DNA from: a virus | Virus record (IMG/VR): IMGVR_UViG_3300024348_000037 | Location: 1 to 60,110 of that record | Direction: 5' to 3' (one strand) | DNA length: 60,110 bases | Part shown: positions 1-60,110 of the stretch, piece after piece | How positions within the stretch are numbered: position 1 is the first letter of the stretch | How the letters are laid out: each line of letters opens with the position of its first letter | The notes under the pieces: model-generated | What the model was told of the DNA's origin: nothing | The model's database searches: none | The model's input: only the letters and a program-made list of their open reading frames with translations | Made by a program: the position numbers and the translations under genes

Positions 1-1534
1 GACCATAAAGACCAATATCAAGAACGTCGGTTGTTGCGTTTCCGTTTGCAAGCTCGATCAGCGAATCTTGGACTGTCAGGTTGGTAGTATCGATTGTCGA
101 AAGCGTACCGAGAACAGTCAGATTTCCAGAAAGAGAAAGATCTGTAATCGAGAGCGAAGTGTTAACGTGTAAACCAGCAGAGTTGACTGTGAGTGTTGAA
201 CCAGTTGTAAGGCCAACTGCATCTGCAGAAACGCTAATACCGTTAGCAGCACCAACATGAACACCAGTCGCATTAGCTGTAAGACCATCACCGGCAGTAA
301 CATTGATACCAGCAGCATCAACAGAAATACCGTTAGCAGCTTTTGCAAAGACGCCTGAAGTATTCGATACAATACCGTTGTTTGCTACAACAGCAATCGT
401 AGCTGCCCCGCCTTCTCCTGAAGATGCTCCAGAAATACCGGCACCGGCCGTAATAGTAGCAACATAGTCGCCTGATGTACCCGAACCAAGAGCAACGTCG
501 CCTGTCAGTTGCGATGTGGCAATTGAGAGTGCAGCAGCATTGACATAAACGCCTGATGCATTCGAAACAAGAGTATTGTTACCAGCTACAACGTGTACGC
601 CAGTTGCGTTCGAAGCAATACCAGCTCCGGCAACAACAAAAACGCCTGTTGCGTTTGCAGATAGACCGTTATTTGCAATAACGTGTACGCCTGAGGCATT
701 TGAAGCAAGACCGCTATTTGCAACTACAGCAATCGCGTCTGCAGAGACACTGATACCGTTACCGGCACCAACATCAAGAGTTACCGCGCCAGATGTACCG
801 CCACCAGTAAGACCAGAACCGGCTACGACTGATGTAATATCACCATCTTGAGGTGTTATCCAGTATACAGATGTTCCGTTCGATGCAAGAACTTGTCCTG
901 CAGTACCATTTGTGCCATTTGCATTAAGAGCAACGTTAGTTCCAATATTGATCTGTGTGGCATTTGCTACGAACGCCGTACCAACACTCACAATCGCTGC
1001 GTTCACGGTGCCTGTAGAGAATACACCGGTGGCATTCGCAACAAAGGAATTAGAACCAACGACGAAGTTACCGCCAGAAGCGGCAGCAACACCACCAGCA
1101 ACAGAAAGTTTATTATTGGTACTATCAAACGTAAAGTCTGCGTCTCCGGCTAATGTGCCAGAATTATTAAATTGAACTTGCGTATTTGAACCAGCGACCC
1201 CAGAAACAGGAGTTTCCCAATAAGCGGCTGTTCCATTTGATGCAAGAACTTGTCCGTTGGTACCTGTCGAACCATTGGCTGTAACTGTTGTCACAACGGC
1301 GTTAGCAACAATAATCTTGTCGATACCTGAGGAGCCATTCGCAACGAGTGCTTGATTGGCGGTCAGTATACCAGGATTAAACTTACCGGCAATGGTGATC
1401 GAAGCACCATTCGAACCGATAAAGAGATGATCGCCATTGGCTGTAAACGCTAATTCACCGTTAGCTAATACTGGCGCATCAGCTGTCGTTAATGATCTTT
1501 TAATTTGAATTAAGTTACCGGTCTCTACGGCCAT
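1..1534 (-). CDS. Tail fibre protein, partial (C-terminus outside window)
   Basis: The gene starts at an ATG at 1534 and runs off the window's left end, leaving 511 codons. The visible part is rich in Asn, Gly, Ala, Ser and Thr. Its N-terminus (MAVETGNLIQIKRS) and a later SNGTAAYW-type motif are typical of fibre/adhesin proteins of T4-like marine phages. The middle carries many imperfect 11-13 residue repeats of the pattern G-L/I-x-x-N-A-T/S-G-V-x-V, which suggests a trimeric beta-structured shaft. Near the cut end it reads VLDIGLYG, a motif that in related fibres precedes a globular domain. It heads a run of fibre and adhesin genes. Which receptor it binds cannot be seen; the assignment is from composition and repeats. 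Confidence 0.8.
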   Translation of the reverse strand, partial: MAVETGNLIQIKRSLTTADAPVLANGELAFTANGDHLFIGSNGASITIAGKFNPGILTANQALVANGSSGIDKIIVANAVVTTVTANGSTGTNGQVLASNGTAAYWETPVSGVAGSNTQVQFNNSGTLAGDADFTFDSTNNKLSVAGGVAAASGGNFVVGSNSFVANATGVFSTGTVNAAIVSVGTAFVANATQINIGTNVALNANGTNGTAGQVLASNGTSVYWITPQDGDITSVVAGSGLTGGGTSGAVTLDVGAGNGISVSADAIAVVANSGLASNASGVHVIANNGLSANATGVFVVAGAGIASNATGVHVVAGNNTLVSNASGVYVNAAALSIATSQLTGDVALGSGTSGDYVATITAGAGISGASSGEGGAATIAVVANNGIVSNTSGVFAKAANGISVDAAGINVTAGDGLTANATGVHVGAANGISVSADAVGLTTGSTLTVNSAGLHVNTSLSITDLSLSGNLTVLGTLSTIDTTNLTVQDSLIELANGNATTDVLDIGLYG

Positions 1535-1552
1535 GTTTTTATTCCTTTTCCC

Positions 1553-1819
1553 TTAAAATGATCCGCCATCGAGATCCAGATTGAGATCTGCGACTTGTAG
1601 TTGTCTCACCTCATATTTATCATTTTGAGAATTGTAGATTAATGTAGAGCCATTGGTTACGTCAACTGTTTTAACATCAAGTATATTTTCAATGCTTCGT
1701 ATTTCTTGTATTTGATTCTTGAGAGTAATAGGTGATTGCGCGGAAAGACTTCCGCCATTATTAGTAACATTGGCTTTTATTGTTGTAGCCGAAGATCTAA
1801 TTTGACCTTGAATTGACAC
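1553..1819 (-). CDS. Small virion/fibre-associated protein (88 aa)
   Basis: Short protein with a Ser/Thr/Asn-rich first half and a C-terminal stretch (GSTLIYNSQNDKYEV) resembling the segment found in many phage fibre proteins that reads 'V..GSTLIYN...KYEV'. The start is GTG; its G is shared with the TAG stop of the upstream gene (TAGTG), which points to translational coupling, with a GGGAG about 10 nt upstream. It sits between fibre genes on the same strand, so a role as a fibre or fibre-attachment protein is inferred. No enzymatic motif is seen. Confidence 0.65.
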   Translation of the reverse strand: MSIQGQIRSSATTIKANVTNNGGSLSAQSPITLKNQIQEIRSIENILDVKTVDVTNGSTLIYNSQNDKYEVRQLQVADLNLDLDGGSF

Positions 1820-2148
1820 TATCTTGTAACTCCCGGAGTGACTGTGACAATACCTTCAACAAGACGAGAAACTGTTCCGCTACCATCAGTCAACTCACAG
1901 TCATATACGTATCTTCCGGCAGTAATACCATTTGTGGTATTTGCCGACATCGAAAGAGCGACAACACCGGTGACGGCAGTGATCGAAACTGTGAAAGCAG
2001 TTTGAGCAGTCGAAGTATAGTGCTTACGCATCTGAGCGGCACCTGTAAATCCTGCGAGATTTACGATGTTACCATTTTCATCGGTCACATCAATCGATGT
2101 AGCAAAAGATGTGCCTTGATCGATTACTATGTTTGCTTTCAGTGCCAT
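1819..2148 (-). CDS. Beta-rich virion protein (109 aa)
   Basis: The N-terminal half (MALKANIVIDQGTSF...DVTDENGNIVNLAGFTG) reads like the beta-sandwich modules that open baseplate-associated proteins in other phages, and the C-terminal half (AGRYVYDCELTDGSGTVSRL) continues as short beta strands. Similar 100-110 aa proteins occur beside fibre genes in T4-like marine phages. It is coupled to the following gene through a TAGTG stop/start overlap. A structural role is inferred from this context; no precise T4 counterpart is recognised. Confidence 0.65.
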   Translation of the reverse strand: MALKANIVIDQGTSFATSIDVTDENGNIVNLAGFTGAAQMRKHYTSTAQTAFTVSITAVTGVVALSMSANTTNGITAGRYVYDCELTDGSGTVSRLVEGIVTVTPGVTR

Positions 2149-2159
2149 TGGTACTCTCT

Positions 2160-2687
2160 TTAATTGTTATTATTTACATCGATTACTAAAACAGATAATG
2201 TTTCATCATTTAAAGCGATGCCTGTTCCTGATAAATCTTTTAATACATAAGGTTTATTTAAATGTTTTTCAAAAAAACCAAAGTGGCTAATTACAGCTTT
2301 TGCGGCAGGAGAATTTGGATTAATTATAGTAATAATGCCAGTATAACCATTATCAACCAAATATTGACTAAATTTGGATTGGAACTCTTCAGAATACCAC
2401 CAAGCTTTTGATCCATTAATGTCACATCCATAAATTGGATGTCTATGTAGTAGATATGGTTTACCATCATAATGTATATTTGTATAACTAGCAATTGCAA
2501 CTAGATATCCATCTACTTCATATTTAATCATTGGATACCCGTGTATGTCATTCACTAATGCATTTTTTAATTGCTCTTCACCAAGCCTCTTACGTTCTTC
2601 AGAGATATGTGTATAGGCTTCGCTGTACAATCTTTCCAATTCATCGATAGATACATCTGTAGAAACACACTTTGTTAACGTTATCAT
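2160..2687 (-). CDS. GNAT-like protein of unknown role (175 aa)
   Basis: The central and C-terminal part (GYTGIITIINPNSPAAKAVISHFGF, split here by description: an Ile-rich strand, then NPNS, then A-AV-SHFGF) looks like the acetyl-CoA-binding half of a GNAT N-acetyltransferase, where an Asn-containing strand is followed by a helix and an H/Y-FGF turn. The N-terminal half is not diagnostic. The protein ends in a run of Asn. Wording and base use are more AT-rich than the neighbouring fibre genes, so late acquisition is possible. It might modify a fibre or be an adhesin domain that only resembles GNAT; catalytic activity is not established. Confidence 0.55.
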   Translation of the reverse strand: MITLTKCVSTDVSIDELERLYSEAYTHISEERKRLGEEQLKNALVNDIHGYPMIKYEVDGYLVAIASYTNIHYDGKPYLLHRHPIYGCDINGSKAWWYSEEFQSKFSQYLVDNGYTGIITIINPNSPAAKAVISHFGFFEKHLNKPYVLKDLSGTGIALNDETLSVLVIDVNNNN

Positions 2688-2695
2688 AAAATATC

Positions 2696-3343
2696 CTATG
2701 TAATTGTTAAAGTTTTAGTACCACCAGTAAACGCAGAAAAAGCATCTATCAATTCTGACCATCTGGTTGTATTTGTACCAGAATCATAAGACCCTGTGCC
2801 ATTACGGCTAAAAGTAATTGTAGGATAGGTTATTGTATTCCACCAAGTACCAGTTTGATCACCTGATACTGCAAATACAAGACTATAGAAAAGCGAGCTT
2901 TTAATAGGAACCTGTCTTGCAGTAAACTGTAGAAACGTTGTAGTACCACCGCCAGGTTTATTTATTGTGCTATTAGATGTTGATCCTATTCCGGCAGAGA
3001 ATAAAATATCTCCAGATGGAGGGTCTGATGTTGAATACCCTTTCCTTGCATAACCTGACCCATAAGTTCCTTGTGATCCTTCTGTCAATGAAGTAGTAAA
3101 AAAGGCCAAAGACGGCACAACAAACCCACTAAACTGACTCATTCGTAACGGATCGCCTGCCGTACCAGCACCAATTATGTCAAATGTCGATGTTGCCGGT
3201 ACAATACCTGCACCTTGTGCATATGCTTTAAAGCTAGTTGAACTGCCATAGCCTTCATCGAAGAAAGCTGCGCGAATAAATTGTCTCCCGCCTACACCAC
3301 CATCATCATTGAATCTTGCAGGATTGAGTATGGTTATTGCCAT
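2696..3343 (-). CDS. Putative virion/adhesin protein (215 aa)
   Basis: Starts [16 protein letters not shown] and is rich in Gly, Ser, Thr and Phe, with long stretches of predicted beta structure and no Cys. It ends with TGGTKTLTIT. It overlaps the collagen-like fibre gene by one base (stop and ATG share 3343) and so is co-translated with it. Composition and position suggest a small receptor-binding or fibre-tip protein. No family is recognised. Confidence 0.6.
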   Translation of the reverse strand: MAITILNPARFNDDGGVGGRQFIRAAFFDEGYGSSTSFKAYAQGAGIVPATSTFDIIGAGTAGDPLRMSQFSGFVVPSLAFFTTSLTEGSQGTYGSGYARKGYSTSDPPSGDILFSAGIGSTSNSTINKPGGGTTTFLQFTARQVPIKSSLFYSLVFAVSGDQTGTWWNTITYPTITFSRNGTGSYDSGTNTTRWSELIDAFSAFTGGTKTLTIT

Positions 3344-4938
3344 TATTGATTCTCCAGCGCATCAACTTTAGTGCTTAACTCCTTGACAGCTTCAATCAAA
3401 ACCGCAACAAGTCTTGCGTATGCGACCATCTTATAGTCGCCATTATCGCTCATTGCAATCAGTTCAGGCAATTCTTTTTCAACTTGTTGAGCAAGCAAAC
3501 CGAGTTCAACTTTATCACCTTTGTATCCGAGAAGTTTTTGACCGAGCTCGTTCCAAGTGTATCGAATACCATCGAGACTGTTAACAATATCGAGGGCATT
3601 CGGTATATTCCCAATTACATTTTTGAGTGTATCATCAGATGCAACCACGAAGTCTGCCGCTTGTACATTACCATTGACGTAGACTAAACCAGTCGATTTA
3701 GTAAATGTAAAGTTTGCTGATCCATTCGCAACGCCGCCGTCGTTGAATTGAACCGTCGTACTTGAACCTGCAACTGGACCGGCAGGACCTTGTGGTCCAG
3801 CAACAGTTGATGCAGCGCCTTGTGCTCCAGTAATTCCTTGAGGTCCTTGGGGTCCTTGTGATCCTTGAGCACCAGCAGAGCCTTGAGGACCAGCAACAGA
3901 TGATGCTGCACCCTGAGATCCAGTAAGGCCTTGTGGTCCTTGTGGTCCTTGAGCTCCGGTAGTACCTTGCGGACCAGCAACCGTCGATGCACTTCCTTGA
4001 GCTCCTTGAGCACCAGTTGCACCTTGAGGACCGGCAACTGTTGATGCTGCACCTTGAGCACCAGTTGCACCTTGAGGACCGGCAACTGTTGATGCTGTGC
4101 CCTGTGCACCTTGAGCACCGGTTGCACCTTGAGCACCTTGAGCTCCAGTTGCACCTTGTGGTCCTTGAGGCCCGGCAAGTTGTGTCCAAATCAAGTTGGC
4201 AGTCGCGCCAGTCGAAGCAAGAACATAACCAGTCGTACCAGCAGATTGTGCGGGAAGAAGATTATTAATCGATCCACCTGTGCCACCGCGCGCAGTGGAA
4301 AGTGTACCGACAGTAATTGCAGATGCATCAACGAATACGCCGGCAGTATTCACTGTTAAACCAGCATTCGCTACAAATCCAATCGTAGGATTACCTGCCG
4401 TACCATCGCCATTCGTGACACTAATACCATTCGTCGAAGCGATAGAAACCGTAGTACCTGTTCCGGTACCAGTTCGAACTATGATACCATTCGCCGAGAT
4501 ATTATACACAGTGTTCGCATTACTTGCAGTACCAGTATAGAGCGAAGAGTTAACCGCTGCTCCACTCGGAAAGTTAACGGTATTCGTTACGGTAATATTA
4601 TTTGCAAATACTTGAAAACGCTCGGTTGTCGTGCCGAGTGCGCCGCCGTTTGCATTCGGACGAAGTGTACCAAACGAAGTTGTATCATATAAGAACGCGT
4701 TGAATCGATTTGTTGTGTTACCAAGCGGTTGCTGATCAGAAATAGGAATTACTCCACCATTTCCGATTACAACGTTTGCAAAAATAAGCGTGCCGTTGAC
4801 AGTAAGATTGCCAGATACAACGAACAAGTCATTATTGAAAAAGGCATTTGCTTGTACGTCGACGCGATCGTAAAAGATAGCGTTTCCAGAAGCAACTAAG
4901 CCGTTATCAACCTTAAATCTACTATTTGCGCCTGCCAT
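3343..4938 (-). CDS. Collagen-like tail fibre with C-terminal S74 chaperone
   Basis: 531 aa fibre. Residues 1-250 form a beta-rich shaft with repeated ITVTNT-like strands. Residues about 255-390 are collagen-like Gly-X-Y triplets (GPQGPQG, GATGAQG) interrupted several times by the insert ASTVAGPQG. The last about 98 residues are an intramolecular chaperone of the peptidase S74 family: the SDDTLK motif begins at Ser434, followed by [23 protein letters not shown] and a terminal helix. In this family the chaperone trimerises the fibre and then cuts itself off just before the Ser. The gene follows the fibre gene at 4947 by 8 nt on the same strand. Function as a trimeric host-recognition fibre is well supported; the receptor is unknown. 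Confidence 0.9.
3772..4178 (-). repeat. Collagen-like Gly-X-Y coding repeat
   Basis: DNA made of 9-bp triplet-coding units (plus strand: forms of cct-tg(a/t)-g(c/g)(a/t)) encoding GXY repeats with GPQ, GAQ and GAT as the commonest triplets. Five ASTVAGPQG-type inserts punctuate the run. The low complexity creates long spurious open frames on both strands. Such tracts are prone to length change by slippage or recombination. Confidence 0.85.
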
Positions 4939-4946
4939 GTTTTACC

Positions 4947-6353
4947 TTACTTAATGAATTGGGCTACAACTTTTGCAGCTGTGCTTGCTATTTTTTGGTT
5001 TACATATACTCTGACGTTGGTAGTATCTGCATTTGCCGAGAAGTTACCGAGTAAGCTCAATCCGGCGTTAGCGGTAGGCGGCGCCGAAACAGTACCATAA
5101 GTAGTGAGATATGCATCAGATGTATCATGAGCAACGAGAGTTTCAGAGATCTGTGTATTTCCGGCATTCTTTAATTGAATGAGAAGCTTAACGCTACTAT
5201 AATCTGCTTTCGGGAATTGGAATAAAAGCAAATCTGAACCGACTGTAGCGCCAAGATTTCCATTGGCAAAGACATCGATGACATGTTCAGTCTTGAAAGT
5301 CACGATGTTTGCATAAGAAGCCGTACCAGTCACAGCAATCGTATTCGAAAGCGTCGCAGCACCAGTTAATGCAAGTGTACTCGAGAGCGTAGCAGCTCCT
5401 GTGACTGCGAGCGTATTCGCAAGAGTAGTATTGCCAGTGACCGCGATTGTATTCGAAAGCGTGGCTGCACCGGTGACTGCTAATGTATTTGAAAGAGCAG
5501 TGTTGCCAGTCACAGCAAGAGTATTACTGAGCGATGTATTACCGGTCACGAGTAGTGTATTTGAAAGAGTAGTATTGCCAGTGACTGCTAATGTATTTGA
5601 AAGAATGGCATTGCCAGTGACTGCAAGAGTGTTACTCAAAGATGTATTTCCAACTACGAGCAATGTATTGGCAATATCTGTATTTCCAAGAATACGAACA
5701 TAACCATCAGTATCAATAAAAGAAGTTGTTGAATTCGATACAATCATCGTATTGACTGTACTATTTCCAACCTTTATCGTATCAGTATTAGCTAAGACAG
5801 AATATCCTGTCGAATTACTCACTGATACTGAAATAGTATTACCGGTAAAGAGCCCAGTTTTAAAACTGATAGCATCTACGTTTGCCGAAGATGTGCTATT
5901 TGCAACACTGACAAGAGTAGCATTTGCCGTGGTATTCACGGTGGCATTTGATTGAATCGTCAGCTTCGTCGTATTGGCGACAAGATTTGCGCCAGTCAAA
6001 CCAGCATGCAAACCATATTGCCACATGAAAGAGTTTGAAGAACCGTTGGCAACTTCAAGACGAATTTCTGTCGCGGTAGTATTGCTTAAAACCGTATTCG
6101 TGCTGATGTATAGATTAGCAAACGAACCGTTGACGTTTCCGCCTTTCATCCAATCTTTTACAACTAAGTTGTTTGCACCAAATGTGCCGTATAACTGAGC
6201 TGTTCTTGGAAACGCAGTGTTACCTGTGTTTGCATATGTACTATTTGCCGTAATGATTTCTGTCGAGAGCGCGTGAAGAAGTTCATTGGTCTCAAGGAGC
6301 CAAATCTCAAACGAGTCGGTAATTACATCAACGTTAGCTACTGGTCTTGACAT
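4947..6353 (-). CDS. Tail fibre protein with 12-residue tandem repeats
   Basis: 468 aa. Residues 1-130 (MSRPVANVDVITDSFEIWL) form an attachment-like region. Residues about 225-350 comprise about ten consecutive 12-residue repeats of the form NTLAVTGNTTLS, coded by 36-bp DNA units. This repeat type is typical of beta-helical shafts of phage fibres in T4-like marine phages. The C-terminal about 110 residues are non-repetitive and may be the tip. It lies directly upstream of the collagen-like fibre. Function as a virion fibre or baseplate-attached spike is inferred from the repeats. Confidence 0.8.
   Translation of the reverse strand: MSRPVANVDVITDSFEIWLLETNELLHALSTEIITANSTYANTGNTAFPRTAQLYGTFGANNLVVKDWMKGGNVNGSFANLYISTNTVLSNTTATEIRLEVANGSSNSFMWQYGLHAGLTGANLVANTTKLTIQSNATVNTTANATLVSVANSTSSANVDAISFKTGLFTGNTISVSVSNSTGYSVLANTDTIKVGNSTVNTMIVSNSTTSFIDTDGYVRILGNTDIANTLLVVGNTSLSNTLAVTGNAILSNTLAVTGNTTLSNTLLVTGNTSLSNTLAVTGNTALSNTLAVTGAATLSNTIAVTGNTTLANTLAVTGAATLSSTLALTGAATLSNTIAVTGTASYANIVTFKTEHVIDVFANGNLGATVGSDLLLFQFPKADYSSVKLLIQLKNAGNTQISETLVAHDTSDAYLTTYGTVSAPPTANAGLSLLGNFSANADTTNVRVYVNQKIASTAAKVVAQFIK
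5310..5670 (-). repeat. 36-bp tandem repeat array, about 10 units
   Basis: Imperfect 36-bp units, each encoding (N/S)T(L/I)(A/L)(V/L)(T/V)G(N/A/T)xxLS. Units differ mainly at third codon positions, so the protein repeat is kept while the DNA drifts. Part of the fibre gene around it. Confidence 0.85.
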
Positions 6354-6562
6354 TAATTTCTTCCATTCACTACTTGTAAGAGTAGATTTTTAATTTCTTT
6401 CAAGTCGTCTTCGACTGCATTTATTCTATTACAAAGATCTTTACTATTCTTGGCATTCGATCTTTCTGCCACAAACTTTGCATAAGCTGTATCATCAGTA
6501 TTTATGAAAGCTCCAGTCGAAGTATCTTTCATAAATCCGGCGGTTTCAGTCTTCACTAACAT
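6353..6562 (-). CDS. Small conserved phage protein (69 aa)
   Basis: MLVKTETAGFMKDTSTGAF at the N-terminus resembles small proteins found next to baseplate genes in T4-like marine phages. The C-terminal half (DLCNRINAVEDDLKEIKNLL) is a predicted amphipathic or coiled-coil helix. It shares its start and stop bases with both neighbours (one-base overlaps), so it is translated as part of the same operon. A small virion or assembly protein is inferred. Confidence 0.65.
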   Translation of the reverse strand: MLVKTETAGFMKDTSTGAFINTDDTAYAKFVAERSNAKNSKDLCNRINAVEDDLKEIKNLLLQVVNGRN

Positions 6563-8673
6563 TATGCAGAAACTCCGATGACTTGAATCGCCTCTACCTT
6601 TGGAACGATATGAGATTGTGTTGCAAGAAGAACAATCTTGATTTGCATCGATGTATATTCGTCAAATTCTACGTATTCAGAGTTAACATATCTGACAGTA
6701 TTGTCATTTTCAACATTATTCCAGGCAACATTTCTGTACTTCAGTTTATCAATAAGAATGTCTGATCTTGTAACTCCTGTAGTCACAAGACTCGAGGTTT
6801 GTATATTTCGATATGTATTGATGGCTGTAGTATTTGCTGCTGAAACCGTAAACACTTCGTGATTACCAAAGTCTTGATCTTTGATTCGAATCAAATCGCC
6901 GGCAGTTAATGTCGCAGAATGATTGTTTGTTGTAGTGATGCTATTTGAACCATAAGTAATTGCGCCGGTTCCGGCAAGAGCAACTTGAAGTTCAGGCGCT
7001 GTATCAAATCCATATGTAAATTCATACATATCATTTGGATCTGTCGAGCTAAAGCGATCGATATTATCTTTTAATACAAGAGGAGACCAGGCTTTGCTAT
7101 CGAACGATTCTCTATCTGAAGCGTTATGAATTTTTGCATAAACTTTGATTTCTGTATTAGCTGGACGATATCCTGTCAGATATACTACGATATCTTCTGC
7201 TCTCTTGTCTTGTGCAAATTTAATAACTTTTGAAAGATACTTCGATTTTGCAAGACCGTTTGCACCAGTTTCTGTGTCATAGTCAGTGATGCTACTTAGA
7301 CCTACAGTTCTTGTCTCAGTGTAAACGTTGTTAATATCGTTTTGATAGAAGTAAAAGTCGAGTTCACGAGTTGTTGCATAAGGAACAGCAAAGCGATCGA
7401 TCTCAGCACTGTTCACCGTAATATCCAAATTGGCAACGACCGACTTTCTTCTGTCTCCGAAGAGATTCGAACTTTTTGTAGTATCAACTTCAACTGAACG
7501 TGATAAGATAAAGCCTGTGGCCGTCGAATCGTTCAGCTGAAGAAGATTAATATTCGATGATGTAGAAGATAATTGATTCGCAGAGTTGGCAATCTTATAG
7601 TTAAGAGTGAACGTAGATCCGGAAGGATTACCAATGAGGAACGAAGGTTTAAAGTTATCAACTGGATAGCGATCGATCGAAGCGATATTTGCTGTTGCTC
7701 CCGATATCTCTCCTATAATTCTTCCTCCGCTTACCGCAAATTTATTTGTAGCATTTGCAGTCGAGTCGACCAAAATCAACTTCTTTTTTGGATAATCGAT
7801 ATTATAGGCAGCGCCGACAGGAGGAACTTTAAAACCAATTCCAGAAGCAGAAAAAGATGGCAAGCTTGCAATTGTCATGTGAGTAGCGTTAGTGATAGCA
7901 TTGACAGATAATATTTGTTTAGCACCTCCGCTTTGAACTAAAACTTTTGATCCAGATAAAAGGTTTGTAAATGTTGTTGCCGTACCGATGACATTTAAAC
8001 TTGTTGTTGAAACTGTGACAGTACCAGTAGCATTAGCAATGTCTTGATAGATATACTCTCCACCGATGAAAGCGCCTGTATTCGTATTATCCATAGTAAA
8101 GAATTCGTAATCTTTATTCACAAGACTAATTGTAACATTATTAGCAGTATATCTGGCCACTTTGACTTTAAACTTCAGATCTCTGTCGCTCAGTGCACGA
8201 TGAGTAGAAGTATTCGTAGGAACATATAACTTACCACCATGTGTTCCTCTTGAACCGACAGATAATGTATTTGTAATCTGTCCATCGGTCACGAGTCTAT
8301 CGCCGAGCACATTTTGCCATACATCAAATCCTGGATCGTTAAATTTAAGAACTAATCCGTAGTGTTTTCCAGTCGCAAGTCTTACAGGATTTGGAAATCC
8401 GATGACGGTCACCGCCGAAGCATCTTGAGAAGTATTAATCAAATCATACTCAATGAGAGTCATAGAGTTTAAAATTTGACGAGACTCAAGAGGAGAATCG
8501 TTTTCTACTTCGCAGATCCAAGCGTTTACTGTGGGAGCCACTGCACCAGAAATTGTGGCTCCGCGAACAGGTTTAGCCTTAAAGAATACGTCGATAGATG
8601 TGAGCATGACTTCTGGCGCACTGGCTACCGTTTGCGGATTCACGTAAAAGGTTTGGATATAATTAAAAGACAT
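6562..8673 (-). CDS. Large virion structural protein (703 aa)
   Basis: Starts MSFNYIQTFYVNPQTVASAPEV and contains beta-rich modules (AWICEVENDSP, RLATGKHYGLVLKFNDPG, KFKVKVARYTA) typical of a large baseplate or fibre-connector protein in cyanophage-like myoviruses. There is no T4 namesake that can be recognised. It lies directly downstream of the DUF4815 protein and has its own GATAAATA box 23-30 nt before the ATG and an AGAGG ribosome site. The assignment as a virion protein is from family resemblance and context. Confidence 0.75.
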   Translation of the reverse strand: MSFNYIQTFYVNPQTVASAPEVMLTSIDVFFKAKPVRGATISGAVAPTVNAWICEVENDSPLESRQILNSMTLIEYDLINTSQDASAVTVIGFPNPVRLATGKHYGLVLKFNDPGFDVWQNVLGDRLVTDGQITNTLSVGSRGTHGGKLYVPTNTSTHRALSDRDLKFKVKVARYTANNVTISLVNKDYEFFTMDNTNTGAFIGGEYIYQDIANATGTVTVSTTSLNVIGTATTFTNLLSGSKVLVQSGGAKQILSVNAITNATHMTIASLPSFSASGIGFKVPPVGAAYNIDYPKKKLILVDSTANATNKFAVSGGRIIGEISGATANIASIDRYPVDNFKPSFLIGNPSGSTFTLNYKIANSANQLSSTSSNINLLQLNDSTATGFILSRSVEVDTTKSSNLFGDRRKSVVANLDITVNSAEIDRFAVPYATTRELDFYFYQNDINNVYTETRTVGLSSITDYDTETGANGLAKSKYLSKVIKFAQDKRAEDIVVYLTGYRPANTEIKVYAKIHNASDRESFDSKAWSPLVLKDNIDRFSSTDPNDMYEFTYGFDTAPELQVALAGTGAITYGSNSITTTNNHSATLTAGDLIRIKDQDFGNHEVFTVSAANTTAINTYRNIQTSSLVTTGVTRSDILIDKLKYRNVAWNNVENDNTVRYVNSEYVEFDEYTSMQIKIVLLATQSHIVPKVEAIQVIGVSA

Positions 8674-8695
8674 GCATTTCCTCTTTTATTTTTAT

Positions 8696-8703
8696 TATTT
8701 ATC
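8696..8703 (-). promoter_or_regulatory. Candidate late promoter box GATAAATA
   Basis: On the minus strand the gap before the 703-aa gene reads GATAAATA, one base from the T4 late consensus TATAAATA. Transcription would start about 16 nt before the ATG at 8673, leaving room for the AGAGG ribosome site. Experimental support is absent. Confidence 0.5.
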
Positions 8704-8719
8704 TATCGCGCTATCGATC

Positions 8720-11700
8720 TTATGGTATATTAAAATTTATCTGCGATTCGAAGTTTCTAAAGTCAAGTCTATATACATTGTAACTTCCACTTGGATCAAT
8801 GAATGTATCAATCGCAGATTCAGTTGCATTACCACCACTCGGAGTATTTGTTGTGGCATTAGCCTGTGAAACTGAGGCAGCCGTTGTCGACTGAGATATA
8901 TTCAGAGATTCTTCTTGTACAGGAAGATTCGAGTAATAAGCAAGAGTAATTGCACCTGCTGCTCGCGAATTGCCGTCGTTATTTTCAATTACAAATCGTT
9001 TTTGACCAGCAATATTCGAGATGATACGATTTTGAGCGGTAATATCTGTTGTTGCCTCATCAAGACCGGCATCATAATAAAAATCGAATGTCAAGATACC
9101 GTTTTCATCGCTTCGAAGACCTGTGGTATTTGTTGTAGTTGTTCTTATCTGTGTACACTTCGAAGTTTTATTTTCTCCATCAAACGTAAACGTATGATTC
9201 GTATTAGGTTTTAAACCAGATGCAGAAATTATAAACTTCTGAGAATCGGCAATATACTTTATATTGATGGCACTACCAAAAACGTAATAACTATTCAACG
9301 AATTAGTAATTGTAAATGAACTTGGATTTACGCTGTGTACTACGCCTGTATATTCAAACGTATTTGGATTCGATGTTGTTATTACATTTCTCGTGATAGA
9401 ATCTGTAGGATACTGCAGAAAATACCCATAATAGCCTGATCTGCCTTGTGCGCCGTGATTCCTACCCTTGTAGATACGAATTTTAACATATTCGCCGGCT
9501 GTAGGATTATGTGTCCACAACAATTTAAACTGATCTTCAAGGAATGTACCAGAATCAATACTTGTAGGATAAGATTTTCTTCTTAGTTCTCCAAGATTTT
9601 CGATAGAGGAAGCCAACTGACTAAGTTGAGGAAGACGAGATTTATCAGCGGCGGTAATACTCACAGCCGATGCTGAAGTTTGTGTTGCTGTAAATGGCCC
9701 GTTTTGTGAAGTTCCTTGATAAACTGTCGCAGAAATATTATTATCTCTCGAGGCGACATAAAGTTCTACCGGCCCAGAAAGACTGCTGAATAGATAAGTG
9801 AATTCTTCGAATACACTACCAGAATCAGAATAGCTTGTGCTGCTTTGTAGTTGTACGACTGACTCTATTCTTTGAGTAATAGTCGTAACAGTGACATCTC
9901 CGGTTGTATTTGCAACAGTGTTTGCAACAGTATTTGCAACTGTATTTGCAACTGGAAGAGGTCCTGCAGTCGCGATGCTTTGTTCTCCAATCACAAACTC
10001 GTTATATGGAAGTGTCAGAATCCCATTTGCTTGACCAAGGCCATCTGGTTGAAACTTAAGATTTAATTCTCTTACAAACGGACCAAGCTGATCGTCTCTA
10101 ATGTTTGCATAAAATTCTGCATTTCCAACGTCTGCATAAGCATAGTCAGTAAATGGATCTACGAAAAATCCAAACTTAAATCTTTCGAGAGCTGCATTTA
10201 AACTGCTCGGAATAAATCTTGCTTTTGCCAATGCTTCTGCAAGAGTAAACGATACGTAATACTCGAGAACTTTAATTCTTCTGTCGAGGCTACCAATGTC
10301 TGACATTGTATAGCGCTGTTGTTGAACACGCTGTTTTTCTTCAGCAGAACCGGTGGCACTTTTAGTAGATCTGATAGTGTAAATATTTTTTCTTTTTGCG
10401 TCTATCGCGCTTGCAACTTTTGTATCAACAATAGCAATCATATCTGCCGAAAGTATTTCTGGAAGAGAAGGATATGGCGGAATGTTATATATTTGTAGAG
10501 TAAGAGAATTATCTTGCGAAGGAGGCACAACAGGAGAAATACTCGGTTCGCTGCTTCTTGTTTCAAACCCGCCGATCGAATTAATAATAACTCGATCAAC
10601 TCTTCCAAGATATGAACTTACGTTTGCAGAGAGTGTAGAGTTAGGCACAGGGAAAAATGAGCTAACTGCCGAGAAGTAATTTGAATTTGAAGGAAATGTA
10701 GGATTGATAATCGATGTAGCGTTTGCACCAGCCGCAACCGAAGAAATATCGGTAATATAACCAATCGTATTCGCAACCGATGGACGAAGATCTACACAAT
10801 CTCGAACGTCATAATAAATTCCAGATTTTCCTTTAAACTCTGGAAGCTCCATCGTATTAATACTTGTATCGCTTACAAGAGAAGTCAGATTTGCGCTGTC
10901 ATTAATGGTATATGAAGAAATTGTCTTGACACCTGATGCAGCTTGAAAAGCATCAAACTTAACAAGAAGAATATCATTCGTTCCGAGCGCAACTGGATTT
11001 GGTTTTCTTACGAGTTTAGAGATGTCGAGGTAATCTTCATTTTGACCAGAATCAATGAAAAACTCATTCGTGACGTCAGTGACTCCGAAAGTATTCTCTG
11101 TAAAGTAGGCGGTATTACCAGTAAACTTATGCACAGAAGTACTATTTGAGGTCAGAGTAAGGTTGGCGCCTCCGCGTGTAGCAGAGAGTGCAAATCCAGA
11201 TGTATTTGCATATACAGCAAAATATGCTGTAGCATTTGCAAGTCCGCCAAGTACTCCGACACCAGCGGCATTTGAATATACAAGAGAATCTCCATTCGCG
11301 AATGGATTATTTGTAATAGTAATAAACGCGTTAGCGGTTGCGGATCCTGTAATATCTGTGGCTACGTTAAACGTAATGTCTTGAACAGTTGCGTCTTTCT
11401 TGTATACTCCGCGGAGGCGATAAGCATCCGATACACCGAGCGGCCATGGGCCTTGAATGCCTGAACTCGTGTTATTTGCAATTCGAATTCTTACATAGTT
11501 ACCGCGGTTTGATGTTTTCGCTGCCGAGCTTACATTGTTTCTCTGTGCATTATAAACAACAGAAACTGGCATCGAAGCAGCAGCGTTTGAAGTAGCATTC
11601 GCGACATTATTGCCGACATAAATCGTCATGATCTGGCTATTCGAACTGTCGACATTCGCAAACTTCGTAGCTTTGTTTGTTAAAGAGATCGGAATATTCT

Positions 11701-14107
11701 GAGGATAAAATAGAGTAATGCTACCTCCAGAATATGTTTTACCTGGAACAGTAGCGAGAGTCATTAAGGTGTTGTTTGCAATCGATGAGATTTGTGCAGA
11801 AGATGTATTTCCAGCCGTAGAATTAGCAAGAAGAACATAATCTCCAGGAGAAAATTGTGTAGTAAATAATGAACCAGTTCCTACAACATTAGAAGTTGTA
11901 TTATTATCAGTGGCAATAGTACCTGTCGCAACGGTTTGAGACTTAAAGTTTCCGTTTGGAATTACAATGAGATCGCGTTTCTCAGAAGTATTCAACTCTT
12001 CAGTATATGGAAAATATTCCCCAGATGTAAGATTCAGAACGATGGAACCCGCAGAATTAGCAGTTTCAGATGTGTTAATGGTTCTGTACTGATATGTGAT
12101 ATTCGACACGTTCGACGTGGCATTTTTTAGCTTGAAGAGAAGAGAAGAGTCAAACGTATCTTTAAGCTCTGCTTGACCACTAACTAGAACGACGTCGGCG
12201 ATCGCTTTATTACCGCTGCTATAATAGATACTTCTTACATCTTTCGTATTTTTACCAGCTTCCATCTTAATGTCGAAGAGATACATTCTGTATACGGCAT
12301 TCGCATTACCGACATCTCCGCTCTGATAAGTAAAAGTACGAAGTCTTGCAGTACCAATTTTTGTTCCAACTGGGGAAATTGTAGTCGAGCCAGTGCTAAT
12401 ATAATTGGCGGCATTCGCATAAAGATCGACTTGACCTCCGATATCAAAGTTAAACGATCCGACAAGTTCGTCGACTTCGTAGTAGTTACCATATCCAAGA
12501 CGAGTTTGTGAAGCAGGATCATTCAGCTTCGTCGTGCCTTTATTAATATTTTGCTTATAGTTGTCGATAGTTTCGATACGAATACCGTTAATATAAGCTT
12601 TACCTGGATCAATCTTCATATTTACAAGATTAGCGGTGTCTGAGAAAGTACTAGAATCTTTCGTCACTGTAAGAAACTGATCGATGACATAGTTACCAGA
12701 TTCTTCGTATGTTCTTTTAGCCAACTCACGGCCAATGATGTTATAAACGGTGTCTTGATTAATACGATATGGTCGACCATCTGTAAACTCAATGATCGGA
12801 AGAAATTCTGAATTTGCGTCAGCTTCTGCTTTTGTTAGTACACTAATGACTGGCGTGAGTTTGAGGCGATCTGCACCAGGAGCCGCATAGTTATAAGTAC
12901 CGGTGGCATTATCAAGAAGCGTCTGATCTTGATTTGAATTGACGATACTTTCATTCGTATAGAAACCAACAGACTTATCAAAAGCAGTATTCGAATATTT
13001 GTTCACAACTTCAAATTGAGAAGCGACTCTTGAAAAGAATCCTTTTTGATAGATCGTACCTTCGCCAATCGTCACGCCGTAGCCAGTACCAATCGGAACT
13101 GAGGTGGCATTTGCTATTTGAATGGTAGCAAGGAATGTTTCTGCTACAAGTTCAAGCTCGCCTAATTCTGTAGCGGTAGCTGTTGATGTAGTTGAATTGT
13201 TGGCGATAGTGACATGTGGCTCGACATAATACCCTGAACCTTGACCGATTACCTGAACTGCAGTAACTTTACCTAAACTGTCTGTTGTAATCGAGCCGAC
13301 GCCGCCAGAACCAACAATTGCGACGACATTCGCAGATGCTCCAGACGTGAAGTTGCGAATCTGCTCGCCAGCAGCAAATCTGAACTTAATCGTATTTGCA
13401 GAAATAAGATCAGAATACTCTGGTCTTACCTTCAAAATAAGTGCGGTACTATTTGCAGTAGTATTGGCTTCGATAATCACTGCGTTTGCAACGCCATTTT
13501 GAATTACAGAATTTGCAACGAACTGAGCAGCATTGGCCATGCCGCCAGTGCTATTCTGTACGGCAAGAGCAGACATCACAACTACGCTGTCGTTGTTTGC
13601 AAACTTCGAAGCGCCGTCGTTGACTTTGATATTAAAGATAGGATAAGACTTATCGAAAACTGTAAGAGTTTCATCTGCAGTAAAAGAGTCGGTTGAGAAA
13701 TTATTTCCCGAACTAATGTAGTTCACAAACAGTGTGTTTAAATCTGGTGAACGAGATTGCAAGCCGGAAGCCGTCTTTACAATATAAGCTTCTACATTTG
13801 CAGCGTTCTTGACATATAGATTATTATAAAGAGTGATATCGACTTGTAGACCATTAGTCGTCAGATCGTTGATCTTGATATAAGGAACTTTGTCATGCTT
13901 AGTAATGGTGCAACCATCGATGATTGTACCACGCTTGAATACGTTGTCACCAAACTTCTCAATTTGATTTTGCAAGATGGATTGGAGCTGATTGAGCTCA
14001 CGTGCTTGGACTGCGACACCAGGCTGGAACAGAACTTTATAAAAGTCCTTCTTGGAATCGAAGTCATCAAAATAAGGAGATACGTTTAGGTTGGTTTCCA
14101 GAGCCAT
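8720..14107 (-). CDS. DUF4815 giant baseplate/tail protein (1795 aa)
   Basis: The N-terminus (VSPYFDDFDSKKDFYKVLF, then VAVQARELNQLQSILQNQIEKFGDN, given in two parts) is the DUF4815 signature seen in structural proteins of T4-like cyanophages. DUF4815 proteins sit next to gp8 and are thought to belong to the baseplate periphery or fibre attachment. The central part is Asn/Thr/Ala-rich with beta modules, one of them like the repeats of the gp7-like protein (residues about 960-1030). A VANT tandem repeat lies near residue 1390. It is among the longest genes here and starts 4 nt after the gp8 stop. Virion location is well supported by family; exact position is inferred. Confidence 0.85.
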   Translation of the reverse strand: MALETNLNVSPYFDDFDSKKDFYKVLFQPGVAVQARELNQLQSILQNQIEKFGDNVFKRGTIIDGCTITKHDKVPYIKINDLTTNGLQVDITLYNNLYVKNAANVEAYIVKTASGLQSRSPDLNTLFVNYISSGNNFSTDSFTADETLTVFDKSYPIFNIKVNDGASKFANNDSVVVMSALAVQNSTGGMANAAQFVANSVIQNGVANAVIIEANTTANSTALILKVRPEYSDLISANTIKFRFAAGEQIRNFTSGASANVVAIVGSGGVGSITTDSLGKVTAVQVIGQGSGYYVEPHVTIANNSTTSTATATELGELELVAETFLATIQIANATSVPIGTGYGVTIGEGTIYQKGFFSRVASQFEVVNKYSNTAFDKSVGFYTNESIVNSNQDQTLLDNATGTYNYAAPGADRLKLTPVISVLTKAEADANSEFLPIIEFTDGRPYRINQDTVYNIIGRELAKRTYEESGNYVIDQFLTVTKDSSTFSDTANLVNMKIDPGKAYINGIRIETIDNYKQNINKGTTKLNDPASQTRLGYGNYYEVDELVGSFNFDIGGQVDLYANAANYISTGSTTISPVGTKIGTARLRTFTYQSGDVGNANAVYRMYLFDIKMEAGKNTKDVRSIYYSSGNKAIADVVLVSGQAELKDTFDSSLLFKLKNATSNVSNITYQYRTINTSETANSAGSIVLNLTSGEYFPYTEELNTSEKRDLIVIPNGNFKSQTVATGTIATDNNTTSNVVGTGSLFTTQFSPGDYVLLANSTAGNTSSAQISSIANNTLMTLATVPGKTYSGGSITLFYPQNIPISLTNKATKFANVDSSNSQIMTIYVGNNVANATSNAAASMPVSVVYNAQRNNVSSAAKTSNRGNYVRIRIANNTSSGIQGPWPLGVSDAYRLRGVYKKDATVQDITFNVATDITGSATANAFITITNNPFANGDSLVYSNAAGVGVLGGLANATAYFAVYANTSGFALSATRGGANLTLTSNSTSVHKFTGNTAYFTENTFGVTDVTNEFFIDSGQNEDYLDISKLVRKPNPVALGTNDILLVKFDAFQAASGVKTISSYTINDSANLTSLVSDTSINTMELPEFKGKSGIYYDVRDCVDLRPSVANTIGYITDISSVAAGANATSIINPTFPSNSNYFSAVSSFFPVPNSTLSANVSSYLGRVDRVIINSIGGFETRSSEPSISPVVPPSQDNSLTLQIYNIPPYPSLPEILSADMIAIVDTKVASAIDAKRKNIYTIRSTKSATGSAEEKQRVQQQRYTMSDIGSLDRRIKVLEYYVSFTLAEALAKARFIPSSLNAALERFKFGFFVDPFTDYAYADVGNAEFYANIRDDQLGPFVRELNLKFQPDGLGQANGILTLPYNEFVIGEQSIATAGPLPVANTVANTVANTVANTTGDVTVTTITQRIESVVQLQSSTSYSDSGSVFEEFTYLFSSLSGPVELYVASRDNNISATVYQGTSQNGPFTATQTSASAVSITAADKSRLPQLSQLASSIENLGELRRKSYPTSIDSGTFLEDQFKLLWTHNPTAGEYVKIRIYKGRNHGAQGRSGYYGYFLQYPTDSITRNVITTSNPNTFEYTGVVHSVNPSSFTITNSLNSYYVFGSAINIKYIADSQKFIISASGLKPNTNHTFTFDGENKTSKCTQIRTTTTNTTGLRSDENGILTFDFYYDAGLDEATTDITAQNRIISNIAGQKRFVIENNDGNSRAAGAITLAYYSNLPVQEESLNISQSTTAASVSQANATTNTPSGGNATESAIDTFIDPSGSYNVYRLDFRNFESQINFNIP
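9906..9953 (-). repeat. 12-bp tandem repeat coding VANT x4
   Basis: Four adjacent 12-bp units (plus strand gtatttgcaaca, gtgtttgcaaca, gtatttgcaact, gtatttgcaact), each coding Val-Ala-Asn-Thr in the DUF4815 protein. The near-identity of the units suggests recent slippage expansion in a linker. Confidence 0.9.
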
Positions 14108-14111
14108 TTAA

Positions 14112-16535
14112 TTAAAACTCCAATACTATCTTTATAATTTCTGATTTGTTATTATCTCGAGCGATAGGATCAAGATTCTCTAAATAAAGAACCTCGCCGC
14201 TACCGACTACAAAGTCTCCGTTGTATTTATTCAATAATGGGGAAAGCTCTGCAGAAGATACTGCACCTGCAATATCTCTGACTCCACGCGCATCAAGATT
14301 AAAGATGCCTGATTTATTACTAATCCACAATATATCAGAAGCGCCGTCGATCTCATCAACATGATGAACTCTACCTCGAGGTTGTGCGTATGCAATCAGA
14401 CTTTCTTGTTGAATTTCTTCGTCTTCGAGGAACGGTACGCCTCCTACACTAAAAGTGCCAATGAGGCGTGTCAGCTGACGAGAGTACTCGAATGAACTTG
14501 CTGCTCTATCGTTAATTTCAGGTGTTCCAGTAATAGTTGCTGTCGTTCCAGAAACTGGAATTGCTGTATCTCCTGACATACCACCGACTCCGATGATACG
14601 ACTACCAGAAGTAAATACTCCCGCAACGTTTGAGAGTTCGATTTGACTTGATCCAGAGAATGACACGATGCCGCTTGCTTGAACTACAATAGCCGAGATT
14701 TCACAATTATTTGCAGTAAATGAACTGCTTGTATTTGCAGTCGTAATACGATAGTCTTCTGGGACGCTAGCTACGGTCGATATGTAGTTATTCGAACCGT
14801 CTGTGACAAGAACATAATCGCCGACTGAGAAAGCATCTTTGTAAGTCGGCGCATCTAGATTTGCAAGAGCGACAGTGATACTACCATTCGATCCTCCAGA
14901 AGCCGCGTCGAAGCCGACGATTGGTGCTGAAGTGTATCCAGATCCAGTGTTCGATATAGTAACAGAAGTAATAACATTTGCAGTTGTTGCAAATGTACCC
15001 GCTGCGCCTGTTCCATTTGTTCCTGAATTATTAAACACTAATTGGTTATTTGCAACGCTATTGTATCCTACTCCCCCGCTTACAATCGTAGCAGTATTAG
15101 AAAGAATACCAAAAGCCCGCTTCTGAATATTCGTGTTTGCTGATGTGATCGATACGTTACCGTGCAATTTGAGTTTTCGATACTGATAGACTTTCTCACC
15201 AATCGAAAAACCTGGACCAACAGTATTAGCAATATTCATGTCAACTTCAGTGAACAACGCATTTTTAATCAGTCCAACTTGTCGAAAGTCATTTTCGATT
15301 GGAATAATTCCACTCTCGCTATTATTAAATTTAGCACTCAGACATACTCTCTTTGCAAAGAGTTCGTTATAAGGATCTGAACCATGGCCATTCTTCGGAG
15401 AAATAATTGGTCTGAGTGATGCAGGAGAAAAGTATGTTGCGGTTGAAATCACCGCAGGAAGTTGAATGTATGTTTCATCGAAAATCGACGGAGGAATAGT
15501 AAGAGGCTGTTCAGAAACATATGATTCAGCCTTTCGATAGTTTTCACCAACCGCAAGAAGTTCGACTCTATTAATAGAATTCGTCGAAGCAGCATCGATA
15601 TACACAATTCCTTCGGCTGGAATTGATTCTTCACCATCTCCCCAAACGAATGCATATGGATATACTTCGTAAGTATCTCCGGCTGAAGGTGTATTAATAA
15701 ATGCCGAATCAAGAATGAATTTCTTCTGAGCGGCAGTACCTTCGTAATTGACGATTCTTTTATACTCTCCAACGGCGACACCAGAAGTCATCTTTATGAC
15801 ACAACCTTGATAGTAGTCATCGATAGCCGCGGCGGTTGCAGGAGCACCATAAAAAGTCGGAATACCTTCAACAGTAACATCAGAAGTTAACAGCGTGGCA
15901 GAGGCAATGTAGTTATCATATCCAGCGCCGGCGTCTTCTACTTTAATGACTTCGATCGTTCCTCGAGTCGCGCCCGCTATTACATCAGTATTGGCGGTAA
16001 TAGGAATATACTGTGATGTAGCAAATTTTTCATACTGTGTTTTTGTGATGGTGTACATGTATTTCCATACATAACCGTCTCCAGTTTCGACAGGATTCAG
16101 ATCAGCGGCACTTCCTACACGAGAAGGCGCGACAGTCGAATTTACGTTGATAGTATCAGTGCTTTTGTTAAACAAGCATTTCCATACATTGTATTCTGTA
16201 TCATCATCGACAGTGATAAAGAAGTCTTTGGTTTCAAGATCTCCATCAAGATGATCATACATTGCATAATGAGTGTTTGATTCCCACAAATGCTTTTTTG
16301 CCATGTGCACGACATCTGCAGAAGAAACTTTCTTCGCAAAGATCATATTGTCATAGACATCTGTATCGACTACACGTATACTATTATTCGGAGTAGGAAT
16401 AATCGTGTCACTATTAGCATAAGGAATATGACGAGCGGCATAGACAAAGTAATCATTGTTAGCAAAGCTATTAATGAAGTTTGCAGCTGCCGCTACATTA
16501 AAACTACTCGTAATGAGTTTTTGTGTTACTGCCAT
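14112..16535 (-). CDS. 8: Baseplate wedge subunit gp8 homologue (expanded)
   Basis: 807 aa against 334 in T4 gp8. The first 200 residues carry gp8 features: a K-x-I-T-S-S-F start, RHIPYANSDTIIPTPNNS, YNVWKCLFNKST, and the typical GDGYVWKYMYTITKTQYEKF. The C-terminus (GEVLYLENLDPIARDNNKSE then IIKIVLEF) matches the gp8 end 'GE-I-Y-MENRPPI....E.INILF'. The extra length is an Asn/Ser/Gly-rich insert at residues about 440-640. gp8 is a dimeric wedge component linking gp7 to the fibres. It lies directly after the gp7-like gene, as in T4. Confidence 0.88.
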   Translation of the reverse strand: MAVTQKLITSSFNVAAAANFINSFANNDYFVYAARHIPYANSDTIIPTPNNSIRVVDTDVYDNMIFAKKVSSADVVHMAKKHLWESNTHYAMYDHLDGDLETKDFFITVDDDTEYNVWKCLFNKSTDTINVNSTVAPSRVGSAADLNPVETGDGYVWKYMYTITKTQYEKFATSQYIPITANTDVIAGATRGTIEVIKVEDAGAGYDNYIASATLLTSDVTVEGIPTFYGAPATAAAIDDYYQGCVIKMTSGVAVGEYKRIVNYEGTAAQKKFILDSAFINTPSAGDTYEVYPYAFVWGDGEESIPAEGIVYIDAASTNSINRVELLAVGENYRKAESYVSEQPLTIPPSIFDETYIQLPAVISTATYFSPASLRPIISPKNGHGSDPYNELFAKRVCLSAKFNNSESGIIPIENDFRQVGLIKNALFTEVDMNIANTVGPGFSIGEKVYQYRKLKLHGNVSITSANTNIQKRAFGILSNTATIVSGGVGYNSVANNQLVFNNSGTNGTGAAGTFATTANVITSVTISNTGSGYTSAPIVGFDAASGGSNGSITVALANLDAPTYKDAFSVGDYVLVTDGSNNYISTVASVPEDYRITTANTSSSFTANNCEISAIVVQASGIVSFSGSSQIELSNVAGVFTSGSRIIGVGGMSGDTAIPVSGTTATITGTPEINDRAASSFEYSRQLTRLIGTFSVGGVPFLEDEEIQQESLIAYAQPRGRVHHVDEIDGASDILWISNKSGIFNLDARGVRDIAGAVSSAELSPLLNKYNGDFVVGSGEVLYLENLDPIARDNNKSEIIKIVLEF

Positions 16536-19500
16536 TTATTCCTCTATCGTCTTTGTCAAGAAGTGACCAGCCGTCGCCGATCCACTAGATGTAGTATTCG
16601 CTGTTATATTTATAGGACTTCCATTCGCGGTGAGAGATAGTTTCACTGTATTTGGAGTAGTATTTACAATATAATAGTTCTGATTATTTGCAAGTTTTTG
16701 AATTCTTAGAATATGTGTCTCTACTGTTGCGTTCGAGTAAACGTTAACTGCTTTGCCGATAGAGTTTGCAAGCTTTATTGCCGTAGAGTTTGCGCTTCGA
16801 ATAAAGAACTCATTGCCTTCTGTAAGACCAATAGCAGCAGATCCACCGTTCTTTGTATACTTGACAACATCACCTCTTCTAAAGAGATTGTTTGCTACAC
16901 TAATCGTGTTCGAACTGATCGTATTCGTAACAAACGATAACGATACGTTTGCTTCGACTGCAGTGTTCGATGTAGTATAAAGTACAAGATCGCCATTTGC
17001 AAAAGGATTAATCACTTTTGTCAGTGTATGCAATGCAAGAGTATTACTTAGTGACACAGTATTCAGATTGAGAGCATCTCCGCCTTGTGTTTCAGAGATC
17101 TTGATACCCGTCGTATTCGCAAGCACTACATAATAATAGCTATTATTCGATAGACTTGAAGCACTTCCTACTCCGATTGGATTTGCTTCTAGTGTAGTAT
17201 ATTGTAAATAATCATTTACATTTAATGGGAATGTGGTATAATAAGGATTAGTCCCTAACGATATCAGATCAGTATCATTGCCAACATTCGCTACATTAAA
17301 CTTAAAGCTTACATCTTCGATGTCTGTTTCAATCGTATCATCCGGAGTCGAAACATCATCGGCAGAATTAAATTGTACTTCTTCGCCCGTAGAAATGCTC
17401 GTCAAAGCGAGCGCGGCATTCGCTTCTTCTACGATCAATGCAGATCCAAAGAATTTCGTTCCTGCGACGTGCATCACTTTCTTGAACATATCAGAGTATC
17501 TGTCTACTGAGATCTTCGAAAGGATCTCATAAGAATACTCTTGATAATAGTCGTTATCATGAACGTAGATATCGTCAGACAAGAAGCCTTTCGAGCTCCG
17601 ATAATATCCGATGCCAATGCCATGGCCGTCGAGGACTATCTTTGCGGTACCAGCTCTTAGATTATCTTCTGAGACAAAGTCGACAATTTCAGCGTTCGAA
17701 TATGCAAATCCTGAATCGAGCACTTGTAGCGCAGTTACTTCTCCGTCTCCGGTCACAACGTTTGCTGTGATTTCCGCATTTAATCCAATCGGATATAATA
17801 CTGATAAATCTTCGGTGGCGCCTATTACATTTGCTTCGGCACCAGAAACTTCTCCGATCATTGTATCGCTTGGCAACCAAGTATTTTCGAATGTAATTCT
17901 CTTTGCAAGCATATGACTACTGTTGCTTGACTTGACGATAGCCTTCGCCGTCGATACAATTTCGAAGAGACTGACGTTTGAAACAAGACCATTCGCGGTC
18001 GGTACAGTGTACGAAAAAATAATGGCATTATTGACAAGTGGAGCAGTGTTCCCAGTCACTCTGATATAATCGCCAGTGGTATTGGAGAAAACTGAAGAGA
18101 CGAAGGAATTGACAATGCCACTCGTGCTATTCGTCTGAAATAACTTATCTTTTGGCAAATATCCTGGAAGAGTTGCAATCGTATGTGACTCTCCGCCAGT
18201 CGAGTTGGCAGTGATATTAATTGCAGATCCACCGAGGGTAGAAGACAACTTAAATCCTACGTTATTCGCAGAAACAATATAGTAAACGGCATTTGCTGTC
18301 AACCCACTAATCGCAGTATTACCATTTGGAATTCTGTACTGAACAATTTGTCCATTACCAAACTCATTTGTAAAGTTACGTAAGTTATGACCGCCCATAT
18401 CGGCATTATAATATCTAAGGAAGTGCCCGTTACTTCCAGGATTTGCTGCGGTCAAATCTACATTTGCGCCGCCGGCGGTAATTGAAAGAGCTAAACCGGT
18501 ACTATTCGCATAGCGAACATAATAAAGTGCTTCAGCTTCTAAACCAGAAACGACAGCAGTATTAGATGAAATTACATATCTGACTTGACCGCCATTTGCA
18601 AATAAGCTATTTGCAGAGGCAATGCTAATGAAATCATTACTATTCTGTACGTCAGTATTCGAGTTAAATTCTGCTACATTTGAGCTTTGAGTAATATTGA
18701 CTTTGGCTGCAGTGTTTCCAGCGTCAGTGGTAAGAATAACACCTGTCGAATTCGATGTCAAAACATAATAGAAATTATTATTACTAAGTCCTGTAACAGC
18801 AGTATTTCCTGGCTCAGTAAAGTAACGAACTAAATCATTCGCAGCATATACGTTACCATCGATTTCAATAAAATCTGTATTTGAGTTGACTTCATCTGTG
18901 GCATTAAACGTAGTAGAGATATCTCGATAGAAGATAAAGTCTGATGAGCTATTGGCTTCGAACTGAGATTGTACAGTAAATGTCTTGGCATCATACGTAT
19001 TGCTATATGCACCAGAAGAAACTTGCAGATCAAAAAACTTGAGATTTGCTTGTGATTGATTGACTATTTCTCCAGGAACAAAGTTTTTCGTTGCATTTTC
19101 GAATGTAATTACAAAATCTTTACGATCAAATCCTGCAATATATGGCTGATGCGCGAGCACAAAAGGATCGACATCATAATCTTCACCTGGATTAACTTGA
19201 TTGAGTGATCCAATGATACCAATCTCAAATCTACCAAATGTCAAACACGAATATAGTATATCTAAGTGATTACCTTCAGGATTTTTAGGAAATCCATATG
19301 CGTCTGAAGAGATAAACTGCGAAGCGAATACTTGATTTGCTTGAGCAACAGTTGGTAATTCTGCTACTGCAGTAATTGCAGTATTGACAGCCGAATTGCT
19401 ATATACTATAATATTACCGTTTGCTGGAACAGATGTCGTATTTGTAAAACCAAAGTCACGAATAGGATCTTTGATAAGAAGATTAGTTCCCGTTACATCA

Positions 19501-22196
19501 TAGAGTGTACCGTGCGCAGTCTTATATAAGAAGTGACCAGATTCATTTGTCCGAGTTGCAGCGAAGGCAGGAATATTAAATGAAGTATTCGTAAAGCTTT
19601 CACCAGGAAAACTCGTACTATTAATATGAATGTACTTGTTTGCAGGGCTCGAAAGAATGAGTCCAGTGGTATTTGAGAATGCCACGTAATAAGATTTACC
19701 GCTTTCGAGAGCCGTAATTACCGTATTTCCAGCGGCAACTTCATAGGTCACACGATCGCCGGCAATATAGTAAGTATTTGCATTTGTAAGAGTAATAAAC
19801 CCTGTTGCTGCATTTGCTGCAGTCGAAGGATTGAACGAAACTTTACGGATTTGTTGAAAGACTCTTTGTCCTTCATCGAATCCAGTATTCGCAGTCACAG
19901 AGAGTTGTAAGCGGCTATAGTCGAGTGTATCTTGACTATTGGCACCAATCAGATCCGTACCAATAAAGATGACTTCTGTTTCGCCGATTGTACCGACACC
20001 GAAGCCTGCACCAGAACCAAAGCTAATCGATGAAATATCTGCCGTGGTATTTGAAAGCGGCGCGACGATTCTCGAAGGAAACGATCGAACATAATCGCCA
20101 CCAGTAATATCAAGAGAATAAGATGTGATTTTAAAGTTGTCTGCATTCGCAGCAGTATACACTGTATCAGTTTCGTTCCAATATCCTTTACGAGAAAGGA
20201 ATGTTAAAGTTCCAGTATTTGATGCAGAAGCATAGTTAGCAGTGATCACTTGACCTTCGGCAACAATCACATTTGCGCTATTATAAATGTAGATATTATT
20301 TGCAAAGGTAACGTTATTCGAAGAGCATTCATCAAACTCTATAACATGAACCTGCTTCTTGATGTCATATAAACCAGCATTCAGATTCACGTAACTCACG
20401 TTTGCGAAGACTTGATTATTAGTTTGATTGATAAGCTTATACGTTAAACCGTAGTTATGAACATTTGCGGTCGCGTTGGCTGCAGCATTCGTAGAAAGTA
20501 TTAGAGAAGTTGAATTGGTTACACTTGCTACATTACCAATCGCCACATTACCTGTGATATAAAGTGTAGAATTAATATAGTTATTGCTAAAAACCGTGGA
20601 AGTCCCAGTCACTACGTTGCTAGTAGTAGTTACAGTAATCGTACCTGTACCAGTTTGATAATCAAAATCCGCCATACGCTTACTATTCTTGAAAGCGCCG
20701 CGAGCATCGGTAAGAGTAAGTTGCACTGAGCTTTCAAGTGTAATGACATTTGCCACTGTACCAGAAGCTGTGATATATCCTGCATTTTGTTGTTGTACGA
20801 CGTCACCGACATTAAATGTCGCCGATGGTGCAGTAATAATCACAGCATAATCTGTCGGTATGTTCATAAACTTACCAGACATCGACTTGTCTGTGAGTGT
20901 ATTCGCTGTAAAAGTTATTCCAGTCGTACTATTGCTTCCTGTGCTATAGTTAGCAGATGGAACAAAGACTCCTGAAGTATGAGATACAGAGATAAACCCT
21001 GCAGTGTTCGAAGAAGTCGATACTTCGAGTATTCGGCCTTCAGCAGCAAGCATACCATTTGCGGCATAACGATATATGGTGTTTCCGACAGCAACATCTG
21101 AAGATGCCGAACTGTAACCAATATTCACTACTGGCTGAACACCGCGTTCGAAAAGACGATAGTAACTTTCTGAAGTAAAGTCTGCAGTCACTTCATTCAG
21201 ATTTAATACTTTTTCAGAGACGATCGATTCGGTGTCGAGTGTGTATCCATAACCGCCGTCGATAAAAATAAAATCTACGAGTCCTGTTTGCGAGCCAATC
21301 GATTCTACTCTTGCCAAACCGCCAAGACCGCGATCACCGTTTGTAAATCTGACAATGTCTCCAACGGCAAAGTTTCTACCGCGAGTTTGAACAGTCACTC
21401 TTTTGACAGATCCGATTAGCTTTGATCTTTTGGTAATATCAAATACGGGTTGATTGTTAATATTTAAACCAACGACTTCGCCATTGCGAAAATCACCTTG
21501 TCTTCCAGAGATATAAAGAAGGTTGACGAAACCTTTTCCGACTCTTCGGCGGATATACTTCTCGACGAAAGCTTTGGCTCCTGAAAGTTGGCCAACAATT
21601 TGTTTACCAACATAGTCGATATTATAGATCGAGTATCCGATTTCAAGATACTCTGGCTTTTCGTATACGCCGTCAGAAAGACGAAAGATCTTTTCTGCAG
21701 GATATCGAACTTCTGCTGCCGTACCGTATACAAGTTTGAAGAATAAATCAACTGCGCGCTCTGTACCCTTAGCACGATATAAATCAAGGGAGTTTTTAAC
21801 AAGAAGCTTCTTATTCGTAGCAGTATCAAACTGAATGTTCTTCAGATACTTCTCTTTAAAGTGAACAATAAAGTCATCTGTTGTACTATCAATGTCGCGA
21901 TAGTCTGGCAACCGGCGGGCGTGATAAAGTGGATTGGCATCAATTGGTTGATATCGAGTGATACTCGACATATATGTTGAGTTGGCAAGTTGATTAGCAG
22001 TGACTTCTATAATATCGTTATTCGAAGCGATATACTGAGTAACAGTATTGCCAGAATAGTTAACATATGTTCCAGAGTTTTCAAGCCACTCATAGTAGGC
22101 TTTCACGAACGCAATGAAATTCTCTCCCTCTTCTTGATAAAAAGAAGGAAATTGACTTTGAATTAACGGCGATATTCTTTTTTCGATATTCTTCAT
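16536..22196 (-). CDS. 7: Giant baseplate wedge protein, gp7-like (1886 aa)
   Basis: The N-terminal about 250 residues (PLIQSQFPSFYQEEGENFI, AYYEWLENSG, HFKEKYLKNIQFD, SLDLYRAKGTERAVDLFFK) match the conserved core found in the C-terminal half of T4 gp7. The remainder is a chain of beta modules: at least seven copies (residues about 800-1880) follow the scheme 'V-x-Y ... G-L-x-x-x-x-x-Y-Y-V ... A-N-S-T-G-x-x-L-S ... N-I-T-A'. The protein is nearly twice the T4 length. Position between gp6 and gp8 equals T4 order. gp7 organises the wedge. The gp7 name is a homology inference limited to the N-terminal core. Confidence 0.8.
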   Translation of the reverse strand: MKNIEKRISPLIQSQFPSFYQEEGENFIAFVKAYYEWLENSGTYVNYSGNTVTQYIASNNDIIEVTANQLANSTYMSSITRYQPIDANPLYHARRLPDYRDIDSTTDDFIVHFKEKYLKNIQFDTATNKKLLVKNSLDLYRAKGTERAVDLFFKLVYGTAAEVRYPAEKIFRLSDGVYEKPEYLEIGYSIYNIDYVGKQIVGQLSGAKAFVEKYIRRRVGKGFVNLLYISGRQGDFRNGEVVGLNINNQPVFDITKRSKLIGSVKRVTVQTRGRNFAVGDIVRFTNGDRGLGGLARVESIGSQTGLVDFIFIDGGYGYTLDTESIVSEKVLNLNEVTADFTSESYYRLFERGVQPVVNIGYSSASSDVAVGNTIYRYAANGMLAAEGRILEVSTSSNTAGFISVSHTSGVFVPSANYSTGSNSTTGITFTANTLTDKSMSGKFMNIPTDYAVIITAPSATFNVGDVVQQQNAGYITASGTVANVITLESSVQLTLTDARGAFKNSKRMADFDYQTGTGTITVTTTSNVVTGTSTVFSNNYINSTLYITGNVAIGNVASVTNSTSLILSTNAAANATANVHNYGLTYKLINQTNNQVFANVSYVNLNAGLYDIKKQVHVIEFDECSSNNVTFANNIYIYNSANVIVAEGQVITANYASASNTGTLTFLSRKGYWNETDTVYTAANADNFKITSYSLDITGGDYVRSFPSRIVAPLSNTTADISSISFGSGAGFGVGTIGETEVIFIGTDLIGANSQDTLDYSRLQLSVTANTGFDEGQRVFQQIRKVSFNPSTAANAATGFITLTNANTYYIAGDRVTYEVAAGNTVITALESGKSYYVAFSNTTGLILSSPANKYIHINSTSFPGESFTNTSFNIPAFAATRTNESGHFLYKTAHGTLYDVTGTNLLIKDPIRDFGFTNTTSVPANGNIIVYSNSAVNTAITAVAELPTVAQANQVFASQFISSDAYGFPKNPEGNHLDILYSCLTFGRFEIGIIGSLNQVNPGEDYDVDPFVLAHQPYIAGFDRKDFVITFENATKNFVPGEIVNQSQANLKFFDLQVSSGAYSNTYDAKTFTVQSQFEANSSSDFIFYRDISTTFNATDEVNSNTDFIEIDGNVYAANDLVRYFTEPGNTAVTGLSNNNFYYVLTSNSTGVILTTDAGNTAAKVNITQSSNVAEFNSNTDVQNSNDFISIASANSLFANGGQVRYVISSNTAVVSGLEAEALYYVRYANSTGLALSITAGGANVDLTAANPGSNGHFLRYYNADMGGHNLRNFTNEFGNGQIVQYRIPNGNTAISGLTANAVYYIVSANNVGFKLSSTLGGSAINITANSTGGESHTIATLPGYLPKDKLFQTNSTSGIVNSFVSSVFSNTTGDYIRVTGNTAPLVNNAIIFSYTVPTANGLVSNVSLFEIVSTAKAIVKSSNSSHMLAKRITFENTWLPSDTMIGEVSGAEANVIGATEDLSVLYPIGLNAEITANVVTGDGEVTALQVLDSGFAYSNAEIVDFVSEDNLRAGTAKIVLDGHGIGIGYYRSSKGFLSDDIYVHDNDYYQEYSYEILSKISVDRYSDMFKKVMHVAGTKFFGSALIVEEANAALALTSISTGEEVQFNSADDVSTPDDTIETDIEDVSFKFNVANVGNDTDLISLGTNPYYTTFPLNVNDYLQYTTLEANPIGVGSASSLSNNSYYYVVLANTTGIKISETQGGDALNLNTVSLSNTLALHTLTKVINPFANGDLVLYTTSNTAVEANVSLSFVTNTISSNTISVANNLFRRGDVVKYTKNGGSAAIGLTEGNEFFIRSANSTAIKLANSIGKAVNVYSNATVETHILRIQKLANNQNYYIVNTTPNTVKLSLTANGSPINITANTTSSGSATAGHFLTKTIEE
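16560..19790 (-). repeat. Array of about seven divergent beta-module repeats in the gp7-like gene
   Basis: Protein-level repeats with hallmarks YYV/YYI followed by SANSTGIKLS-like and INITAN-like segments. The DNA copies have diverged widely, so the array is old. A related module occurs once in the DUF4815 protein. Confidence 0.75.
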
Positions 22197-24076
22197 TATT
22201 CTCTGATCTGTTCAATTGAGACGTCGACGTCATTTTCAAGAATATTGAGTATCACGTTCTGAGTTGAAGTGATATCAAGCGTACGTGGTTTAGCATAGAT
22301 TTTAAGAGAAGTGCCAGTGTAATTTGTGATATTAAAGTTATTGATTCGAATAATACCGGTATCGTAATCGACAGTTCCGATATCGAGAATAGTTCTATTA
22401 TTGGTTCCAGCAGTATTGACGATACGCATTACTCCATCACCATCATCTTCAAGGCGGCAATTTGATAAACCATTATATGTGAATGTCGAAGAGCTCACGA
22501 CATGAATGTCACCGGTAAGATATTCTGAGCCTTTGCCTGGAATATCATTCTGCAAAGCATTTTTAAAGTCGATCGTTACATTTTGACCAGATGATACTAC
22601 ACCTGAAGTTGCCAATGATACGAGAGACCCAGAAGTGGTCGTAGCACTTCCAGTGACAGTCGTACTTAACACTGGAGTCAGATACTTCACAAGTTCTATC
22701 TTTGTTTCGTTACTAATAATGCTTGTTTCTGCAGAATCGACATCACGAATAAACTTTGAGTAACGCAGTGTACGGCCAAAGTTATTCAGATTGATAGAAG
22801 CATGATTGAGAATAGAATCGATAACATACGTGCGAATATCTTCTGGATTTAAACCGGTAAGATTGATATTGTACTTGATATTTGTATTGACATATAGATA
22901 TGTGTAATCAGGAGAAACAAAGAGTGGCTCAATCGCCACAGAAGAACGTGATCTTAAGAATTTCTTATATTCTGCTTCTTTAATCTTTGGAAGACCATCG
23001 ACTTCGTCGAGATCGATCGATAAGAAAATTCGACCGTATTGCGGAGGAGTTGCATCTTCTCCACCATATGCAACCACCGCATTGATTTCAGGAAAGTTTG
23101 CTTTCAATAAGTTTTCATAATCTTCAGAAGTCACAGCACGTTCTTGTGTAGTAAATGCACGAGGAGCATTGTACTTAATCGAGCTGAGATCTTCTGCAAC
23201 AGCTCCGTCGGCCGAAGCAGTAATCGTTTCAATTACAATGTTTGCTTCATTATCGATGCGTGCAGTATTAATAAACTTAAATGCGCCATTCGGAAGTTCT
23301 CCGTTGCATGATCGATATTCAATGATACACGCAGAGTTGTTCTTTGGTTTTCTTCCAACAACTCCGTCACCAAAGACGACTTCGTATGTGTCACCAATTC
23401 CCGGTTGTAAGAAAAAGACCTTTGCGTTTTCATCATGACCAAAAAGAGACGTCGCTCTCTTGTAAGTTTGAATAGTCGTGCCGTTATCTTCAAAGACCGT
23501 AACTAATACGCTTTCAAGATCAACTCTTTTATTACTAATCTTATACACAAGAGGATTAGCATAATTTATTGTATAGGTATCGCTGAGGTAGCTACCTTCG
23601 TATACTCGAATCGGCTCGCTCTCATATATAAGATTTGATCCTGAAGGAGTTCTCTTTGTAATAACATAATTTTCAGTAGTGCTAAAGTTATAAGTGAAAT
23701 CATCAACACGCGAAGTAAATGATGTTCCCTTTGGAATAACGATCGATCTCTTTGCCGTATCTGTCGAAGTAATTACTAGTTGAATGACAGCCGAAGATGA
23801 TCGAAACGATCTCGGAAGATAGTTTAATTCTTTGGCATGAGAAATAACGCTGTCACGTAACTTCGCCGAATCAAGAAACATCTCGTTGCTGACCATGTTG
23901 AGATAGAACGCATTCTGATAAGTGTTATATGAAAGCACGTCGAGAAGAACCGAAAGATTGCTTCCGTCGAAGTCGTAATCTTTAAATCGATCTTGTGATT
24001 TCAGAAATGTCTTCAACGAGTCTTTATAGGAATCGAAGTCTAACTGTGTAAGGACTATACTGGAATTTGCTGCCAT
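22196..24076 (-). CDS. 6: Baseplate wedge subunit gp6
   Basis: 626 aa, close to T4 gp6 (660). Recognised from FDSYKDSLKTFLKSQDRFKD, DFDGSNLSVLLDVLSYNTYQ, NMVSNEMFLDSAKLRDSVIS and ELNYLPRSFRSS, the usual gp6/J-like N-terminal block; the middle has FGDGVVGRKPKN and SSIKYNAPRAFTTQERAVTS, also conserved. gp6 forms the inner baseplate ring with gp25 and gp53. It shares one base with gp25 upstream and one with the gp7-like gene downstream. Confident call. Confidence 0.95.
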   Translation of the reverse strand: MAANSSIVLTQLDFDSYKDSLKTFLKSQDRFKDYDFDGSNLSVLLDVLSYNTYQNAFYLNMVSNEMFLDSAKLRDSVISHAKELNYLPRSFRSSSAVIQLVITSTDTAKRSIVIPKGTSFTSRVDDFTYNFSTTENYVITKRTPSGSNLIYESEPIRVYEGSYLSDTYTINYANPLVYKISNKRVDLESVLVTVFEDNGTTIQTYKRATSLFGHDENAKVFFLQPGIGDTYEVVFGDGVVGRKPKNNSACIIEYRSCNGELPNGAFKFINTARIDNEANIVIETITASADGAVAEDLSSIKYNAPRAFTTQERAVTSEDYENLLKANFPEINAVVAYGGEDATPPQYGRIFLSIDLDEVDGLPKIKEAEYKKFLRSRSSVAIEPLFVSPDYTYLYVNTNIKYNINLTGLNPEDIRTYVIDSILNHASINLNNFGRTLRYSKFIRDVDSAETSIISNETKIELVKYLTPVLSTTVTGSATTTSGSLVSLATSGVVSSGQNVTIDFKNALQNDIPGKGSEYLTGDIHVVSSSTFTYNGLSNCRLEDDGDGVMRIVNTAGTNNRTILDIGTVDYDTGIIRINNFNITNYTGTSLKIYAKPRTLDITSTQNVILNILENDVDVSIEQIRE

Positions 24077-24504
24077 TATCTTACTCTATAAAGGGTGAGT
24101 TGAAGTGTCTGCGGATTAGCATTATTTATTATCTCATAATAGACTGATACTTCATAAGAATGCGCAAACTCATTTGATACTACTAAGACATCAATGATTC
24201 GAGCTCGCTGTTCGTATTTGGTAATCGAATCGAACACGGCATCTTTGATAAGATCTGAAGTCATCACAGAAATATCTTCGAATAAGAATCGACGAAGCCC
24301 TCCGCCAAATTCTGGATTAAACAAACGTTCTTTGGTATTGGTCTGTAAGATATTTCGCATCGATCTTCTGACCGCTTGTTCGTCTGTATGAAGAGCAAGT
24401 CTCTTATTCTGAGGATGAATATTGAAATTATTATAGAAGTCAGTAAACACAGGATCACGCTGTGTTGTTTTCCTTGTCGTGAGTGCGTCTATTCTGTCTA
24501 CCAT
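24076..24504 (-). CDS. 25: Baseplate wedge subunit gp25
   Basis: 142 aa member of the GPW/gp25 family. The core reads VRRSMRNILQTNTKERLFNP then EFGGGLRRFLFEDIS, the family's hallmark, and the end is beta strands plus QLTLYRVR. gp25 joins gp6 and gp53 at the wedge core and contacts the sheath initiator. T4 gp25 has 132 aa. An ATG at 24504 follows a TATAAATA box by 17 nt, so this gene heads a late transcription unit for gp25-6-7-8. Confidence 0.95.
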   Translation of the reverse strand: MVDRIDALTTRKTTQRDPVFTDFYNNFNIHPQNKRLALHTDEQAVRRSMRNILQTNTKERLFNPEFGGGLRRFLFEDISVMTSDLIKDAVFDSITKYEQRARIIDVLVVSNEFAHSYEVSVYYEIINNANPQTLQLTLYRVR

Positions 24505-24521
24505 ATTACCCTACTTTATCT

Positions 24522-24529
24522 TATTTATA
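24522..24529 (-). promoter_or_regulatory. Late promoter TATAAATA before gp25
   Basis: A perfect T4-type late box on the minus strand between the 195-aa gene and gp25. If transcription starts about 5-6 nt after the box, the leader is about 12 nt. gp33, the late co-activator, is encoded in this window, which supports the use of such boxes. Confidence 0.75.
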
Positions 24530-24533
24530 ATGA

Positions 24534-25121
24534 TTATACGACTGTTTGTATTACTTCGTAGTTTTCAATAGAAGCATTCGGAACATTATCAGAGAGAAGA
24601 ATGACTTGACCAGTGAAAGCAAAGGTTTGATAATCTTCGTTGCTACCGATTGCTTCTAATCTTGGACCAGCCGACCGAGTAAAGCTATACTGTATCATAG
24701 CTGATGTAGCTTTGTTTGTTTCAATATACGAAATAAGCTTATCGTTTGCATCATACACAAAATTATTCAAAATGACTTCAGCATCTTCATATGCAATAAC
24801 TCTTCCACCTTCAAAATTATTAATATTCTCAGCTCGAAAAGGATACCAATCATCGACTTCAATATCATGAGCTTCTACGAAAACAAAAACTGCGCATAGA
24901 AAAAAATCATCAATACAATTTTCTTCGTTTACGAATATTGGCATATACCAACCATCGATTTCAATTTCACTCGTTTCAAACGTAGTGACTCCAGGTTCTG
25001 GCACAGTAAAACGTATTGCGACCGGCGGATTTAAATCCCCGTAAGAAACTTCCGGAACAGTCGGTGCGCTGACATCCGTAAAGAAATATCCATTTTCTGA
25101 TACTGAATATTGATCTAACAT
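24534..25121 (-). CDS. Unassigned virion protein between gp25 and the hub genes (195 aa)
   Basis: Starts MLDQYSVSENGYFFTDVSAP. Acidic, beta-rich, with SFTRSAGPRLEAIGSNEDY near the C-terminus. No signal peptide or catalytic motif. It is embedded in the baseplate cluster and in the same orientation, so a baseplate role is inferred. The family is not recognised. Confidence 0.65.
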   Translation of the reverse strand: MLDQYSVSENGYFFTDVSAPTVPEVSYGDLNPPVAIRFTVPEPGVTTFETSEIEIDGWYMPIFVNEENCIDDFFLCAVFVFVEAHDIEVDDWYPFRAENINNFEGGRVIAYEDAEVILNNFVYDANDKLISYIETNKATSAMIQYSFTRSAGPRLEAIGSNEDYQTFAFTGQVILLSDNVPNASIENYEVIQTVV

Positions 25122-25137
25122 GTCAGCCTAATCCACT

Positions 25138-26469
25138 TCACACTGTGGCAGAAGCAGGCTGAGCCCACTTCGGCAAGGTGTCAGGATTCGGTTCGAGCCC
25201 ATACTTTGTTCGACGTACCTCAATACAATCAGGAATTAATTTTAAAATTAAATCTGGAATTCCAAATATTGGCTTTAAAATGATATTTAAAACCATACAG
25301 ATCGATACTTTGCCGCGACATATGTCAATGATCAGTTTGATTGCTGAAATGATTTGGCCGACGATTGGAAACTGTTGCAGAATCCAACTTGGAGCTTTCA
25401 ATATGATATCATGTATCTTGGCAATAAAATCTGTCTGAAAGAACTTCTTAATCTTTTCCATGGCTTCTTCGAACGCATCTTCAATTCGATGCCACAATTC
25501 TTCTTTCGAGTGAATTGTTTCTTTCTTTTTACGTTGTTCTTTATCAAATCCAATGAGATTGCCTAAGGTTCCGAAGAGCGGGATCGGTAAGTTCAAGACA
25601 AAGTCTATGAGTTCTTGGAGTAACTTCTCTCCAAAATCTTCGATAGCTTTACCTGATAAGACGTCTTCTTTGGCCTTCTTAATTCGTTTCTTAAAATCTT
25701 CATATACAAGTTTTAATTGCGCTTTAATAGGCTTCGTAGGATCGATGAACACTCCAATCTTTTCAATGATAGGACCAATAATAGGAATCTTAGTAAGTAA
25801 CTTGATCATTGCATTGATGCAGGCTGCAATGAAATCACTCAGCAGTTCTTTCATCCACGCCAAAGCTTTCTGCCAAAATTCTTCGGCTTCATGCTCAGGA
25901 CTCTTAATACCCAGAGTTCCGTCGTATTTGCCATCACCAAAAAACTTTCGAACCGATTCGATGTCTTCGGCAATTGCAGCTTTGATCTTGACTTTACCTT
26001 CCTTCGTAAACAAATCCTTGATTACTGGTTGATAACGAACAGGATTACCAGCTTCGTCGACGAGTGTCACAGCCGTAATGAATGGAATCGGAGTAGTAAG
26101 TGGATTTGGAATTCCGAGAATATCAACAATCTTGAGTAAAGCCTCGACGATCCTCTTCTGAAACCATACGTCGATCTCTTTCAGAAACTCGCGCACCTTA
26201 TATTTCATCTCTTGTTCTTTTGACTTAATCTTCTTAAAGACATCTGTCATCAGAATGCCGGTGATATCGTCGACCAGCTTTTCCATATCGCGAACGGCAT
26301 CGATTAATTCTTTGCCACACTCGTCTTGAATAAACTTTGCTTGTAACTTCAGTTGGCTAATGATCTTTGCAATGCCTACGAAATAGTCTTCCATTTGACG
26401 GAAAGATATTTGCCCGTTAGGACCACATTCTAAGTTAGGAACTTCAGGAACATAGACTATCGGTCTCAT
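25138..26469 (-). CDS. Hydrophobic-helix virion protein, hub candidate (443 aa)
   Basis: Starts MRPIVYVPEVPNLECGPNG. It alternates charged amphipathic helices (KEQEMKYKVREFLKEIDVW) with four or more hydrophobic segments (LLTKIPIIGPIIEKIGVFI; LIDFVLNLPIPLFGTLG; FPIVGQIISAIKLIIDIC; IILKPIFGIPDLILKLI). This pattern resembles tail proteins that enter the membrane or line the tube. It overlaps gp5 by 4 nt (ATGA). In related phages a similar protein sits beside gp5. Tape measure, hub or ejected membrane protein are all possible. Confidence 0.6.
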   Translation of the reverse strand: MRPIVYVPEVPNLECGPNGQISFRQMEDYFVGIAKIISQLKLQAKFIQDECGKELIDAVRDMEKLVDDITGILMTDVFKKIKSKEQEMKYKVREFLKEIDVWFQKRIVEALLKIVDILGIPNPLTTPIPFITAVTLVDEAGNPVRYQPVIKDLFTKEGKVKIKAAIAEDIESVRKFFGDGKYDGTLGIKSPEHEAEEFWQKALAWMKELLSDFIAACINAMIKLLTKIPIIGPIIEKIGVFIDPTKPIKAQLKLVYEDFKKRIKKAKEDVLSGKAIEDFGEKLLQELIDFVLNLPIPLFGTLGNLIGFDKEQRKKKETIHSKEELWHRIEDAFEEAMEKIKKFFQTDFIAKIHDIILKAPSWILQQFPIVGQIISAIKLIIDICRGKVSICMVLNIILKPIFGIPDLILKLIPDCIEVRRTKYGLEPNPDTLPKWAQPASATV

Positions 26470-27275
26470 GCATTGATTCCAACAATTGCAGCTTTAATAT
26501 CCACCGCGCCCGATTGTGATACAACCTGTACGCTGCCATTGTTTGCATAGATTCCTACGTTGCCTTCATTTGCAAAGATGTCAACATCTGACTGAGCAGT
26601 GATAACAATCTTACCTTGGTTACATGTGATCTCGATATTCTGATCAAAGCCTTCTGAACCAACATTGAAGATTGTCATATTACCAGCTGCCAATTGAACA
26701 TAATCTTTTACTGACTTTGTTACAATCGTACCATCTGGCAAAATCTCGAGATAAGATCCAGACTTATGATAAACCTGTACGCGTTCTGAACCTGGAGTAT
26801 CATCGAACTCTAAGATGTGGCCACTACGAGTAGTCATAGTGTTGTTATAAGGATATCTCGCCTTATATTTCGAAGCTGGCTCAATGTCGAAACCGTCAGC
26901 TTTTTTAATACGGTTACGTGTCTTCAGTTCTGGTTCACCTTGACCTCGAGCATATGAAGACACGCTGTGATTATCTTCTGGAGCATAGTTTAATACTCCA
27001 AGAATATATGCCGACTGTTGATTTGGAAGCTTCATGCACATGACTCGAGATCCCTTTAAGAGACCAGTCGGACTTAGTCCAATTCCAGAAACTCCGGCGC
27101 TCGTAGTTGGCATCATAATATATGACGGCAATAAATCTTCAGAATTCACTTGATTAGAGTGACCTAAAAGTTCTCTTACTAAAACTCTGCCAGTTTGTGG
27201 TTTATCAGCTTCTAAACCGAGATCTGTCGTCGGATCTTCTGCTACTATACCTTCAAAAAATCTTGGAACTTGCAT
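26466..27275 (-). CDS. 5: Baseplate central spike gp5, lacking the lysozyme domain
   Basis: 269 aa against 575 in T4. Residues 1-130 form the OB-fold (FFEGIVAEDPTTDLGLEADK, GRVLVRELLGHS, GSRVMCMKLPNQQSAYILG). A middle section (YPYNNTMTTRSGHILEFDDT) is typical of gp5/VgrG spikes, and the last 100 residues are octad-like repeats (DVDIFANEGNVGIYANNGSV) that build the triple-stranded beta-helix. No muramidase domain lies between the two. It sits between gp27 and the 443-aa protein; gp5 plugs the gp27 trimer. Confident as spike; the lysozyme loss is read directly from length and order. Confidence 0.92.
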   Translation of the reverse strand: MQVPRFFEGIVAEDPTTDLGLEADKPQTGRVLVRELLGHSNQVNSEDLLPSYIMMPTTSAGVSGIGLSPTGLLKGSRVMCMKLPNQQSAYILGVLNYAPEDNHSVSSYARGQGEPELKTRNRIKKADGFDIEPASKYKARYPYNNTMTTRSGHILEFDDTPGSERVQVYHKSGSYLEILPDGTIVTKSVKDYVQLAAGNMTIFNVGSEGFDQNIEITCNQGKIVITAQSDVDIFANEGNVGIYANNGSVQVVSQSGAVDIKAAIVGINA

Positions 27276-27285
27276 TTATCATCCT

Positions 27286-28584
27286 CTAAACTGTGTGTGT
27301 TTTTGGTAATCCACCGATACCATCTTTTACGAGCTCTAACCCCTGTGCATATTCTGCTTTTTCGTTGAAAGTCAGCATATGACGACATTTAGTTACAACA
27401 TAATTACCTGTCGTGATAGCGCTATCTTCATTCACAGGATTTTCTTCTCCTCTTGTAAGACCGGCAGCTTCGGGTAATTGACAGTGAATCACGTCTCCAA
27501 CAGTAATGGCTGAATCTCCATAAATAGTGATTTGCATAACCACTGTTAAAAAGTGACTCATATAATAAGGCATATGATTAAACTTTTCGGCTCTCTCTGC
27601 ATTTCCAACAGTCGGATCGAAAGGAATAGCTCGAGGAGCTCCTTCATTTCCATCTTCAGTTTTTTCAACCTGAGCTTTAAGATTTGAAGATGCAGATCCT
27701 TCGTTTAGTGTTTCGAATTGCAAATTTTTTGGATCAGCTTGAAAGGAAATAATATCTCCAGTGACACTATTTTGTAGTTGACACGTCGATCTTCCACCTC
27801 CAATTAATCTTAAAATTCCTTCGTTGCCGCTTTGAATAATTTTAGTAGTTAAGATATTTCTCCACTTTGCCCCGGTTACATTTAAGTTGGTTAAAGTAGA
27901 TTGTGTAAAACACTTATCGCCGATATTTTTTATGCCTTCTTTGATTAACGCTTCCATACTTTTAAAAACAAATCCGTACTTGTTTTCAAAGAAGTAAAAA
28001 CAATGGCCATTAAATTCTTGAGACATTGCATGTTCTAATCTAATTTGATCAATACACTCGAATGGAGTCTTTTCAGTAAAGTTAAATGCATGCAACCCAC
28101 GAGTTTTTTCTGCAAAGAAAGGTTTGTTTGATTTCGTTAAGTTAAGATATGCTTTTACCATATTCTCGCACTCAATATTTTTTCTAACAAGCGGTGTGTT
28201 TTTTATGGTCGAAGCTTTCCAAGCTTCATATGTAACACACTCCACTTTATAAATTAGTGCTTTATCATCGGGAGAATTAAAAGTGACTGGTTTATTAATA
28301 ACATAAAGTTCGTATCGAATAGACGATTTTGAATTATCTTCGTCTGTTGTAAAATCAATGATAATTTTCTTATCTGTAAAAACAAATTTGTCTCCTGCGC
28401 CCTTCGCCTCATAAAATTCGAATTGTGCGCGAACAGCAGGTTCGAGTATAGATTCATATATGTTTGCTTGTACACAGACAGGAGTCAAATCAACAGCCTT
28501 GCCGCAATCGACAGTTTTTGCTGTGTTATCAATCATTAAAAACTCGTTAAGTTTAAACTGTCCGTCTCTAATTTGAGAAATCAT
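27286..28584 (-). CDS. 27: Baseplate hub subunit gp27
   Basis: 432 aa (T4 391). The N-terminus (FKLNEFLMIDNTAKTVDCGK) and the segments CVQANIYESILEPAVRAQFE, GHCFYFFENKYGFVFKSMEA and GDVIHCQLPEAAG follow gp27-type hub proteins. gp27 trimers cap the end of the tube and hold gp5. The gene is followed at once by gp5, which supports the name. The call rests on recognised pattern and synteny. Confidence 0.85.
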   Translation of the reverse strand: MISQIRDGQFKLNEFLMIDNTAKTVDCGKAVDLTPVCVQANIYESILEPAVRAQFEFYEAKGAGDKFVFTDKKIIIDFTTDEDNSKSSIRYELYVINKPVTFNSPDDKALIYKVECVTYEAWKASTIKNTPLVRKNIECENMVKAYLNLTKSNKPFFAEKTRGLHAFNFTEKTPFECIDQIRLEHAMSQEFNGHCFYFFENKYGFVFKSMEALIKEGIKNIGDKCFTQSTLTNLNVTGAKWRNILTTKIIQSGNEGILRLIGGGRSTCQLQNSVTGDIISFQADPKNLQFETLNEGSASSNLKAQVEKTEDGNEGAPRAIPFDPTVGNAERAEKFNHMPYYMSHFLTVVMQITIYGDSAITVGDVIHCQLPEAAGLTRGEENPVNEDSAITTGNYVVTKCRHMLTFNEKAEYAQGLELVKDGIGGLPKTHTV

Positions 28585-28585
28585 A

Positions 28586-29428
28586 TTACAAACTCAATTG
28601 TTGTATAAATTGTTTTTCTGTTTCAGCAAGATAAGAAGACTTCAGAACAAATATATTTCGCTTCAGTTCGTTTGTTTCTTTCTCATCATCATATGCATTG
28701 ACGGCATACCAATACTCTGTTTCTGCATCAGAAATATTTTGCTTTATCGGAGTAATTGTTTTTATTCCTTCTGCTGTATTGACTACAAAAGTTCCATTTA
28801 CGTGTTTTACGGTTAAGCTATTGTTTTCAAGATCAATATAGTCGATAGTCGCACTAGCACCAGTGCTCGTCTGAGACACTCGATCTCCGACTTGGAATTG
28901 TGTTGGAGAAGCAGTAAGAGTCAACGATAATATTTTGTTTGTGGATACTATCCAATCTTCTTTGATTCTTTCGTAGCCGATCACTGCACCAGTATTCGTA
29001 AGTTTTGGCTTCCAATACTTTTGAGTATTTGTAGTTTCATTCGCAAGAAGAGAATCGTATTGTTGAAGAGTAATAATTCTTTCGTCTTCATGCCAGTTTA
29101 ATCGATAGAAGAGAGTAATCGCTCGAGCATTCGAATTTGATCCATACTTTGTTTCAATATAACTTTTAAAATCTTCTGCCGACTTATAATAGTCGTAGTA
29201 AGGATCAACGATGTTATTCGTAAGATAGATCATCCAATCAAATTTCGAAGATCCGTAATAGTTATAAGACAGAATATCCGGTCTCTCAAAGCCTTCTTCG
29301 AGAGTAAACTGAAAGGTAGAATAGATTTCTTTCTTCGTTTTGTCAGTAAAGTCGACGCGTGCCAAGATATTCTTGGCAACGTTTCCGTCGTAGTCTACAA
29401 TTGGAAATCGATCGAAATATCTTGCCAT
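28586..29428 (-). CDS. 53: Baseplate wedge subunit gp53
   Basis: 280 aa. The N-terminal 130 residues carry gp53 hallmarks: an early F..D..., PDILSYNYYGSSKFDWMIYL, and NIVDPYYDYYKSAEDFKSYI. gp53 clamps the wedge core in the T4 baseplate. It is longer than T4 gp53 (196), with an added beta domain about residues 165-235. It shares one base with gp48 upstream. Confidence 0.92.
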   Translation of the reverse strand: MARYFDRFPIVDYDGNVAKNILARVDFTDKTKKEIYSTFQFTLEEGFERPDILSYNYYGSSKFDWMIYLTNNIVDPYYDYYKSAEDFKSYIETKYGSNSNARAITLFYRLNWHEDERIITLQQYDSLLANETTNTQKYWKPKLTNTGAVIGYERIKEDWIVSTNKILSLTLTASPTQFQVGDRVSQTSTGASATIDYIDLENNSLTVKHVNGTFVVNTAEGIKTITPIKQNISDAETEYWYAVNAYDDEKETNELKRNIFVLKSSYLAETEKQFIQQLSL

Positions 29429-30717
29429 TATTGAGGTTTCTTTTCTTCTTTATTGCTAAGAGCGCCTTCTATGTAACCCGTAACATCAGCTTGTGTTTTA
29501 TTAATATCAAATTCAAGGCCTGCAGCATTAATACCTTTTTGTATTTCTTTCTTGAAAGTTTCAAAACTTTCACTCAAACGATCTCCGCCTTCTCTGCCAT
29601 AATCGCGCGACGTTTGAATCTGTGTTTCAAGCATTGAAATTGAACATTCAATAAATGCCGGATGACTCGTGCCTTCAAAGAATGCAGGAATTCCTTGCGG
29701 AGAATAATTTAGATCGATTGATTGAATGAGACACGGCATAAATTGAATTAATCCAGGTTCACCTTTCATAATTCTTAACTCTGGTTGACATAAGAAAGGA
29801 TATGCGAGCGCCGCAGTTCCTAAGCTGCTATATGATGGCAAAGCATATGCTTTCATTGCTTTCAACAGATTCATTAACTGCTGACTTTCTTCTGGATTAC
29901 GAGGAGCAAACGTCCATTCGAATCGATGCTGACGAAGAGGAACACCGCTAAATAAAGCTTGTATATGAGGATTTGGAACGGCCCCAATCGCTTGAGCTCC
30001 GAGAGCTCCTATATCATTTGTTGATGTAACCATCGCGCTAAAAGCAAGCGCCGCGACCGAATTTGTTATCGCTTGTGTTCGTTCTTTACCACCGGGTGAG
30101 CTTATAAAGTTTTGCATCGCATCTGCAATTCCACCTTTCAGACCAGTGGCGTTTGGAGCGACTTCAATATCAAAGCTTTCTCTTATTCCTTTCGGAAGAG
30201 GAAGCGCAAATGCTTGTACAAACTTGAGATCTCCTTTTGTATGAGGAGAAGGACGTTGGTATTGTTTAAACTTAAATGACATATAATAATTTTCACTGAT
30301 ATGATCAGGAAACTGCATCGTATCTAGGCCATCAACAGTAATATTATTTGAAGCTCTTTGAATAGCATCAACATATGTTTCGGCAAAAGCAGAAGCACCT
30401 ATGATATTACCATTCTGCGGATTAAAATTGTTACGAATGTCGGCGCAAGATGCTCGCTTCATTTCACTCGTAAATGTTTGGAAATACTTGTCTTCAAGAC
30501 CAGCAGTTAAAGAATCGCCGAATCTTGCAGAAAGTTTTGCTGCGGTTGCATCAGAAAATCCTACCTTCTTTAATGCTTTGGCAAAAAGATCTTCGACCGC
30601 ATTCTCGAGTTTATCTTCGAGCTTATTCGTAATATTTCGAAGCGTTCTGTTTATAAGCCCGCCAGCATCTTTCTTTAGTCTGTCTAAGTTTACTAGTCGA
30701 TCATCTCTTCCGGCCAT
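29428..30717 (-). CDS. 48: Baseplate tail-tube cap gp48
   Basis: 429 aa from ATG 30717. An in-frame TTG four codons upstream is less likely because the GAGA ribosome site is spaced for the ATG. The segment LRQHRFEWTFAPRNPEESQQ then LMNLLKAMKAYALPS, and later SIDLNYSPQGIPAFFEGTSH, are typical of gp48/gp54-type tube-fold proteins. Residues 1-60 are basic and helical. gp48 forms the first ring on the hub on which gp54 and gp19 stack. It heads the minus-strand late block and diverges from gp4. Confidence 0.85.
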   Translation of the reverse strand: MAGRDDRLVNLDRLKKDAGGLINRTLRNITNKLEDKLENAVEDLFAKALKKVGFSDATAAKLSARFGDSLTAGLEDKYFQTFTSEMKRASCADIRNNFNPQNGNIIGASAFAETYVDAIQRASNNITVDGLDTMQFPDHISENYYMSFKFKQYQRPSPHTKGDLKFVQAFALPLPKGIRESFDIEVAPNATGLKGGIADAMQNFISSPGGKERTQAITNSVAALAFSAMVTSTNDIGALGAQAIGAVPNPHIQALFSGVPLRQHRFEWTFAPRNPEESQQLMNLLKAMKAYALPSYSSLGTAALAYPFLCQPELRIMKGEPGLIQFMPCLIQSIDLNYSPQGIPAFFEGTSHPAFIECSISMLETQIQTSRDYGREGGDRLSESFETFKKEIQKGINAAGLEFDINKTQADVTGYIEGALSNKEEKKPQ

Positions 30718-30749
30718 GTTGTCTCTCAAATTTAAAAAGGCTATCAGCT

Positions 30750-30761
30750 TATTTATAAATA
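30750..30761. promoter_or_regulatory. Palindromic divergent late promoter (TATTTATAAATA)
   Basis: The 12-bp box is its own reverse complement and contains TATAAATA on both strands, overlapping by 4 bp (plus 30754-30761, minus 30750-30757). It lies between gp48 (minus) and gp4 (plus). Plus-strand transcription should start at or next to the gp4 ATG (30767); minus-strand transcription leaves a leader of about 27 nt for gp48. Confidence 0.8.
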
Positions 30762-30766
30762 GATTT

Positions 30767-31207
30767 ATGGCTTATCAAGGAAAGTTTCGACCAAAGGATA
30801 TAAAGAAATATCTCGGAGACTCGAACAATATCGTATATCGTAGTCGATGGGAACTCAAGTTCATGATGTACTTAGATTCTCATCCGAATGTTGTGCAATG
30901 GGGAAGCGAAGAGTTAGTCATTCCTTATCGCTCTCCTCTCGACAATCGTGTACATCGATACTTTCCAGACTTCATCGTAAAGAAAAAATCACCAGAAGGT
31001 AAAATCGATACGATTGTCGTTGAAATAAAACCCCATGCGCAGACGCGGCCTCCAGTGGTGATAAATAAGCCTAATAAGCGTTATATTAATGAAGTCATGA
31101 CGTGGGGTGTCAACGAAGCCAAGTGGAGAGCTGCAGCGGTATACTGCAACGATCGTGGTTGGAAGTTCGATATACTCACCGAAAAAGAATTAGGAATTAA
31201 GTTTTAA
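30767..31207 (+). CDS. 4: Head completion protein gp4
   Basis: 146 aa from ATG 30767. The start MAYQGKFRPKDIKKYLGDSN matches the T4 gp4 start (G.Y.GKFRPKNP.KYLGD), followed by YRSRWELKFMMYLDSHPNV, WGSEELVIPYRSPLD, HRYFPDFIVKKK, VVEIKPHAQT and WGVNEAKW. gp4 acts after DNA packaging to make heads able to join tails, and its core resembles an endonuclease fold (D-F, E-I-K). The open frame extends upstream but those residues lie in the gp48 promoter and antisense, so the ATG is preferred. The TATAAATA box ends 5 nt before it: a leaderless mRNA is likely. Confidence 0.93.
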   Translation: MAYQGKFRPKDIKKYLGDSNNIVYRSRWELKFMMYLDSHPNVVQWGSEELVIPYRSPLDNRVHRYFPDFIVKKKSPEGKIDTIVVEIKPHAQTRPPVVINKPNKRYINEVMTWGVNEAKWRAAAVYCNDRGWKFDILTEKELGIKF

Positions 31208-31806
31208 TGGCAATCGTATTTGATACCATCATCACACAAGGTGTTCGTTCTGGTCAGATTCCAGCGCGGACAAACTCTGCGCGCGATTGGTTTCGAGATA
31301 CTGCAGGCAAGATGAATCGTATTAATGAGCGTGAGATGATGAAGGGTGACATCAGTCGTATGACTACTCAGCCTTTGCTCGGCTCAATGTACATGTTCTA
31401 CTATGATCCGAAATGGAAAGATGAGCTTCCATATTACGATAGATTTCCTTTGATCTTTCCATATAAGAAAGTCAAGGGTGGATTTATGGGATTGAATCTA
31501 CACTATCTTCCTTTGCAGCTGAGAGCAAAGTTAATGGACGGACTATATGACTTTGCAAACAATACACGTTATGACGAGTCGACAAAGCTTAAACTGAGTT
31601 ATGAACTCATGACTCAAGCAGCAAAGCTAAGATGGTATGCTCCATGCATTAAGCATTATTTGGCTTCACATGTACAATCAAAGTTTATGTACGTTTATCC
31701 TTCAGAATGGGACATCGCATTGTTTTTGCCAACAGAACGCTTTGTCAAAGCAAAGAAGAATCAAGTTTGGATGGATACGAAAAGAATGCTGGGAGTTACT
31801 AAGTAA
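31207..31806 (+). CDS. Conserved T4-superfamily protein beside gp4 (possible DNA-end protector gp2)
   Basis: 199 aa. Conserved-looking segments: LGSMYMFYYDPKWKDELPYY then DRFPLIFPYKK, GGFMGLNLHYLPLQLRAKLM and YPSEWDIALFLPTERF. Proteins with the 'PYYDxFPL.FP' and 'GLNLHYLP' motifs are common in T4-like phages next to gp4. In T4 the neighbour of gp4 is gp2, which protects the packaged DNA ends from RecBCD; I suspect but cannot prove this identity. One-base overlap with gp4 and with gp54 indicates one operon. Confidence 0.7.
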   Translation: MAIVFDTIITQGVRSGQIPARTNSARDWFRDTAGKMNRINEREMMKGDISRMTTQPLLGSMYMFYYDPKWKDELPYYDRFPLIFPYKKVKGGFMGLNLHYLPLQLRAKLMDGLYDFANNTRYDESTKLKLSYELMTQAAKLRWYAPCIKHYLASHVQSKFMYVYPSEWDIALFLPTERFVKAKKNQVWMDTKRMLGVTK

Positions 31807-33257
31807 TGACAGATAATGCAGCTATACTACAAGCCAATCGTATGGGCGTCACTCCGCCAAAAAAAGAAAGAGATAGGGGCTCACCAGCTAAAATAGCAGC
31901 CGGTGTTGAACAACGCCAACAGACGCGCATTGCTCAAGAAGCAGAGGCAGAGTGGCAACGGTTTGCTTCCTCTCCCCAAGGAAAAGCAACTCTTCTTAGT
32001 AACCGCGATAAACTTCAAGATCAATTAGAAAGTCAACGTGCGCAATCTCGCGGAGGATTAACCTCTGCTCAATTGGCTGCGCAATCAAGAAAGCAAACAC
32101 GTCAAAGATATATAGCAGCTTTTGTCAAATCAAAAAACGAAGAAGAAGATCGTGGAAATTCTACACGCCTTGCAAATCAAGCGCGAGTTAATGGCGGAAG
32201 CGGTGGTGCACAAGGTGCAGCTGCGAAACCTGTGGTTGTCGCAAAAACACAAGTAGCTAAAGGCACCAATACTAATACAAAAGAAGAAAATCTCAATTAT
32301 ATTGAAACTAAAAATTCCGAATTTAGCACAGGTGAACGTACTAAAGGCATATTTAATATCGGTCGATTCCGAGCCGAAGTTTCTGGTGCAGATAGTATAC
32401 TTCCTACACACAGCTTCTTAACAGTTTTTGCTCCGATGCCATGGGCAATAAAAAAGTTTCCAGCCGGAAATCTCGATTCGATTCTGACAATGAGATGTGA
32501 CAACGTTGTTCTTCCTTCTATTAATCTATTACAAGAACAAAATATCAGAAGATACGGATTTGGCCCAGTTGAAAACGTCGCGTATGGAGTAAATGTCGGA
32601 GACTTTACGCTCCAGTTTATCGTCGATAAAGACGCGTTGGTTGTAGAATTCTTTGAAGAATGGTTAAATTTAATTGTCAATCGCGACTCTTTTGGTGGCG
32701 CGAATATGAATAATAATAAAATTGGTGGTATGCGAAGACCATATGAGATCGCTTACAAAGATACGTATGCGTGTCCGAATGTAAACGTATTTGTATATGA
32801 TCGATCACAAAATGCTGTGATGGAATATCATATATATGATGTGTTTCCTACCGGCATACAAAGCATGAATATGTCATGGAGCGAAGAAAATACTTTAATG
32901 AAGTTAAACATCACTTTTTCTTTTACTGATCTTCGAATTGAAAGATCGAAATCGAAGAATAAAAAAAGCCAATCGATTAATGATGAAATTAAAGTGACTG
33001 CGACTGGTCCGTATGCGGTTCAAGGAATGGGCGCTGGAGGTGTTGTTGATCTTGCTACTCTCGATCCAACCGGTGCTCGAGGTCTCGAACTGACAGATCT
33101 ATCAAATGAAACTACGATTATCGGCGATGGATTTAGAACGAGAGGTTCTTCGCCGCCTCTTCCACCAGACACATTTTCTAACCGCGGCGTTGAACTCGCC
33201 GGGTTTCCGAAACGATATGACACTCTTGGAAATCAAATAACAACTGTCGAATCATAA
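31806..33257 (+). CDS. 54: Tail tube initiator gp54-like
   Basis: 483 aa. Residues 1-165 are a polar, Gln/Ala-rich, helical extension absent from T4 gp54 (320 aa). The following part has the tail-tube fold: NVVLPSINLLQEQNIRRYGF, GDFTLQFIVDKDALVVEFFE, YEIAYKDTYACPNVNVFVYD, VFPTGIQSMNMSWSEENTLM and LNITFSFTDLRI, matching the gp19/gp54 family pattern. gp54 sits on gp48 and starts gp19 polymerisation. The call is based on fold pattern and tail-assembly context; a tube-like hub ring is the alternative. Confidence 0.75.
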   Translation: MTDNAAILQANRMGVTPPKKERDRGSPAKIAAGVEQRQQTRIAQEAEAEWQRFASSPQGKATLLSNRDKLQDQLESQRAQSRGGLTSAQLAAQSRKQTRQRYIAAFVKSKNEEEDRGNSTRLANQARVNGGSGGAQGAAAKPVVVAKTQVAKGTNTNTKEENLNYIETKNSEFSTGERTKGIFNIGRFRAEVSGADSILPTHSFLTVFAPMPWAIKKFPAGNLDSILTMRCDNVVLPSINLLQEQNIRRYGFGPVENVAYGVNVGDFTLQFIVDKDALVVEFFEEWLNLIVNRDSFGGANMNNNKIGGMRRPYEIAYKDTYACPNVNVFVYDRSQNAVMEYHIYDVFPTGIQSMNMSWSEENTLMKLNITFSFTDLRIERSKSKNKKSQSINDEIKVTATGPYAVQGMGAGGVVDLATLDPTGARGLELTDLSNETTIIGDGFRTRGSSPPLPPDTFSNRGVELAGFPKRYDTLGNQITTVES

Positions 33258-33280
33258 TTTATAATTTAGGAGAATATATA

Positions 33281-33991
33281 ATGCCTTTGCCAAAAATCGA
33301 CCAACCACTCTTTGACGTGACGATCCCCTCTTCAAAGAAAAAGATTCTCTTTCGACCATTCTTGGTGAAAGAAGAAAAGATCTTGCTGATTTCTCAGCAA
33401 GGTGGAGAAGATACTGATGTGATCAGAGCCATCAAACAGATTTTAAGACTGTGCGTGCAAGACGAAGACTTTGATGTCGATAAGCTTACGACTTTTGATC
33501 TTGAATATTTGTTCTTAAAGCTTCGTGCGAAGTCTGTCAATAATATTGTTAAACTGTCTTATCGTGACAACGAAGACGATAAGGTTTATGACTTCGAACT
33601 GAATCTCGATACGATTGAAGTCGAAATGCCAGAAGGTGTTGATTCGACTATTAAATTGTCTGATAATATTGCAATGATTATGAAGTATCCGAGCTCGAGC
33701 ATCACTGATAAGATCACGCAGTTTGATAATGAAGTCGATCTCATGACATTCTTTATCATCAATTGTATTGATACGATCGTAACAGAAGATGAAATCTATC
33801 CTGCTTCTGAATATACAGACAAAGAACTCGAAGAGTTTCTCGATCAATTGCCAGTCAATTCTTTCGATTTAATTCGACAATTCTTTGAGAAGATGCCGAA
33901 GTTATATCATAAGATTGAATACACAAATGAACTTGGTAATGATAGGAGTATCGAGTTAACGAATCTCAAAGATTTTTTTATGTGGCGCTGA
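33281..33991 (+). CDS. 26: Baseplate hub/assembly protein gp26-like
   Basis: 236 aa of the T4 gp26 family (phage baseplate protein family). Conserved parts: FDVTIPSSKKKILFRPFLVK, EEKILLISQQGGEDTDVIRA, IKQILRLCVQDEDFDVDKLT, and FDLEYLFLKLRAKSV. The gene has a good AGGAG ribosome site. Its last codons are GAT TTT TTT ATG TGG CGC TGA; the T7 run is a perfect -1 slippery site. gp26 helps build the hub. In other tailed phages, proteins in this place act as tail assembly chaperones made by frameshifting, which fits the slippery site. Confidence 0.88.
   Translation: MPLPKIDQPLFDVTIPSSKKKILFRPFLVKEEKILLISQQGGEDTDVIRAIKQILRLCVQDEDFDVDKLTTFDLEYLFLKLRAKSVNNIVKLSYRDNEDDKVYDFELNLDTIEVEMPEGVDSTIKLSDNIAMIMKYPSSSITDKITQFDNEVDLMTFFIINCIDTIVTEDEIYPASEYTDKELEEFLDQLPVNSFDLIRQFFEKMPKLYHKIEYTNELGNDRSIELTNLKDFFMWR
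33973..33979 (+). promoter_or_regulatory. Candidate -1 ribosomal frameshift site (T TTT TTT)
   Basis: In the gp26 frame the heptamer splits as T_TTT_TTT, four codons before the TGA at 33989. A -1 slip continues TAT GTG GCG CTG and enters the 60-aa frame without a stop, giving a fusion of about 295 aa. The layout mimics the G/GT tail chaperone frameshifts of lambda-like and P2-like phages. Confidence 0.6.
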
Positions 33992-34164
33992 GTCACAACT
34001 CGCTGCAAAACTACTATAGTATGATCTTTGCTTTGGCTCAACATCACAAATATTCGATCACTGAGATTGAAAACTTGATACCATATGAAAGAGATCTCTA
34101 CGTTGATTTGTTAATGGCTCATCTTGAAGAACAGAGACAAGAAATAGAGAGTAGAAGAAAGTAA
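33982..34164 (+). CDS. Small ORF in gp51 position, likely made by frameshift or coupling
   Basis: 60 aa counted from a GTG at 33982, overlapping the gp26 gene by 10 nt in the -1 frame. The sequence (NYYSMIFALAQHHKYSITEI, then PYERDLYVDLLMAHLEEQ) is helical and acidic and looks like the second part of tail assembly chaperones, where YERD-type motifs and M-I-F-A-L-A are common. In T4, gene 51 follows gene 26 and encodes a hub assembly catalyst. It has no independent strong ribosome site, so expression by -1 frameshift or reinitiation is likely. It shares one base with the next gene. Confidence 0.7.
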   Translation: MALSHNSLQNYYSMIFALAQHHKYSITEIENLIPYERDLYVDLLMAHLEEQRQEIESRRK

Positions 34165-36407
34165 TGCCGTTATTTGAAACACCGGTTTCTGCTGCAGTAA
34201 AATCGACCATCGAAGGTACTTTTGGTCTAGCAGGAAAAGTAGTAGAAGCTACTGGCAACGCCGTACGCGGAGTTGGAGAAGCGGTAGGAGGAGCTCTCGA
34301 AGGAGCTCTTTCTCCAGCACCAGTAACTGTTATTAACGGTGTTGGTATGGCAGGTCAAGCCGGAAAGTCGAAAGTTTCTGGTTCGGGCACTATTCCCGCT
34401 TCTCCTAAAAAATCTGCACGTCCGGCAGTCAATCCAAATATGCCTACAGAAAAACTGTTATTAGTAGCAGTAAACTATCTTTCTTCGATTGAAAAAACTC
34501 TTGAACAACAACTTCAGTTTGAGAGAAAAGCATTTCAACAACAAGCGCAGGCAGAAAAAGAAGCTTCGATCGAATCTGGCGGAAGCTCATTTCAAAACCC
34601 ATTTAGTAATTTAGGAGAAAAACTCGACGCGATAAAGGATAACGCCAAAGAAAGAGCTGGAACTGTTGGAAAACTTTTAATCGGTGCCGGTTTATTTGGC
34701 GCGCTTGGCCTCGCTGCTCTTGGAAATTTAGACACATCACAATTAGAAGAACTGAAATCGAATTGGGCTGCTTTCACTGATAAGATATCTCCTATCATTG
34801 GTTTCGTTGAAAATTTTGCGGCTGCATTGGGCACAACAGCAATCGCAGGAGCGGCAGTAGGAAGTGTCTTCGGTTGGAGAGGAGCACTCCTCGGATTAAT
34901 TGGTGGGAAAATATATGAAGATGCTTATGGAACATTTAATGAAAAAACAGGACAAAGAGAAGGTGGTCAAGGACTGCTTTCATCGATAGTCAGTAATTTT
35001 CCACTCGCAGCAGTAGCTATAGCTCCTGTCACCGCTATTAAATTTGCATATAAAGGGCTTAAAACTATAGCAGGCGCACTTACTGCTTTTACAAAAAAAC
35101 AAGCAGCAAGATTTATGGCATGGTTTGCAGAAAAAGCCTTTATACGTTTCGCTTTCTCTGCATACGGTAAAAATAGATTGTGGAATCTCTTTTTAAGATA
35201 CTTAGAAAAGAAAGCTCAGCAAAGACTTCTTGCTCAAATCGCAGCGGTCGGAGCTACAGCCGCGGCGGCTACTGTTGCTGAAGCCGCGGTAGCTTCTACT
35301 GGCGTAGGTATTCCAGTTGCGGCTGTTTCTGCTGTGGTAACAAAACTAATAGCAGCTGGTTTTACGGCTTGGTTGTTATGGGATTTGTATCAAATCTGGG
35401 TAGAATTCTCTGAGACGGCAGAGGCAAGGGCACAAGAAGCCACTGATGATGAAAGAGCAAATGCATCTCCTGTATCTACAGCCACAACATCTGACGCGAC
35501 ATCAACATCCGGATCTGCAAATATATCAGGCGCGCCTGTGGCTTCTGCAGATCAAATGCAAAATCTTCCTTCAATTCCTGCGGATGTAGAAAAAATCCTT
35601 GCTACTATTAGAACACGCGAGTCTGGTGGCAATTATGGTATTCCACATCCTAATGGTATGCCAAGTCAAACTGCATCTGGAGCTTATGCCTTTACAAATG
35701 GATCTTGGCAAGGTTTAACCAAAAAGTATAATATAGGAACAGAATATAGCAGCGCCTATCTTGCTCCGCCGCCTATTCAAGATGCTGTTGCCGCAAAATA
35801 CGTTCAAGAAATATTACAAAAAGCCGGCGGTGATGTTTCGAAAGTTCCACTTGCCTGGTATACAGGCAATATACAAGGAAAGATGTCTGCAAAGGCGCTT
35901 GCTGTAAACAATGGTATGACTCCACAAGCATATCAAGCAAAATGGATGGCAGATTATACCGGTGGAAAATATTCGGCTTCTTCTTATGATTCGCAAGGAG
36001 CAAGTTCGCAACAATCAGCCGGTGTTATGGGTTCTCTTGCTGATTTAGGTAAAGGTGCAATTGAAAGCGCCGGTAAAGTGCTTCAAGCCAGTCTTGGAGA
36101 GATGAGTCTTACAACCGGTTCGCAGTTATCTAATAAATTTAATAATAATATGCAAACTCCTGTAAAATCAGAATCTGCGGCAGCTGCCAAAATTTCTAAA
36201 ATATCTACAGAATTACAAAACACTGTTGATTTAGGGAAATTAGATTCTACTAAAGCAGCAACTGAACCAGCATCTACAAGTATATCTCCTATTGGAAAAC
36301 CCGGATCTTCAAACGATAGTAAGCGAGATCACTTTGATCCGAATTACCCAAGCGATAGCTTGCTTATGGAAAAATATATGCAACATCAAAAATTGGTAAT
36401 TGCATAA
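34164..36407 (+). CDS. Hub/tape-measure-like protein with lytic transglycosylase domain
   Basis: 747 aa. Residues 1-60 are Gly/Ala/Val-rich and helical; 110-150 are coiled coil (KTLEQQLQFERKAFQQQAQA); several hydrophobic segments follow (residues about 165-190, 220-250, 345-410). Residues 470-610 form a transglycosylase-like domain: ATIRTRESGGNYG with the likely catalytic Glu486, then SGAYAFTNGSWQGLTKKYNI, QDAVAAKYVQEIL and WYTGNI. Residues 620-665 are a module shared with the next protein (GEMSLTTGSQLSNKFNNNM). It may be the tape measure or an ejected hub protein that opens the cell wall. This would replace the lysozyme missing from gp5. Confidence 0.8.
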   Translation: MPLFETPVSAAVKSTIEGTFGLAGKVVEATGNAVRGVGEAVGGALEGALSPAPVTVINGVGMAGQAGKSKVSGSGTIPASPKKSARPAVNPNMPTEKLLLVAVNYLSSIEKTLEQQLQFERKAFQQQAQAEKEASIESGGSSFQNPFSNLGEKLDAIKDNAKERAGTVGKLLIGAGLFGALGLAALGNLDTSQLEELKSNWAAFTDKISPIIGFVENFAAALGTTAIAGAAVGSVFGWRGALLGLIGGKIYEDAYGTFNEKTGQREGGQGLLSSIVSNFPLAAVAIAPVTAIKFAYKGLKTIAGALTAFTKKQAARFMAWFAEKAFIRFAFSAYGKNRLWNLFLRYLEKKAQQRLLAQIAAVGATAAAATVAEAAVASTGVGIPVAAVSAVVTKLIAAGFTAWLLWDLYQIWVEFSETAEARAQEATDDERANASPVSTATTSDATSTSGSANISGAPVASADQMQNLPSIPADVEKILATIRTRESGGNYGIPHPNGMPSQTASGAYAFTNGSWQGLTKKYNIGTEYSSAYLAPPPIQDAVAAKYVQEILQKAGGDVSKVPLAWYTGNIQGKMSAKALAVNNGMTPQAYQAKWMADYTGGKYSASSYDSQGASSQQSAGVMGSLADLGKGAIESAGKVLQASLGEMSLTTGSQLSNKFNNNMQTPVKSESAAAAKISKISTELQNTVDLGKLDSTKAATEPASTSISPIGKPGSSNDSKRDHFDPNYPSDSLLMEKYMQHQKLVIA

Positions 36408-38587
36408 TGGCTGAACCGGTTACGATTGGCGGTCAAACCTTCATTAAAACAGATGACGGGTGGGTAGATCAAAAATCAAAAATAAGAGCGCCTGAAGGCC
36501 TACTTAAGCTTTTGAATAATCTTCAATCTGAGAATTCTCTTTCTGAAGGCAAGAAGAAGCGTGTTCGTATTGATCCTTCTCGACCTGTTATAAAACTCGG
36601 TAAAACAGAATATGTATGGGATCTCAACGGAAAAGTATGGATCGATAAGAAAACAAGAGAAGCTTCGAATCCGCGTTTTAGCTTATTGATTGAAGCAACA
36701 TATCAGTCGACACTCGGCAGTGATCAGTTACAAGATCCCGGTACACCAACTCCAAGCACTGCGGCCGCAAAAGCAGCAATGAAAGATGTGCTTGCAAATA
36801 ATATGTTTGCAACAAATCAAAAAACAAAAACTTCGAAGACAGGAAGCGGCACACTTCCTTCAATGAGTAATATTAAAATTAATTCTCCTATCGTTCAGAT
36901 GATAGAGAAGCTAGCTACGATTGACGGTTATCTCAAGCAAAGATTAAATAACAATATATCTTCATATAATACGCGCAGTGTTTCTACAAAAGAACAATCG
37001 ATAGAACAAGGTGCATCGCAAACAGATGCTACTCCTAATTTAGAACAAGAAAAAGTCGATGCTGAAGTAGAAAAAGCAAATAAAGAATCGAATGGTATAT
37101 TATTAGGTGCAGCTGTTGCAGCTGGAGCTCTTTTTATATCTCAACTCGATCCGGTAAAAGAAACTTTTAATGCTATTGTAAACTTTGCAAAAGGTGTTTA
37201 TGATTTTGCATCAGGAATAGCTGGAGTTTTTAATGACGGCCTACGCAATATTGTAGGAACTCCAGAGTCAAGAGCAGCAGAAAAATCATCGACTGAAACT
37301 GGTTCTTCTGCAACAGACGTAACACAACCTGCTGGCGGAATGCAACAAACCAGCGACCAATCAGAAGATTCCACATCATTTTCAGGTCCAAAACAATCTG
37401 TTGCTTCCGGTAATAAAGCTTCAAGCGGACCGAATTCACCCGAAGAAATTTTAACTGCTTTTCCGGGGCCTAAATCTTCTTCAAAATCCGGTACTTCCGG
37501 TGGCACAACAGGGTCAAAAGGTTCTGATGCTACTCGCGCTTCTTCTGCAACCGCTGTAACGCCTTCTTCTGCAGCTACAACTCCTTCTTCTGCAGCGCCT
37601 GCTTCTGCAACTCCTGCGAATTCTTCTGCAACTCCTGCAGCTACTCCAGCTACTACGGCACCAGCTAATGGTACAAAATCTACGTCGGCGGCACAAGCAA
37701 CGCAGACAGGCGGATCTTCTCCTGGCGCAACTTCTAATGAATCATTGAATAAAGCTGCACGGCTGGCTGCTAGCCAAGTTGGTATTGGTGAATCACAAAT
37801 AGGCAACTATTTAAGACAAGGTGGAGTCGGATTAGATCCGCGAAATGAAAAATGGTGCTCGGCATTTGTAAACTCTACGCTCGCTCAAGCTGGATTAAAA
37901 GGCGCAACTAATGTAGCCAATAGCTTTCAAAAATGGGGAGATAATGTTCCAGTATCTTCTGTTCAAGAAGGCGACATTGTTATTCAAACTCGTGGTTTAG
38001 GCCCAGATGTTGCTGGTGGCCATATAGGTATCGCAACAGGCGTAAGACAAGGAAACAAAGTCGAGCTTATAGCCGGTAACACTAGCAATAAAGTTAAGAG
38101 ATATTTTTTAGATAACAATGCTAAAAATGGATTGCAAATAAGAAGATACAACCCGCAAAAACCATATGGTAAAGGAGCAGTGGGAGGAGCGCCATTAGGA
38201 GGAACCGGAGATAGCGCTTTGGAACAAGCGATTGGAGCAGGAGTTGATTTAACGGAAGGCGCGATCAAGGCGGTTGGAAATATTCTAAGTGCGGCTTTAG
38301 GACCTATGAGTATTACTACTGGATCACAGCTTCAAAATAGCTTTAATAGTACAATGTCAAGTGATATAGGAAAAGCAGCAAGAGAAAAAACAAATGCGAT
38401 TGTCGATTCAAAAATTATAGAATCTGCAGCTGCTACGATAAAGTCGAGTTCAACAGATACAAAGGCTTCTGCGAGTTCTTCTCAAATGCAAATCGCTGAG
38501 TCGACTGGAGATAACGCCAGCATTCAATATTACTTAACTCGTATGGGATTTGCGCCGCTCGATTATAAACAAGCGGCAACAGTATAA
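36407..38587 (+). CDS. Hub/tape-measure-like protein with Cys/His peptidase (TIGR02594/CHAP-like) domain
   Basis: 726 aa. Residues 1-110 are a small beta domain (TIGGQTFIKTDDGWVDQKS); a hydrophobic segment lies about 225-245; residues 290-440 are a Ser/Ala/Thr/Pro-rich linker. Residues 445-590 are a CHAP/NlpC-like domain of the TIGR02594 type: AARLAASQVGIGESQIGNYL, KWCSAFVNSTLAQ with Cys484, VQEGDIVIQ and GGHIGIATGV with His539. Residues 611-650 (GPMSITTGSQLQNSFNSTM) repeat the C-terminal module of the preceding protein. It likely cleaves peptide cross-links during DNA entry. One-base overlap with the previous gene; the stop is followed by a terminator hairpin. Confidence 0.82.
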   Translation: MAEPVTIGGQTFIKTDDGWVDQKSKIRAPEGLLKLLNNLQSENSLSEGKKKRVRIDPSRPVIKLGKTEYVWDLNGKVWIDKKTREASNPRFSLLIEATYQSTLGSDQLQDPGTPTPSTAAAKAAMKDVLANNMFATNQKTKTSKTGSGTLPSMSNIKINSPIVQMIEKLATIDGYLKQRLNNNISSYNTRSVSTKEQSIEQGASQTDATPNLEQEKVDAEVEKANKESNGILLGAAVAAGALFISQLDPVKETFNAIVNFAKGVYDFASGIAGVFNDGLRNIVGTPESRAAEKSSTETGSSATDVTQPAGGMQQTSDQSEDSTSFSGPKQSVASGNKASSGPNSPEEILTAFPGPKSSSKSGTSGGTTGSKGSDATRASSATAVTPSSAATTPSSAAPASATPANSSATPAATPATTAPANGTKSTSAAQATQTGGSSPGATSNESLNKAARLAASQVGIGESQIGNYLRQGGVGLDPRNEKWCSAFVNSTLAQAGLKGATNVANSFQKWGDNVPVSSVQEGDIVIQTRGLGPDVAGGHIGIATGVRQGNKVELIAGNTSNKVKRYFLDNNAKNGLQIRRYNPQKPYGKGAVGGAPLGGTGDSALEQAIGAGVDLTEGAIKAVGNILSAALGPMSITTGSQLQNSFNSTMSSDIGKAAREKTNAIVDSKIIESAAATIKSSSTDTKASASSSQMQIAESTGDNASIQYYLTRMGFAPLDYKQAATV

Positions 38588-38589
38588 AA

Positions 38590-38613
38590 AAAGGGCGACC
38601 GAAGCCGCCCTTT
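38590..38613 (-). terminator. Intrinsic terminator after gp32 (UUCG tetraloop)
   Basis: On the minus strand: AAAGGGCGGC-TTCG-GTCGCCCTTT followed by a T run. The loop is C(UUCG)G, typical of T4 terminators. It lies between the convergent gp32 and the 726-aa gene; the plus strand has the same stem but only a short T run, so it may weakly stop both. Confidence 0.9.
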
Positions 38614-38622
38614 CCCACCTTA

Positions 38623-39522
38623 TCAATCTTCTTCGGCAAGCCGTTTGAAGAAATCGAGATCATCGTCATCATCACTGACTGTGGAGGTAGGAGCAGCAAC
38701 TGCTTCCACCGCCTTGAATGTCGGTGCAGGTGCACGATATTCATTTTCATCCAGATCAACACCACGAATCTTTGCAGGCTCCGCAGAGAGTGCAAGGACT
38801 GTATTTAAACGAGTCTTGAGATCTTCATAAGACTTGAATTGCTTTAGATCTACAATTTCAGTGAGCGAACGCTCCTCGTTGTAGATCCGCTCAAGCTCAC
38901 TGTCATCATCGAACAGTGGTGCGGGAGTATCGAATTCAGACTTATCGTAGTTGGGGTAACCCTCAACCTTACGAATTTTGAGCTTGAAGTTAGCACCTGC
39001 CCAAAGATCGAAAGGATTTACTGGCTTCTCGTCCTCAAAACCTGGGTTCATGAGATCGTTTAGCTTATCGAAGATCTTCTTGCCATACTTGTACAAGAAA
39101 ACTTTGCCTTCGTTTGCAGGATTGCCTGGATCCTTCACAACATAGATGTTGCTGTGGTATGCCAAGCGACGCTTCTGCTTGCGCGCGATCTCCTTATCAG
39201 AGTCAAGACCAGTATTCCAAAGAACGCTGTTATGTTCTGATACAGGATCGTCTTTACCGATAGTCGTCAACGACCGCTCGATATACCAAAGCCCGGTTGG
39301 ACCTTGGAATCCATGGTCCCAGATGCGAACGAAGGGAATGTCTTCATTCTTCGGTGCAGGAAGGAAGCGAATGACAGCGTAGCCGTTACCAGCCTTATCG
39401 ACGGTATGCTTCCAATATTTGCCCTCATCGGGATCTGTATAGGTGGTATTTTGTTTAGCAAGTTCTTTCGTGAGCTTCTCGAAAGAAGAATTGGAAGAAC
39501 GCTTGAGGTCTGCAAATGACAT
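38623..39522 (-). CDS. 32: Single-stranded DNA-binding protein gp32 (no zinc site)
   Basis: 299 aa from ATG 39522, chosen because MSFADLKRSSN follows an AGGAG site by 8 nt; the open frame extends 42 codons further into the leader. Basic N-terminal segment with a KRSS 'LAST'-type motif (residues 7-10), then GNGYAVIRFLPAPKNEDIPF, WYIERSLTT, IYVVKDPGNPANEGKVFLYK, WAGANFKLKIRKVEGYPNYD and a very acidic tail (SDDDDDLDFF). gp32 coats ssDNA and organises replication. The zinc-binding Cys residues of T4 (CPVC region) are absent: the same place reads KDDPVSEHNSVLW and the protein has no Cys. Confidence 0.95.
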   Translation of the reverse strand: MSFADLKRSSNSSFEKLTKELAKQNTTYTDPDEGKYWKHTVDKAGNGYAVIRFLPAPKNEDIPFVRIWDHGFQGPTGLWYIERSLTTIGKDDPVSEHNSVLWNTGLDSDKEIARKQKRRLAYHSNIYVVKDPGNPANEGKVFLYKYGKKIFDKLNDLMNPGFEDEKPVNPFDLWAGANFKLKIRKVEGYPNYDKSEFDTPAPLFDDDSELERIYNEERSLTEIVDLKQFKSYEDLKTRLNTVLALSAEPAKIRGVDLDENEYRAPAPTFKAVEAVAAPTSTVSDDDDDLDFFKRLAEED

Positions 39523-39573
39523 AATTAATCTCCTATATGTCGGTTTTTTACGGTATGTTTCGATGTATTTCGA

Positions 39574-39589
39574 TTGCAGCGAACTGCAA
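39574..39589 (-). promoter_or_regulatory. Hairpin/possible pseudoknot in gp32 leader
   Basis: Minus strand TTGCAG-TTCG-CTGCAA, a perfect 6-bp stem. Two CGAA tetramers follow within 20 nt and could pair with the UUCG loop to make a pseudoknot. In T4, gp32 represses its own translation through a 5' pseudoknot, so a similar role is plausible. It could also be a terminator for gp59, but no T run follows. Confidence 0.5.
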
Positions 39590-39592
39590 CTG

Positions 39593-39600
39593 TATTTATC
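39593..39600 (-). promoter_or_regulatory. Candidate late box GATAAATA at gp59 end
   Basis: One mismatch to TATAAATA, placed over the gp59 stop and about 75 nt before the gp32 ATG. Transcription from it would begin inside the leader hairpin and so might bypass any autoregulation. Weak evidence. Confidence 0.35.
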
Positions 39601-40174
39601 ATGAAGTAAAGACGTCCTTGACAATTTTTCTGCACCGAAATGCATCATAATGAAAGAACGGCTTATACTTCAGCAGCTTCTTGTGGATGCTGGGCCATAG
39701 GACGCCATCCTCAATTTTCTTGTTCCAATGACCGAAGAACCCGAAAATATCATTGAGGATAATCACCGTCTCGATAGAAATCTCGCGACGAAGATATTTT
39801 TTCAGTAGAAAGGGATGTTGCCCATTCTTTACAATAACACAATCATTGAAATTTGTACATAGTTTTTTTACATCTTCTTCGAAAATATAAGAAAGAGATT
39901 GTTGTCTCTTCAACCATTCATTGTACACTTTCTCTGAGTTATCATCAAACAGATCGCCGATCCATTTCAGATCACCATCAATAAAGTTGGCGACCAGATA
40001 TTTGAGAGGATCTTTGTGTTTTGACAGCTTATAGAATTGATACTTATCTTTCCGTACATCAAAGCTCGAAGGCTTGGCTCCGATCTTACCGTTGTATTTG
40101 ATGTAGTCATAGCTGTCTATTGTGAAGTGATTTTTAAGGGCAAGGAATGTGGTGTAGCTCTCGAAAGGAGTCAT
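39599..40174 (-). CDS. 59: Helicase loader gp59
   Basis: 191 aa (T4 217). FTIDSYDYIKYNGKIG, then DVRKDKYQFYKLSKH, LVANFIDGDLKWIGDLFDD, FEEDVKKL and the all-helical remainder match gp59. In T4 it binds forks and gp32 and loads the gp41 helicase. The order 33-59-32 is the same as in T4, and the ATG overlaps the gp33 stop by 4 nt (ATGA). Confidence 0.92.
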   Translation of the reverse strand: MTPFESYTTFLALKNHFTIDSYDYIKYNGKIGAKPSSFDVRKDKYQFYKLSKHKDPLKYLVANFIDGDLKWIGDLFDDNSEKVYNEWLKRQQSLSYIFEEDVKKLCTNFNDCVIVKNGQHPFLLKKYLRREISIETVIILNDIFGFFGHWNKKIEDGVLWPSIHKKLLKYKPFFHYDAFRCRKIVKDVFTS

Positions 40175-40416
40175 ACTGGTAACTTTGCCCTCTTTGGCAT
40201 GAAGTTGAGTTCTTCTGCTTCGTCTTGAAGCTTTGCCTTAATACGAATGTTGCTACGAATAATACTCGCAGCAGCCTCGAGCTCGATGTTATTCTTTTCG
40301 CAATAGTGGACGACGGCATCCATATAGTCTAAATTATAATTGATAACCAATCGTTCAATTTCTTTGATAAACTTTTCAGAAGTCAATGCTTTGGTTGAGA
40401 TGACGTCGTCCATCAT
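40171..40416 (-). CDS. 33: Late transcription co-activator gp33
   Basis: 81 aa from the tandem ATG at 40416, with GAGG upstream; a longer open frame upstream overlaps the endolysin and is unlikely. The helical core (KFIKEIERLVINYNLDYMDA then VVHYCEKNNIELEAA) aligns with T4 gp33 (I-E-K-M-V-E-E-F...YLEA...EENSI). gp33 connects the gp45 clamp to RNA polymerase at TATAAATA promoters. Its presence agrees with the late boxes found here. The gp55 sigma is not in this window. Confidence 0.85.
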   Translation of the reverse strand: MMDDVISTKALTSEKFIKEIERLVINYNLDYMDAVVHYCEKNNIELEAAASIIRSNIRIKAKLQDEAEELNFMPKRAKLPV

Positions 40417-40423
40417 GATATAA

Positions 40424-41002
40424 TTATCCTCTATAAAAAATGTGTGCACCAATTTTAGTCGTACGATCAAAGACTCTGCCCCATGATGGGTTTACATAGT
40501 CTGCGTGATAGAATTTTGCACCTCTTGTAACGTCACTGTAGTTACCCAGATATACGTTTTCGGCAACGGTTGTCGCCTTACGATATGCTGTCATATCAGC
40601 TATTCGCTTTCCTCCCTCACACTTCCATGAAAATTGGCATACGCGCGCAGTTCTCTGATTGATAACCGCACATGGTGTCTTTGGGAATCTTTTATCTTTT
40701 ACGCGATTCAATACTACATTGTTCACCGCGATTTTGCCTTTAGTTGGCTCATGGCCTGCTTCGAAATATGTATTCTCGGCCATGCATTTGATTTGTTTTT
40801 TATCGTATTTGCTCAGATAGACTGGTTTATTTACGATAACTTTTTTTTCAATAATCTTTACCACTGGAACTTTTACGATTTGAACCACTGGTTCTTTAAT
40901 TGGAGTAGCCAAAGCCACACCTGTGACTGCGATAATACCTATGACAAAGCCTTCGGCCCAGCGTAAGTACGGGAAATCTTTTCTGTTTTCGAAAAGTTTC
41001 AT
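40424..41002 (-). CDS. Membrane-anchored SleB-type cell-wall hydrolase (endolysin)
   Basis: 192 aa. Residues 1-16 are charged; 17-34 form one transmembrane segment rich in Gly/Ala/Val (FVIGIIAVTGVALATPI); 40-60 is a Val/Lys/Pro linker; 70-192 is a SleB/hydrolase_2 domain: AENTYFEAGHEPTKG with likely catalytic Glu81, NNVVLNRV, CAVINQ, CQFSWKC, AKFYHADYVNPSW and a terminal GAHIFYRG. The weakly hydrophobic segment suggests a signal-anchor-release endolysin exported by the host Sec system. An AGAGG site precedes it. It is the lysis-enzyme candidate; no clear holin is seen. Confidence 0.88.
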   Translation of the reverse strand: MKLFENRKDFPYLRWAEGFVIGIIAVTGVALATPIKEPVVQIVKVPVVKIIEKKVIVNKPVYLSKYDKKQIKCMAENTYFEAGHEPTKGKIAVNNVVLNRVKDKRFPKTPCAVINQRTARVCQFSWKCEGGKRIADMTAYRKATTVAENVYLGNYSDVTRGAKFYHADYVNPSWGRVFDRTTKIGAHIFYRG

Positions 41003-41057
41003 GTTTGTCCTCTTAGTCTCAATGACTTTGGCAAACAGAGACTACTTTGCAGGCATC

Positions 41058-41198
41058 TCAGCCATATAGTTTTCTGTCGCTATAAGAAGATACACAAGAG
41101 AATAACGAAGTATCTTCCATCCATTTCCCTCTTACTGGAAATGCAAAATCATTAGTGTTTTCGTCGGTGACATCCGAATGATGCCGCTTTCTAGCCAT
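41058..41198 (-). CDS. Possible small protein (46 aa) before the endolysin
   Basis: An open frame MARKRHHSDVTDENTND...SYSDRKLYG in the leader between a TATAAATA box and the endolysin. No good ribosome site is visible and no family is recognised. It may be a real late gene or simply leader sequence. Confidence 0.3.
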   Translation of the reverse strand: MARKRHHSDVTDENTNDFAFPVRGKWMEDTSLFSCVSSYSDRKLYG

Positions 41199-41253
41199 CT
41201 AAGACTTGAAGTTTTTGTAAGAGTCAATGGAGGGATTAACCTCCGTCATATTT

Positions 41254-41261
41254 TATTTATA
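41254..41261 (-). promoter_or_regulatory. Late promoter TATAAATA upstream of the endolysin
   Basis: Perfect late box at the 3' edge of the tmRNA coding piece. It is followed by a GGAGG-TTAATC-CCTCC hairpin (41227-41242). It would place the endolysin (ATG 41002) and then gp33/59/32 under late control. Confidence 0.65.
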
Positions 41262-41578
41262 CTACCACCAGCGGTTTTCTGGCGACTCGTAGCACCAGCT
41301 ATTCAACTGGTAGCAAGTGGGCCCGTGCTGTTCCAAGGTGGTGCCCATACCCGTGTAGATCATGCCGCTAGGCGGATATCTGCAAAGCTATCGTTATCGT
41401 TAGCATTTATGTTTTGTGGCACTTTGCCAAGCAATCAGTCTCGAACCGCCCTATTACACGAAAATCGAATTCCATGTTCACCCCCATCAACTACACTGTT
41501 TGAACAATATAGATGGTGGAGGTGCGGGGAGTCGAACCCCGGTCTTTCCGTCTTTATTGTTGATTGTCAACAACTGAT
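41262..41578 (-). ncRNA. ssrA: Circularly permuted two-piece tmRNA
   Basis: Reading the minus strand: an acceptor piece (about 41578-41514) with the T-arm CGGGG-TTCGACT-CCCCG (41522-41540) and end CACCTCC-A-CCA; a 28-nt spacer; then a coding piece beginning GGGGGTG at 41485. The acceptor stem pairs GGGGGTG with CACCTCC (one G-U). The D-like region contains GGAATTCGA. Inter-piece helices are possible: TTTTCGT (41464-41458) with ACGGAAA (41551-41545), and TGATTG with CAATCA. The tag frame (41404-41360) reads ANDNDSFADIRLAA then TGA. Permuted tmRNAs with ANDN...LAA tags are typical of Alphaproteobacteria. tmRNA rescues stalled ribosomes. The 3' end is approximate. Confidence 0.92.
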
Positions 41579-41584
41579 ATTCTA

Positions 41585-41613
41585 TATATACAATGTTTTG
41601 GCTTAATTGTACA
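41585..41613 (-). promoter_or_regulatory. Early-type promoter of the tmRNA
   Basis: Minus strand: GCATGTACA, 17-nt spacer, TATATA. The -35 (TGTACA, 41613-41608) and -10 (41590-41585) match the family found at five other places in this window. Predicted start is about 41578, right before the acceptor piece. Confidence 0.75.
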
Positions 41614-41616
41614 TGC

Positions 41617-42054
41617 TTAATTGCACCAAGACTGCTTTGCATCTCCGAAGTATGCACGAGCAAAACTGTTCTTGATAAGCAGATCACGAAGGCTCATGCC
41701 GTCAAGGAGAATGTCTCCGAGGACCCGTCCGCCAAACTTATCCCAATCATATAGAACAACCTGATGCTTCTTTGTACCAGCAATCACATCTTTGACAAAG
41801 ACAGAAGCCTGTTCGCCGCGTACTTTTTCGCTCTCGCATTTAGCACGAAAGCTTTTTTCAGGTGTATCAACACCAAAGATACGAACGCCAAGTTCAGGCT
41901 TCAAAGGAGCTAGAAGGTATGGAGCGGCAATGACGATGGTATCACCATCAATCGCGCGGATAATCTTTGCGTCATATGTCACACCGACAGGTGTCTTCTG
42001 TGCGATGACTGGAGTTGCCATCAAGAGCAGTGTGAATGCGATAAAATTCTTCAT
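41617..42054 (-). CDS. Secreted staphylococcal-nuclease-family nuclease
   Basis: 145 aa with a signal peptide (MKNFIAFTLLLMATPVIAQ, cleavage near residue 18). SNase motifs: AIDGDTIVI (residues 34-42), RIFGVDTPE with Arg58, Asp63 and Glu66 in the active-site pattern, RGEQASVFVKDV, and the YDWDKFGGRVLGDILLDG block ending in SFARAYFG. The family is a Ca-dependent nuclease for DNA or RNA. Export suggests action in the periplasm or outside, for example on competing or released DNA. It ends 4 nt upstream of the tmRNA promoter. Confidence 0.9.
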   Translation of the reverse strand: MKNFIAFTLLLMATPVIAQKTPVGVTYDAKIIRAIDGDTIVIAAPYLLAPLKPELGVRIFGVDTPEKSFRAKCESEKVRGEQASVFVKDVIAGTKKHQVVLYDWDKFGGRVLGDILLDGMSLRDLLIKNSFARAYFGDAKQSWCN

Positions 42055-42063
42055 ATTTTTTCC

Positions 42064-42408
42064 TTAATTACAAGTGGTTTCCCAATAAACATACCGGCGA
42101 CCGTAGCGCCATTCGGTAATCTGTTCGCGAACGCAGTAGCGTCTATCATATCGATAATCTGGTGGATAATAGCGAGTGTCGTTATAGTCTTGATAGTTAT
42201 CTTCTTCGGGCATACGTTCTTTTGAAGCAAGTACTCCTACCACAAGTCCACCGAGTATCGCTCCGCAGAGCCATCCGCAACCTTTGCCTTTACGGCGTTC
42301 TTGCTGGCTATGATCTCTGTCTCTCGAACCATCATGGCGACGTTCGGCATATGCTGGAACAGAGATGAGCATACTCGCGGTAACTATAGTTGTAAGAATC
42401 TTTTTCAT
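42064..42408 (-). CDS. Exported glycine-zipper protein (114 aa)
   Basis: ATG 42408 is chosen because MKKILTTIVTASMLISVPAY is a signal peptide and AAAGG precedes it; an upstream in-frame extension lacks this. After a charged His/Arg/Asp segment comes a glycine-zipper hydrophobic stretch (CGWLCGAILGGLVVGVL, residues about 44-60) and a Tyr/Arg/Asp-rich tail with Cys near the end. Similar host proteins are envelope-associated. Role unknown; superinfection exclusion or envelope change is possible. Confidence 0.75.
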   Translation of the reverse strand: MKKILTTIVTASMLISVPAYAERRHDGSRDRDHSQQERRKGKGCGWLCGAILGGLVVGVLASKERMPEEDNYQDYNDTRYYPPDYRYDRRYCVREQITEWRYGRRYVYWETTCN

Positions 42409-42409
42409 A

Positions 42410-42589
42410 TTAGAACCTTTCATTAATATCAGCAAACATGACTCGTTTTTTTGGATCACCGTTAGTAATGCAGCGAGTGAGTGTCAGAGCTTCTTTATAA
42501 TTCTTCGTATGAAATTTGACCGGAAAGATGATCTCTTCATCCTCGATTTCCAATGCTATTCCGACAAAGTAAGTACCGTTTTCTACCAT
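42410..42589 (-). CDS. Small protein (59 aa), likely from a leaderless late mRNA
   Basis: MVENGTYFVGIALEIEDEEI is the preferred start (ATG 42589) because a perfect TATAAATA box ends 5 nt before it; a 20-codon extension would run through the promoter into the preceding gene. Beta-rich then helical (NYKEALTLTRCITNGD). Family unknown. Stop and next ATG lie side by side. Confidence 0.65.
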   Translation of the reverse strand: MVENGTYFVGIALEIEDEEIIFPVKFHTKNYKEALTLTRCITNGDPKKRVMFADINERF

Positions 42590-42594
42590 AAACG

Positions 42595-42602
42595 TATTTA
42601 TA
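42595..42602 (-). promoter_or_regulatory. Late promoter TATAAATA, 5 nt before an ATG
   Basis: Same box-to-ATG geometry as gp4 (TATAAATA-CGTTT-ATG here, TATAAATA-GATTT-ATG there). It lies just after the DUF932 gene and would drive the 59-aa gene, the exported protein and the nuclease. Confidence 0.7.
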
Positions 42603-42632
42603 ATTGGGAGAACCGAAGCTCTCCCAACCATA

Positions 42633-43580
42633 TTAGGCAGCATCTGCAAACTCCACTGCGGTTTCGAGTGCCTTCGTCTTCAGGTTCTTGTTCGAACCGT
42701 ACCAAGCAGAAGTCATACGATTATCTGCATTGCGACCGATCATGTGATCAGTCATGAAGGTGACTGCATTGAAAGCCTGCCACCAGCTACCTTCGCCGTA
42801 TTCGGCTCCAGGCTGTTGGTCCATGATTTCGAGAGCGATACCAGCATTCTTGCTGAGATCTTTCTTCGAACCAGTGACAGGGAACACACGTTGGAAATAC
42901 TCGACGATGTTCTCGTCAGTGTAACGCTTCGAACCAAGATAAGCAGCCATTTCCTTGTACTTGGCAAGCTTTTCCTTGGCGACACCGAGTGTTTCCTTCA
43001 CAACGTCACCGTCAAACTCGCGACGATGGCTAACCTTGACAATCTTGCTCGACTGGCTGTTGAGCGAGAGAGTGAGAGTGTTATTGCAAACGACGCGAAC
43101 AGGAGTGAAGCGAACATCGATCGACCAACCATACTTGTGCGGATTGGTGAAGAGAAGATAGGAATCAACGCGATCGCCTTTGAACAACTCGAAAGAATCC
43201 TTTACCTTCGCCAAGGCCCAAACAAGTTGACCATCACGAAGCGAACCAGCGGTGTGCATTTCCATCTCACCGGCTGCAACGAAATCATTGAAGAATTCGA
43301 AGGCTGATTCGTTCTGGTTAGGAACCCAATCGTTCGTGATCACATCAAGGATTTTATTGTCGACGTCACGAACGAGAGCGGAGTGACCGATGTCGACTTG
43401 CTTGCCACCGATTTCGGCGAAAGCAGGAACTGGATTTACCTTCCAGTCGAGGTTTGCTGCCTTCAGCATCTGATTCGGTGTGAGGTCGTTCGAGACCTTC
43501 GTGCCGAGGTGATGCCAAGGTGTTTCGCCTGCATAAGCCATCGAAGCCTTGCCGTCGAGAAATTCAATCATATGAGCCAT
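42633..43580 (-). CDS. DUF932 phage/plasmid protein (TIGR03299-like)
   Basis: 315 aa from ATG 43580 (AAAAGGA upstream). MAHMIEFLDGKASMAYAGET, PWHHLGTKV, HSALVRDVDNKILDVITNDW, RFTPVRVVCNNTLTLSLN and a C-terminal NAVTFMTDHMIGRN identify the DUF932 family, common in phages and plasmids and without an established function. It is the first gene after an early promoter and is one of the highest-GC genes here. Confidence 0.85.
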   Translation of the reverse strand: MAHMIEFLDGKASMAYAGETPWHHLGTKVSNDLTPNQMLKAANLDWKVNPVPAFAEIGGKQVDIGHSALVRDVDNKILDVITNDWVPNQNESAFEFFNDFVAAGEMEMHTAGSLRDGQLVWALAKVKDSFELFKGDRVDSYLLFTNPHKYGWSIDVRFTPVRVVCNNTLTLSLNSQSSKIVKVSHRREFDGDVVKETLGVAKEKLAKYKEMAAYLGSKRYTDENIVEYFQRVFPVTGSKKDLSKNAGIALEIMDQQPGAEYGEGSWWQAFNAVTFMTDHMIGRNADNRMTSAWYGSNKNLKTKALETAVEFADAA

Positions 43581-43612
43581 AATATATTTTCCTTTTTCAA
43601 TTTGGTATAACC

Positions 43613-43641
43613 ATTCTACCAAGATTTTGATAAAATGTACA
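43613..43641 (-). promoter_or_regulatory. Early-type promoter of the DUF932 gene
   Basis: Minus strand: AATAAACATGTACA, 17-nt spacer, TAGAAT. -35 at 43641-43636, -10 at 43618-43613. Confidence 0.8.
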
Positions 43642-43655
43642 TGTTTATTTTTAAA

Positions 43656-43850
43656 TTAAGATGCTTTTAAGCAGCATTCATCAAAGAATGCAATATCACG
43701 TGTAATACGCTTTGCAGTGCTGATCAACTGACGTGTTGAACATCCGACGAAGTCAAAGCCATCACATTCCATACAAGTCTGAACCTGCAATGCTTGTTCC
43801 AAAGAAATTTGGAGGCCTTCAGCAATATCTCGAGTAACTTGATTCATCAT
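43656..43850 (-). CDS. Small early protein with Cys pairs (63-64 aa)
   Basis: MNQVTRDIAEGLQISLEQAL, then CMECDGFDFVGC and a final DECCLKAS. Two ATGs in tandem; the second (43847) is better spaced from AAGGAG. The CxxC and later Cys residues could bind zinc or be redox-active. Own early promoter. Function unknown. Confidence 0.7.
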   Translation of the reverse strand: MMNQVTRDIAEGLQISLEQALQVQTCMECDGFDFVGCSTRQLISTAKRITRDIAFFDECCLKAS

Positions 43851-43906
43851 AATCTCCTTAGCTTATTATTCATACTACCAAAGTTTTGATAAAATGTACA
43901 TGTTTA
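43851..43906 (-). repeat. Duplicated promoter-leader, copy 1
   Basis: A 56-bp block (ribosome site, leader, -10, spacer, -35) essentially identical to 44184-44239. It includes TAAGGAGATT and the promoter TGTACA-N17-TAGTAT. Confidence 0.9.
43872..43900 (-). promoter_or_regulatory. Early-type promoter
   Basis: Minus strand TGTACA (43900-43895), 17-nt spacer, TAGTAT (43877-43872). Drives the 64-aa gene at 43656-43850. Confidence 0.82.
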
Positions 43907-44050
43907 ATTTGCAGTTTCGATTAAATTAATTGCACCGATGGCAAAGATTCCGAGACCAATGAAGCTCTGAATTACAACCTGAAATACGCTAGCATACTCA
44001 GGAATAAGAATAAGGATGAGCAATCCGATAAACAATGTAACATAATTCAT
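43904..44050 (-). CDS. Small two-helix membrane protein (48 aa)
   Basis: ATG 44050 gives MNYVTLFIGLLILILIPEYA then a second hydrophobic stretch (FIGLGIFAIGAINLI). An upstream in-frame extension overlaps the previous gene in another frame and is unlikely. Two predicted transmembrane helices with a short loop. Possible holin, anti-holin or membrane-modifying early protein; its early-type promoter argues against a lysis timer. Confidence 0.65.
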   Translation of the reverse strand: MNYVTLFIGLLILILIPEYASVFQVVIQSFIGLGIFAIGAINLIETAN

Positions 44051-44051
44051 A

Positions 44052-44180
44052 TTATATCTCCAACGAACGTTCATAGGCTTCGCGCTCGGCTTGCTGGTCA
44101 AACCAGTCGCTGAGGGCTTGACGGCCAAGCCATTCTTCGTAACCTTCCCAAAGGGACTTATCAAATTCAACATTTTCCAT
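44052..44180 (-). CDS. Small acidic early protein (42 aa)
   Basis: MENVEFDKSLWEGYEEWLGR with a C-terminal helix (WFDQQAEREAYERSLEI). Preceded by AAGGAG and an early promoter. Its stop lies one base before the next ATG. Helical and Trp/Glu-rich; no family recognised. Confidence 0.7.
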   Translation of the reverse strand: MENVEFDKSLWEGYEEWLGRQALSDWFDQQAEREAYERSLEI

Positions 44181-44183
44181 AAC

Positions 44184-44239
44184 AATCTCCTTAGCTTATT
44201 ATTCATACTACCAAAGTTTTGATAAAATGTACATGTTTA
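44184..44239 (-). repeat. Duplicated promoter-leader, copy 2
   Basis: Second copy of the 56-bp block at 43851-43906; the duplication probably arose with tandem expansion of small early genes. Confidence 0.9.
44205..44233 (-). promoter_or_regulatory. Early-type promoter
   Basis: Minus strand TGTACA (44233-44228), 17-nt spacer, TAGTAT (44210-44205). It overlaps the 3' end region of the 57-aa gene leader and drives the 42- and 48-aa genes. Confidence 0.82.
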
Positions 44240-44410
44240 TTTTTCGATAAAATCAGAAACTAGTTGAAAAAAGTCATCTGGCTTTTCGTCCTCAAGGACC
44301 ATGAGATAGTCACGGAGATATGAGGAATAACCATGCTTGGCAAAATATTCAGCGATGGCTCGCTGAACGGTGTCTTTTCCGAAGTACTCAATAACAGGCG
44401 ACTTAGTCAT
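44237..44410 (-). CDS. Small early protein (57 aa)
   Basis: MTKSPVIEYFGKDTVQRAIA, then EYFAKHGYSSYLRDYL and DFFQLVSDFIEK. Helical, no cysteine. ATG overlaps the previous stop by 4 nt (ATGA); GGAGG lies upstream. Function unknown. Confidence 0.7.
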   Translation of the reverse strand: MTKSPVIEYFGKDTVQRAIAEYFAKHGYSSYLRDYLMVLEDEKPDDFFQLVSDFIEK

Positions 44411-44610
44411 ACTTCCTCCATATTTTCAATCATACGCTCGATAATTGTTTCGAAGTCATCATCTGGATGTAACCGAGTGTCGATCACAACTTGACTATAG
44501 AGATCAGCCAGATACTCACGAATCATAACACCGTGAGTTCCTGAGATACCTTCATAGATGTACTCGAATGGATCATCGTGGTTAAGGATATGGTTTTCTA
44601 AATTTATCAT
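44407..44610 (-). CDS. Small early protein (67 aa)
   Basis: MINLENHILNHDDPFEYIYE, then EYLADLYSQVVIDTRLHPD and an acidic helical end. First gene after the early promoter at 44641-44669, with AAGGA 11 nt before the ATG. Function unknown. Confidence 0.7.
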   Translation of the reverse strand: MINLENHILNHDDPFEYIYEGISGTHGVMIREYLADLYSQVVIDTRLHPDDDFETIIERMIENMEEV

Positions 44611-44640
44611 AATATATTTTTCCTTCTTTATTATAGGTCC

Positions 44641-44669
44641 ACCTTACATTGTTTTCGAAATAATGTACA
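44641..44669 (-). promoter_or_regulatory. Early-type promoter, next to a terminator
   Basis: Minus strand ACATGTACA, 17-nt spacer, TAAGGT; the weakest -10 of the set. It directly follows a terminator, so one transcript ends and another begins within 40 nt. Confidence 0.7.
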
Positions 44670-44680
44670 TGTTTATTGTC

Positions 44681-44706
44681 AAAAAAAATGCGACCGAAGC
44701 CGCATT
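44681..44706 (-). terminator. Intrinsic terminator after the exonuclease gene
   Basis: Minus strand AATGCGGC-TTCG-GTCGCATT followed by eight T. It shares the 14-bp core gcgaccgaagccgc with the gp32 terminator. Confidence 0.9.
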
Positions 44707-44709
44707 TTC

Positions 44710-45399
44710 TTATCCGTACATTTTGTGATAGGATCGAACCAGATCGACCGCTTTCTCAAGGTATCGTTGAGGTCGTTCAACGAAGATCTGAGACTCAAGC
44801 GAGTCATCGACTCCAATGATGATGACGATATCCTTCACTAAGATGCCTGTCATCTCCCATAGCATGTAAGAGTAGAGACTCGTTTGGAGGAAATAATCTT
44901 CGATCCAATCTTTACGCTTCAGCTTCGCAGACGTCTTATAGTCGATGATCGATAGACGACCGTCGTAGTCTGCTATCAGATCGCAAGAACCTGCTAACTT
45001 GAGATGATTAGAGAATAGCATACACTCGGTAGCACGAACCATGTCTACCTTCTCATCCAGAACTTTCTTGATCTGATTGAACATCATCATGTTATGGGGC
45101 ATCGACGTATCGATATCGCTGCCTAATACATAGTTCTCACACATCGTATGGACGTTCGTACCGCGAGTAGAGGCTCGAGCCGAAACTCGGGCAGCTTCGG
45201 TCTCGCCGACTCTTTTCCTCCAAGCTTCGAGCCCGGACTTATCTGTCATCTTGCCGAGAACGGCAGTCACAGACGGATATTTTTTGCCTTCAGGTGTCAC
45301 ATAGAAACGCGTTGGTCCATCTATCCTTTGCAGTTCAGCAAATTCTAGTAATTCGTATTCGAATTCTTTACGGTTGGAGACCGAGTTTTTGTCGAGCAA
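44710..45399 (-). CDS. PD-(D/E)XK exonuclease (RecB/MGME1-like)
   Basis: 229 aa. Motifs: GTNVHTMCENYVLG (His84, Glu88), LAGSCDLIADYDG (Asp140), SIIDYKTS (Asp153-x-Lys155) and QTSLYSYML (Gln172). These are the ordered active-site motifs of RecB-family nucleases. Phages use such enzymes to process DNA ends or degrade host DNA. The start is a TTG with AAGGA 8 nt before it; the next Met is at residue 51, past conserved sequence. It overlaps phoH by 32 nt. Confidence 0.88.
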   Translation of the reverse strand: MLDKNSVSNRKEFEYELLEFAELQRIDGPTRFYVTPEGKKYPSVTAVLGKMTDKSGLEAWRKRVGETEAARVSARASTRGTNVHTMCENYVLGSDIDTSMPHNMMMFNQIKKVLDEKVDMVRATECMLFSNHLKLAGSCDLIADYDGRLSIIDYKTSAKLKRKDWIEDYFLQTSLYSYMLWEMTGILVKDIVIIIGVDDSLESQIFVERPQRYLEKAVDLVRSYHKMYG

Positions 45400-46123
45400 T
45401 TATATATTCCTTCACTAGTTTTGAACGAACAATATCTTGTTCGAGAAAATCAACATGTACAAAGTCATTTAACTTACCGACGATTTTCATAAAATCCTTC
45501 AGTCCGTTACGTTCTTGTTCTTTCGTAAGATCTGACTGACGGAAGTCGCCACAGAATAGTACTCTACAACCTTTACCAATACGAGTGATCACAGAATCCA
45601 GTTCATGGAAAGTCATGTTATTCACTTCGTCCACAATGACATAACAATTATTCATGGTAATACCGCGAATAAATGATGTCGAGATAAACTCAATCGCATT
45701 CTTCTGCTTGAGGATCTCATACGCATCAGACCGATCAAACAGTTCGGTGCAGATGGCGTAATAAGGTGCCTCATAAACTTTCATCTTTTCTTTCTGATTG
45801 CCAGGAAGAAAACCCATATCTCGTGTTGGTACTACCGATCTTACAATGTAAATCTTATTTTGTACACCTGTATTTGACATGAGTGCATCAATAGTTTTCG
45901 AAAGAGCGATGAAGGTTTTACCGGTACCAGCCATACCGTGTAACATCAAGTGTTTTCCATCATCGAAGGCATCAAACGCAATACGCTGATTTTCTGTGAG
46001 TGGATTCACGTGTTTTAAATTAAAGTTTTGGGTCTTAAATGTCAGTCCTTCTTGCGTGTCACCATTTTGTCTGGCGATTCTTTTTTCTCTTTTTGTTAAG
46101 CGCGACTGGGTGTTATATTCCAC
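45368..46123 (-). CDS. phoH: PhoH-like ATPase
   Basis: 251 aa from GTG 46123 with AAGGA 6 nt upstream. Walker A GMAGTGKT (63-70), RSVVPTRDMGFLPGNQKEKM (the PhoH signature), Walker B YVIVDEVNN (161-169) and GDFRQSD. PhoH proteins are P-loop ATPases or RNA helicase-like proteins often found in marine phages; the role in infection is unsettled. It lies in a replication/nuclease operon. Confidence 0.93.
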   Translation of the reverse strand: MEYNTQSRLTKREKRIARQNGDTQEGLTFKTQNFNLKHVNPLTENQRIAFDAFDDGKHLMLHGMAGTGKTFIALSKTIDALMSNTGVQNKIYIVRSVVPTRDMGFLPGNQKEKMKVYEAPYYAICTELFDRSDAYEILKQKNAIEFISTSFIRGITMNNCYVIVDEVNNMTFHELDSVITRIGKGCRVLFCGDFRQSDLTKEQERNGLKDFMKIVGKLNDFVHVDFLEQDIVRSKLVKEYIIARQKLGLQP

Positions 46124-46132
46124 TAGCTATCC

Positions 46133-46432
46133 TTATTTTTTATTGCGAGCTTTACTGACTGCGTCTCTGATCTTCGTACTTTTAATATCTTTATCACCGT
46201 GTTGTTGACCGAGTGGAGAGTGTGGATTGGCATTACCGATTCTATTGAGTAGATCATTAAATCCCGAATCAGTTTTATGTGTCACACCTGCTATTCCTGA
46301 TATAAAATGAGGTGCGCCTATAATCTCTTCGATCTCGGGATTGTTATCGAGGAAATCTTTTTTTTGTTGATAGTTAAAGAATTCCTCGAAAACTTCTCCG
46401 GTTTCTTTGAGTCTAAATTCATAGATAGGCAT
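46133..46432 (-). CDS. FmdB-like small protein without zinc cysteines (99 aa)
   Basis: MPIYEFRLKETGEVFEEFF is the opening of FmdB-type zinc ribbon proteins, but the usual CxxC pairs are missing (no Cys at all). The C-terminal half is basic (DAVSKARNKK) with GNANPHSPLGQQHG. Versions of this protein are common near phoH and rnh in T4-like marine phages. Function unknown. Confidence 0.75.
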   Translation of the reverse strand: MPIYEFRLKETGEVFEEFFNYQQKKDFLDNNPEIEEIIGAPHFISGIAGVTHKTDSGFNDLLNRIGNANPHSPLGQQHGDKDIKSTKIRDAVSKARNKK

Positions 46433-46599
46433 TAATAATCTTCATCTTCTATCATATCTAAGAGAGTGCTTTTTGTTTTAGAACGAAGGGCAGCACGAAG
46501 CCTCTTCTCAGTAAGACGCTGGCGATTATCGTATGAGGTGTTTTTTGAATCGTCAAATTCTTCATTATATTTTCGAAAGCGCTTAACCGTGTTGCTCAT
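46432..46599 (-). CDS. Small basic/acidic protein (55 aa)
   Basis: MSNTVKRFRKYNEEFDDSKN, a basic middle (RQRLTEKRLRAALRSKTKS) and an acidic end. Its TAATG joins the stop to the next start, and it overlaps the upstream gene by 17 nt. Nucleic-acid binding is possible from the charge; no family recognised. Confidence 0.7.
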   Translation of the reverse strand: MSNTVKRFRKYNEEFDDSKNTSYDNRQRLTEKRLRAALRSKTKSTLLDMIEDEDY

Positions 46600-47011
46600 T
46601 TGGAATTAACCCTGGAAAAGCTTCGTTGATTGTTGCGACGTTCAGTCCTTCGACTTTCTTATCTTTGACGGCGATTAAGAGTTCGGCATCTTTTGGATGA
46701 AGAGATTCGAGAAGACCGATAAAAAGGTTTTCGCGATGAGCTTGTTTAATATCTGGTCGATTACCGGCAAGATAAAGAGGCAGTGTACGCGCCTCATTAT
46801 AAAGTCTTCCTTCAGTGTCGAGTACTTCACTCGGCTTATAAGGAGGAGCTCCTTCTGGTAGCCACCATCCTACGTTCGGATGGAATGCCAATTCAAAGAT
46901 ATACCGAAGCGTTTCATTGTCATACTGGCGTAAGATAGAAACCTTTGTTGATACATCTTTTGCTTCCTTGACTAAATCAAGGATCTCTGCGATTGCTAAT
47001 GTTCTTTGCAT
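46583..47011 (-). CDS. DUF6433-like conserved phage protein (142 aa)
   Basis: MQRTLAIAEILDLVKEAKDV, ILRQYDNETLRYIFELAFHP and WWLPEGAPPYKPSEV follow a family seen in T4-like marine phages between RNase H and phoH. Helical; no catalytic motif. Function unknown. Starts right after rnh. Confidence 0.75.
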   Translation of the reverse strand: MQRTLAIAEILDLVKEAKDVSTKVSILRQYDNETLRYIFELAFHPNVGWWLPEGAPPYKPSEVLDTEGRLYNEARTLPLYLAGNRPDIKQAHRENLFIGLLESLHPKDAELLIAVKDKKVEGLNVATINEAFPGLIPNEQHG

Positions 47012-47012
47012 A

Positions 47013-47864
47013 TTAAAACTCGTTGACGCTTTCTAATAGGAGTTTGAGACGATGCTCGATAAAGTAGTTGAAGAGTTTGTCTCTTCCTTTACCAGCTTGT
47101 TGCTCGTACTGTACGAGCACTTCCTTCTTAATATCAGGAGGAATGAAGTTGAGATCAACGAGCTGTTGATTGCGCAGATAGCCGCGCAGCATCTTCTCGT
47201 CACAGAATTCCTTCGGATCTGCATCGAGCCATTGATCTAATTTTTTCTGACTAATAGGTTTCTGTCTTGCACCGACAACGAACGTGTCATCAGCTGACAA
47301 GAAGTTAGGAACACCGTCGCCAGCATCTCCGCGAATGATATGTTCTTTCATGAACTTATCGACATCGTTTGTCTTGCGCCACTTCTTCTGTACAGGATCA
47401 AACTGCTGTACGTTCATGTAAGCTTGCAGCTGCACAAAGTCTTTGTCACCAGAAAGAATCAAGATCTTCTCGTTGGTATTGCCATAGGTTTGTGCAAGAG
47501 TGCCGATGATATCATCAGCTTCGGCTCCGTCGACGCGAAGTACTCGATAAGGAAAGTAATCTTTGAGTTCATCGCGAACTTTATTCAGAGACTCGAATAC
47601 AGAAGTCCAGTTGATCTCAGACTTTTCGCGATTCTTGCGGCGATTAGCCTTGTAGTAAGGAAAGATTTGTCGGCGCCAGTTATTACCAGCATCGCATGCA
47701 ATAATCATTTCGCCGAACTCATTCTTAAACTTGACATTATAAGCTCTCACTGAATTGAGAACCATGTGGCGTAAAAGATCTTCTTCGATATCTGCATTCG
47801 TGTGGTTTCCAAGTTGTATCATTAGATTGGAAATCATAACCTGTGAAAGGTCCATAATAATCAT
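47013..47864 (-). CDS. rnh: T4-type RNase H (5' nuclease)
   Basis: 283 aa (T4 305). Homologous blocks: HMVLNSVRAYNVKFKNEFGE, IACDAGNNWRRQIFPYYKAN, RRKNREKSEI, VDGAEADDIIGTLAQ, ILILSGDKDFVQLQ, GDAGDGVPNFLS and a final LLLESVNEF, matching T4 (LTNSINEF). The acidic residues bind two Mg ions in this FEN-like family. It removes RNA primers at Okazaki fragments. An alternative start is Met4. Confidence 0.94.
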   Translation of the reverse strand: MIIMDLSQVMISNLMIQLGNHTNADIEEDLLRHMVLNSVRAYNVKFKNEFGEMIIACDAGNNWRRQIFPYYKANRRKNREKSEINWTSVFESLNKVRDELKDYFPYRVLRVDGAEADDIIGTLAQTYGNTNEKILILSGDKDFVQLQAYMNVQQFDPVQKKWRKTNDVDKFMKEHIIRGDAGDGVPNFLSADDTFVVGARQKPISQKKLDQWLDADPKEFCDEKMLRGYLRNQQLVDLNFIPPDIKKEVLVQYEQQAGKGRDKLFNYFIEHRLKLLLESVNEF

Positions 47865-47873
47865 TTCAATTTC

Positions 47874-48224
47874 TCACTCTTCATCTGGTAAATTATATGT
47901 GTATTCAATACTATTGTCTTCATTGTATCTAAATTCAAATATGGTGTCAGACATATTATGAAATGGATGCTCGAGATTATATTGCCGATGTAACAATGCT
48001 TTGATGCTTTCCATGACTAAGGCAACATCTTTTACATATTTATCGTCATTGATATCTACACCATACGCTCCGAACATATTAATTATATCAGGAATCATAT
48101 CATTCATCACAGCCGTCACATGATCTCTTCGAGTCTGAGTCACCTTATCATGAATTTCGTCCAAGTTCTGAGGCGGCGCATCGTCTCGTTTTAAACCTGG
48201 AAATACGATTACATTGTCCGTCAT
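47874..48224 (-). CDS. Conserved hypothetical protein (116 aa)
   Basis: MTDNVIVFPGLKRDDAPPQN, a helical middle (AVMNDMIPDIINMFGAYGVD) and an acidic end. Starts with ATGA overlap on the previous gene. The opening 'NVIVFPG' is frequent in small proteins of marine phages. Function unknown. Confidence 0.7.
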   Translation of the reverse strand: MTDNVIVFPGLKRDDAPPQNLDEIHDKVTQTRRDHVTAVMNDMIPDIINMFGAYGVDINDDKYVKDVALVMESIKALLHRQYNLEHPFHNMSDTIFEFRYNEDNSIEYTYNLPDEE

Positions 48225-49315
48225 TTAATAACCCTTAGTAGAATAGTGTCTTGATTAATTCTGCCATTCGGCTTTGACTCCACTGTTTTAATCTCGTCCA
48301 TCAACTTGCGTAAGCTAACTTTACCAGCGTCAAGTAGTGCTTGTATCGAAGCTTCTGGTTTGCGTAAGCCTTTGCTCATAGAGGTTTCGACATCATAACC
48401 AATCAAGGTAGTGCCTTTCACTTGGATTCCAGCTGGACCGACCGAGTCATAGCGACTCAGTTTCTTGTACTTGGTATTGTAAGTCCATAGCTGCGTACAT
48501 CCTACGATCTCGGCTGGATGAACAGAGACAATCTTAAGTGAAGGCTCTTCCTTCTGGTATTTAAGGTTCTTGATCAGATCGACTGCAGACTTTGCTTTCT
48601 TCTCACGGGGCTTACGAACTTTTGTCACCTTCTTGTTATTCACATAACGTTCGATGTCAGAGAAGAAACTCTGCCAAAAGTTAATCCAAAACTTTAGACG
48701 CTTACCAAATGCTTCTTGAACTTGCTCGTCATTCGACATGATCTCAGTATACTGAGGACGATAATAGTCTGATATGATGTTTAAGATCTGAGCATTCAGT
48801 TCGTTCGCTTGACAAAAGGTGTACATCGAGAATGCCTTGCCTTCCATCACAAGGTCGAGTTCTTCTTCGATATTGGTAATGATCATCTGCGCCTTATCGC
48901 GAACGCGGGCTTGAATATCAACGACAGCCTTGACAGCGACAGCTTCTTCGTCTTCTTCGACAATCTGACTTGCAAGCTTTAGCAAATCTTTTACACCATT
49001 ATCGAAGTAGTCCATATTCTCTTTTGGAAGTTCATTACCATTCAAGAGAATACGAGCGATATTGCCAAGAGTTTTTGAAATCCTCCACTTTGGTAACTTG
49101 CGCAAGAGAGCAAGCTCATTCTTTGTATAGCTACGCTTGGCATAAGTGAAGAACCAGTCACGTGACTGATCATCAGATGCCATGTAATTATACCAATTCA
49201 AGGCATTAGAAAATCCTGAGATTACTACAGGCTCGGATCCATAGGCTTTGTCATCGATCGACTTGATAGCCGACCGAGAGATCTGTTTTGGTTTCGCTTT
49301 CACCTTAATAACCAT
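48221..49315 (-). CDS. Conserved T4-like phage protein of unknown function (364 aa)
   Basis: VIKVKAKPKQISRSAIKSID at the N-terminus, NWYNYMASDDQSRDWFFTYA, RKLPKWRISKTLGNIARILL, a helical centre, a basic segment (KKVTKVRKPREKKAKSAVDL) and SLKIVSVHPAEIVGCTQLW. The same kind of protein occurs in many T4-like marine phages. A nucleic-acid or replication role is possible given the basic region and rnh nearby. First gene after an early promoter. Confidence 0.75.
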   Translation of the reverse strand: MVIKVKAKPKQISRSAIKSIDDKAYGSEPVVISGFSNALNWYNYMASDDQSRDWFFTYAKRSYTKNELALLRKLPKWRISKTLGNIARILLNGNELPKENMDYFDNGVKDLLKLASQIVEEDEEAVAVKAVVDIQARVRDKAQMIITNIEEELDLVMEGKAFSMYTFCQANELNAQILNIISDYYRPQYTEIMSNDEQVQEAFGKRLKFWINFWQSFFSDIERYVNNKKVTKVRKPREKKAKSAVDLIKNLKYQKEEPSLKIVSVHPAEIVGCTQLWTYNTKYKKLSRYDSVGPAGIQVKGTTLIGYDVETSMSKGLRKPEASIQALLDAGKVSLRKLMDEIKTVESKPNGRINQDTILLRVIK

Positions 49316-49348
49316 GCTTATCTCCTATAGTTTCTTCTTGCATTATTC

Positions 49349-49377
49349 AATCTACTACAGTTTCGATAATTTGTACA
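49349..49377 (-). promoter_or_regulatory. Early-type promoter
   Basis: Minus strand AATAAACATGTACA, 17-nt spacer, TAGATT. It starts the 49.3-44.7 kb operon with rnh, phoH and exonuclease and ends the sugar module upstream. Confidence 0.8.
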
Positions 49378-49386
49378 TGTTTATTT

Positions 49387-50142
49387 TCATAGGTCGATTT
49401 TATAATTAAAAATTGGCCCAGCTTTAGGAGTATATTGTGTTGCATCTGGTTCCCATCCAGGAGTTCCAACGACCGGTGTCCACTTTTTATCGACATGTTT
49501 CTTTTTCACATAAGACCACTTACGAGGAGTTTCCATTGCCGTTTCCATACCATACTCGAGCAACTGATTGTGGATCGCATCATGTTCGTACATCTCTACG
49601 TCATCGAAGACGAAGACAGCTCCAGGATCTGATCGTTCAAGGAAAAACGCAATCTCGGTATCAAGCGCTTCGAGCGTATGAGGACCATCGAAGTGAACTA
49701 CGCTGTATTTATTGAGAATACTCTTATTCTCTGCATAGATAGGAACACCGTCTGCATAACGATTGAAGAACTCTGTGTCTTCGAGGTTGAACATGTAGAA
49801 ATTCACGTTTTTCTGACGGCAGTACAGATACATATTGATCATGCAGATGTCGCGCATTTCATTGTTATAGTCGCAACGACCTTCCTTAAAGATCTCATCG
49901 CGATAGTATTCGATGTTACCATAGGGATCGATACCAAAGACCGGTTTTGCGGGAGTTTGATCACTCTCAACAAGACCGTCGATGATAAACTTTAAACCTC
50001 CGCCGAGGCGAACACCGACTTCAACTGCTGCTCCTTCAACGCCTTTTGATCGAATAGCTGCATCAGTCAGTACTTCGTAGTTGTCGCTGTCTGTGCCGAA
50101 TTGAGCTTGTATTTGATGAATTGATACTGGTTGCTGTGACAT
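49387..50142 (-). CDS. Class I methyltransferase-like protein (251 aa)
   Basis: GVEGAAVEVGVRLGGGLKFI (residues about 34-53) resembles the SAM-binding loop, followed by VFGIDPYGN, VVHFDGPHTLEALDTEIAFF and GAVFVFDDVEMYEHDAI, the Methyltransf_24 layout. Such enzymes methylate sugars or small molecules in polysaccharide clusters. It shares one base with gmhA upstream. Substrate unknown; the sugar context suggests glycan O-methylation. Confidence 0.75.
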   Translation of the reverse strand: MSQQPVSIHQIQAQFGTDSDNYEVLTDAAIRSKGVEGAAVEVGVRLGGGLKFIIDGLVESDQTPAKPVFGIDPYGNIEYYRDEIFKEGRCDYNNEMRDICMINMYLYCRQKNVNFYMFNLEDTEFFNRYADGVPIYAENKSILNKYSVVHFDGPHTLEALDTEIAFFLERSDPGAVFVFDDVEMYEHDAIHNQLLEYGMETAMETPRKWSYVKKKHVDKKWTPVVGTPGWEPDATQYTPKAGPIFNYKIDL

Positions 50143-50741
50143 TATATAGTTACCTTATTTCTGTTTCGAATATATTTAGCAATCATATGCATAATGGCCT
50201 GATGGACGTCTTCTGCTGCTTCGTATTCTTGAATGTCAACGTGCAAAGAAATATCTGCAAGTTGAGTACATTTATTATCTGGTGAAAATCCTGTGAGAGC
50301 AATAGTCTTTATTTTCAAAGACTTAGCAGTCTTAATTGCCTTGACAACGTTCGGCGAATTACCACTCGAAGAGATGGCTACGAGTACATCGTCTTCTTGA
50401 CCAAGCGCTTCGAGTTGAAACGAATAGACATCGTCATAGCTGATATCATTGGAGATGGCAGTCATGAGTGGAATATTTGCGGCTAGCGAGATGACCCGTG
50501 GTCGTAATCCGCCTTGCTTGCAACCTTTGGTATAGTCGCATGCCCAATGCTGAGCGATCGAAGCAGAAGCACCGTTACCAATTGTATAGATGTTATTCCG
50601 ATGATTGGAAATGCTCGTCATCCAAATCAATTCGGCAGCTTTTTTAAATTCTTCATGATCAATGCTCGCAAAGCCGATATTAATCAAGCCGAGGTGATCA
50701 AGTATAATATCAGTCTCTATAGACAACTTTTGCTCCTTCAT
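50142..50741 (-). CDS. gmhA: Phosphoheptose isomerase GmhA-like (SIS domain)
   Basis: 199 aa. IYTIGNGASASIAQHWACDY (residues 51-70) and VAISSSGNSPNVVKAI (121-136) are the SIS sugar-phosphate motifs, and EAAEDVHQAIMHMIA is the C-terminal block with Glu/His residues typical of GmhA. The enzyme turns sedoheptulose-7-phosphate into D-glycero-D-manno-heptose-7-phosphate. The next gene upstream is the matching kinase, overlapping by 32 nt. Other SIS isomerases are less likely. Confidence 0.88.
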   Translation of the reverse strand: MKEQKLSIETDIILDHLGLINIGFASIDHEEFKKAAELIWMTSISNHRNNIYTIGNGASASIAQHWACDYTKGCKQGGLRPRVISLAANIPLMTAISNDISYDDVYSFQLEALGQEDDVLVAISSSGNSPNVVKAIKTAKSLKIKTIALTGFSPDNKCTQLADISLHVDIQEYEAAEDVHQAIMHMIAKYIRNRNKVTI

Positions 50742-51660
50742 GTGAGATGCCTACATCGAGGCATATTCTATCTGAGAATTCTTGGCGAATTGCGCTCTTT
50801 GAATCTGTGAGTGCCAACATGTATCCTCCACCTCCTGCGCCAAGCAGTTTAGATCCGAGTGCTCCTGCAGATTGGCATCGATCATACATACTATCTATCT
50901 CTTCTGAAGAGATGCCTTCAGTCATCTGTTTCTTCAACATCCACGCAGAGTTTAATAATCCACCATATTCGTTGATATTCACGCGTTGTGTACTCTGCAT
51001 CTTTGCCATATCTGCGAGTTGGCGAATAACGAATGTCTTGGCTTCAAAGTTGATCTTATCAAGAATCTTTGCTGCATGATGTTCGATATTAGTTGGAATC
51101 AAAATCATATAGTTTTCGATACTATTCGAATCAAGACGCTTGACATCTACACGACCATTACCAAGTTCATTAGCATACTCAATGTAATTCATACCACCAA
51201 ATGCAGATGCAAACTGATCTTGCATACCGATCTTCCAACCACATAAGTCAATCTCGATATGACAAGCAGTTTTCGCAAGGCCATATGGATTGACGTATTC
51301 ATAACCAAGATAGGCAGACAAAGCCTTGATCAAGGCACAAGTAAAGGCAGACGATCCACCAAGACCGTTACCGATCGTGGGAATGTCTGCGAATGATGTG
51401 ATTTCGATGTTGGATTTAATGCCGAAGAACTTGAGCGCGTTACGAACGATCTCGTTCTGAATGTCTTCGACGTCTGTGACGCACTCAAGCTTCGAGTAAG
51501 ACACTTTAATGTGGTCGTGAGGAGTGTGCATTACAGCTACATAAACATAATTGTCGATGGCTGTCGAGATGGTTGCTCCACCCCATGTTGCAAAGTGCGT
51601 GGGGATATCGCTACCCCCACCAAAAAAACTAACTCTGAGTGGTGCCTTGGCCAATATCAC
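50710..51660 (-). CDS. hddA: GHMP kinase, heptose-7-phosphate kinase (HddA)-like
   Basis: 316 aa from GTG 51660 (AAAGGA upstream). Motifs: KAPLRVSFFGGGSDIP (substrate strand), IPTIGNGLGGSSAFTCAL (ATP loop, about 94-110), KIGMQDQFASAFGGMNYIEY and SKLLGAGGGGYMLAL. 'RVSFFGGGSD' and 'GMQDQ' mark the HddA type. It phosphorylates heptose-7-phosphate at C1 in the GDP-heptose route. Paired with gmhA. Confidence 0.9.
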   Translation of the reverse strand: MILAKAPLRVSFFGGGSDIPTHFATWGGATISTAIDNYVYVAVMHTPHDHIKVSYSKLECVTDVEDIQNEIVRNALKFFGIKSNIEITSFADIPTIGNGLGGSSAFTCALIKALSAYLGYEYVNPYGLAKTACHIEIDLCGWKIGMQDQFASAFGGMNYIEYANELGNGRVDVKRLDSNSIENYMILIPTNIEHHAAKILDKINFEAKTFVIRQLADMAKMQSTQRVNINEYGGLLNSAWMLKKQMTEGISSEEIDSMYDRCQSAGALGSKLLGAGGGGYMLALTDSKSAIRQEFSDRICLDVGISHEGAKVVYRD

Positions 51661-52618
51661 GGTGTTGTTCCTTTAACGAAGCGATGAGTCCCTTCCACTT
51701 GGGAATGACAGAATCCCAACCGAAACGAGTATCTGCGTATGCTTTGACGAATGACATCATGTTAGTAATGTCGTTATTCTGTACGTTCTCAATGGCATAC
51801 ATCAGAGTATGTGCGAAGATATTGGCATGAAGATTCTGATCTTCATGATCTCCATCATACTGAACAGTCAACCCACCCGACGTGTCAGCCAGAGCAGAGA
51901 AGTTAGGATGTACCGCAAGACAACCAGCTGACATCGCTTCAATCAAAGAACGACACGATGTTTCAGGCCAAATACATGGATACGCAAAGATGTGTGCACG
52001 CTGATAGGCTGCACGAACTGTCTCTTGATCTGCCCAACCGTGGTAATTGATTTGTGGGTGCTCCTTCATCCGATCGAAGATAGGCTTGTACGCTTCGTCG
52101 CGTCCCTGCCATCCAGGACCATAGATACCGAACGAAGAAAACACGTCTAGCTCAATATTGGGGTATTTTTCGGCAAGAGCACAAAAGACAGGAACCAAAA
52201 TCTCCAATCCACGATGAGGGGTGGATGTATAAATGAGGCGTATCTTGTCCTTTGGTTTGTCAACGAGTGGAATAGGCTCGATGCCTGTTTCGATAACTGT
52301 TGAATGATTGCTATATGGAATTCCAAGATAGTCACGATACTGTTGATACTGCCAGTTCGAGCTGAAGACCAACTTTTGAAAGCGAGCTCGACTAGTCGGA
52401 TCTTGAAGATGTGCAGCTTCCGGATCACCGGCGAGATCATGTAAATGATAGATCTTAATTCGGTCAGGATCGAGGTCGCGGACGCGAGCAGTGATAATTT
52501 GGACACCATCGAGTTCATCACTTGATAGTCGATGGAAGAGATTTCGAGTGGTAAGTTCTGTTCCGCCATTCGATTCCTTATTCAGTTCATTCAATTCAAT
52601 TCGTTCTTGATTATTCAT
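51629..52618 (-). CDS. Glycosyltransferase family 4-like
   Basis: 329 aa from ATG 52618 (AGGA 7 nt upstream); a longer frame lacks a ribosome site and overlaps the HAD gene. N-part: NKESNGGTELTTRNLFHRLS; C-part: IRLIYTSTPHRGLEILV, YHGWADQETVRAAYQRAHIF, AYPCIWPETSCRSLIEAMSA. The last block is the GT-B nucleotide-sugar site with the E-x7-E type pattern. It may add heptose or another sugar to a host or virion glycan. Overlaps the kinase gene by 32 nt. Confidence 0.88.
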   Translation of the reverse strand: MNNQERIELNELNKESNGGTELTTRNLFHRLSSDELDGVQIITARVRDLDPDRIKIYHLHDLAGDPEAAHLQDPTSRARFQKLVFSSNWQYQQYRDYLGIPYSNHSTVIETGIEPIPLVDKPKDKIRLIYTSTPHRGLEILVPVFCALAEKYPNIELDVFSSFGIYGPGWQGRDEAYKPIFDRMKEHPQINYHGWADQETVRAAYQRAHIFAYPCIWPETSCRSLIEAMSAGCLAVHPNFSALADTSGGLTVQYDGDHEDQNLHANIFAHTLMYAIENVQNNDITNMMSFVKAYADTRFGWDSVIPKWKGLIASLKEQHRDIGQGTTQS

Positions 52619-52955
52619 CTTCAAATCCTGGAAAGATAGATCGGTCTGCAATTGCAAAGAAATCCTTATCACTGATAGCCTTATCATCGATCCATATATC
52701 GTATGATGGCTTTCCGACTCGAACTTCGTGGAACTTGCAGTCCCAGTCATTTAGTTGTTGTGTAGTGAGTTCGGTCCAGTCGATGCCCGATCCTGAACCA
52801 CGAGCAGTCCAATACTTAATAGTATGGCCTTGATCGTATAGTTTATTTATCTCTTCAATACGATGCCTGAATGGAACGGAAAGCTCATAACGATGCTTTC
52901 CATCTACGAAAGGAGTCAGACAGATAGTCTGATCAATATCGACCATGTAGATCAC
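52611..52955 (-). CDS. HAD-family phosphatase-like protein (114 aa)
   Basis: VDIDQTICLTP carries the DxDxT motif (Asp6, Asp8), IKYWTARGSG the motif II Thr, and VGKPSYDIWIDDKAIS motifs III and IV. Such small HAD proteins sit in capsule/LPS clusters and may remove the C7 phosphate of heptose bisphosphate (the GmhB step). GTG 52955 overlaps the previous stop (GTGA); Met4 is an alternative. Substrate is inferred from neighbours. Confidence 0.82.
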   Translation of the reverse strand: MIYMVDIDQTICLTPFVDGKHRYELSVPFRHRIEEINKLYDQGHTIKYWTARGSGSGIDWTELTTQQLNDWDCKFHEVRVGKPSYDIWIDDKAISDKDFFAIADRSIFPGFEDE

Positions 52956-53257
52956 TCGATGTGTACTATACTAAAGCCGAGAATCGAGTCATAACGAAAT
53001 GAACGCCATCCCTTATTTTCGAGATCCCATACAGCGAGTACATCTGGATTTGGAGTCTTTTGTTGTTTAAAAGCTTTTTCAAGATCAGTCTGTTCTGGAA
53101 GTTCTGTCGGAGACAAAGTGCAACGAAGAACTCGTTGAGTTCCATCCTTCTTTACGAAGGTGACATTTGCAATTCCAGTTTGAAGAATACCTTTTAGGTA
53201 TTCATTCCGCCAAGAAGTTTCGTTCTGGTCTGTCGTACCATTCAATGAGTTTGTCAT
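52952..53257 (-). CDS. Sm-like/WYL_2 SH3-barrel protein (101 aa)
   Basis: ATG 53257 with AAGG 9 nt upstream. The core (GIANVTFVKKDGTQRVLRCT, then DVLAVWDLENKGWRSFRYDS) is the SH3-barrel family found in many T4-like phages (DUF2693 type). Its 'NVTF-KKDG-R' and 'W-S-F-R-D-S' motifs are clear. The family's role is unknown; nucleic acid binding is likely. Overlaps glutaredoxin by 56 nt, which is unusually long. Confidence 0.8.
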   Translation of the reverse strand: MTNSLNGTTDQNETSWRNEYLKGILQTGIANVTFVKKDGTQRVLRCTLSPTELPEQTDLEKAFKQQKTPNPDVLAVWDLENKGWRSFRYDSILGFSIVHIE

Positions 53258-53456
53258 AACCACCTACCTTTTCTGTGTCAATAATAATAAAAGGAACCGT
53301 TCTAACGTCCGGAAAGCTTTCGAGAAACTCTTCTCGCGTCAGATCTTTTCCTATCTTCTTCTCTATATACTGTTGCCCTTTATTTGTAAACAAGTTTTTC
53401 GCTTGCACACAATAAGGGCAATTTTCTTTTGTATAGATCAATACATTCTTAACCAT
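53202..53456 (-). CDS. grx: Glutaredoxin
   Basis: 84 aa with CPYC at residues 13-16 (YTKENCPYC), VRTVPFIIIDTEKVGGYDKL containing the cis-Pro and the GG-D motif. The thiol donor probably reduces ribonucleotide reductase (NrdA is encoded 3 kb away, as in T4 nrdC). Overlaps the preceding gene by 8 nt. Confidence 0.92.
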   Translation of the reverse strand: MVKNVLIYTKENCPYCVQAKNLFTNKGQQYIEKKIGKDLTREEFLESFPDVRTVPFIIIDTEKVGGYDKLIEWYDRPERNFLAE

Positions 53457-53718
53457 CGTTTGTTACTTTGCTGTAAATACCGGTTGAACGATTTTTTGGA
53501 TTGCCCCAAACGGCATTTGCTTTGACTTTCATCAAGCGACACTTTGTGCTTGGACCAGGAACAGTAATCCACGGATTCTGCCCTTTACGCCAAGCTTCGA
53601 GTTTATTAAAAGCAACTTCGCCTTCACTTCGTGCTTGACGAACTTCTTTCACACCTGCAACAATATTACGACGTTGACCTTTCGAAGTGACCGTCTTACG
53701 TGTTCTCTTTTTACCCAT
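53449..53718 (-). CDS. Basic conserved phage protein (89 aa)
   Basis: MGKKRTRKTVTSKGQRRNIV, then EAWRKGQNPWITVPGPSTKC and VWGNPKNRSTGIYSKVT. Strongly basic N-terminus. Similar proteins occur near nrd and speD in T4-like marine phages. Nucleic-acid binding is plausible. Function unknown. Confidence 0.72.
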   Translation of the reverse strand: MGKKRTRKTVTSKGQRRNIVAGVKEVRQARSEGEVAFNKLEAWRKGQNPWITVPGPSTKCRLMKVKANAVWGNPKNRSTGIYSKVTNDG

Positions 53719-53750
53719 TATAATACCTCATTTTTATTGTTCATATACTA

Positions 53751-54140
53751 TTATATAACACGTTTCTCAATTAATGTACACAGTTCATGTTCTCTGTCGA
53801 TATACTTATATTCGACTTGAGTAGGATCCCATTCTTTCATGGCTTCGAAGACATCATTAGTATTCAAAGCGCTGCACGTGTATACATCGAGTTGAGCGAG
53901 CGCAGGTTCGCACTCATCCCAAACATGCAGAGCGATATGACTCGTTTCAATAATAGTGACTGCAGTCAAACCACGATTGCCAACCATATCAGAATACACT
54001 GCATACGGTCCCATTAAAATTTTCATGTCAATTTGATTGACAAGCTTTTTCATCCACGTTTCAATGGCCTCTGTGCATTGTGGCGGATTCTTGAGCTCTG
54101 CTCTTACAATCAAATGCTTATGTTCGAGTACCTTACCCAC
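53751..54140 (-). CDS. speD: S-adenosylmethionine decarboxylase SpeD-like
   Basis: 129 aa from GTG 54140. The motif TIIETSHIALHVWDE (residues 62-76) contains Ser67 (candidate pyruvoyl-forming residue), His72 as proton donor and, further on, DVYTCS with Cys89, the SpeD triad. The residue before Ser is Thr instead of the usual bacterial Glu. SpeD makes decarboxylated SAM for spermidine. Phage copies occur in marine T4-like phages; polyamines may help DNA condensation. Confidence 0.82.
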   Translation of the reverse strand: MGKVLEHKHLIVRAELKNPPQCTEAIETWMKKLVNQIDMKILMGPYAVYSDMVGNRGLTAVTIIETSHIALHVWDECEPALAQLDVYTCSALNTNDVFEAMKEWDPTQVEYKYIDREHELCTLIEKRVI

Positions 54141-54141
54141 C

Positions 54142-54564
54142 TCATAGTTTCTCCGGTTCGGGGTTGAAAAGTAAAGCCTTTACGTGGCTTGCTTGAATCT
54201 TACAAGATACCCAAATATTATAATATTGAGGGTCTAAAATGGCATCTGTATCGAATATATATTTTGTTTCAAAGTAATTACATTCTCCGCGACCCTTACA
54301 GAGTCTTAAAATGGTTCTACGAAAGCTATCTTTTCCGTAGAGATCAATGTCTTCTTTCAAGGAAGTTGAAGAGCCGTAGTAGTCTCGCCAATCGGACTCG
54401 AGGCGAATCTTCTTTCGTTTGCCTTTGACAGTTTTGTATCCGGCTTTTGTTAGATACTTACGACCGATATATTTCTTGCCGTTGATTAAGTTTTCAATAA
54501 CATATATGAAACCATAATAATCTTCAACATCAGTAAATTCTTTATCTTCGTATAACCAATTCAT
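54142..54564 (-). CDS. GIY-YIG nuclease-like protein (140 aa)
   Basis: DYYGFIYVIENLINGKKYIG then RKYLTKAGY shows the GIY-YIG core (FIYVI ... KYIGRK), and later KEDIDLYGKDSFRRTIL and ECNYFETKYIFD with a candidate catalytic Glu. This family includes homing endonucleases; such genes are common beside nrdA/nrdB in T4-like phages. It is not inside another gene. Whether it is mobile or a domesticated nuclease is unknown. Confidence 0.8.
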   Translation of the reverse strand: MNWLYEDKEFTDVEDYYGFIYVIENLINGKKYIGRKYLTKAGYKTVKGKRKKIRLESDWRDYYGSSTSLKEDIDLYGKDSFRRTILRLCKGRGECNYFETKYIFDTDAILDPQYYNIWVSCKIQASHVKALLFNPEPEKL

Positions 54565-54594
54565 AGATCACATTCCATCAGTAGAAAGATCTAT

Positions 54595-54732
54595 TTATTC
54601 TTCATATTCTTCGTCAAATGGATCTTCAAGATTGAGTTCAGCAGAACAATATGGGCAATATTCTGGAAGAGCAGTGTTCTCTGTAATTATTTTAAATTCT
54701 TCGTCACACGAAGGGCAAGTAATCCAATCCAT
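54595..54732 (-). CDS. Zinc-ribbon mini-protein (45 aa)
   Basis: MDWITCPSCDEEFKIITENT, then EYCPYCSAEL and an acidic tail. Two CPxC knuckles (CPSC at 6-9, CPYC at 26-29) make a classic zinc ribbon. Its ATG overlaps the nrdB stop (TAATG), so translation is coupled. The function may be nucleic-acid or protein binding. Confidence 0.85.
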   Translation of the reverse strand: MDWITCPSCDEEFKIITENTALPEYCPYCSAELNLEDPFDEEYEE

Positions 54733-55796
54733 TATAGTGTAAATCCTTTGAATGTGTTTTCATCAACATCTTTTTTGACTCCGCCAATCACATAGCTAGT
54801 AATTTCTGTTTCTTGCGGTGCAACCTGCACATCAGAACCTGAAATCCACTTCTGTGTCCATGGCAAAGGATTCGCACCAGGTTTGCCATTCAGGCCGATA
54901 GCACCCATTCGTTTAGCCGCGATATGATCGACATAGTTACAAAGAAGCTCTTCATTGAGACCAATCATGGAACCGTTCTGGAAAAGGTAAGATGCCCAAC
55001 TTTTCTCTTGGTCGACCACACGAGAAAACATGCTGATACACTCATCGCGTGTCTCTTCTTGTATGCGAGCAAAGTCTGGATCCTCTTTCGGTAGAATTTT
55101 GAGGAGCTGTTGTGTCGAGGCAAGGTGAACGTTCTCGTCCCGCGCGATGAGCTTGATGATCTTTGCGTTACCCTCCATCTTCTTAACTTCGGCGAAAGCC
55201 CAACTACACGCAAACGAGACATAAAACCTTACTCCTTCGAGGGCATTCACGGCATTCAGACAAAGCCAGAGAGCTTTCTTGTGATCATAATTATATCGCA
55301 TATTACTATTAAATGCAATCAGATCGTCATAGTATTTGCTGATGTCATGAGCGCAATCGGCTATTTCTTGGATGTCGAGCATCTCGTCAAATACCCTTGA
55401 CGGATCTGAATAAACGTTTCGAATGATATGAGTGTAGGATCGACTATGAATCGTTTCGGAAAATGTCCATGTTTGGATCCAGGTTTCGAGTTCGGGGAGC
55501 GAACAAATCGGTAGAAACGCCAAGCCAGGCGCACGTCCTTGAACAGAGTCGAGAAGAATCTGTCTTTTGAGATTGCTTGTGAAGATGTGCTTTTCATGGT
55601 CGGTTAACCCTTTAAAGTCTTTGCCGTCTCTTGATAGATCGACTTCTTCTGGACGCCAAAAAAATCCGAGTTGTTTATCTGTCAACTTCTCGAAGATATT
55701 ATAACGTTGCTTATCATAACGGGCAATATTGACTTGTTTTCCAAAGAAACAAGTCTGTTCTGTAGCATCAAACATTTCGTTTGAAAAAACGGTCAT
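54732..55796 (-). CDS. nrdB: Ribonucleotide reductase class Ia small subunit NrdB
   Basis: 354 aa. Iron ligands and radical: DSVQG with Asp83, FSETIHSRSYTHII with Glu114, His117 and Tyr121, then ALEGVRFYVSFACSWAF and ARDENVHLASTQQ (Glu, His). Tail TFKGFTL binds NrdA. Supplies dNTPs with NrdA. Overlaps the next upstream gene by 4 nt. Confidence 0.97.
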   Translation of the reverse strand: MTVFSNEMFDATEQTCFFGKQVNIARYDKQRYNIFEKLTDKQLGFFWRPEEVDLSRDGKDFKGLTDHEKHIFTSNLKRQILLDSVQGRAPGLAFLPICSLPELETWIQTWTFSETIHSRSYTHIIRNVYSDPSRVFDEMLDIQEIADCAHDISKYYDDLIAFNSNMRYNYDHKKALWLCLNAVNALEGVRFYVSFACSWAFAEVKKMEGNAKIIKLIARDENVHLASTQQLLKILPKEDPDFARIQEETRDECISMFSRVVDQEKSWASYLFQNGSMIGLNEELLCNYVDHIAAKRMGAIGLNGKPGANPLPWTQKWISGSDVQVAPQETEITSYVIGGVKKDVDENTFKGFTL

Positions 55797-56338
55797 TCAA
55801 CTCTCCAAGTACTGGTATTTAGTTTGATATCTTTCGGCCAATCGCCTTCGGTGTATGACTTATCATGAAATCGAAGTTCATTCGTAGGCATAATAGTCAA
55901 TCGACCATTATCTAATTCAATGAACATAAACTCTTTTGATTGAGATGGATGTTGTGAATATCCATCATTCATTGGAACGACTGTAAAAAGGTAACGACCA
56001 AAAAGGCCGTTCCTTCGAATCTCTGCTTGTTGGCTGTGTAGATAACTATATATCAATACAGAAAACTGATCTCCGTAGCAATCCCATATTTGTGTATCTT
56101 CAAGATGCCAAGTTTTCTCTGGATTTGGCGAGAAAGCTAAAGCATGAGGAGGAACTCCGCGCCAAACTGCTCCACACTCGAGCATGACATGACATCCCCA
56201 AGAATGTCCAGCTTTTGCATGAAGTGCGAACCACACACAAGGTTCGTACGTATTTGGTTTAACATCTTTACGAATAAACGAAGAATCTACCCAACAATAG
56301 ATATGATGTGGAAGATTTCCTGATCCCGTATATAGCAC
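55793..56338 (-). CDS. Conserved hypothetical protein (181 aa)
   Basis: GTG 56338 is chosen because AAGGA lies 6 nt upstream and the G is shared with the preceding stop (TAGTG); an earlier in-frame GTG lacks a ribosome site. MLYTGSGNLPHHIYCWVDSS, HSWGCHVMLECGAVWRGVPP and LYSYLHSQ-type beta/helix mix. No known motif. Lies between nrdA and nrdB in the same operon. Confidence 0.72.
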   Translation of the reverse strand: MLYTGSGNLPHHIYCWVDSSFIRKDVKPNTYEPCVWFALHAKAGHSWGCHVMLECGAVWRGVPPHALAFSPNPEKTWHLEDTQIWDCYGDQFSVLIYSYLHSQQAEIRRNGLFGRYLFTVVPMNDGYSQHPSQSKEFMFIELDNGRLTIMPTNELRFHDKSYTEGDWPKDIKLNTSTWRVE

Positions 56339-56526
56339 TACCAATCCTTCGCTTCGAGCCACTCAATTTGGTTTTGAGGAACTGTTCGTGTTTGAATTTC
56401 ACCTGTTTTGGTGTCTTCAATCGTGAGTTTTACAGCAGTCGAGTTTGGATTTGTTTCATGCTTATGAACAAACCAAATTTTGCTAAGATCGTCCCACATG
56501 TCATTATCTATTTTAATATATTGCAT
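56338..56526 (-). CDS. Small hypothetical protein (62 aa)
   Basis: MQYIKIDNDMWDDLSKIWFV followed by beta strands (TAVKLTIEDTKTGEIQTRTV) and EWLEAKDW. TAATG overlap with the preceding gene; TAGTG overlap with the following. Function unknown. Confidence 0.7.
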   Translation of the reverse strand: MQYIKIDNDMWDDLSKIWFVHKHETNPNSTAVKLTIEDTKTGEIQTRTVPQNQIEWLEAKDW

Positions 56527-56669
56527 TATCTTCCTTGCCCACGATACGCTTTGAAATTTCTCTTCTTATGTTTATTCATTGACGAAAATTTAGGACGACG
56601 CGTGTCCTGTGATGTACCTGTTACGATTGAAACATGTCGTGTGGCTGCTGCCGATGGTGCTTTTGCCAT
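56526..56669 (-). CDS. Very basic mini-protein (47 aa)
   Basis: MAKAPSAAATRHVSIVTGTS, then RRPKFSSMNKHKKRNFKAYR. Strong positive charge suggests nucleic-acid binding or interaction with host machinery. Ribosome site GGAG upstream. Not recognised as a family. Confidence 0.65.
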   Translation of the reverse strand: MAKAPSAAATRHVSIVTGTSQDTRRPKFSSMNKHKKRNFKAYRGQGR

Positions 56670-56681
56670 GTAATACTCCTG

Positions 56682-58949
56682 TTAGATTTTACAAGAGTCA
56701 CAATCCTCATCATCTAGTTGCCCTTGTGCAAGTGGTTTGAGTTCATCAATTTCACCAGCACCGTCAAAGGTGTTGAAGTAGTACAGTGTTTTGCCACCAT
56801 ACTTGTAGTGCATCAAAATATGTTTGATCATCTCAGACATTGGAATCTTCTCGTCCTCATAGTGACGAGGATTATAAGAAGTATTGACTGAGATTGCTTG
56901 ATCGATAAATTTCTGTAGGACTGCCATAATCTTCAGATAACCTTCTGGAGACTTTTGATCCCATAGTAACTCATATTTATTCTTGAGTCTTTTTAACTCT
57001 GGAACAACTTGCTTGAGTACACCATCTTTCGATTGTTTAATCGAGATGAGTGCACGAGGTGGTTCGATGCCATTGGTCGAGTTACTGATTTGAGCAGAGG
57101 TCTCGGCTGGCATGAGAGCCATGAGAGTCGAGTTACGAATACCAGATGACAATGCTCGACTTGCAAGTATGCTCCATGGCATCTTATAGTTTGGCTCTAC
57201 AAGTTCATCAACTTCTTTCTTATACGTATCGATTGGCATAGTACCATACGCATACTTTGTCTGATGGTCAAGAGGGCAAGAACCTACTTCTTCGGCAAGG
57301 TCGACCGAGGCTTTAATAAGATAATAGCTCCATGCTTCAGCATACTCGTGGACCAAATCAAGGTTTGGATAAGAATAATTAGTGTCGTTGCGAGCCAACC
57401 AATAAGCAAAATTAATGATGCCAATACCCAAAGGCCGGCGATTCCGAGTACCAATAGCAGCGGCTCGAACAGGATAGTCCTGATAATCCAATAAGGCATC
57501 CAAAGCGCGTACTGCAAGGGTGCATGGCTTTTCGAAATCTGTTGGTTTCTTAATCTTTCCCCAATTGATTGCTGCAAGCGTGCAAAGGCTGATTTCGCCT
57601 GACTCATCATGAATATCCTTTAGTGGTGTAGTTGGTAATGTAATCTCACAACAAAGATTGCTCATCTTAATTGGAGCAGCTTGAGTAAACGAACCATGCT
57701 CATTGCAATGGTCAACGTTCATCAGATAGATTCGTCCAGTATCTTTTCGCTCGGTAACGAAGGTTGAGAAGAGATCAATCGCAGGGATGGTTTTCTTTCT
57801 AACCTTACTACGTTCGTACTTTTCATAGAGTTCTTTAAAGTCTTCAGTGCTTTTATAAAAGGCTTCATAGAGGTCCGGGACATCACTAGGTGAGAAGAGG
57901 GTGATATTACCTCCAGATAAAAGTCTTTCATACATTACCTTGTTAAATTGTACGCCATAATCAAGATGACGAATTCGATTGTCTTCTGTGCCCTTATTAT
58001 TCTTTAGGACAAGAATATCTTCCACTTCGTAATGCCAAAGGGGGTAATAGAGAGTCGCTGCTCCACCACGGACACCACCTTGGCTACAAGATTTAACAGC
58101 CGACTGGAAATGTTTATAAAAAGGAATAACACCAGTGTGAGAAGCATCACCATTGCGTATAGGAGATCCAACAGCCCTAATAGAACCGCCGCCAATACCA
58201 ATTCCGGCCTTTTGTGAAACGTACTTAACAATCGCAGAAGCTGTTGCATTTATGGAATCCAGTGAGTCGTCAGTTTCGATAAGTACGCACGAACTAAACT
58301 GACGTTGAGGTGAGCGCACTCCTGCCATAATAGGAGTAGGAAGACTAATGTCAAATTTACTGATAGCATCATAAAGGTCCTTTACCCATTTCATTCGATC
58401 TGTTTTGTAGTTTTGAAAAAGAGTCATGGCAATCAACATGAATGCCATTTGTGGTGTTTCGTAGAACTTATTGGTGACACGATTACGAATCAGATACTTG
58501 CCGCGGAACTGTTCCATGGCAGCATATGTCAGTAAATTATCACGGTCATGATCAATATATTTTTCAAGTTCATCGAACTCTTCTACTGAGTATACATCAC
58601 CCATTTCTTTATCATAATAACCTTCATCGCGTACACGAATGTAGTGTTTTAAAAGCGGTTCAGGATTGTACGTACCATATACTTGTTTACGAAGATTATA
58701 GTTAATCAGACGACCAGCAACATACTGATAGTTTGGTTCATCTTCTGTAATCAGTTCAGCTGCAGCTTTAATCAAAGTTTCTTGAATATCAGAAGACTTA
58801 ATCTTATCGTAGAATTGAATATGAGTTTTAATTTCAAGATCTGAAACAGAAACGCCGCTTAAACCTTCACACGCATACAGCGCAACCTTATGAAACTTAT
58901 TAATATCGAGTGGTTCGCGAGTTCCATCACGTTTCGTTACTGTTATCAT
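56682..58949 (-). CDS. nrdA: Ribonucleotide reductase class Ia large subunit NrdA
   Basis: 755 aa. ATP cone at the N-terminus (ITVTKRDGTREPLDINKFHK), RQFSSCVLIETDDSLDSINA with the first catalytic Cys, KMSNLCCEITLPT (Asn-Cys-Glu), GEISLCTLAAIN with the second Cys, NGIEPPRALISIKQSKDG, KTLYYFNT with the two Tyr of the radical path, and a C-terminal DCDSCKI redox pair. Very similar to E. coli NrdA. Makes dNDPs together with NrdB and glutaredoxin. Confidence 0.97.
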   Translation of the reverse strand: MITVTKRDGTREPLDINKFHKVALYACEGLSGVSVSDLEIKTHIQFYDKIKSSDIQETLIKAAAELITEDEPNYQYVAGRLINYNLRKQVYGTYNPEPLLKHYIRVRDEGYYDKEMGDVYSVEEFDELEKYIDHDRDNLLTYAAMEQFRGKYLIRNRVTNKFYETPQMAFMLIAMTLFQNYKTDRMKWVKDLYDAISKFDISLPTPIMAGVRSPQRQFSSCVLIETDDSLDSINATASAIVKYVSQKAGIGIGGGSIRAVGSPIRNGDASHTGVIPFYKHFQSAVKSCSQGGVRGGAATLYYPLWHYEVEDILVLKNNKGTEDNRIRHLDYGVQFNKVMYERLLSGGNITLFSPSDVPDLYEAFYKSTEDFKELYEKYERSKVRKKTIPAIDLFSTFVTERKDTGRIYLMNVDHCNEHGSFTQAAPIKMSNLCCEITLPTTPLKDIHDESGEISLCTLAAINWGKIKKPTDFEKPCTLAVRALDALLDYQDYPVRAAAIGTRNRRPLGIGIINFAYWLARNDTNYSYPNLDLVHEYAEAWSYYLIKASVDLAEEVGSCPLDHQTKYAYGTMPIDTYKKEVDELVEPNYKMPWSILASRALSSGIRNSTLMALMPAETSAQISNSTNGIEPPRALISIKQSKDGVLKQVVPELKRLKNKYELLWDQKSPEGYLKIMAVLQKFIDQAISVNTSYNPRHYEDEKIPMSEMIKHILMHYKYGGKTLYYFNTFDGAGEIDELKPLAQGQLDDEDCDSCKI

Positions 58950-59103
58950 CTGATCTCTTTCTTAAACCAATCTTGCCGTCATCATAAACGGTCCATACTA
59001 ATTCTGTATCGATATCCCAACCCATTTGTTCCATGAGTTCATCTGATAGATCTATGTATAACTCGCCGTCTTCGTTTTCTTTTACTACGCTACTATAGTT
59101 CAT
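58927..59103 (-). CDS. AbrB-like small protein (58 aa)
   Basis: ATG 59103 is preferred over an upstream in-frame start. MNYSSVVKENEDGELYIDLS, then DELMEQMGWDIDTELVW and GKIGLRKR: this is the layout of a SpoVT/AbrB swapped-hairpin domain (L-P/S-x-E-L-x-x-x-x-G-W-x-x-G/D-D). Could regulate transcription or be a lone antitoxin-like protein. Overlaps nrdA by 23 nt. Confidence 0.7.
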   Translation of the reverse strand: MNYSSVVKENEDGELYIDLSDELMEQMGWDIDTELVWTVYDDGKIGLRKRSDDNSNET

Positions 59104-59246
59104 GGTAACATCTCTATTCGATAAGGCGCTTCGTCTTTCCACCACGGATCTTCTGTAAGATCTTGTACGACCTCGAGAGCTTCTTCTTCAGACTCGACGT
59201 CTGCAACGACAATATCATTTTTATTATATACTAACCAATTGATCAT
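59100..59246 (-). CDS. Small acidic protein (48 aa)
   Basis: MINWLVYNKNDIVVADVESE, EEALEVVQDLTEDPWWKDEA. ATGA overlap with the following gene and 4-nt overlap with thyX. Helix-strand structure likely; function unknown. Confidence 0.7.
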   Translation of the reverse strand: MINWLVYNKNDIVVADVESEEEALEVVQDLTEDPWWKDEAPYRIEMLP

Positions 59247-59941
59247 GGTAACTTCCTCTCAAACTCTGCCTGCGCAGCCATACTATCCAAAGCAGCTTTC
59301 ACATCAGGAAAGTGCTGACAAATTATTTCCCAGCATTGCTCGGCAACAATGCGATGTTCTTTCTGAGTCGCACGATCCATACGCAACTGGCAGTAATGCA
59401 CCCATGAACGAAGAGAACCAGCCATTAGTATCGTCGATTCTGTCAATCCTTCTGGAAGCAATGCTCGGGCTTGTTCTTTTGCAATACCAAGTTTAATTGC
59501 AGCATTATAATCTTTCTTTGCGTGATAGATCATACGACGTTGAATGTGTTCCCACTCGGTTTCTACAAACTTATCATCTACTTCAATTGAGTTCTGTCGA
59601 TTCTTGGCGTCTTGTAGTCGTGCTTCTCGAGTGCCGAGTCCAAGTTCTTTAGTCGGGTCTGCATATCTCTGTGAAAATTCTTGGAAGGAAAAGGATCGAT
59701 GGCGAAGTATTTGCCGAGCGATGTCACGAGTTGTTTTAATTTCCATTGATACATGTACCATCTCCAGTGGTGACCAGTGTTGGTTCTTGATCAGATATTG
59801 AACCAATTTCGGTGCTGTTGCTGTGTTATTTTGATTCGAGGGATTCGATACTCTTGCTGCCCATGCAACCAATTCATTTGCAGTATTACATTCTGTATAA
59901 GCACTCGGTTTCGTCAGACCGATTAAATTCACTTCACTCAT
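59243..59941 (-). CDS. thyX: Flavin-dependent thymidylate synthase ThyX
   Basis: 232 aa. The ThyX motif RHRxxSxxxxSxRY is present in full at residues 80-93 (RHRSFSFQEFSQRY). Further conserved blocks: LPEGLTESTILMAGSLRSWV and QLRMDRATQKEHR. It makes dTMP with FAD and methylene-THF. Works with NrdAB. In T4 the equivalent is ThyA (td), so this is the alternative enzyme common in marine phages. Confidence 0.96.
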   Translation of the reverse strand: MSEVNLIGLTKPSAYTECNTANELVAWAARVSNPSNQNNTATAPKLVQYLIKNQHWSPLEMVHVSMEIKTTRDIARQILRHRSFSFQEFSQRYADPTKELGLGTREARLQDAKNRQNSIEVDDKFVETEWEHIQRRMIYHAKKDYNAAIKLGIAKEQARALLPEGLTESTILMAGSLRSWVHYCQLRMDRATQKEHRIVAEQCWEIICQHFPDVKAALDSMAAQAEFERKLP

Positions 59942-60075
59942 TTTTTACCCTTTATATGTGCTTCACAATACCGTTGACCATTCGTGGCTTTATCACCAAG
60001 AAGAGTAACAATCCAAATATCGCCACTCGCAGTCTTCATTTCATATTCATCTATCTTCGCGATTGGTTCACGCAT
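59938..60075 (-). CDS. Small hypothetical protein (45 aa)
   Basis: MREPIAKIDEYEMKTASGDI, WIVTLLGDKATNGQRYCEAH, then basic KGKK. ATGA overlap with thyX. The remaining 35 bases of the window show AAGGAT before the ATG and nothing else. Confidence 0.65.
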   Translation of the reverse strand: MREPIAKIDEYEMKTASGDIWIVTLLGDKATNGQRYCEAHIKGKK

Positions 60076-60110
60076 TATTAATCCTTATGATTACACATTT
60101 CATCACTTAC

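Follow-up and report, generated by a model that had tools for sequence, protein, structure and literature searches.

Gene 26 of this T4-like phage very probably makes two proteins from a single start. A programmed −1 frameshift at the heptamer T_TTT_TTT would yield a minority long form of gp26, and the two forms would act as a tail assembly chaperone pair. We reached this reading by comparing the window, that is, the whole stretch of 60,110 nucleotides under analysis, with its relatives. Four things were observed: the codon register of the site, its conservation, the coding constraint on the −1 frame and homology that runs across the junction. The first-pass annotation had proposed both that a −1 frameshift joins gp26 to the downstream ORF and that gp26 and gp51 form the chaperone pair; the first proposal is supported by conservation, coding and the junction alignment, and the second is likewise backed by the comparative evidence. 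The features concerned are listed in Table 1.

Table 1. Features around the 3' end of gene 26 (positions in the window)
Feature	Position	Strand	Evidence
Tail-tube-family protein (phrog_45; T4 gp54 position), directly upstream of gene 26	31806..33257	+	PHROGs 3.3e-30
Ribosome-binding site of gene 26, AGGAG, ATG 8 nt downstream	33268..33272	+	sequence reading
Gene 26, short product (TAC-N-like), 236 aa	33281..33991	+	PF12322 8.4e-55 (Pfam); phrog_150 6e-60 (PHROGs); AF2 pLDDT 85.7
Slippery heptamer T_TTT_TTT, gp26 register	33973..33979	+	sequence; kept as T_TTT_TTN in relatives
0-frame tail ATG TGG CGC TGA, read if no slip	33980..33991	+	sequence
−1 frame extension (TAC-C-like), 61 aa YVALSHNSL...ESRRK + TAA	33979..34164	+	phrog_634 1.3e-23 (PHROGs); T4 gp51 C-terminus alignment
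Predicted frameshift product gp26-51, 294 aa (233 aa frame 0 + 61 aa frame −1)	33281..34164	+	built from sequence; hhalign
747-aa protein, tape-measure position	34164..36407	+	start overlaps −1 ORF stop (TAATG); PF06737 E 0.03, below cut-off

The slippery heptamer and its conservation

In the window the 3' end of gp26 reads AAA GAT TTT TTT ATG TGG CGC TGA. The heptamer has the X_XXY_YYZ form in the gp26 frame and is followed by three sense codons and the stop; the coordinates and the register given for it in the first-pass annotation were correct. Past the slip the −1 frame reads K-D-F-F-Y-V-A-L-S and continues to a TAA at 34162-34164.

As the first-pass annotation had suggested, we looked at the conservation of the T-run in related phages. 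Homologous loci were collected from IMG/VR and annotated phage records, and 267 of them had a readable gp26 end. An in-frame T_TTT_TTN was present 0-3 codons 5' of the gp26 stop in 265 of these 267 loci. When the loci were clustered by protein identity, 37 of 38 clusters kept it at the 70% level and 19 of 20 at 50%. Elsewhere within gp26 the same word occurred once in 8590 codon steps. The chance of finding it in 37 clusters from synonymous codon usage alone is about 10^-20, a figure that treats the clusters as independent, which is true only roughly; the placement of the heptamer is far beyond chance. The gene also supplies an internal control, since the first Phe codon is TTT in all 37 clusters whereas TTT is used for the following one in only 7 of 30. 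The codon preceding the Phe pair encodes various amino acids (D, G, A, S, N), but its final base is always T. The 0-frame tail after the heptamer is variable among the relatives (0-3 codons). The heptamer is carried by cyanophages and by phages of Caulobacter, Cronobacter, Stenotrophomonas, Vibrio, Aeromonas, Rhizobium/Agrobacterium and Methylophilales.

The two exceptions among the 267 loci differ in kind. In one (L039) a TAG ends gp26 early, while the heptamer and the −1 ORF 3' of it are both intact; the TAG could be a sequencing error or the mark of a defective genome. In the other (L271:2240-2341), a close relative of Stenotrophomonas phage Moby, gp26 is read past the site in another frame, the shift that a T-run shorter by one base would give; this change may be natural or a sequencing slip at the T-run. 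The one true cluster exception is Pseudomonas phage Cygsa01 (L279:3270-3310), where the site reads ATT TTC ACC TAATG and the −1 ORF is retained. With its heptamer gone, this phage may now rely on reinitiation.

The site is a homopolymer (seven T's in the window), and the fusion could in principle come from an edited mRNA if RNA polymerase added a base on the T-run. Transcriptional slippage has, however, been described in bacteria on runs of about 9 (PMC5009743), longer than the run in the window, and 103 of 127 clusters at 90% identity carry only 6 T's, with none above 8. The strict codon register, together with an upstream Shine-Dalgarno (SD)-like element in the relatives (see below), points to ribosomes. 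We thus consider it extremely improbable that the polymerase makes the shift, and keep slipping by the ribosome as our reading.

Coding status and entry of the −1 frame

Over the 57 codons past the slip, the clade of the window showed 9267 synonymous versus 2136 non-synonymous single differences, these being pairwise counts and not independent events, whereas all possible single changes in the same codons stand at 96:417 (synonymous:non-synonymous). Because of this synonymous excess, we conclude that the −1 ORF evolves as a protein. A codon-position-3 bias was also seen in the −1 ORF of this clade. The PHROGs family matched by the −1 ORF of the window, phrog_634, is labelled 'baseplate hub assembly catalyst', and a search of NCBIfam gave no useful match for either gp26 or the extension.

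How this frame is entered was then the point on which a second explanation had to be weighed, namely that the downstream ORF is a separate gene, whose translation begins at GTG 33982 or by reinitiation after ribosomes have terminated at the gp26 stop. A 60-aa ORF does exist in the −1 frame of the window from this GTG, just past the heptamer, with its first ATG 14 codons in, at 34021; an ATG overlaps the gp26 stop in Cr30, Moby, K566, nt-1 and RL38J1, and Cygsa01 has its TAATG where the heptamer is missing. In the window, however, no SD core was found before the GTG or the ATG, so that neither offers an independent gene 51 a start with a ribosome-binding site; the first-pass annotation was right that the 60-residue ORF is real and that it has no good start. 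Only 12 of 37 clusters had an ATG no further than 12 codons from the slip (25 had none), and a start of any kind with an SD core was seen in just one of 37. A separate gene would, moreover, leave unexplained both the T_TTT_TTN of all 37 clusters and the residues conserved ahead of the candidate starts: the first post-slip residues follow [RLY]-[LIV]-x-[LFM] across clusters, and they partly precede or span the 0-frame stop. T4-type phages, for their part, always join this domain to a gp26-like N-terminus. A gene with its own start is very unlikely in our view, and a −1 frameshift from gp26 remains the preferred way into the frame.

The start of the small ORF is placed inconsistently in public records (L002, L088, L089 and similar). 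Where such a record lists a gene of 45-60 aa as 'baseplate hub assembly catalyst', its start is arbitrary and the annotation is probably mistaken for most of the phages concerned, and many of these small-ORF records should probably be a join with gp26.

Elements surrounding the heptamer

An SD-like core, formed by a Glu GAG codon and a Gly GGA or GGG codon, lies 12-15 nt 5' of the heptamer in 33 of 37 clusters. This element is well supported by codon statistics. At Gly column −4, where the bias is stronger than at any other Gly column in gp26, codons ending in a purine were used in 27 of 34 cases versus 95 of 287 elsewhere (Fisher 2.7e-7), and at Glu −5 the codon was GAG in 14 of 22 cases versus 230 of 850 (4e-4). 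In the window and its clade, the core is absent at the proper place, and the window thus does not fit an SD-stimulated frameshift of the dnaX type, for which an SD-like element would lie about 10 nt 5' of the heptamer. Clusters with T_TTT_TTT lack the core in 3 of 7 cases versus 1 of 30 for the others, a hint, from few cases, that the longer T_TTT_TTT compensates for the missing core. We tentatively suggest, as something possible rather than probable, that the upstream GAG GGR element tunes the chaperone frameshift in T4-like phages, and that clades such as that of the window have lost it, a loss possibly offset by T_TTT_TTT.

Downstream of the site, the window can fold a stem starting 5 nt past the heptamer. 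This stem is not kept in 29 distinct sequences of its clade, and mean fold z-scores were only mildly negative, so that a hairpin or pseudoknot stimulator was rejected as a candidate. Since the clade of the window has neither a conserved hairpin nor the SD-like element, the slip rate there could be low. The dnaX cassette of E. coli resembles most of the relatives, though not the window, in its SD-like element 5' of the heptamer. It differs in the heptamer itself and in its stem-loop, no conserved 3' counterpart of which was found here, and the outcome is opposite, as slipping here would give the longer product.

Relation to gp26 and gp51 of T4

Pairwise comparison with hhalign gave 99.7% between window-type and T4-type gp26, 99.6% between the fusion and T4-type gp51, with 232 columns aligned straight across the junction, and 99.5% between T4-type gp26 and gp51. 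The extension alone aligned with the gp51 C-terminus at a probability of 97.5%. PF12322 (Pfam) matched a T4-type gp51 at 2e-43, and phrog_150 covered both T4 gp26 (14-235) and T4 gp51 (13-280), the extension being present in gp51 only. T4 gp51 (249 aa) is thus a member of the gp26 family that ends in this C-terminal domain, and in T4-type gp51 a single frame runs from the gp26-like N-part into the same C-terminal domain. The window has both characters of the family, a short product matching PF12322 and phrog_150 and a predicted long product made of a gp26-like part and the gp51 C-terminal domain. The predicted frameshift fusion is therefore the best counterpart of T4 gp51, the small ORF corresponding to its C-terminal domain only. 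The first-pass annotation had taken the 60-aa ORF, at the gp51 position, for gp51, and this identification has to be corrected.

T4 gp26 is orthologous to gp26 of the window but, unlike the window, T4 obtains its short and long forms from two genes without a frameshift. These genes, 26 and 51, are separate and lie on opposite strands, and T_TTT_TTN is absent at the corresponding site of T4-type gp26 and gp51 genes. Other X_XXY_YYZ words occur close to the end of the gene in two T4-type gp26 sequences, and we took these as chance. The first-pass annotation had stated that homologues with two separate ORFs, each with its own ribosome site, would speak against frameshifting. Separate genes were indeed found, but only in the T4-type group, and there the domain is fused in frame to a second gp26-like copy; this arrangement fits the frameshift reading and does not refute it.

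We also considered T4 gp28 as a third paralogue, and rejected it when an hhalign comparison of gp28 with the profiles of the fusion and of gp51 gave nothing. T4 gp26 (L084:5803-6429) weakly matches phrog_1140, the gp28 family (9e-4, PHROGs).

Proposed mechanism and function

The slipping itself, its rate and the chaperone action are what we infer from these comparisons. Most ribosomes would terminate at 33991 and release the 236-aa gp26; in some, both tRNA-Phe would re-pair one base back, and reading through 34161 would produce the 294-aa fusion. Many short and few long copies may then coat the tape-measure protein, as lambda gpG and gpGT do, while the extra C-terminal domain might recruit tail-tube subunits or help to initiate the hub-tube complex. 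T4 would obtain the short product from gene 26 and the long one, with no frameshift, from its paralogue, gene 51. Like lambda gpG/gpGT, the window has a slippery heptamer shortly before the first ORF ends, among tail genes, and would give a short and a minority long product; the heptamers differ, and the likeness is one of layout. Two marks of a G/GT-type system were found, a slippery heptamer and a −1 ORF that overlaps the end of the short ORF and is under protein-level selection.

A further possibility is that the fusion is made, but that gp26 and gp51 are baseplate hub parts or catalysts and not tape-measure chaperones of the G/GT type. T4 genetics named both proteins hub assembly factors and some work put gp26 in the hub (PMC3004832), but this same source counts the two among the chaperones of hub assembly and states that gp51 is missing from the finished particle. 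In addition, a two-product −1 frameshift beside a tail-tube-family gene is the G/GT layout, and published bioinformatics assigns gp26 and gp51 as tail assembly chaperones. A role as hub parts or catalysts is therefore unlikely, and we retain the chaperone pair.

The AF2 model of gp26 was good, and a Foldseek search with it returned gp26-family proteins of many phages. Against the PDB, the model gave no significant match; the top probability among the matches listed was that of the HK97 tail assembly chaperone 2ob9 (0.41, TM 0.39 on its own length, E 1.2), a predicted fold likeness that serves as a lead only. The AF2 model of a natural long form (gp51 of L281) had a pLDDT of 57.5, too poor for use.

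Relation to published work

Genes 26 and 51 are reportedly named in the 2022 study of Vladimirov, Gautam and Davidson, which is also said to describe frameshifting in several T4-like groups.

According to Atkins et al. 2016 (PMC5009743), conservation of the G-T frameshift is wide among phages with long tails, 'except T4'. PRFect (PMC10885494) notes that some T4-like phages have one short and one long fused gene and no frameshifting, and the phage Adele paper (PMC12846349) cites Vladimirov et al. 2022 on the poly-T slippery sites of TAC-N genes from T4-like phages. As represented in these two papers, Vladimirov, Gautam and Davidson (Virology 2022, doi 10.1016/j.virol.2021.11.003) found that, among T4-like chaperones, some groups frameshift while others have separate short and long genes. 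Because the two-form frameshift chaperone of T4-like phages was thus already published in 2022, the window is one more example of a system already on record and not a new kind. It shares with that system the gp26 family, the poly-T slippery site at the 3' end and a −1 extension homologous to the gp51 C-terminus. We see no essential difference; what the window adds is a new clade of uncultured phage, whose heptamer is T_TTT_TTT and which lacks the SD-like element upstream. With this clade and several hundred related loci, T4-like phages appear to follow the tailed-phage rule of a two-form chaperone, and T4, with its separate genes 26 and 51, becomes the odd case. The reading would also give a concrete role to gp51, long called an essential assembly protein of unknown function.

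Neighbouring genes

The product of 34164-36407 would, from its position, be the tape measure; it has no significant family match in PHROGs or Pfam, only a weak transglycosylase-like one. The next gene, 36407-38587, encodes a large protein with a CHAP or tail-lysozyme-like region, and either of the two products could be the tape measure. Farther upstream, 30401-31207 encodes a head-closure (gp4-type) protein with a strong N-terminal match to a TnsA-like endonuclease (PF08722, 5.4e-23, Pfam); its listed start is probably too early.
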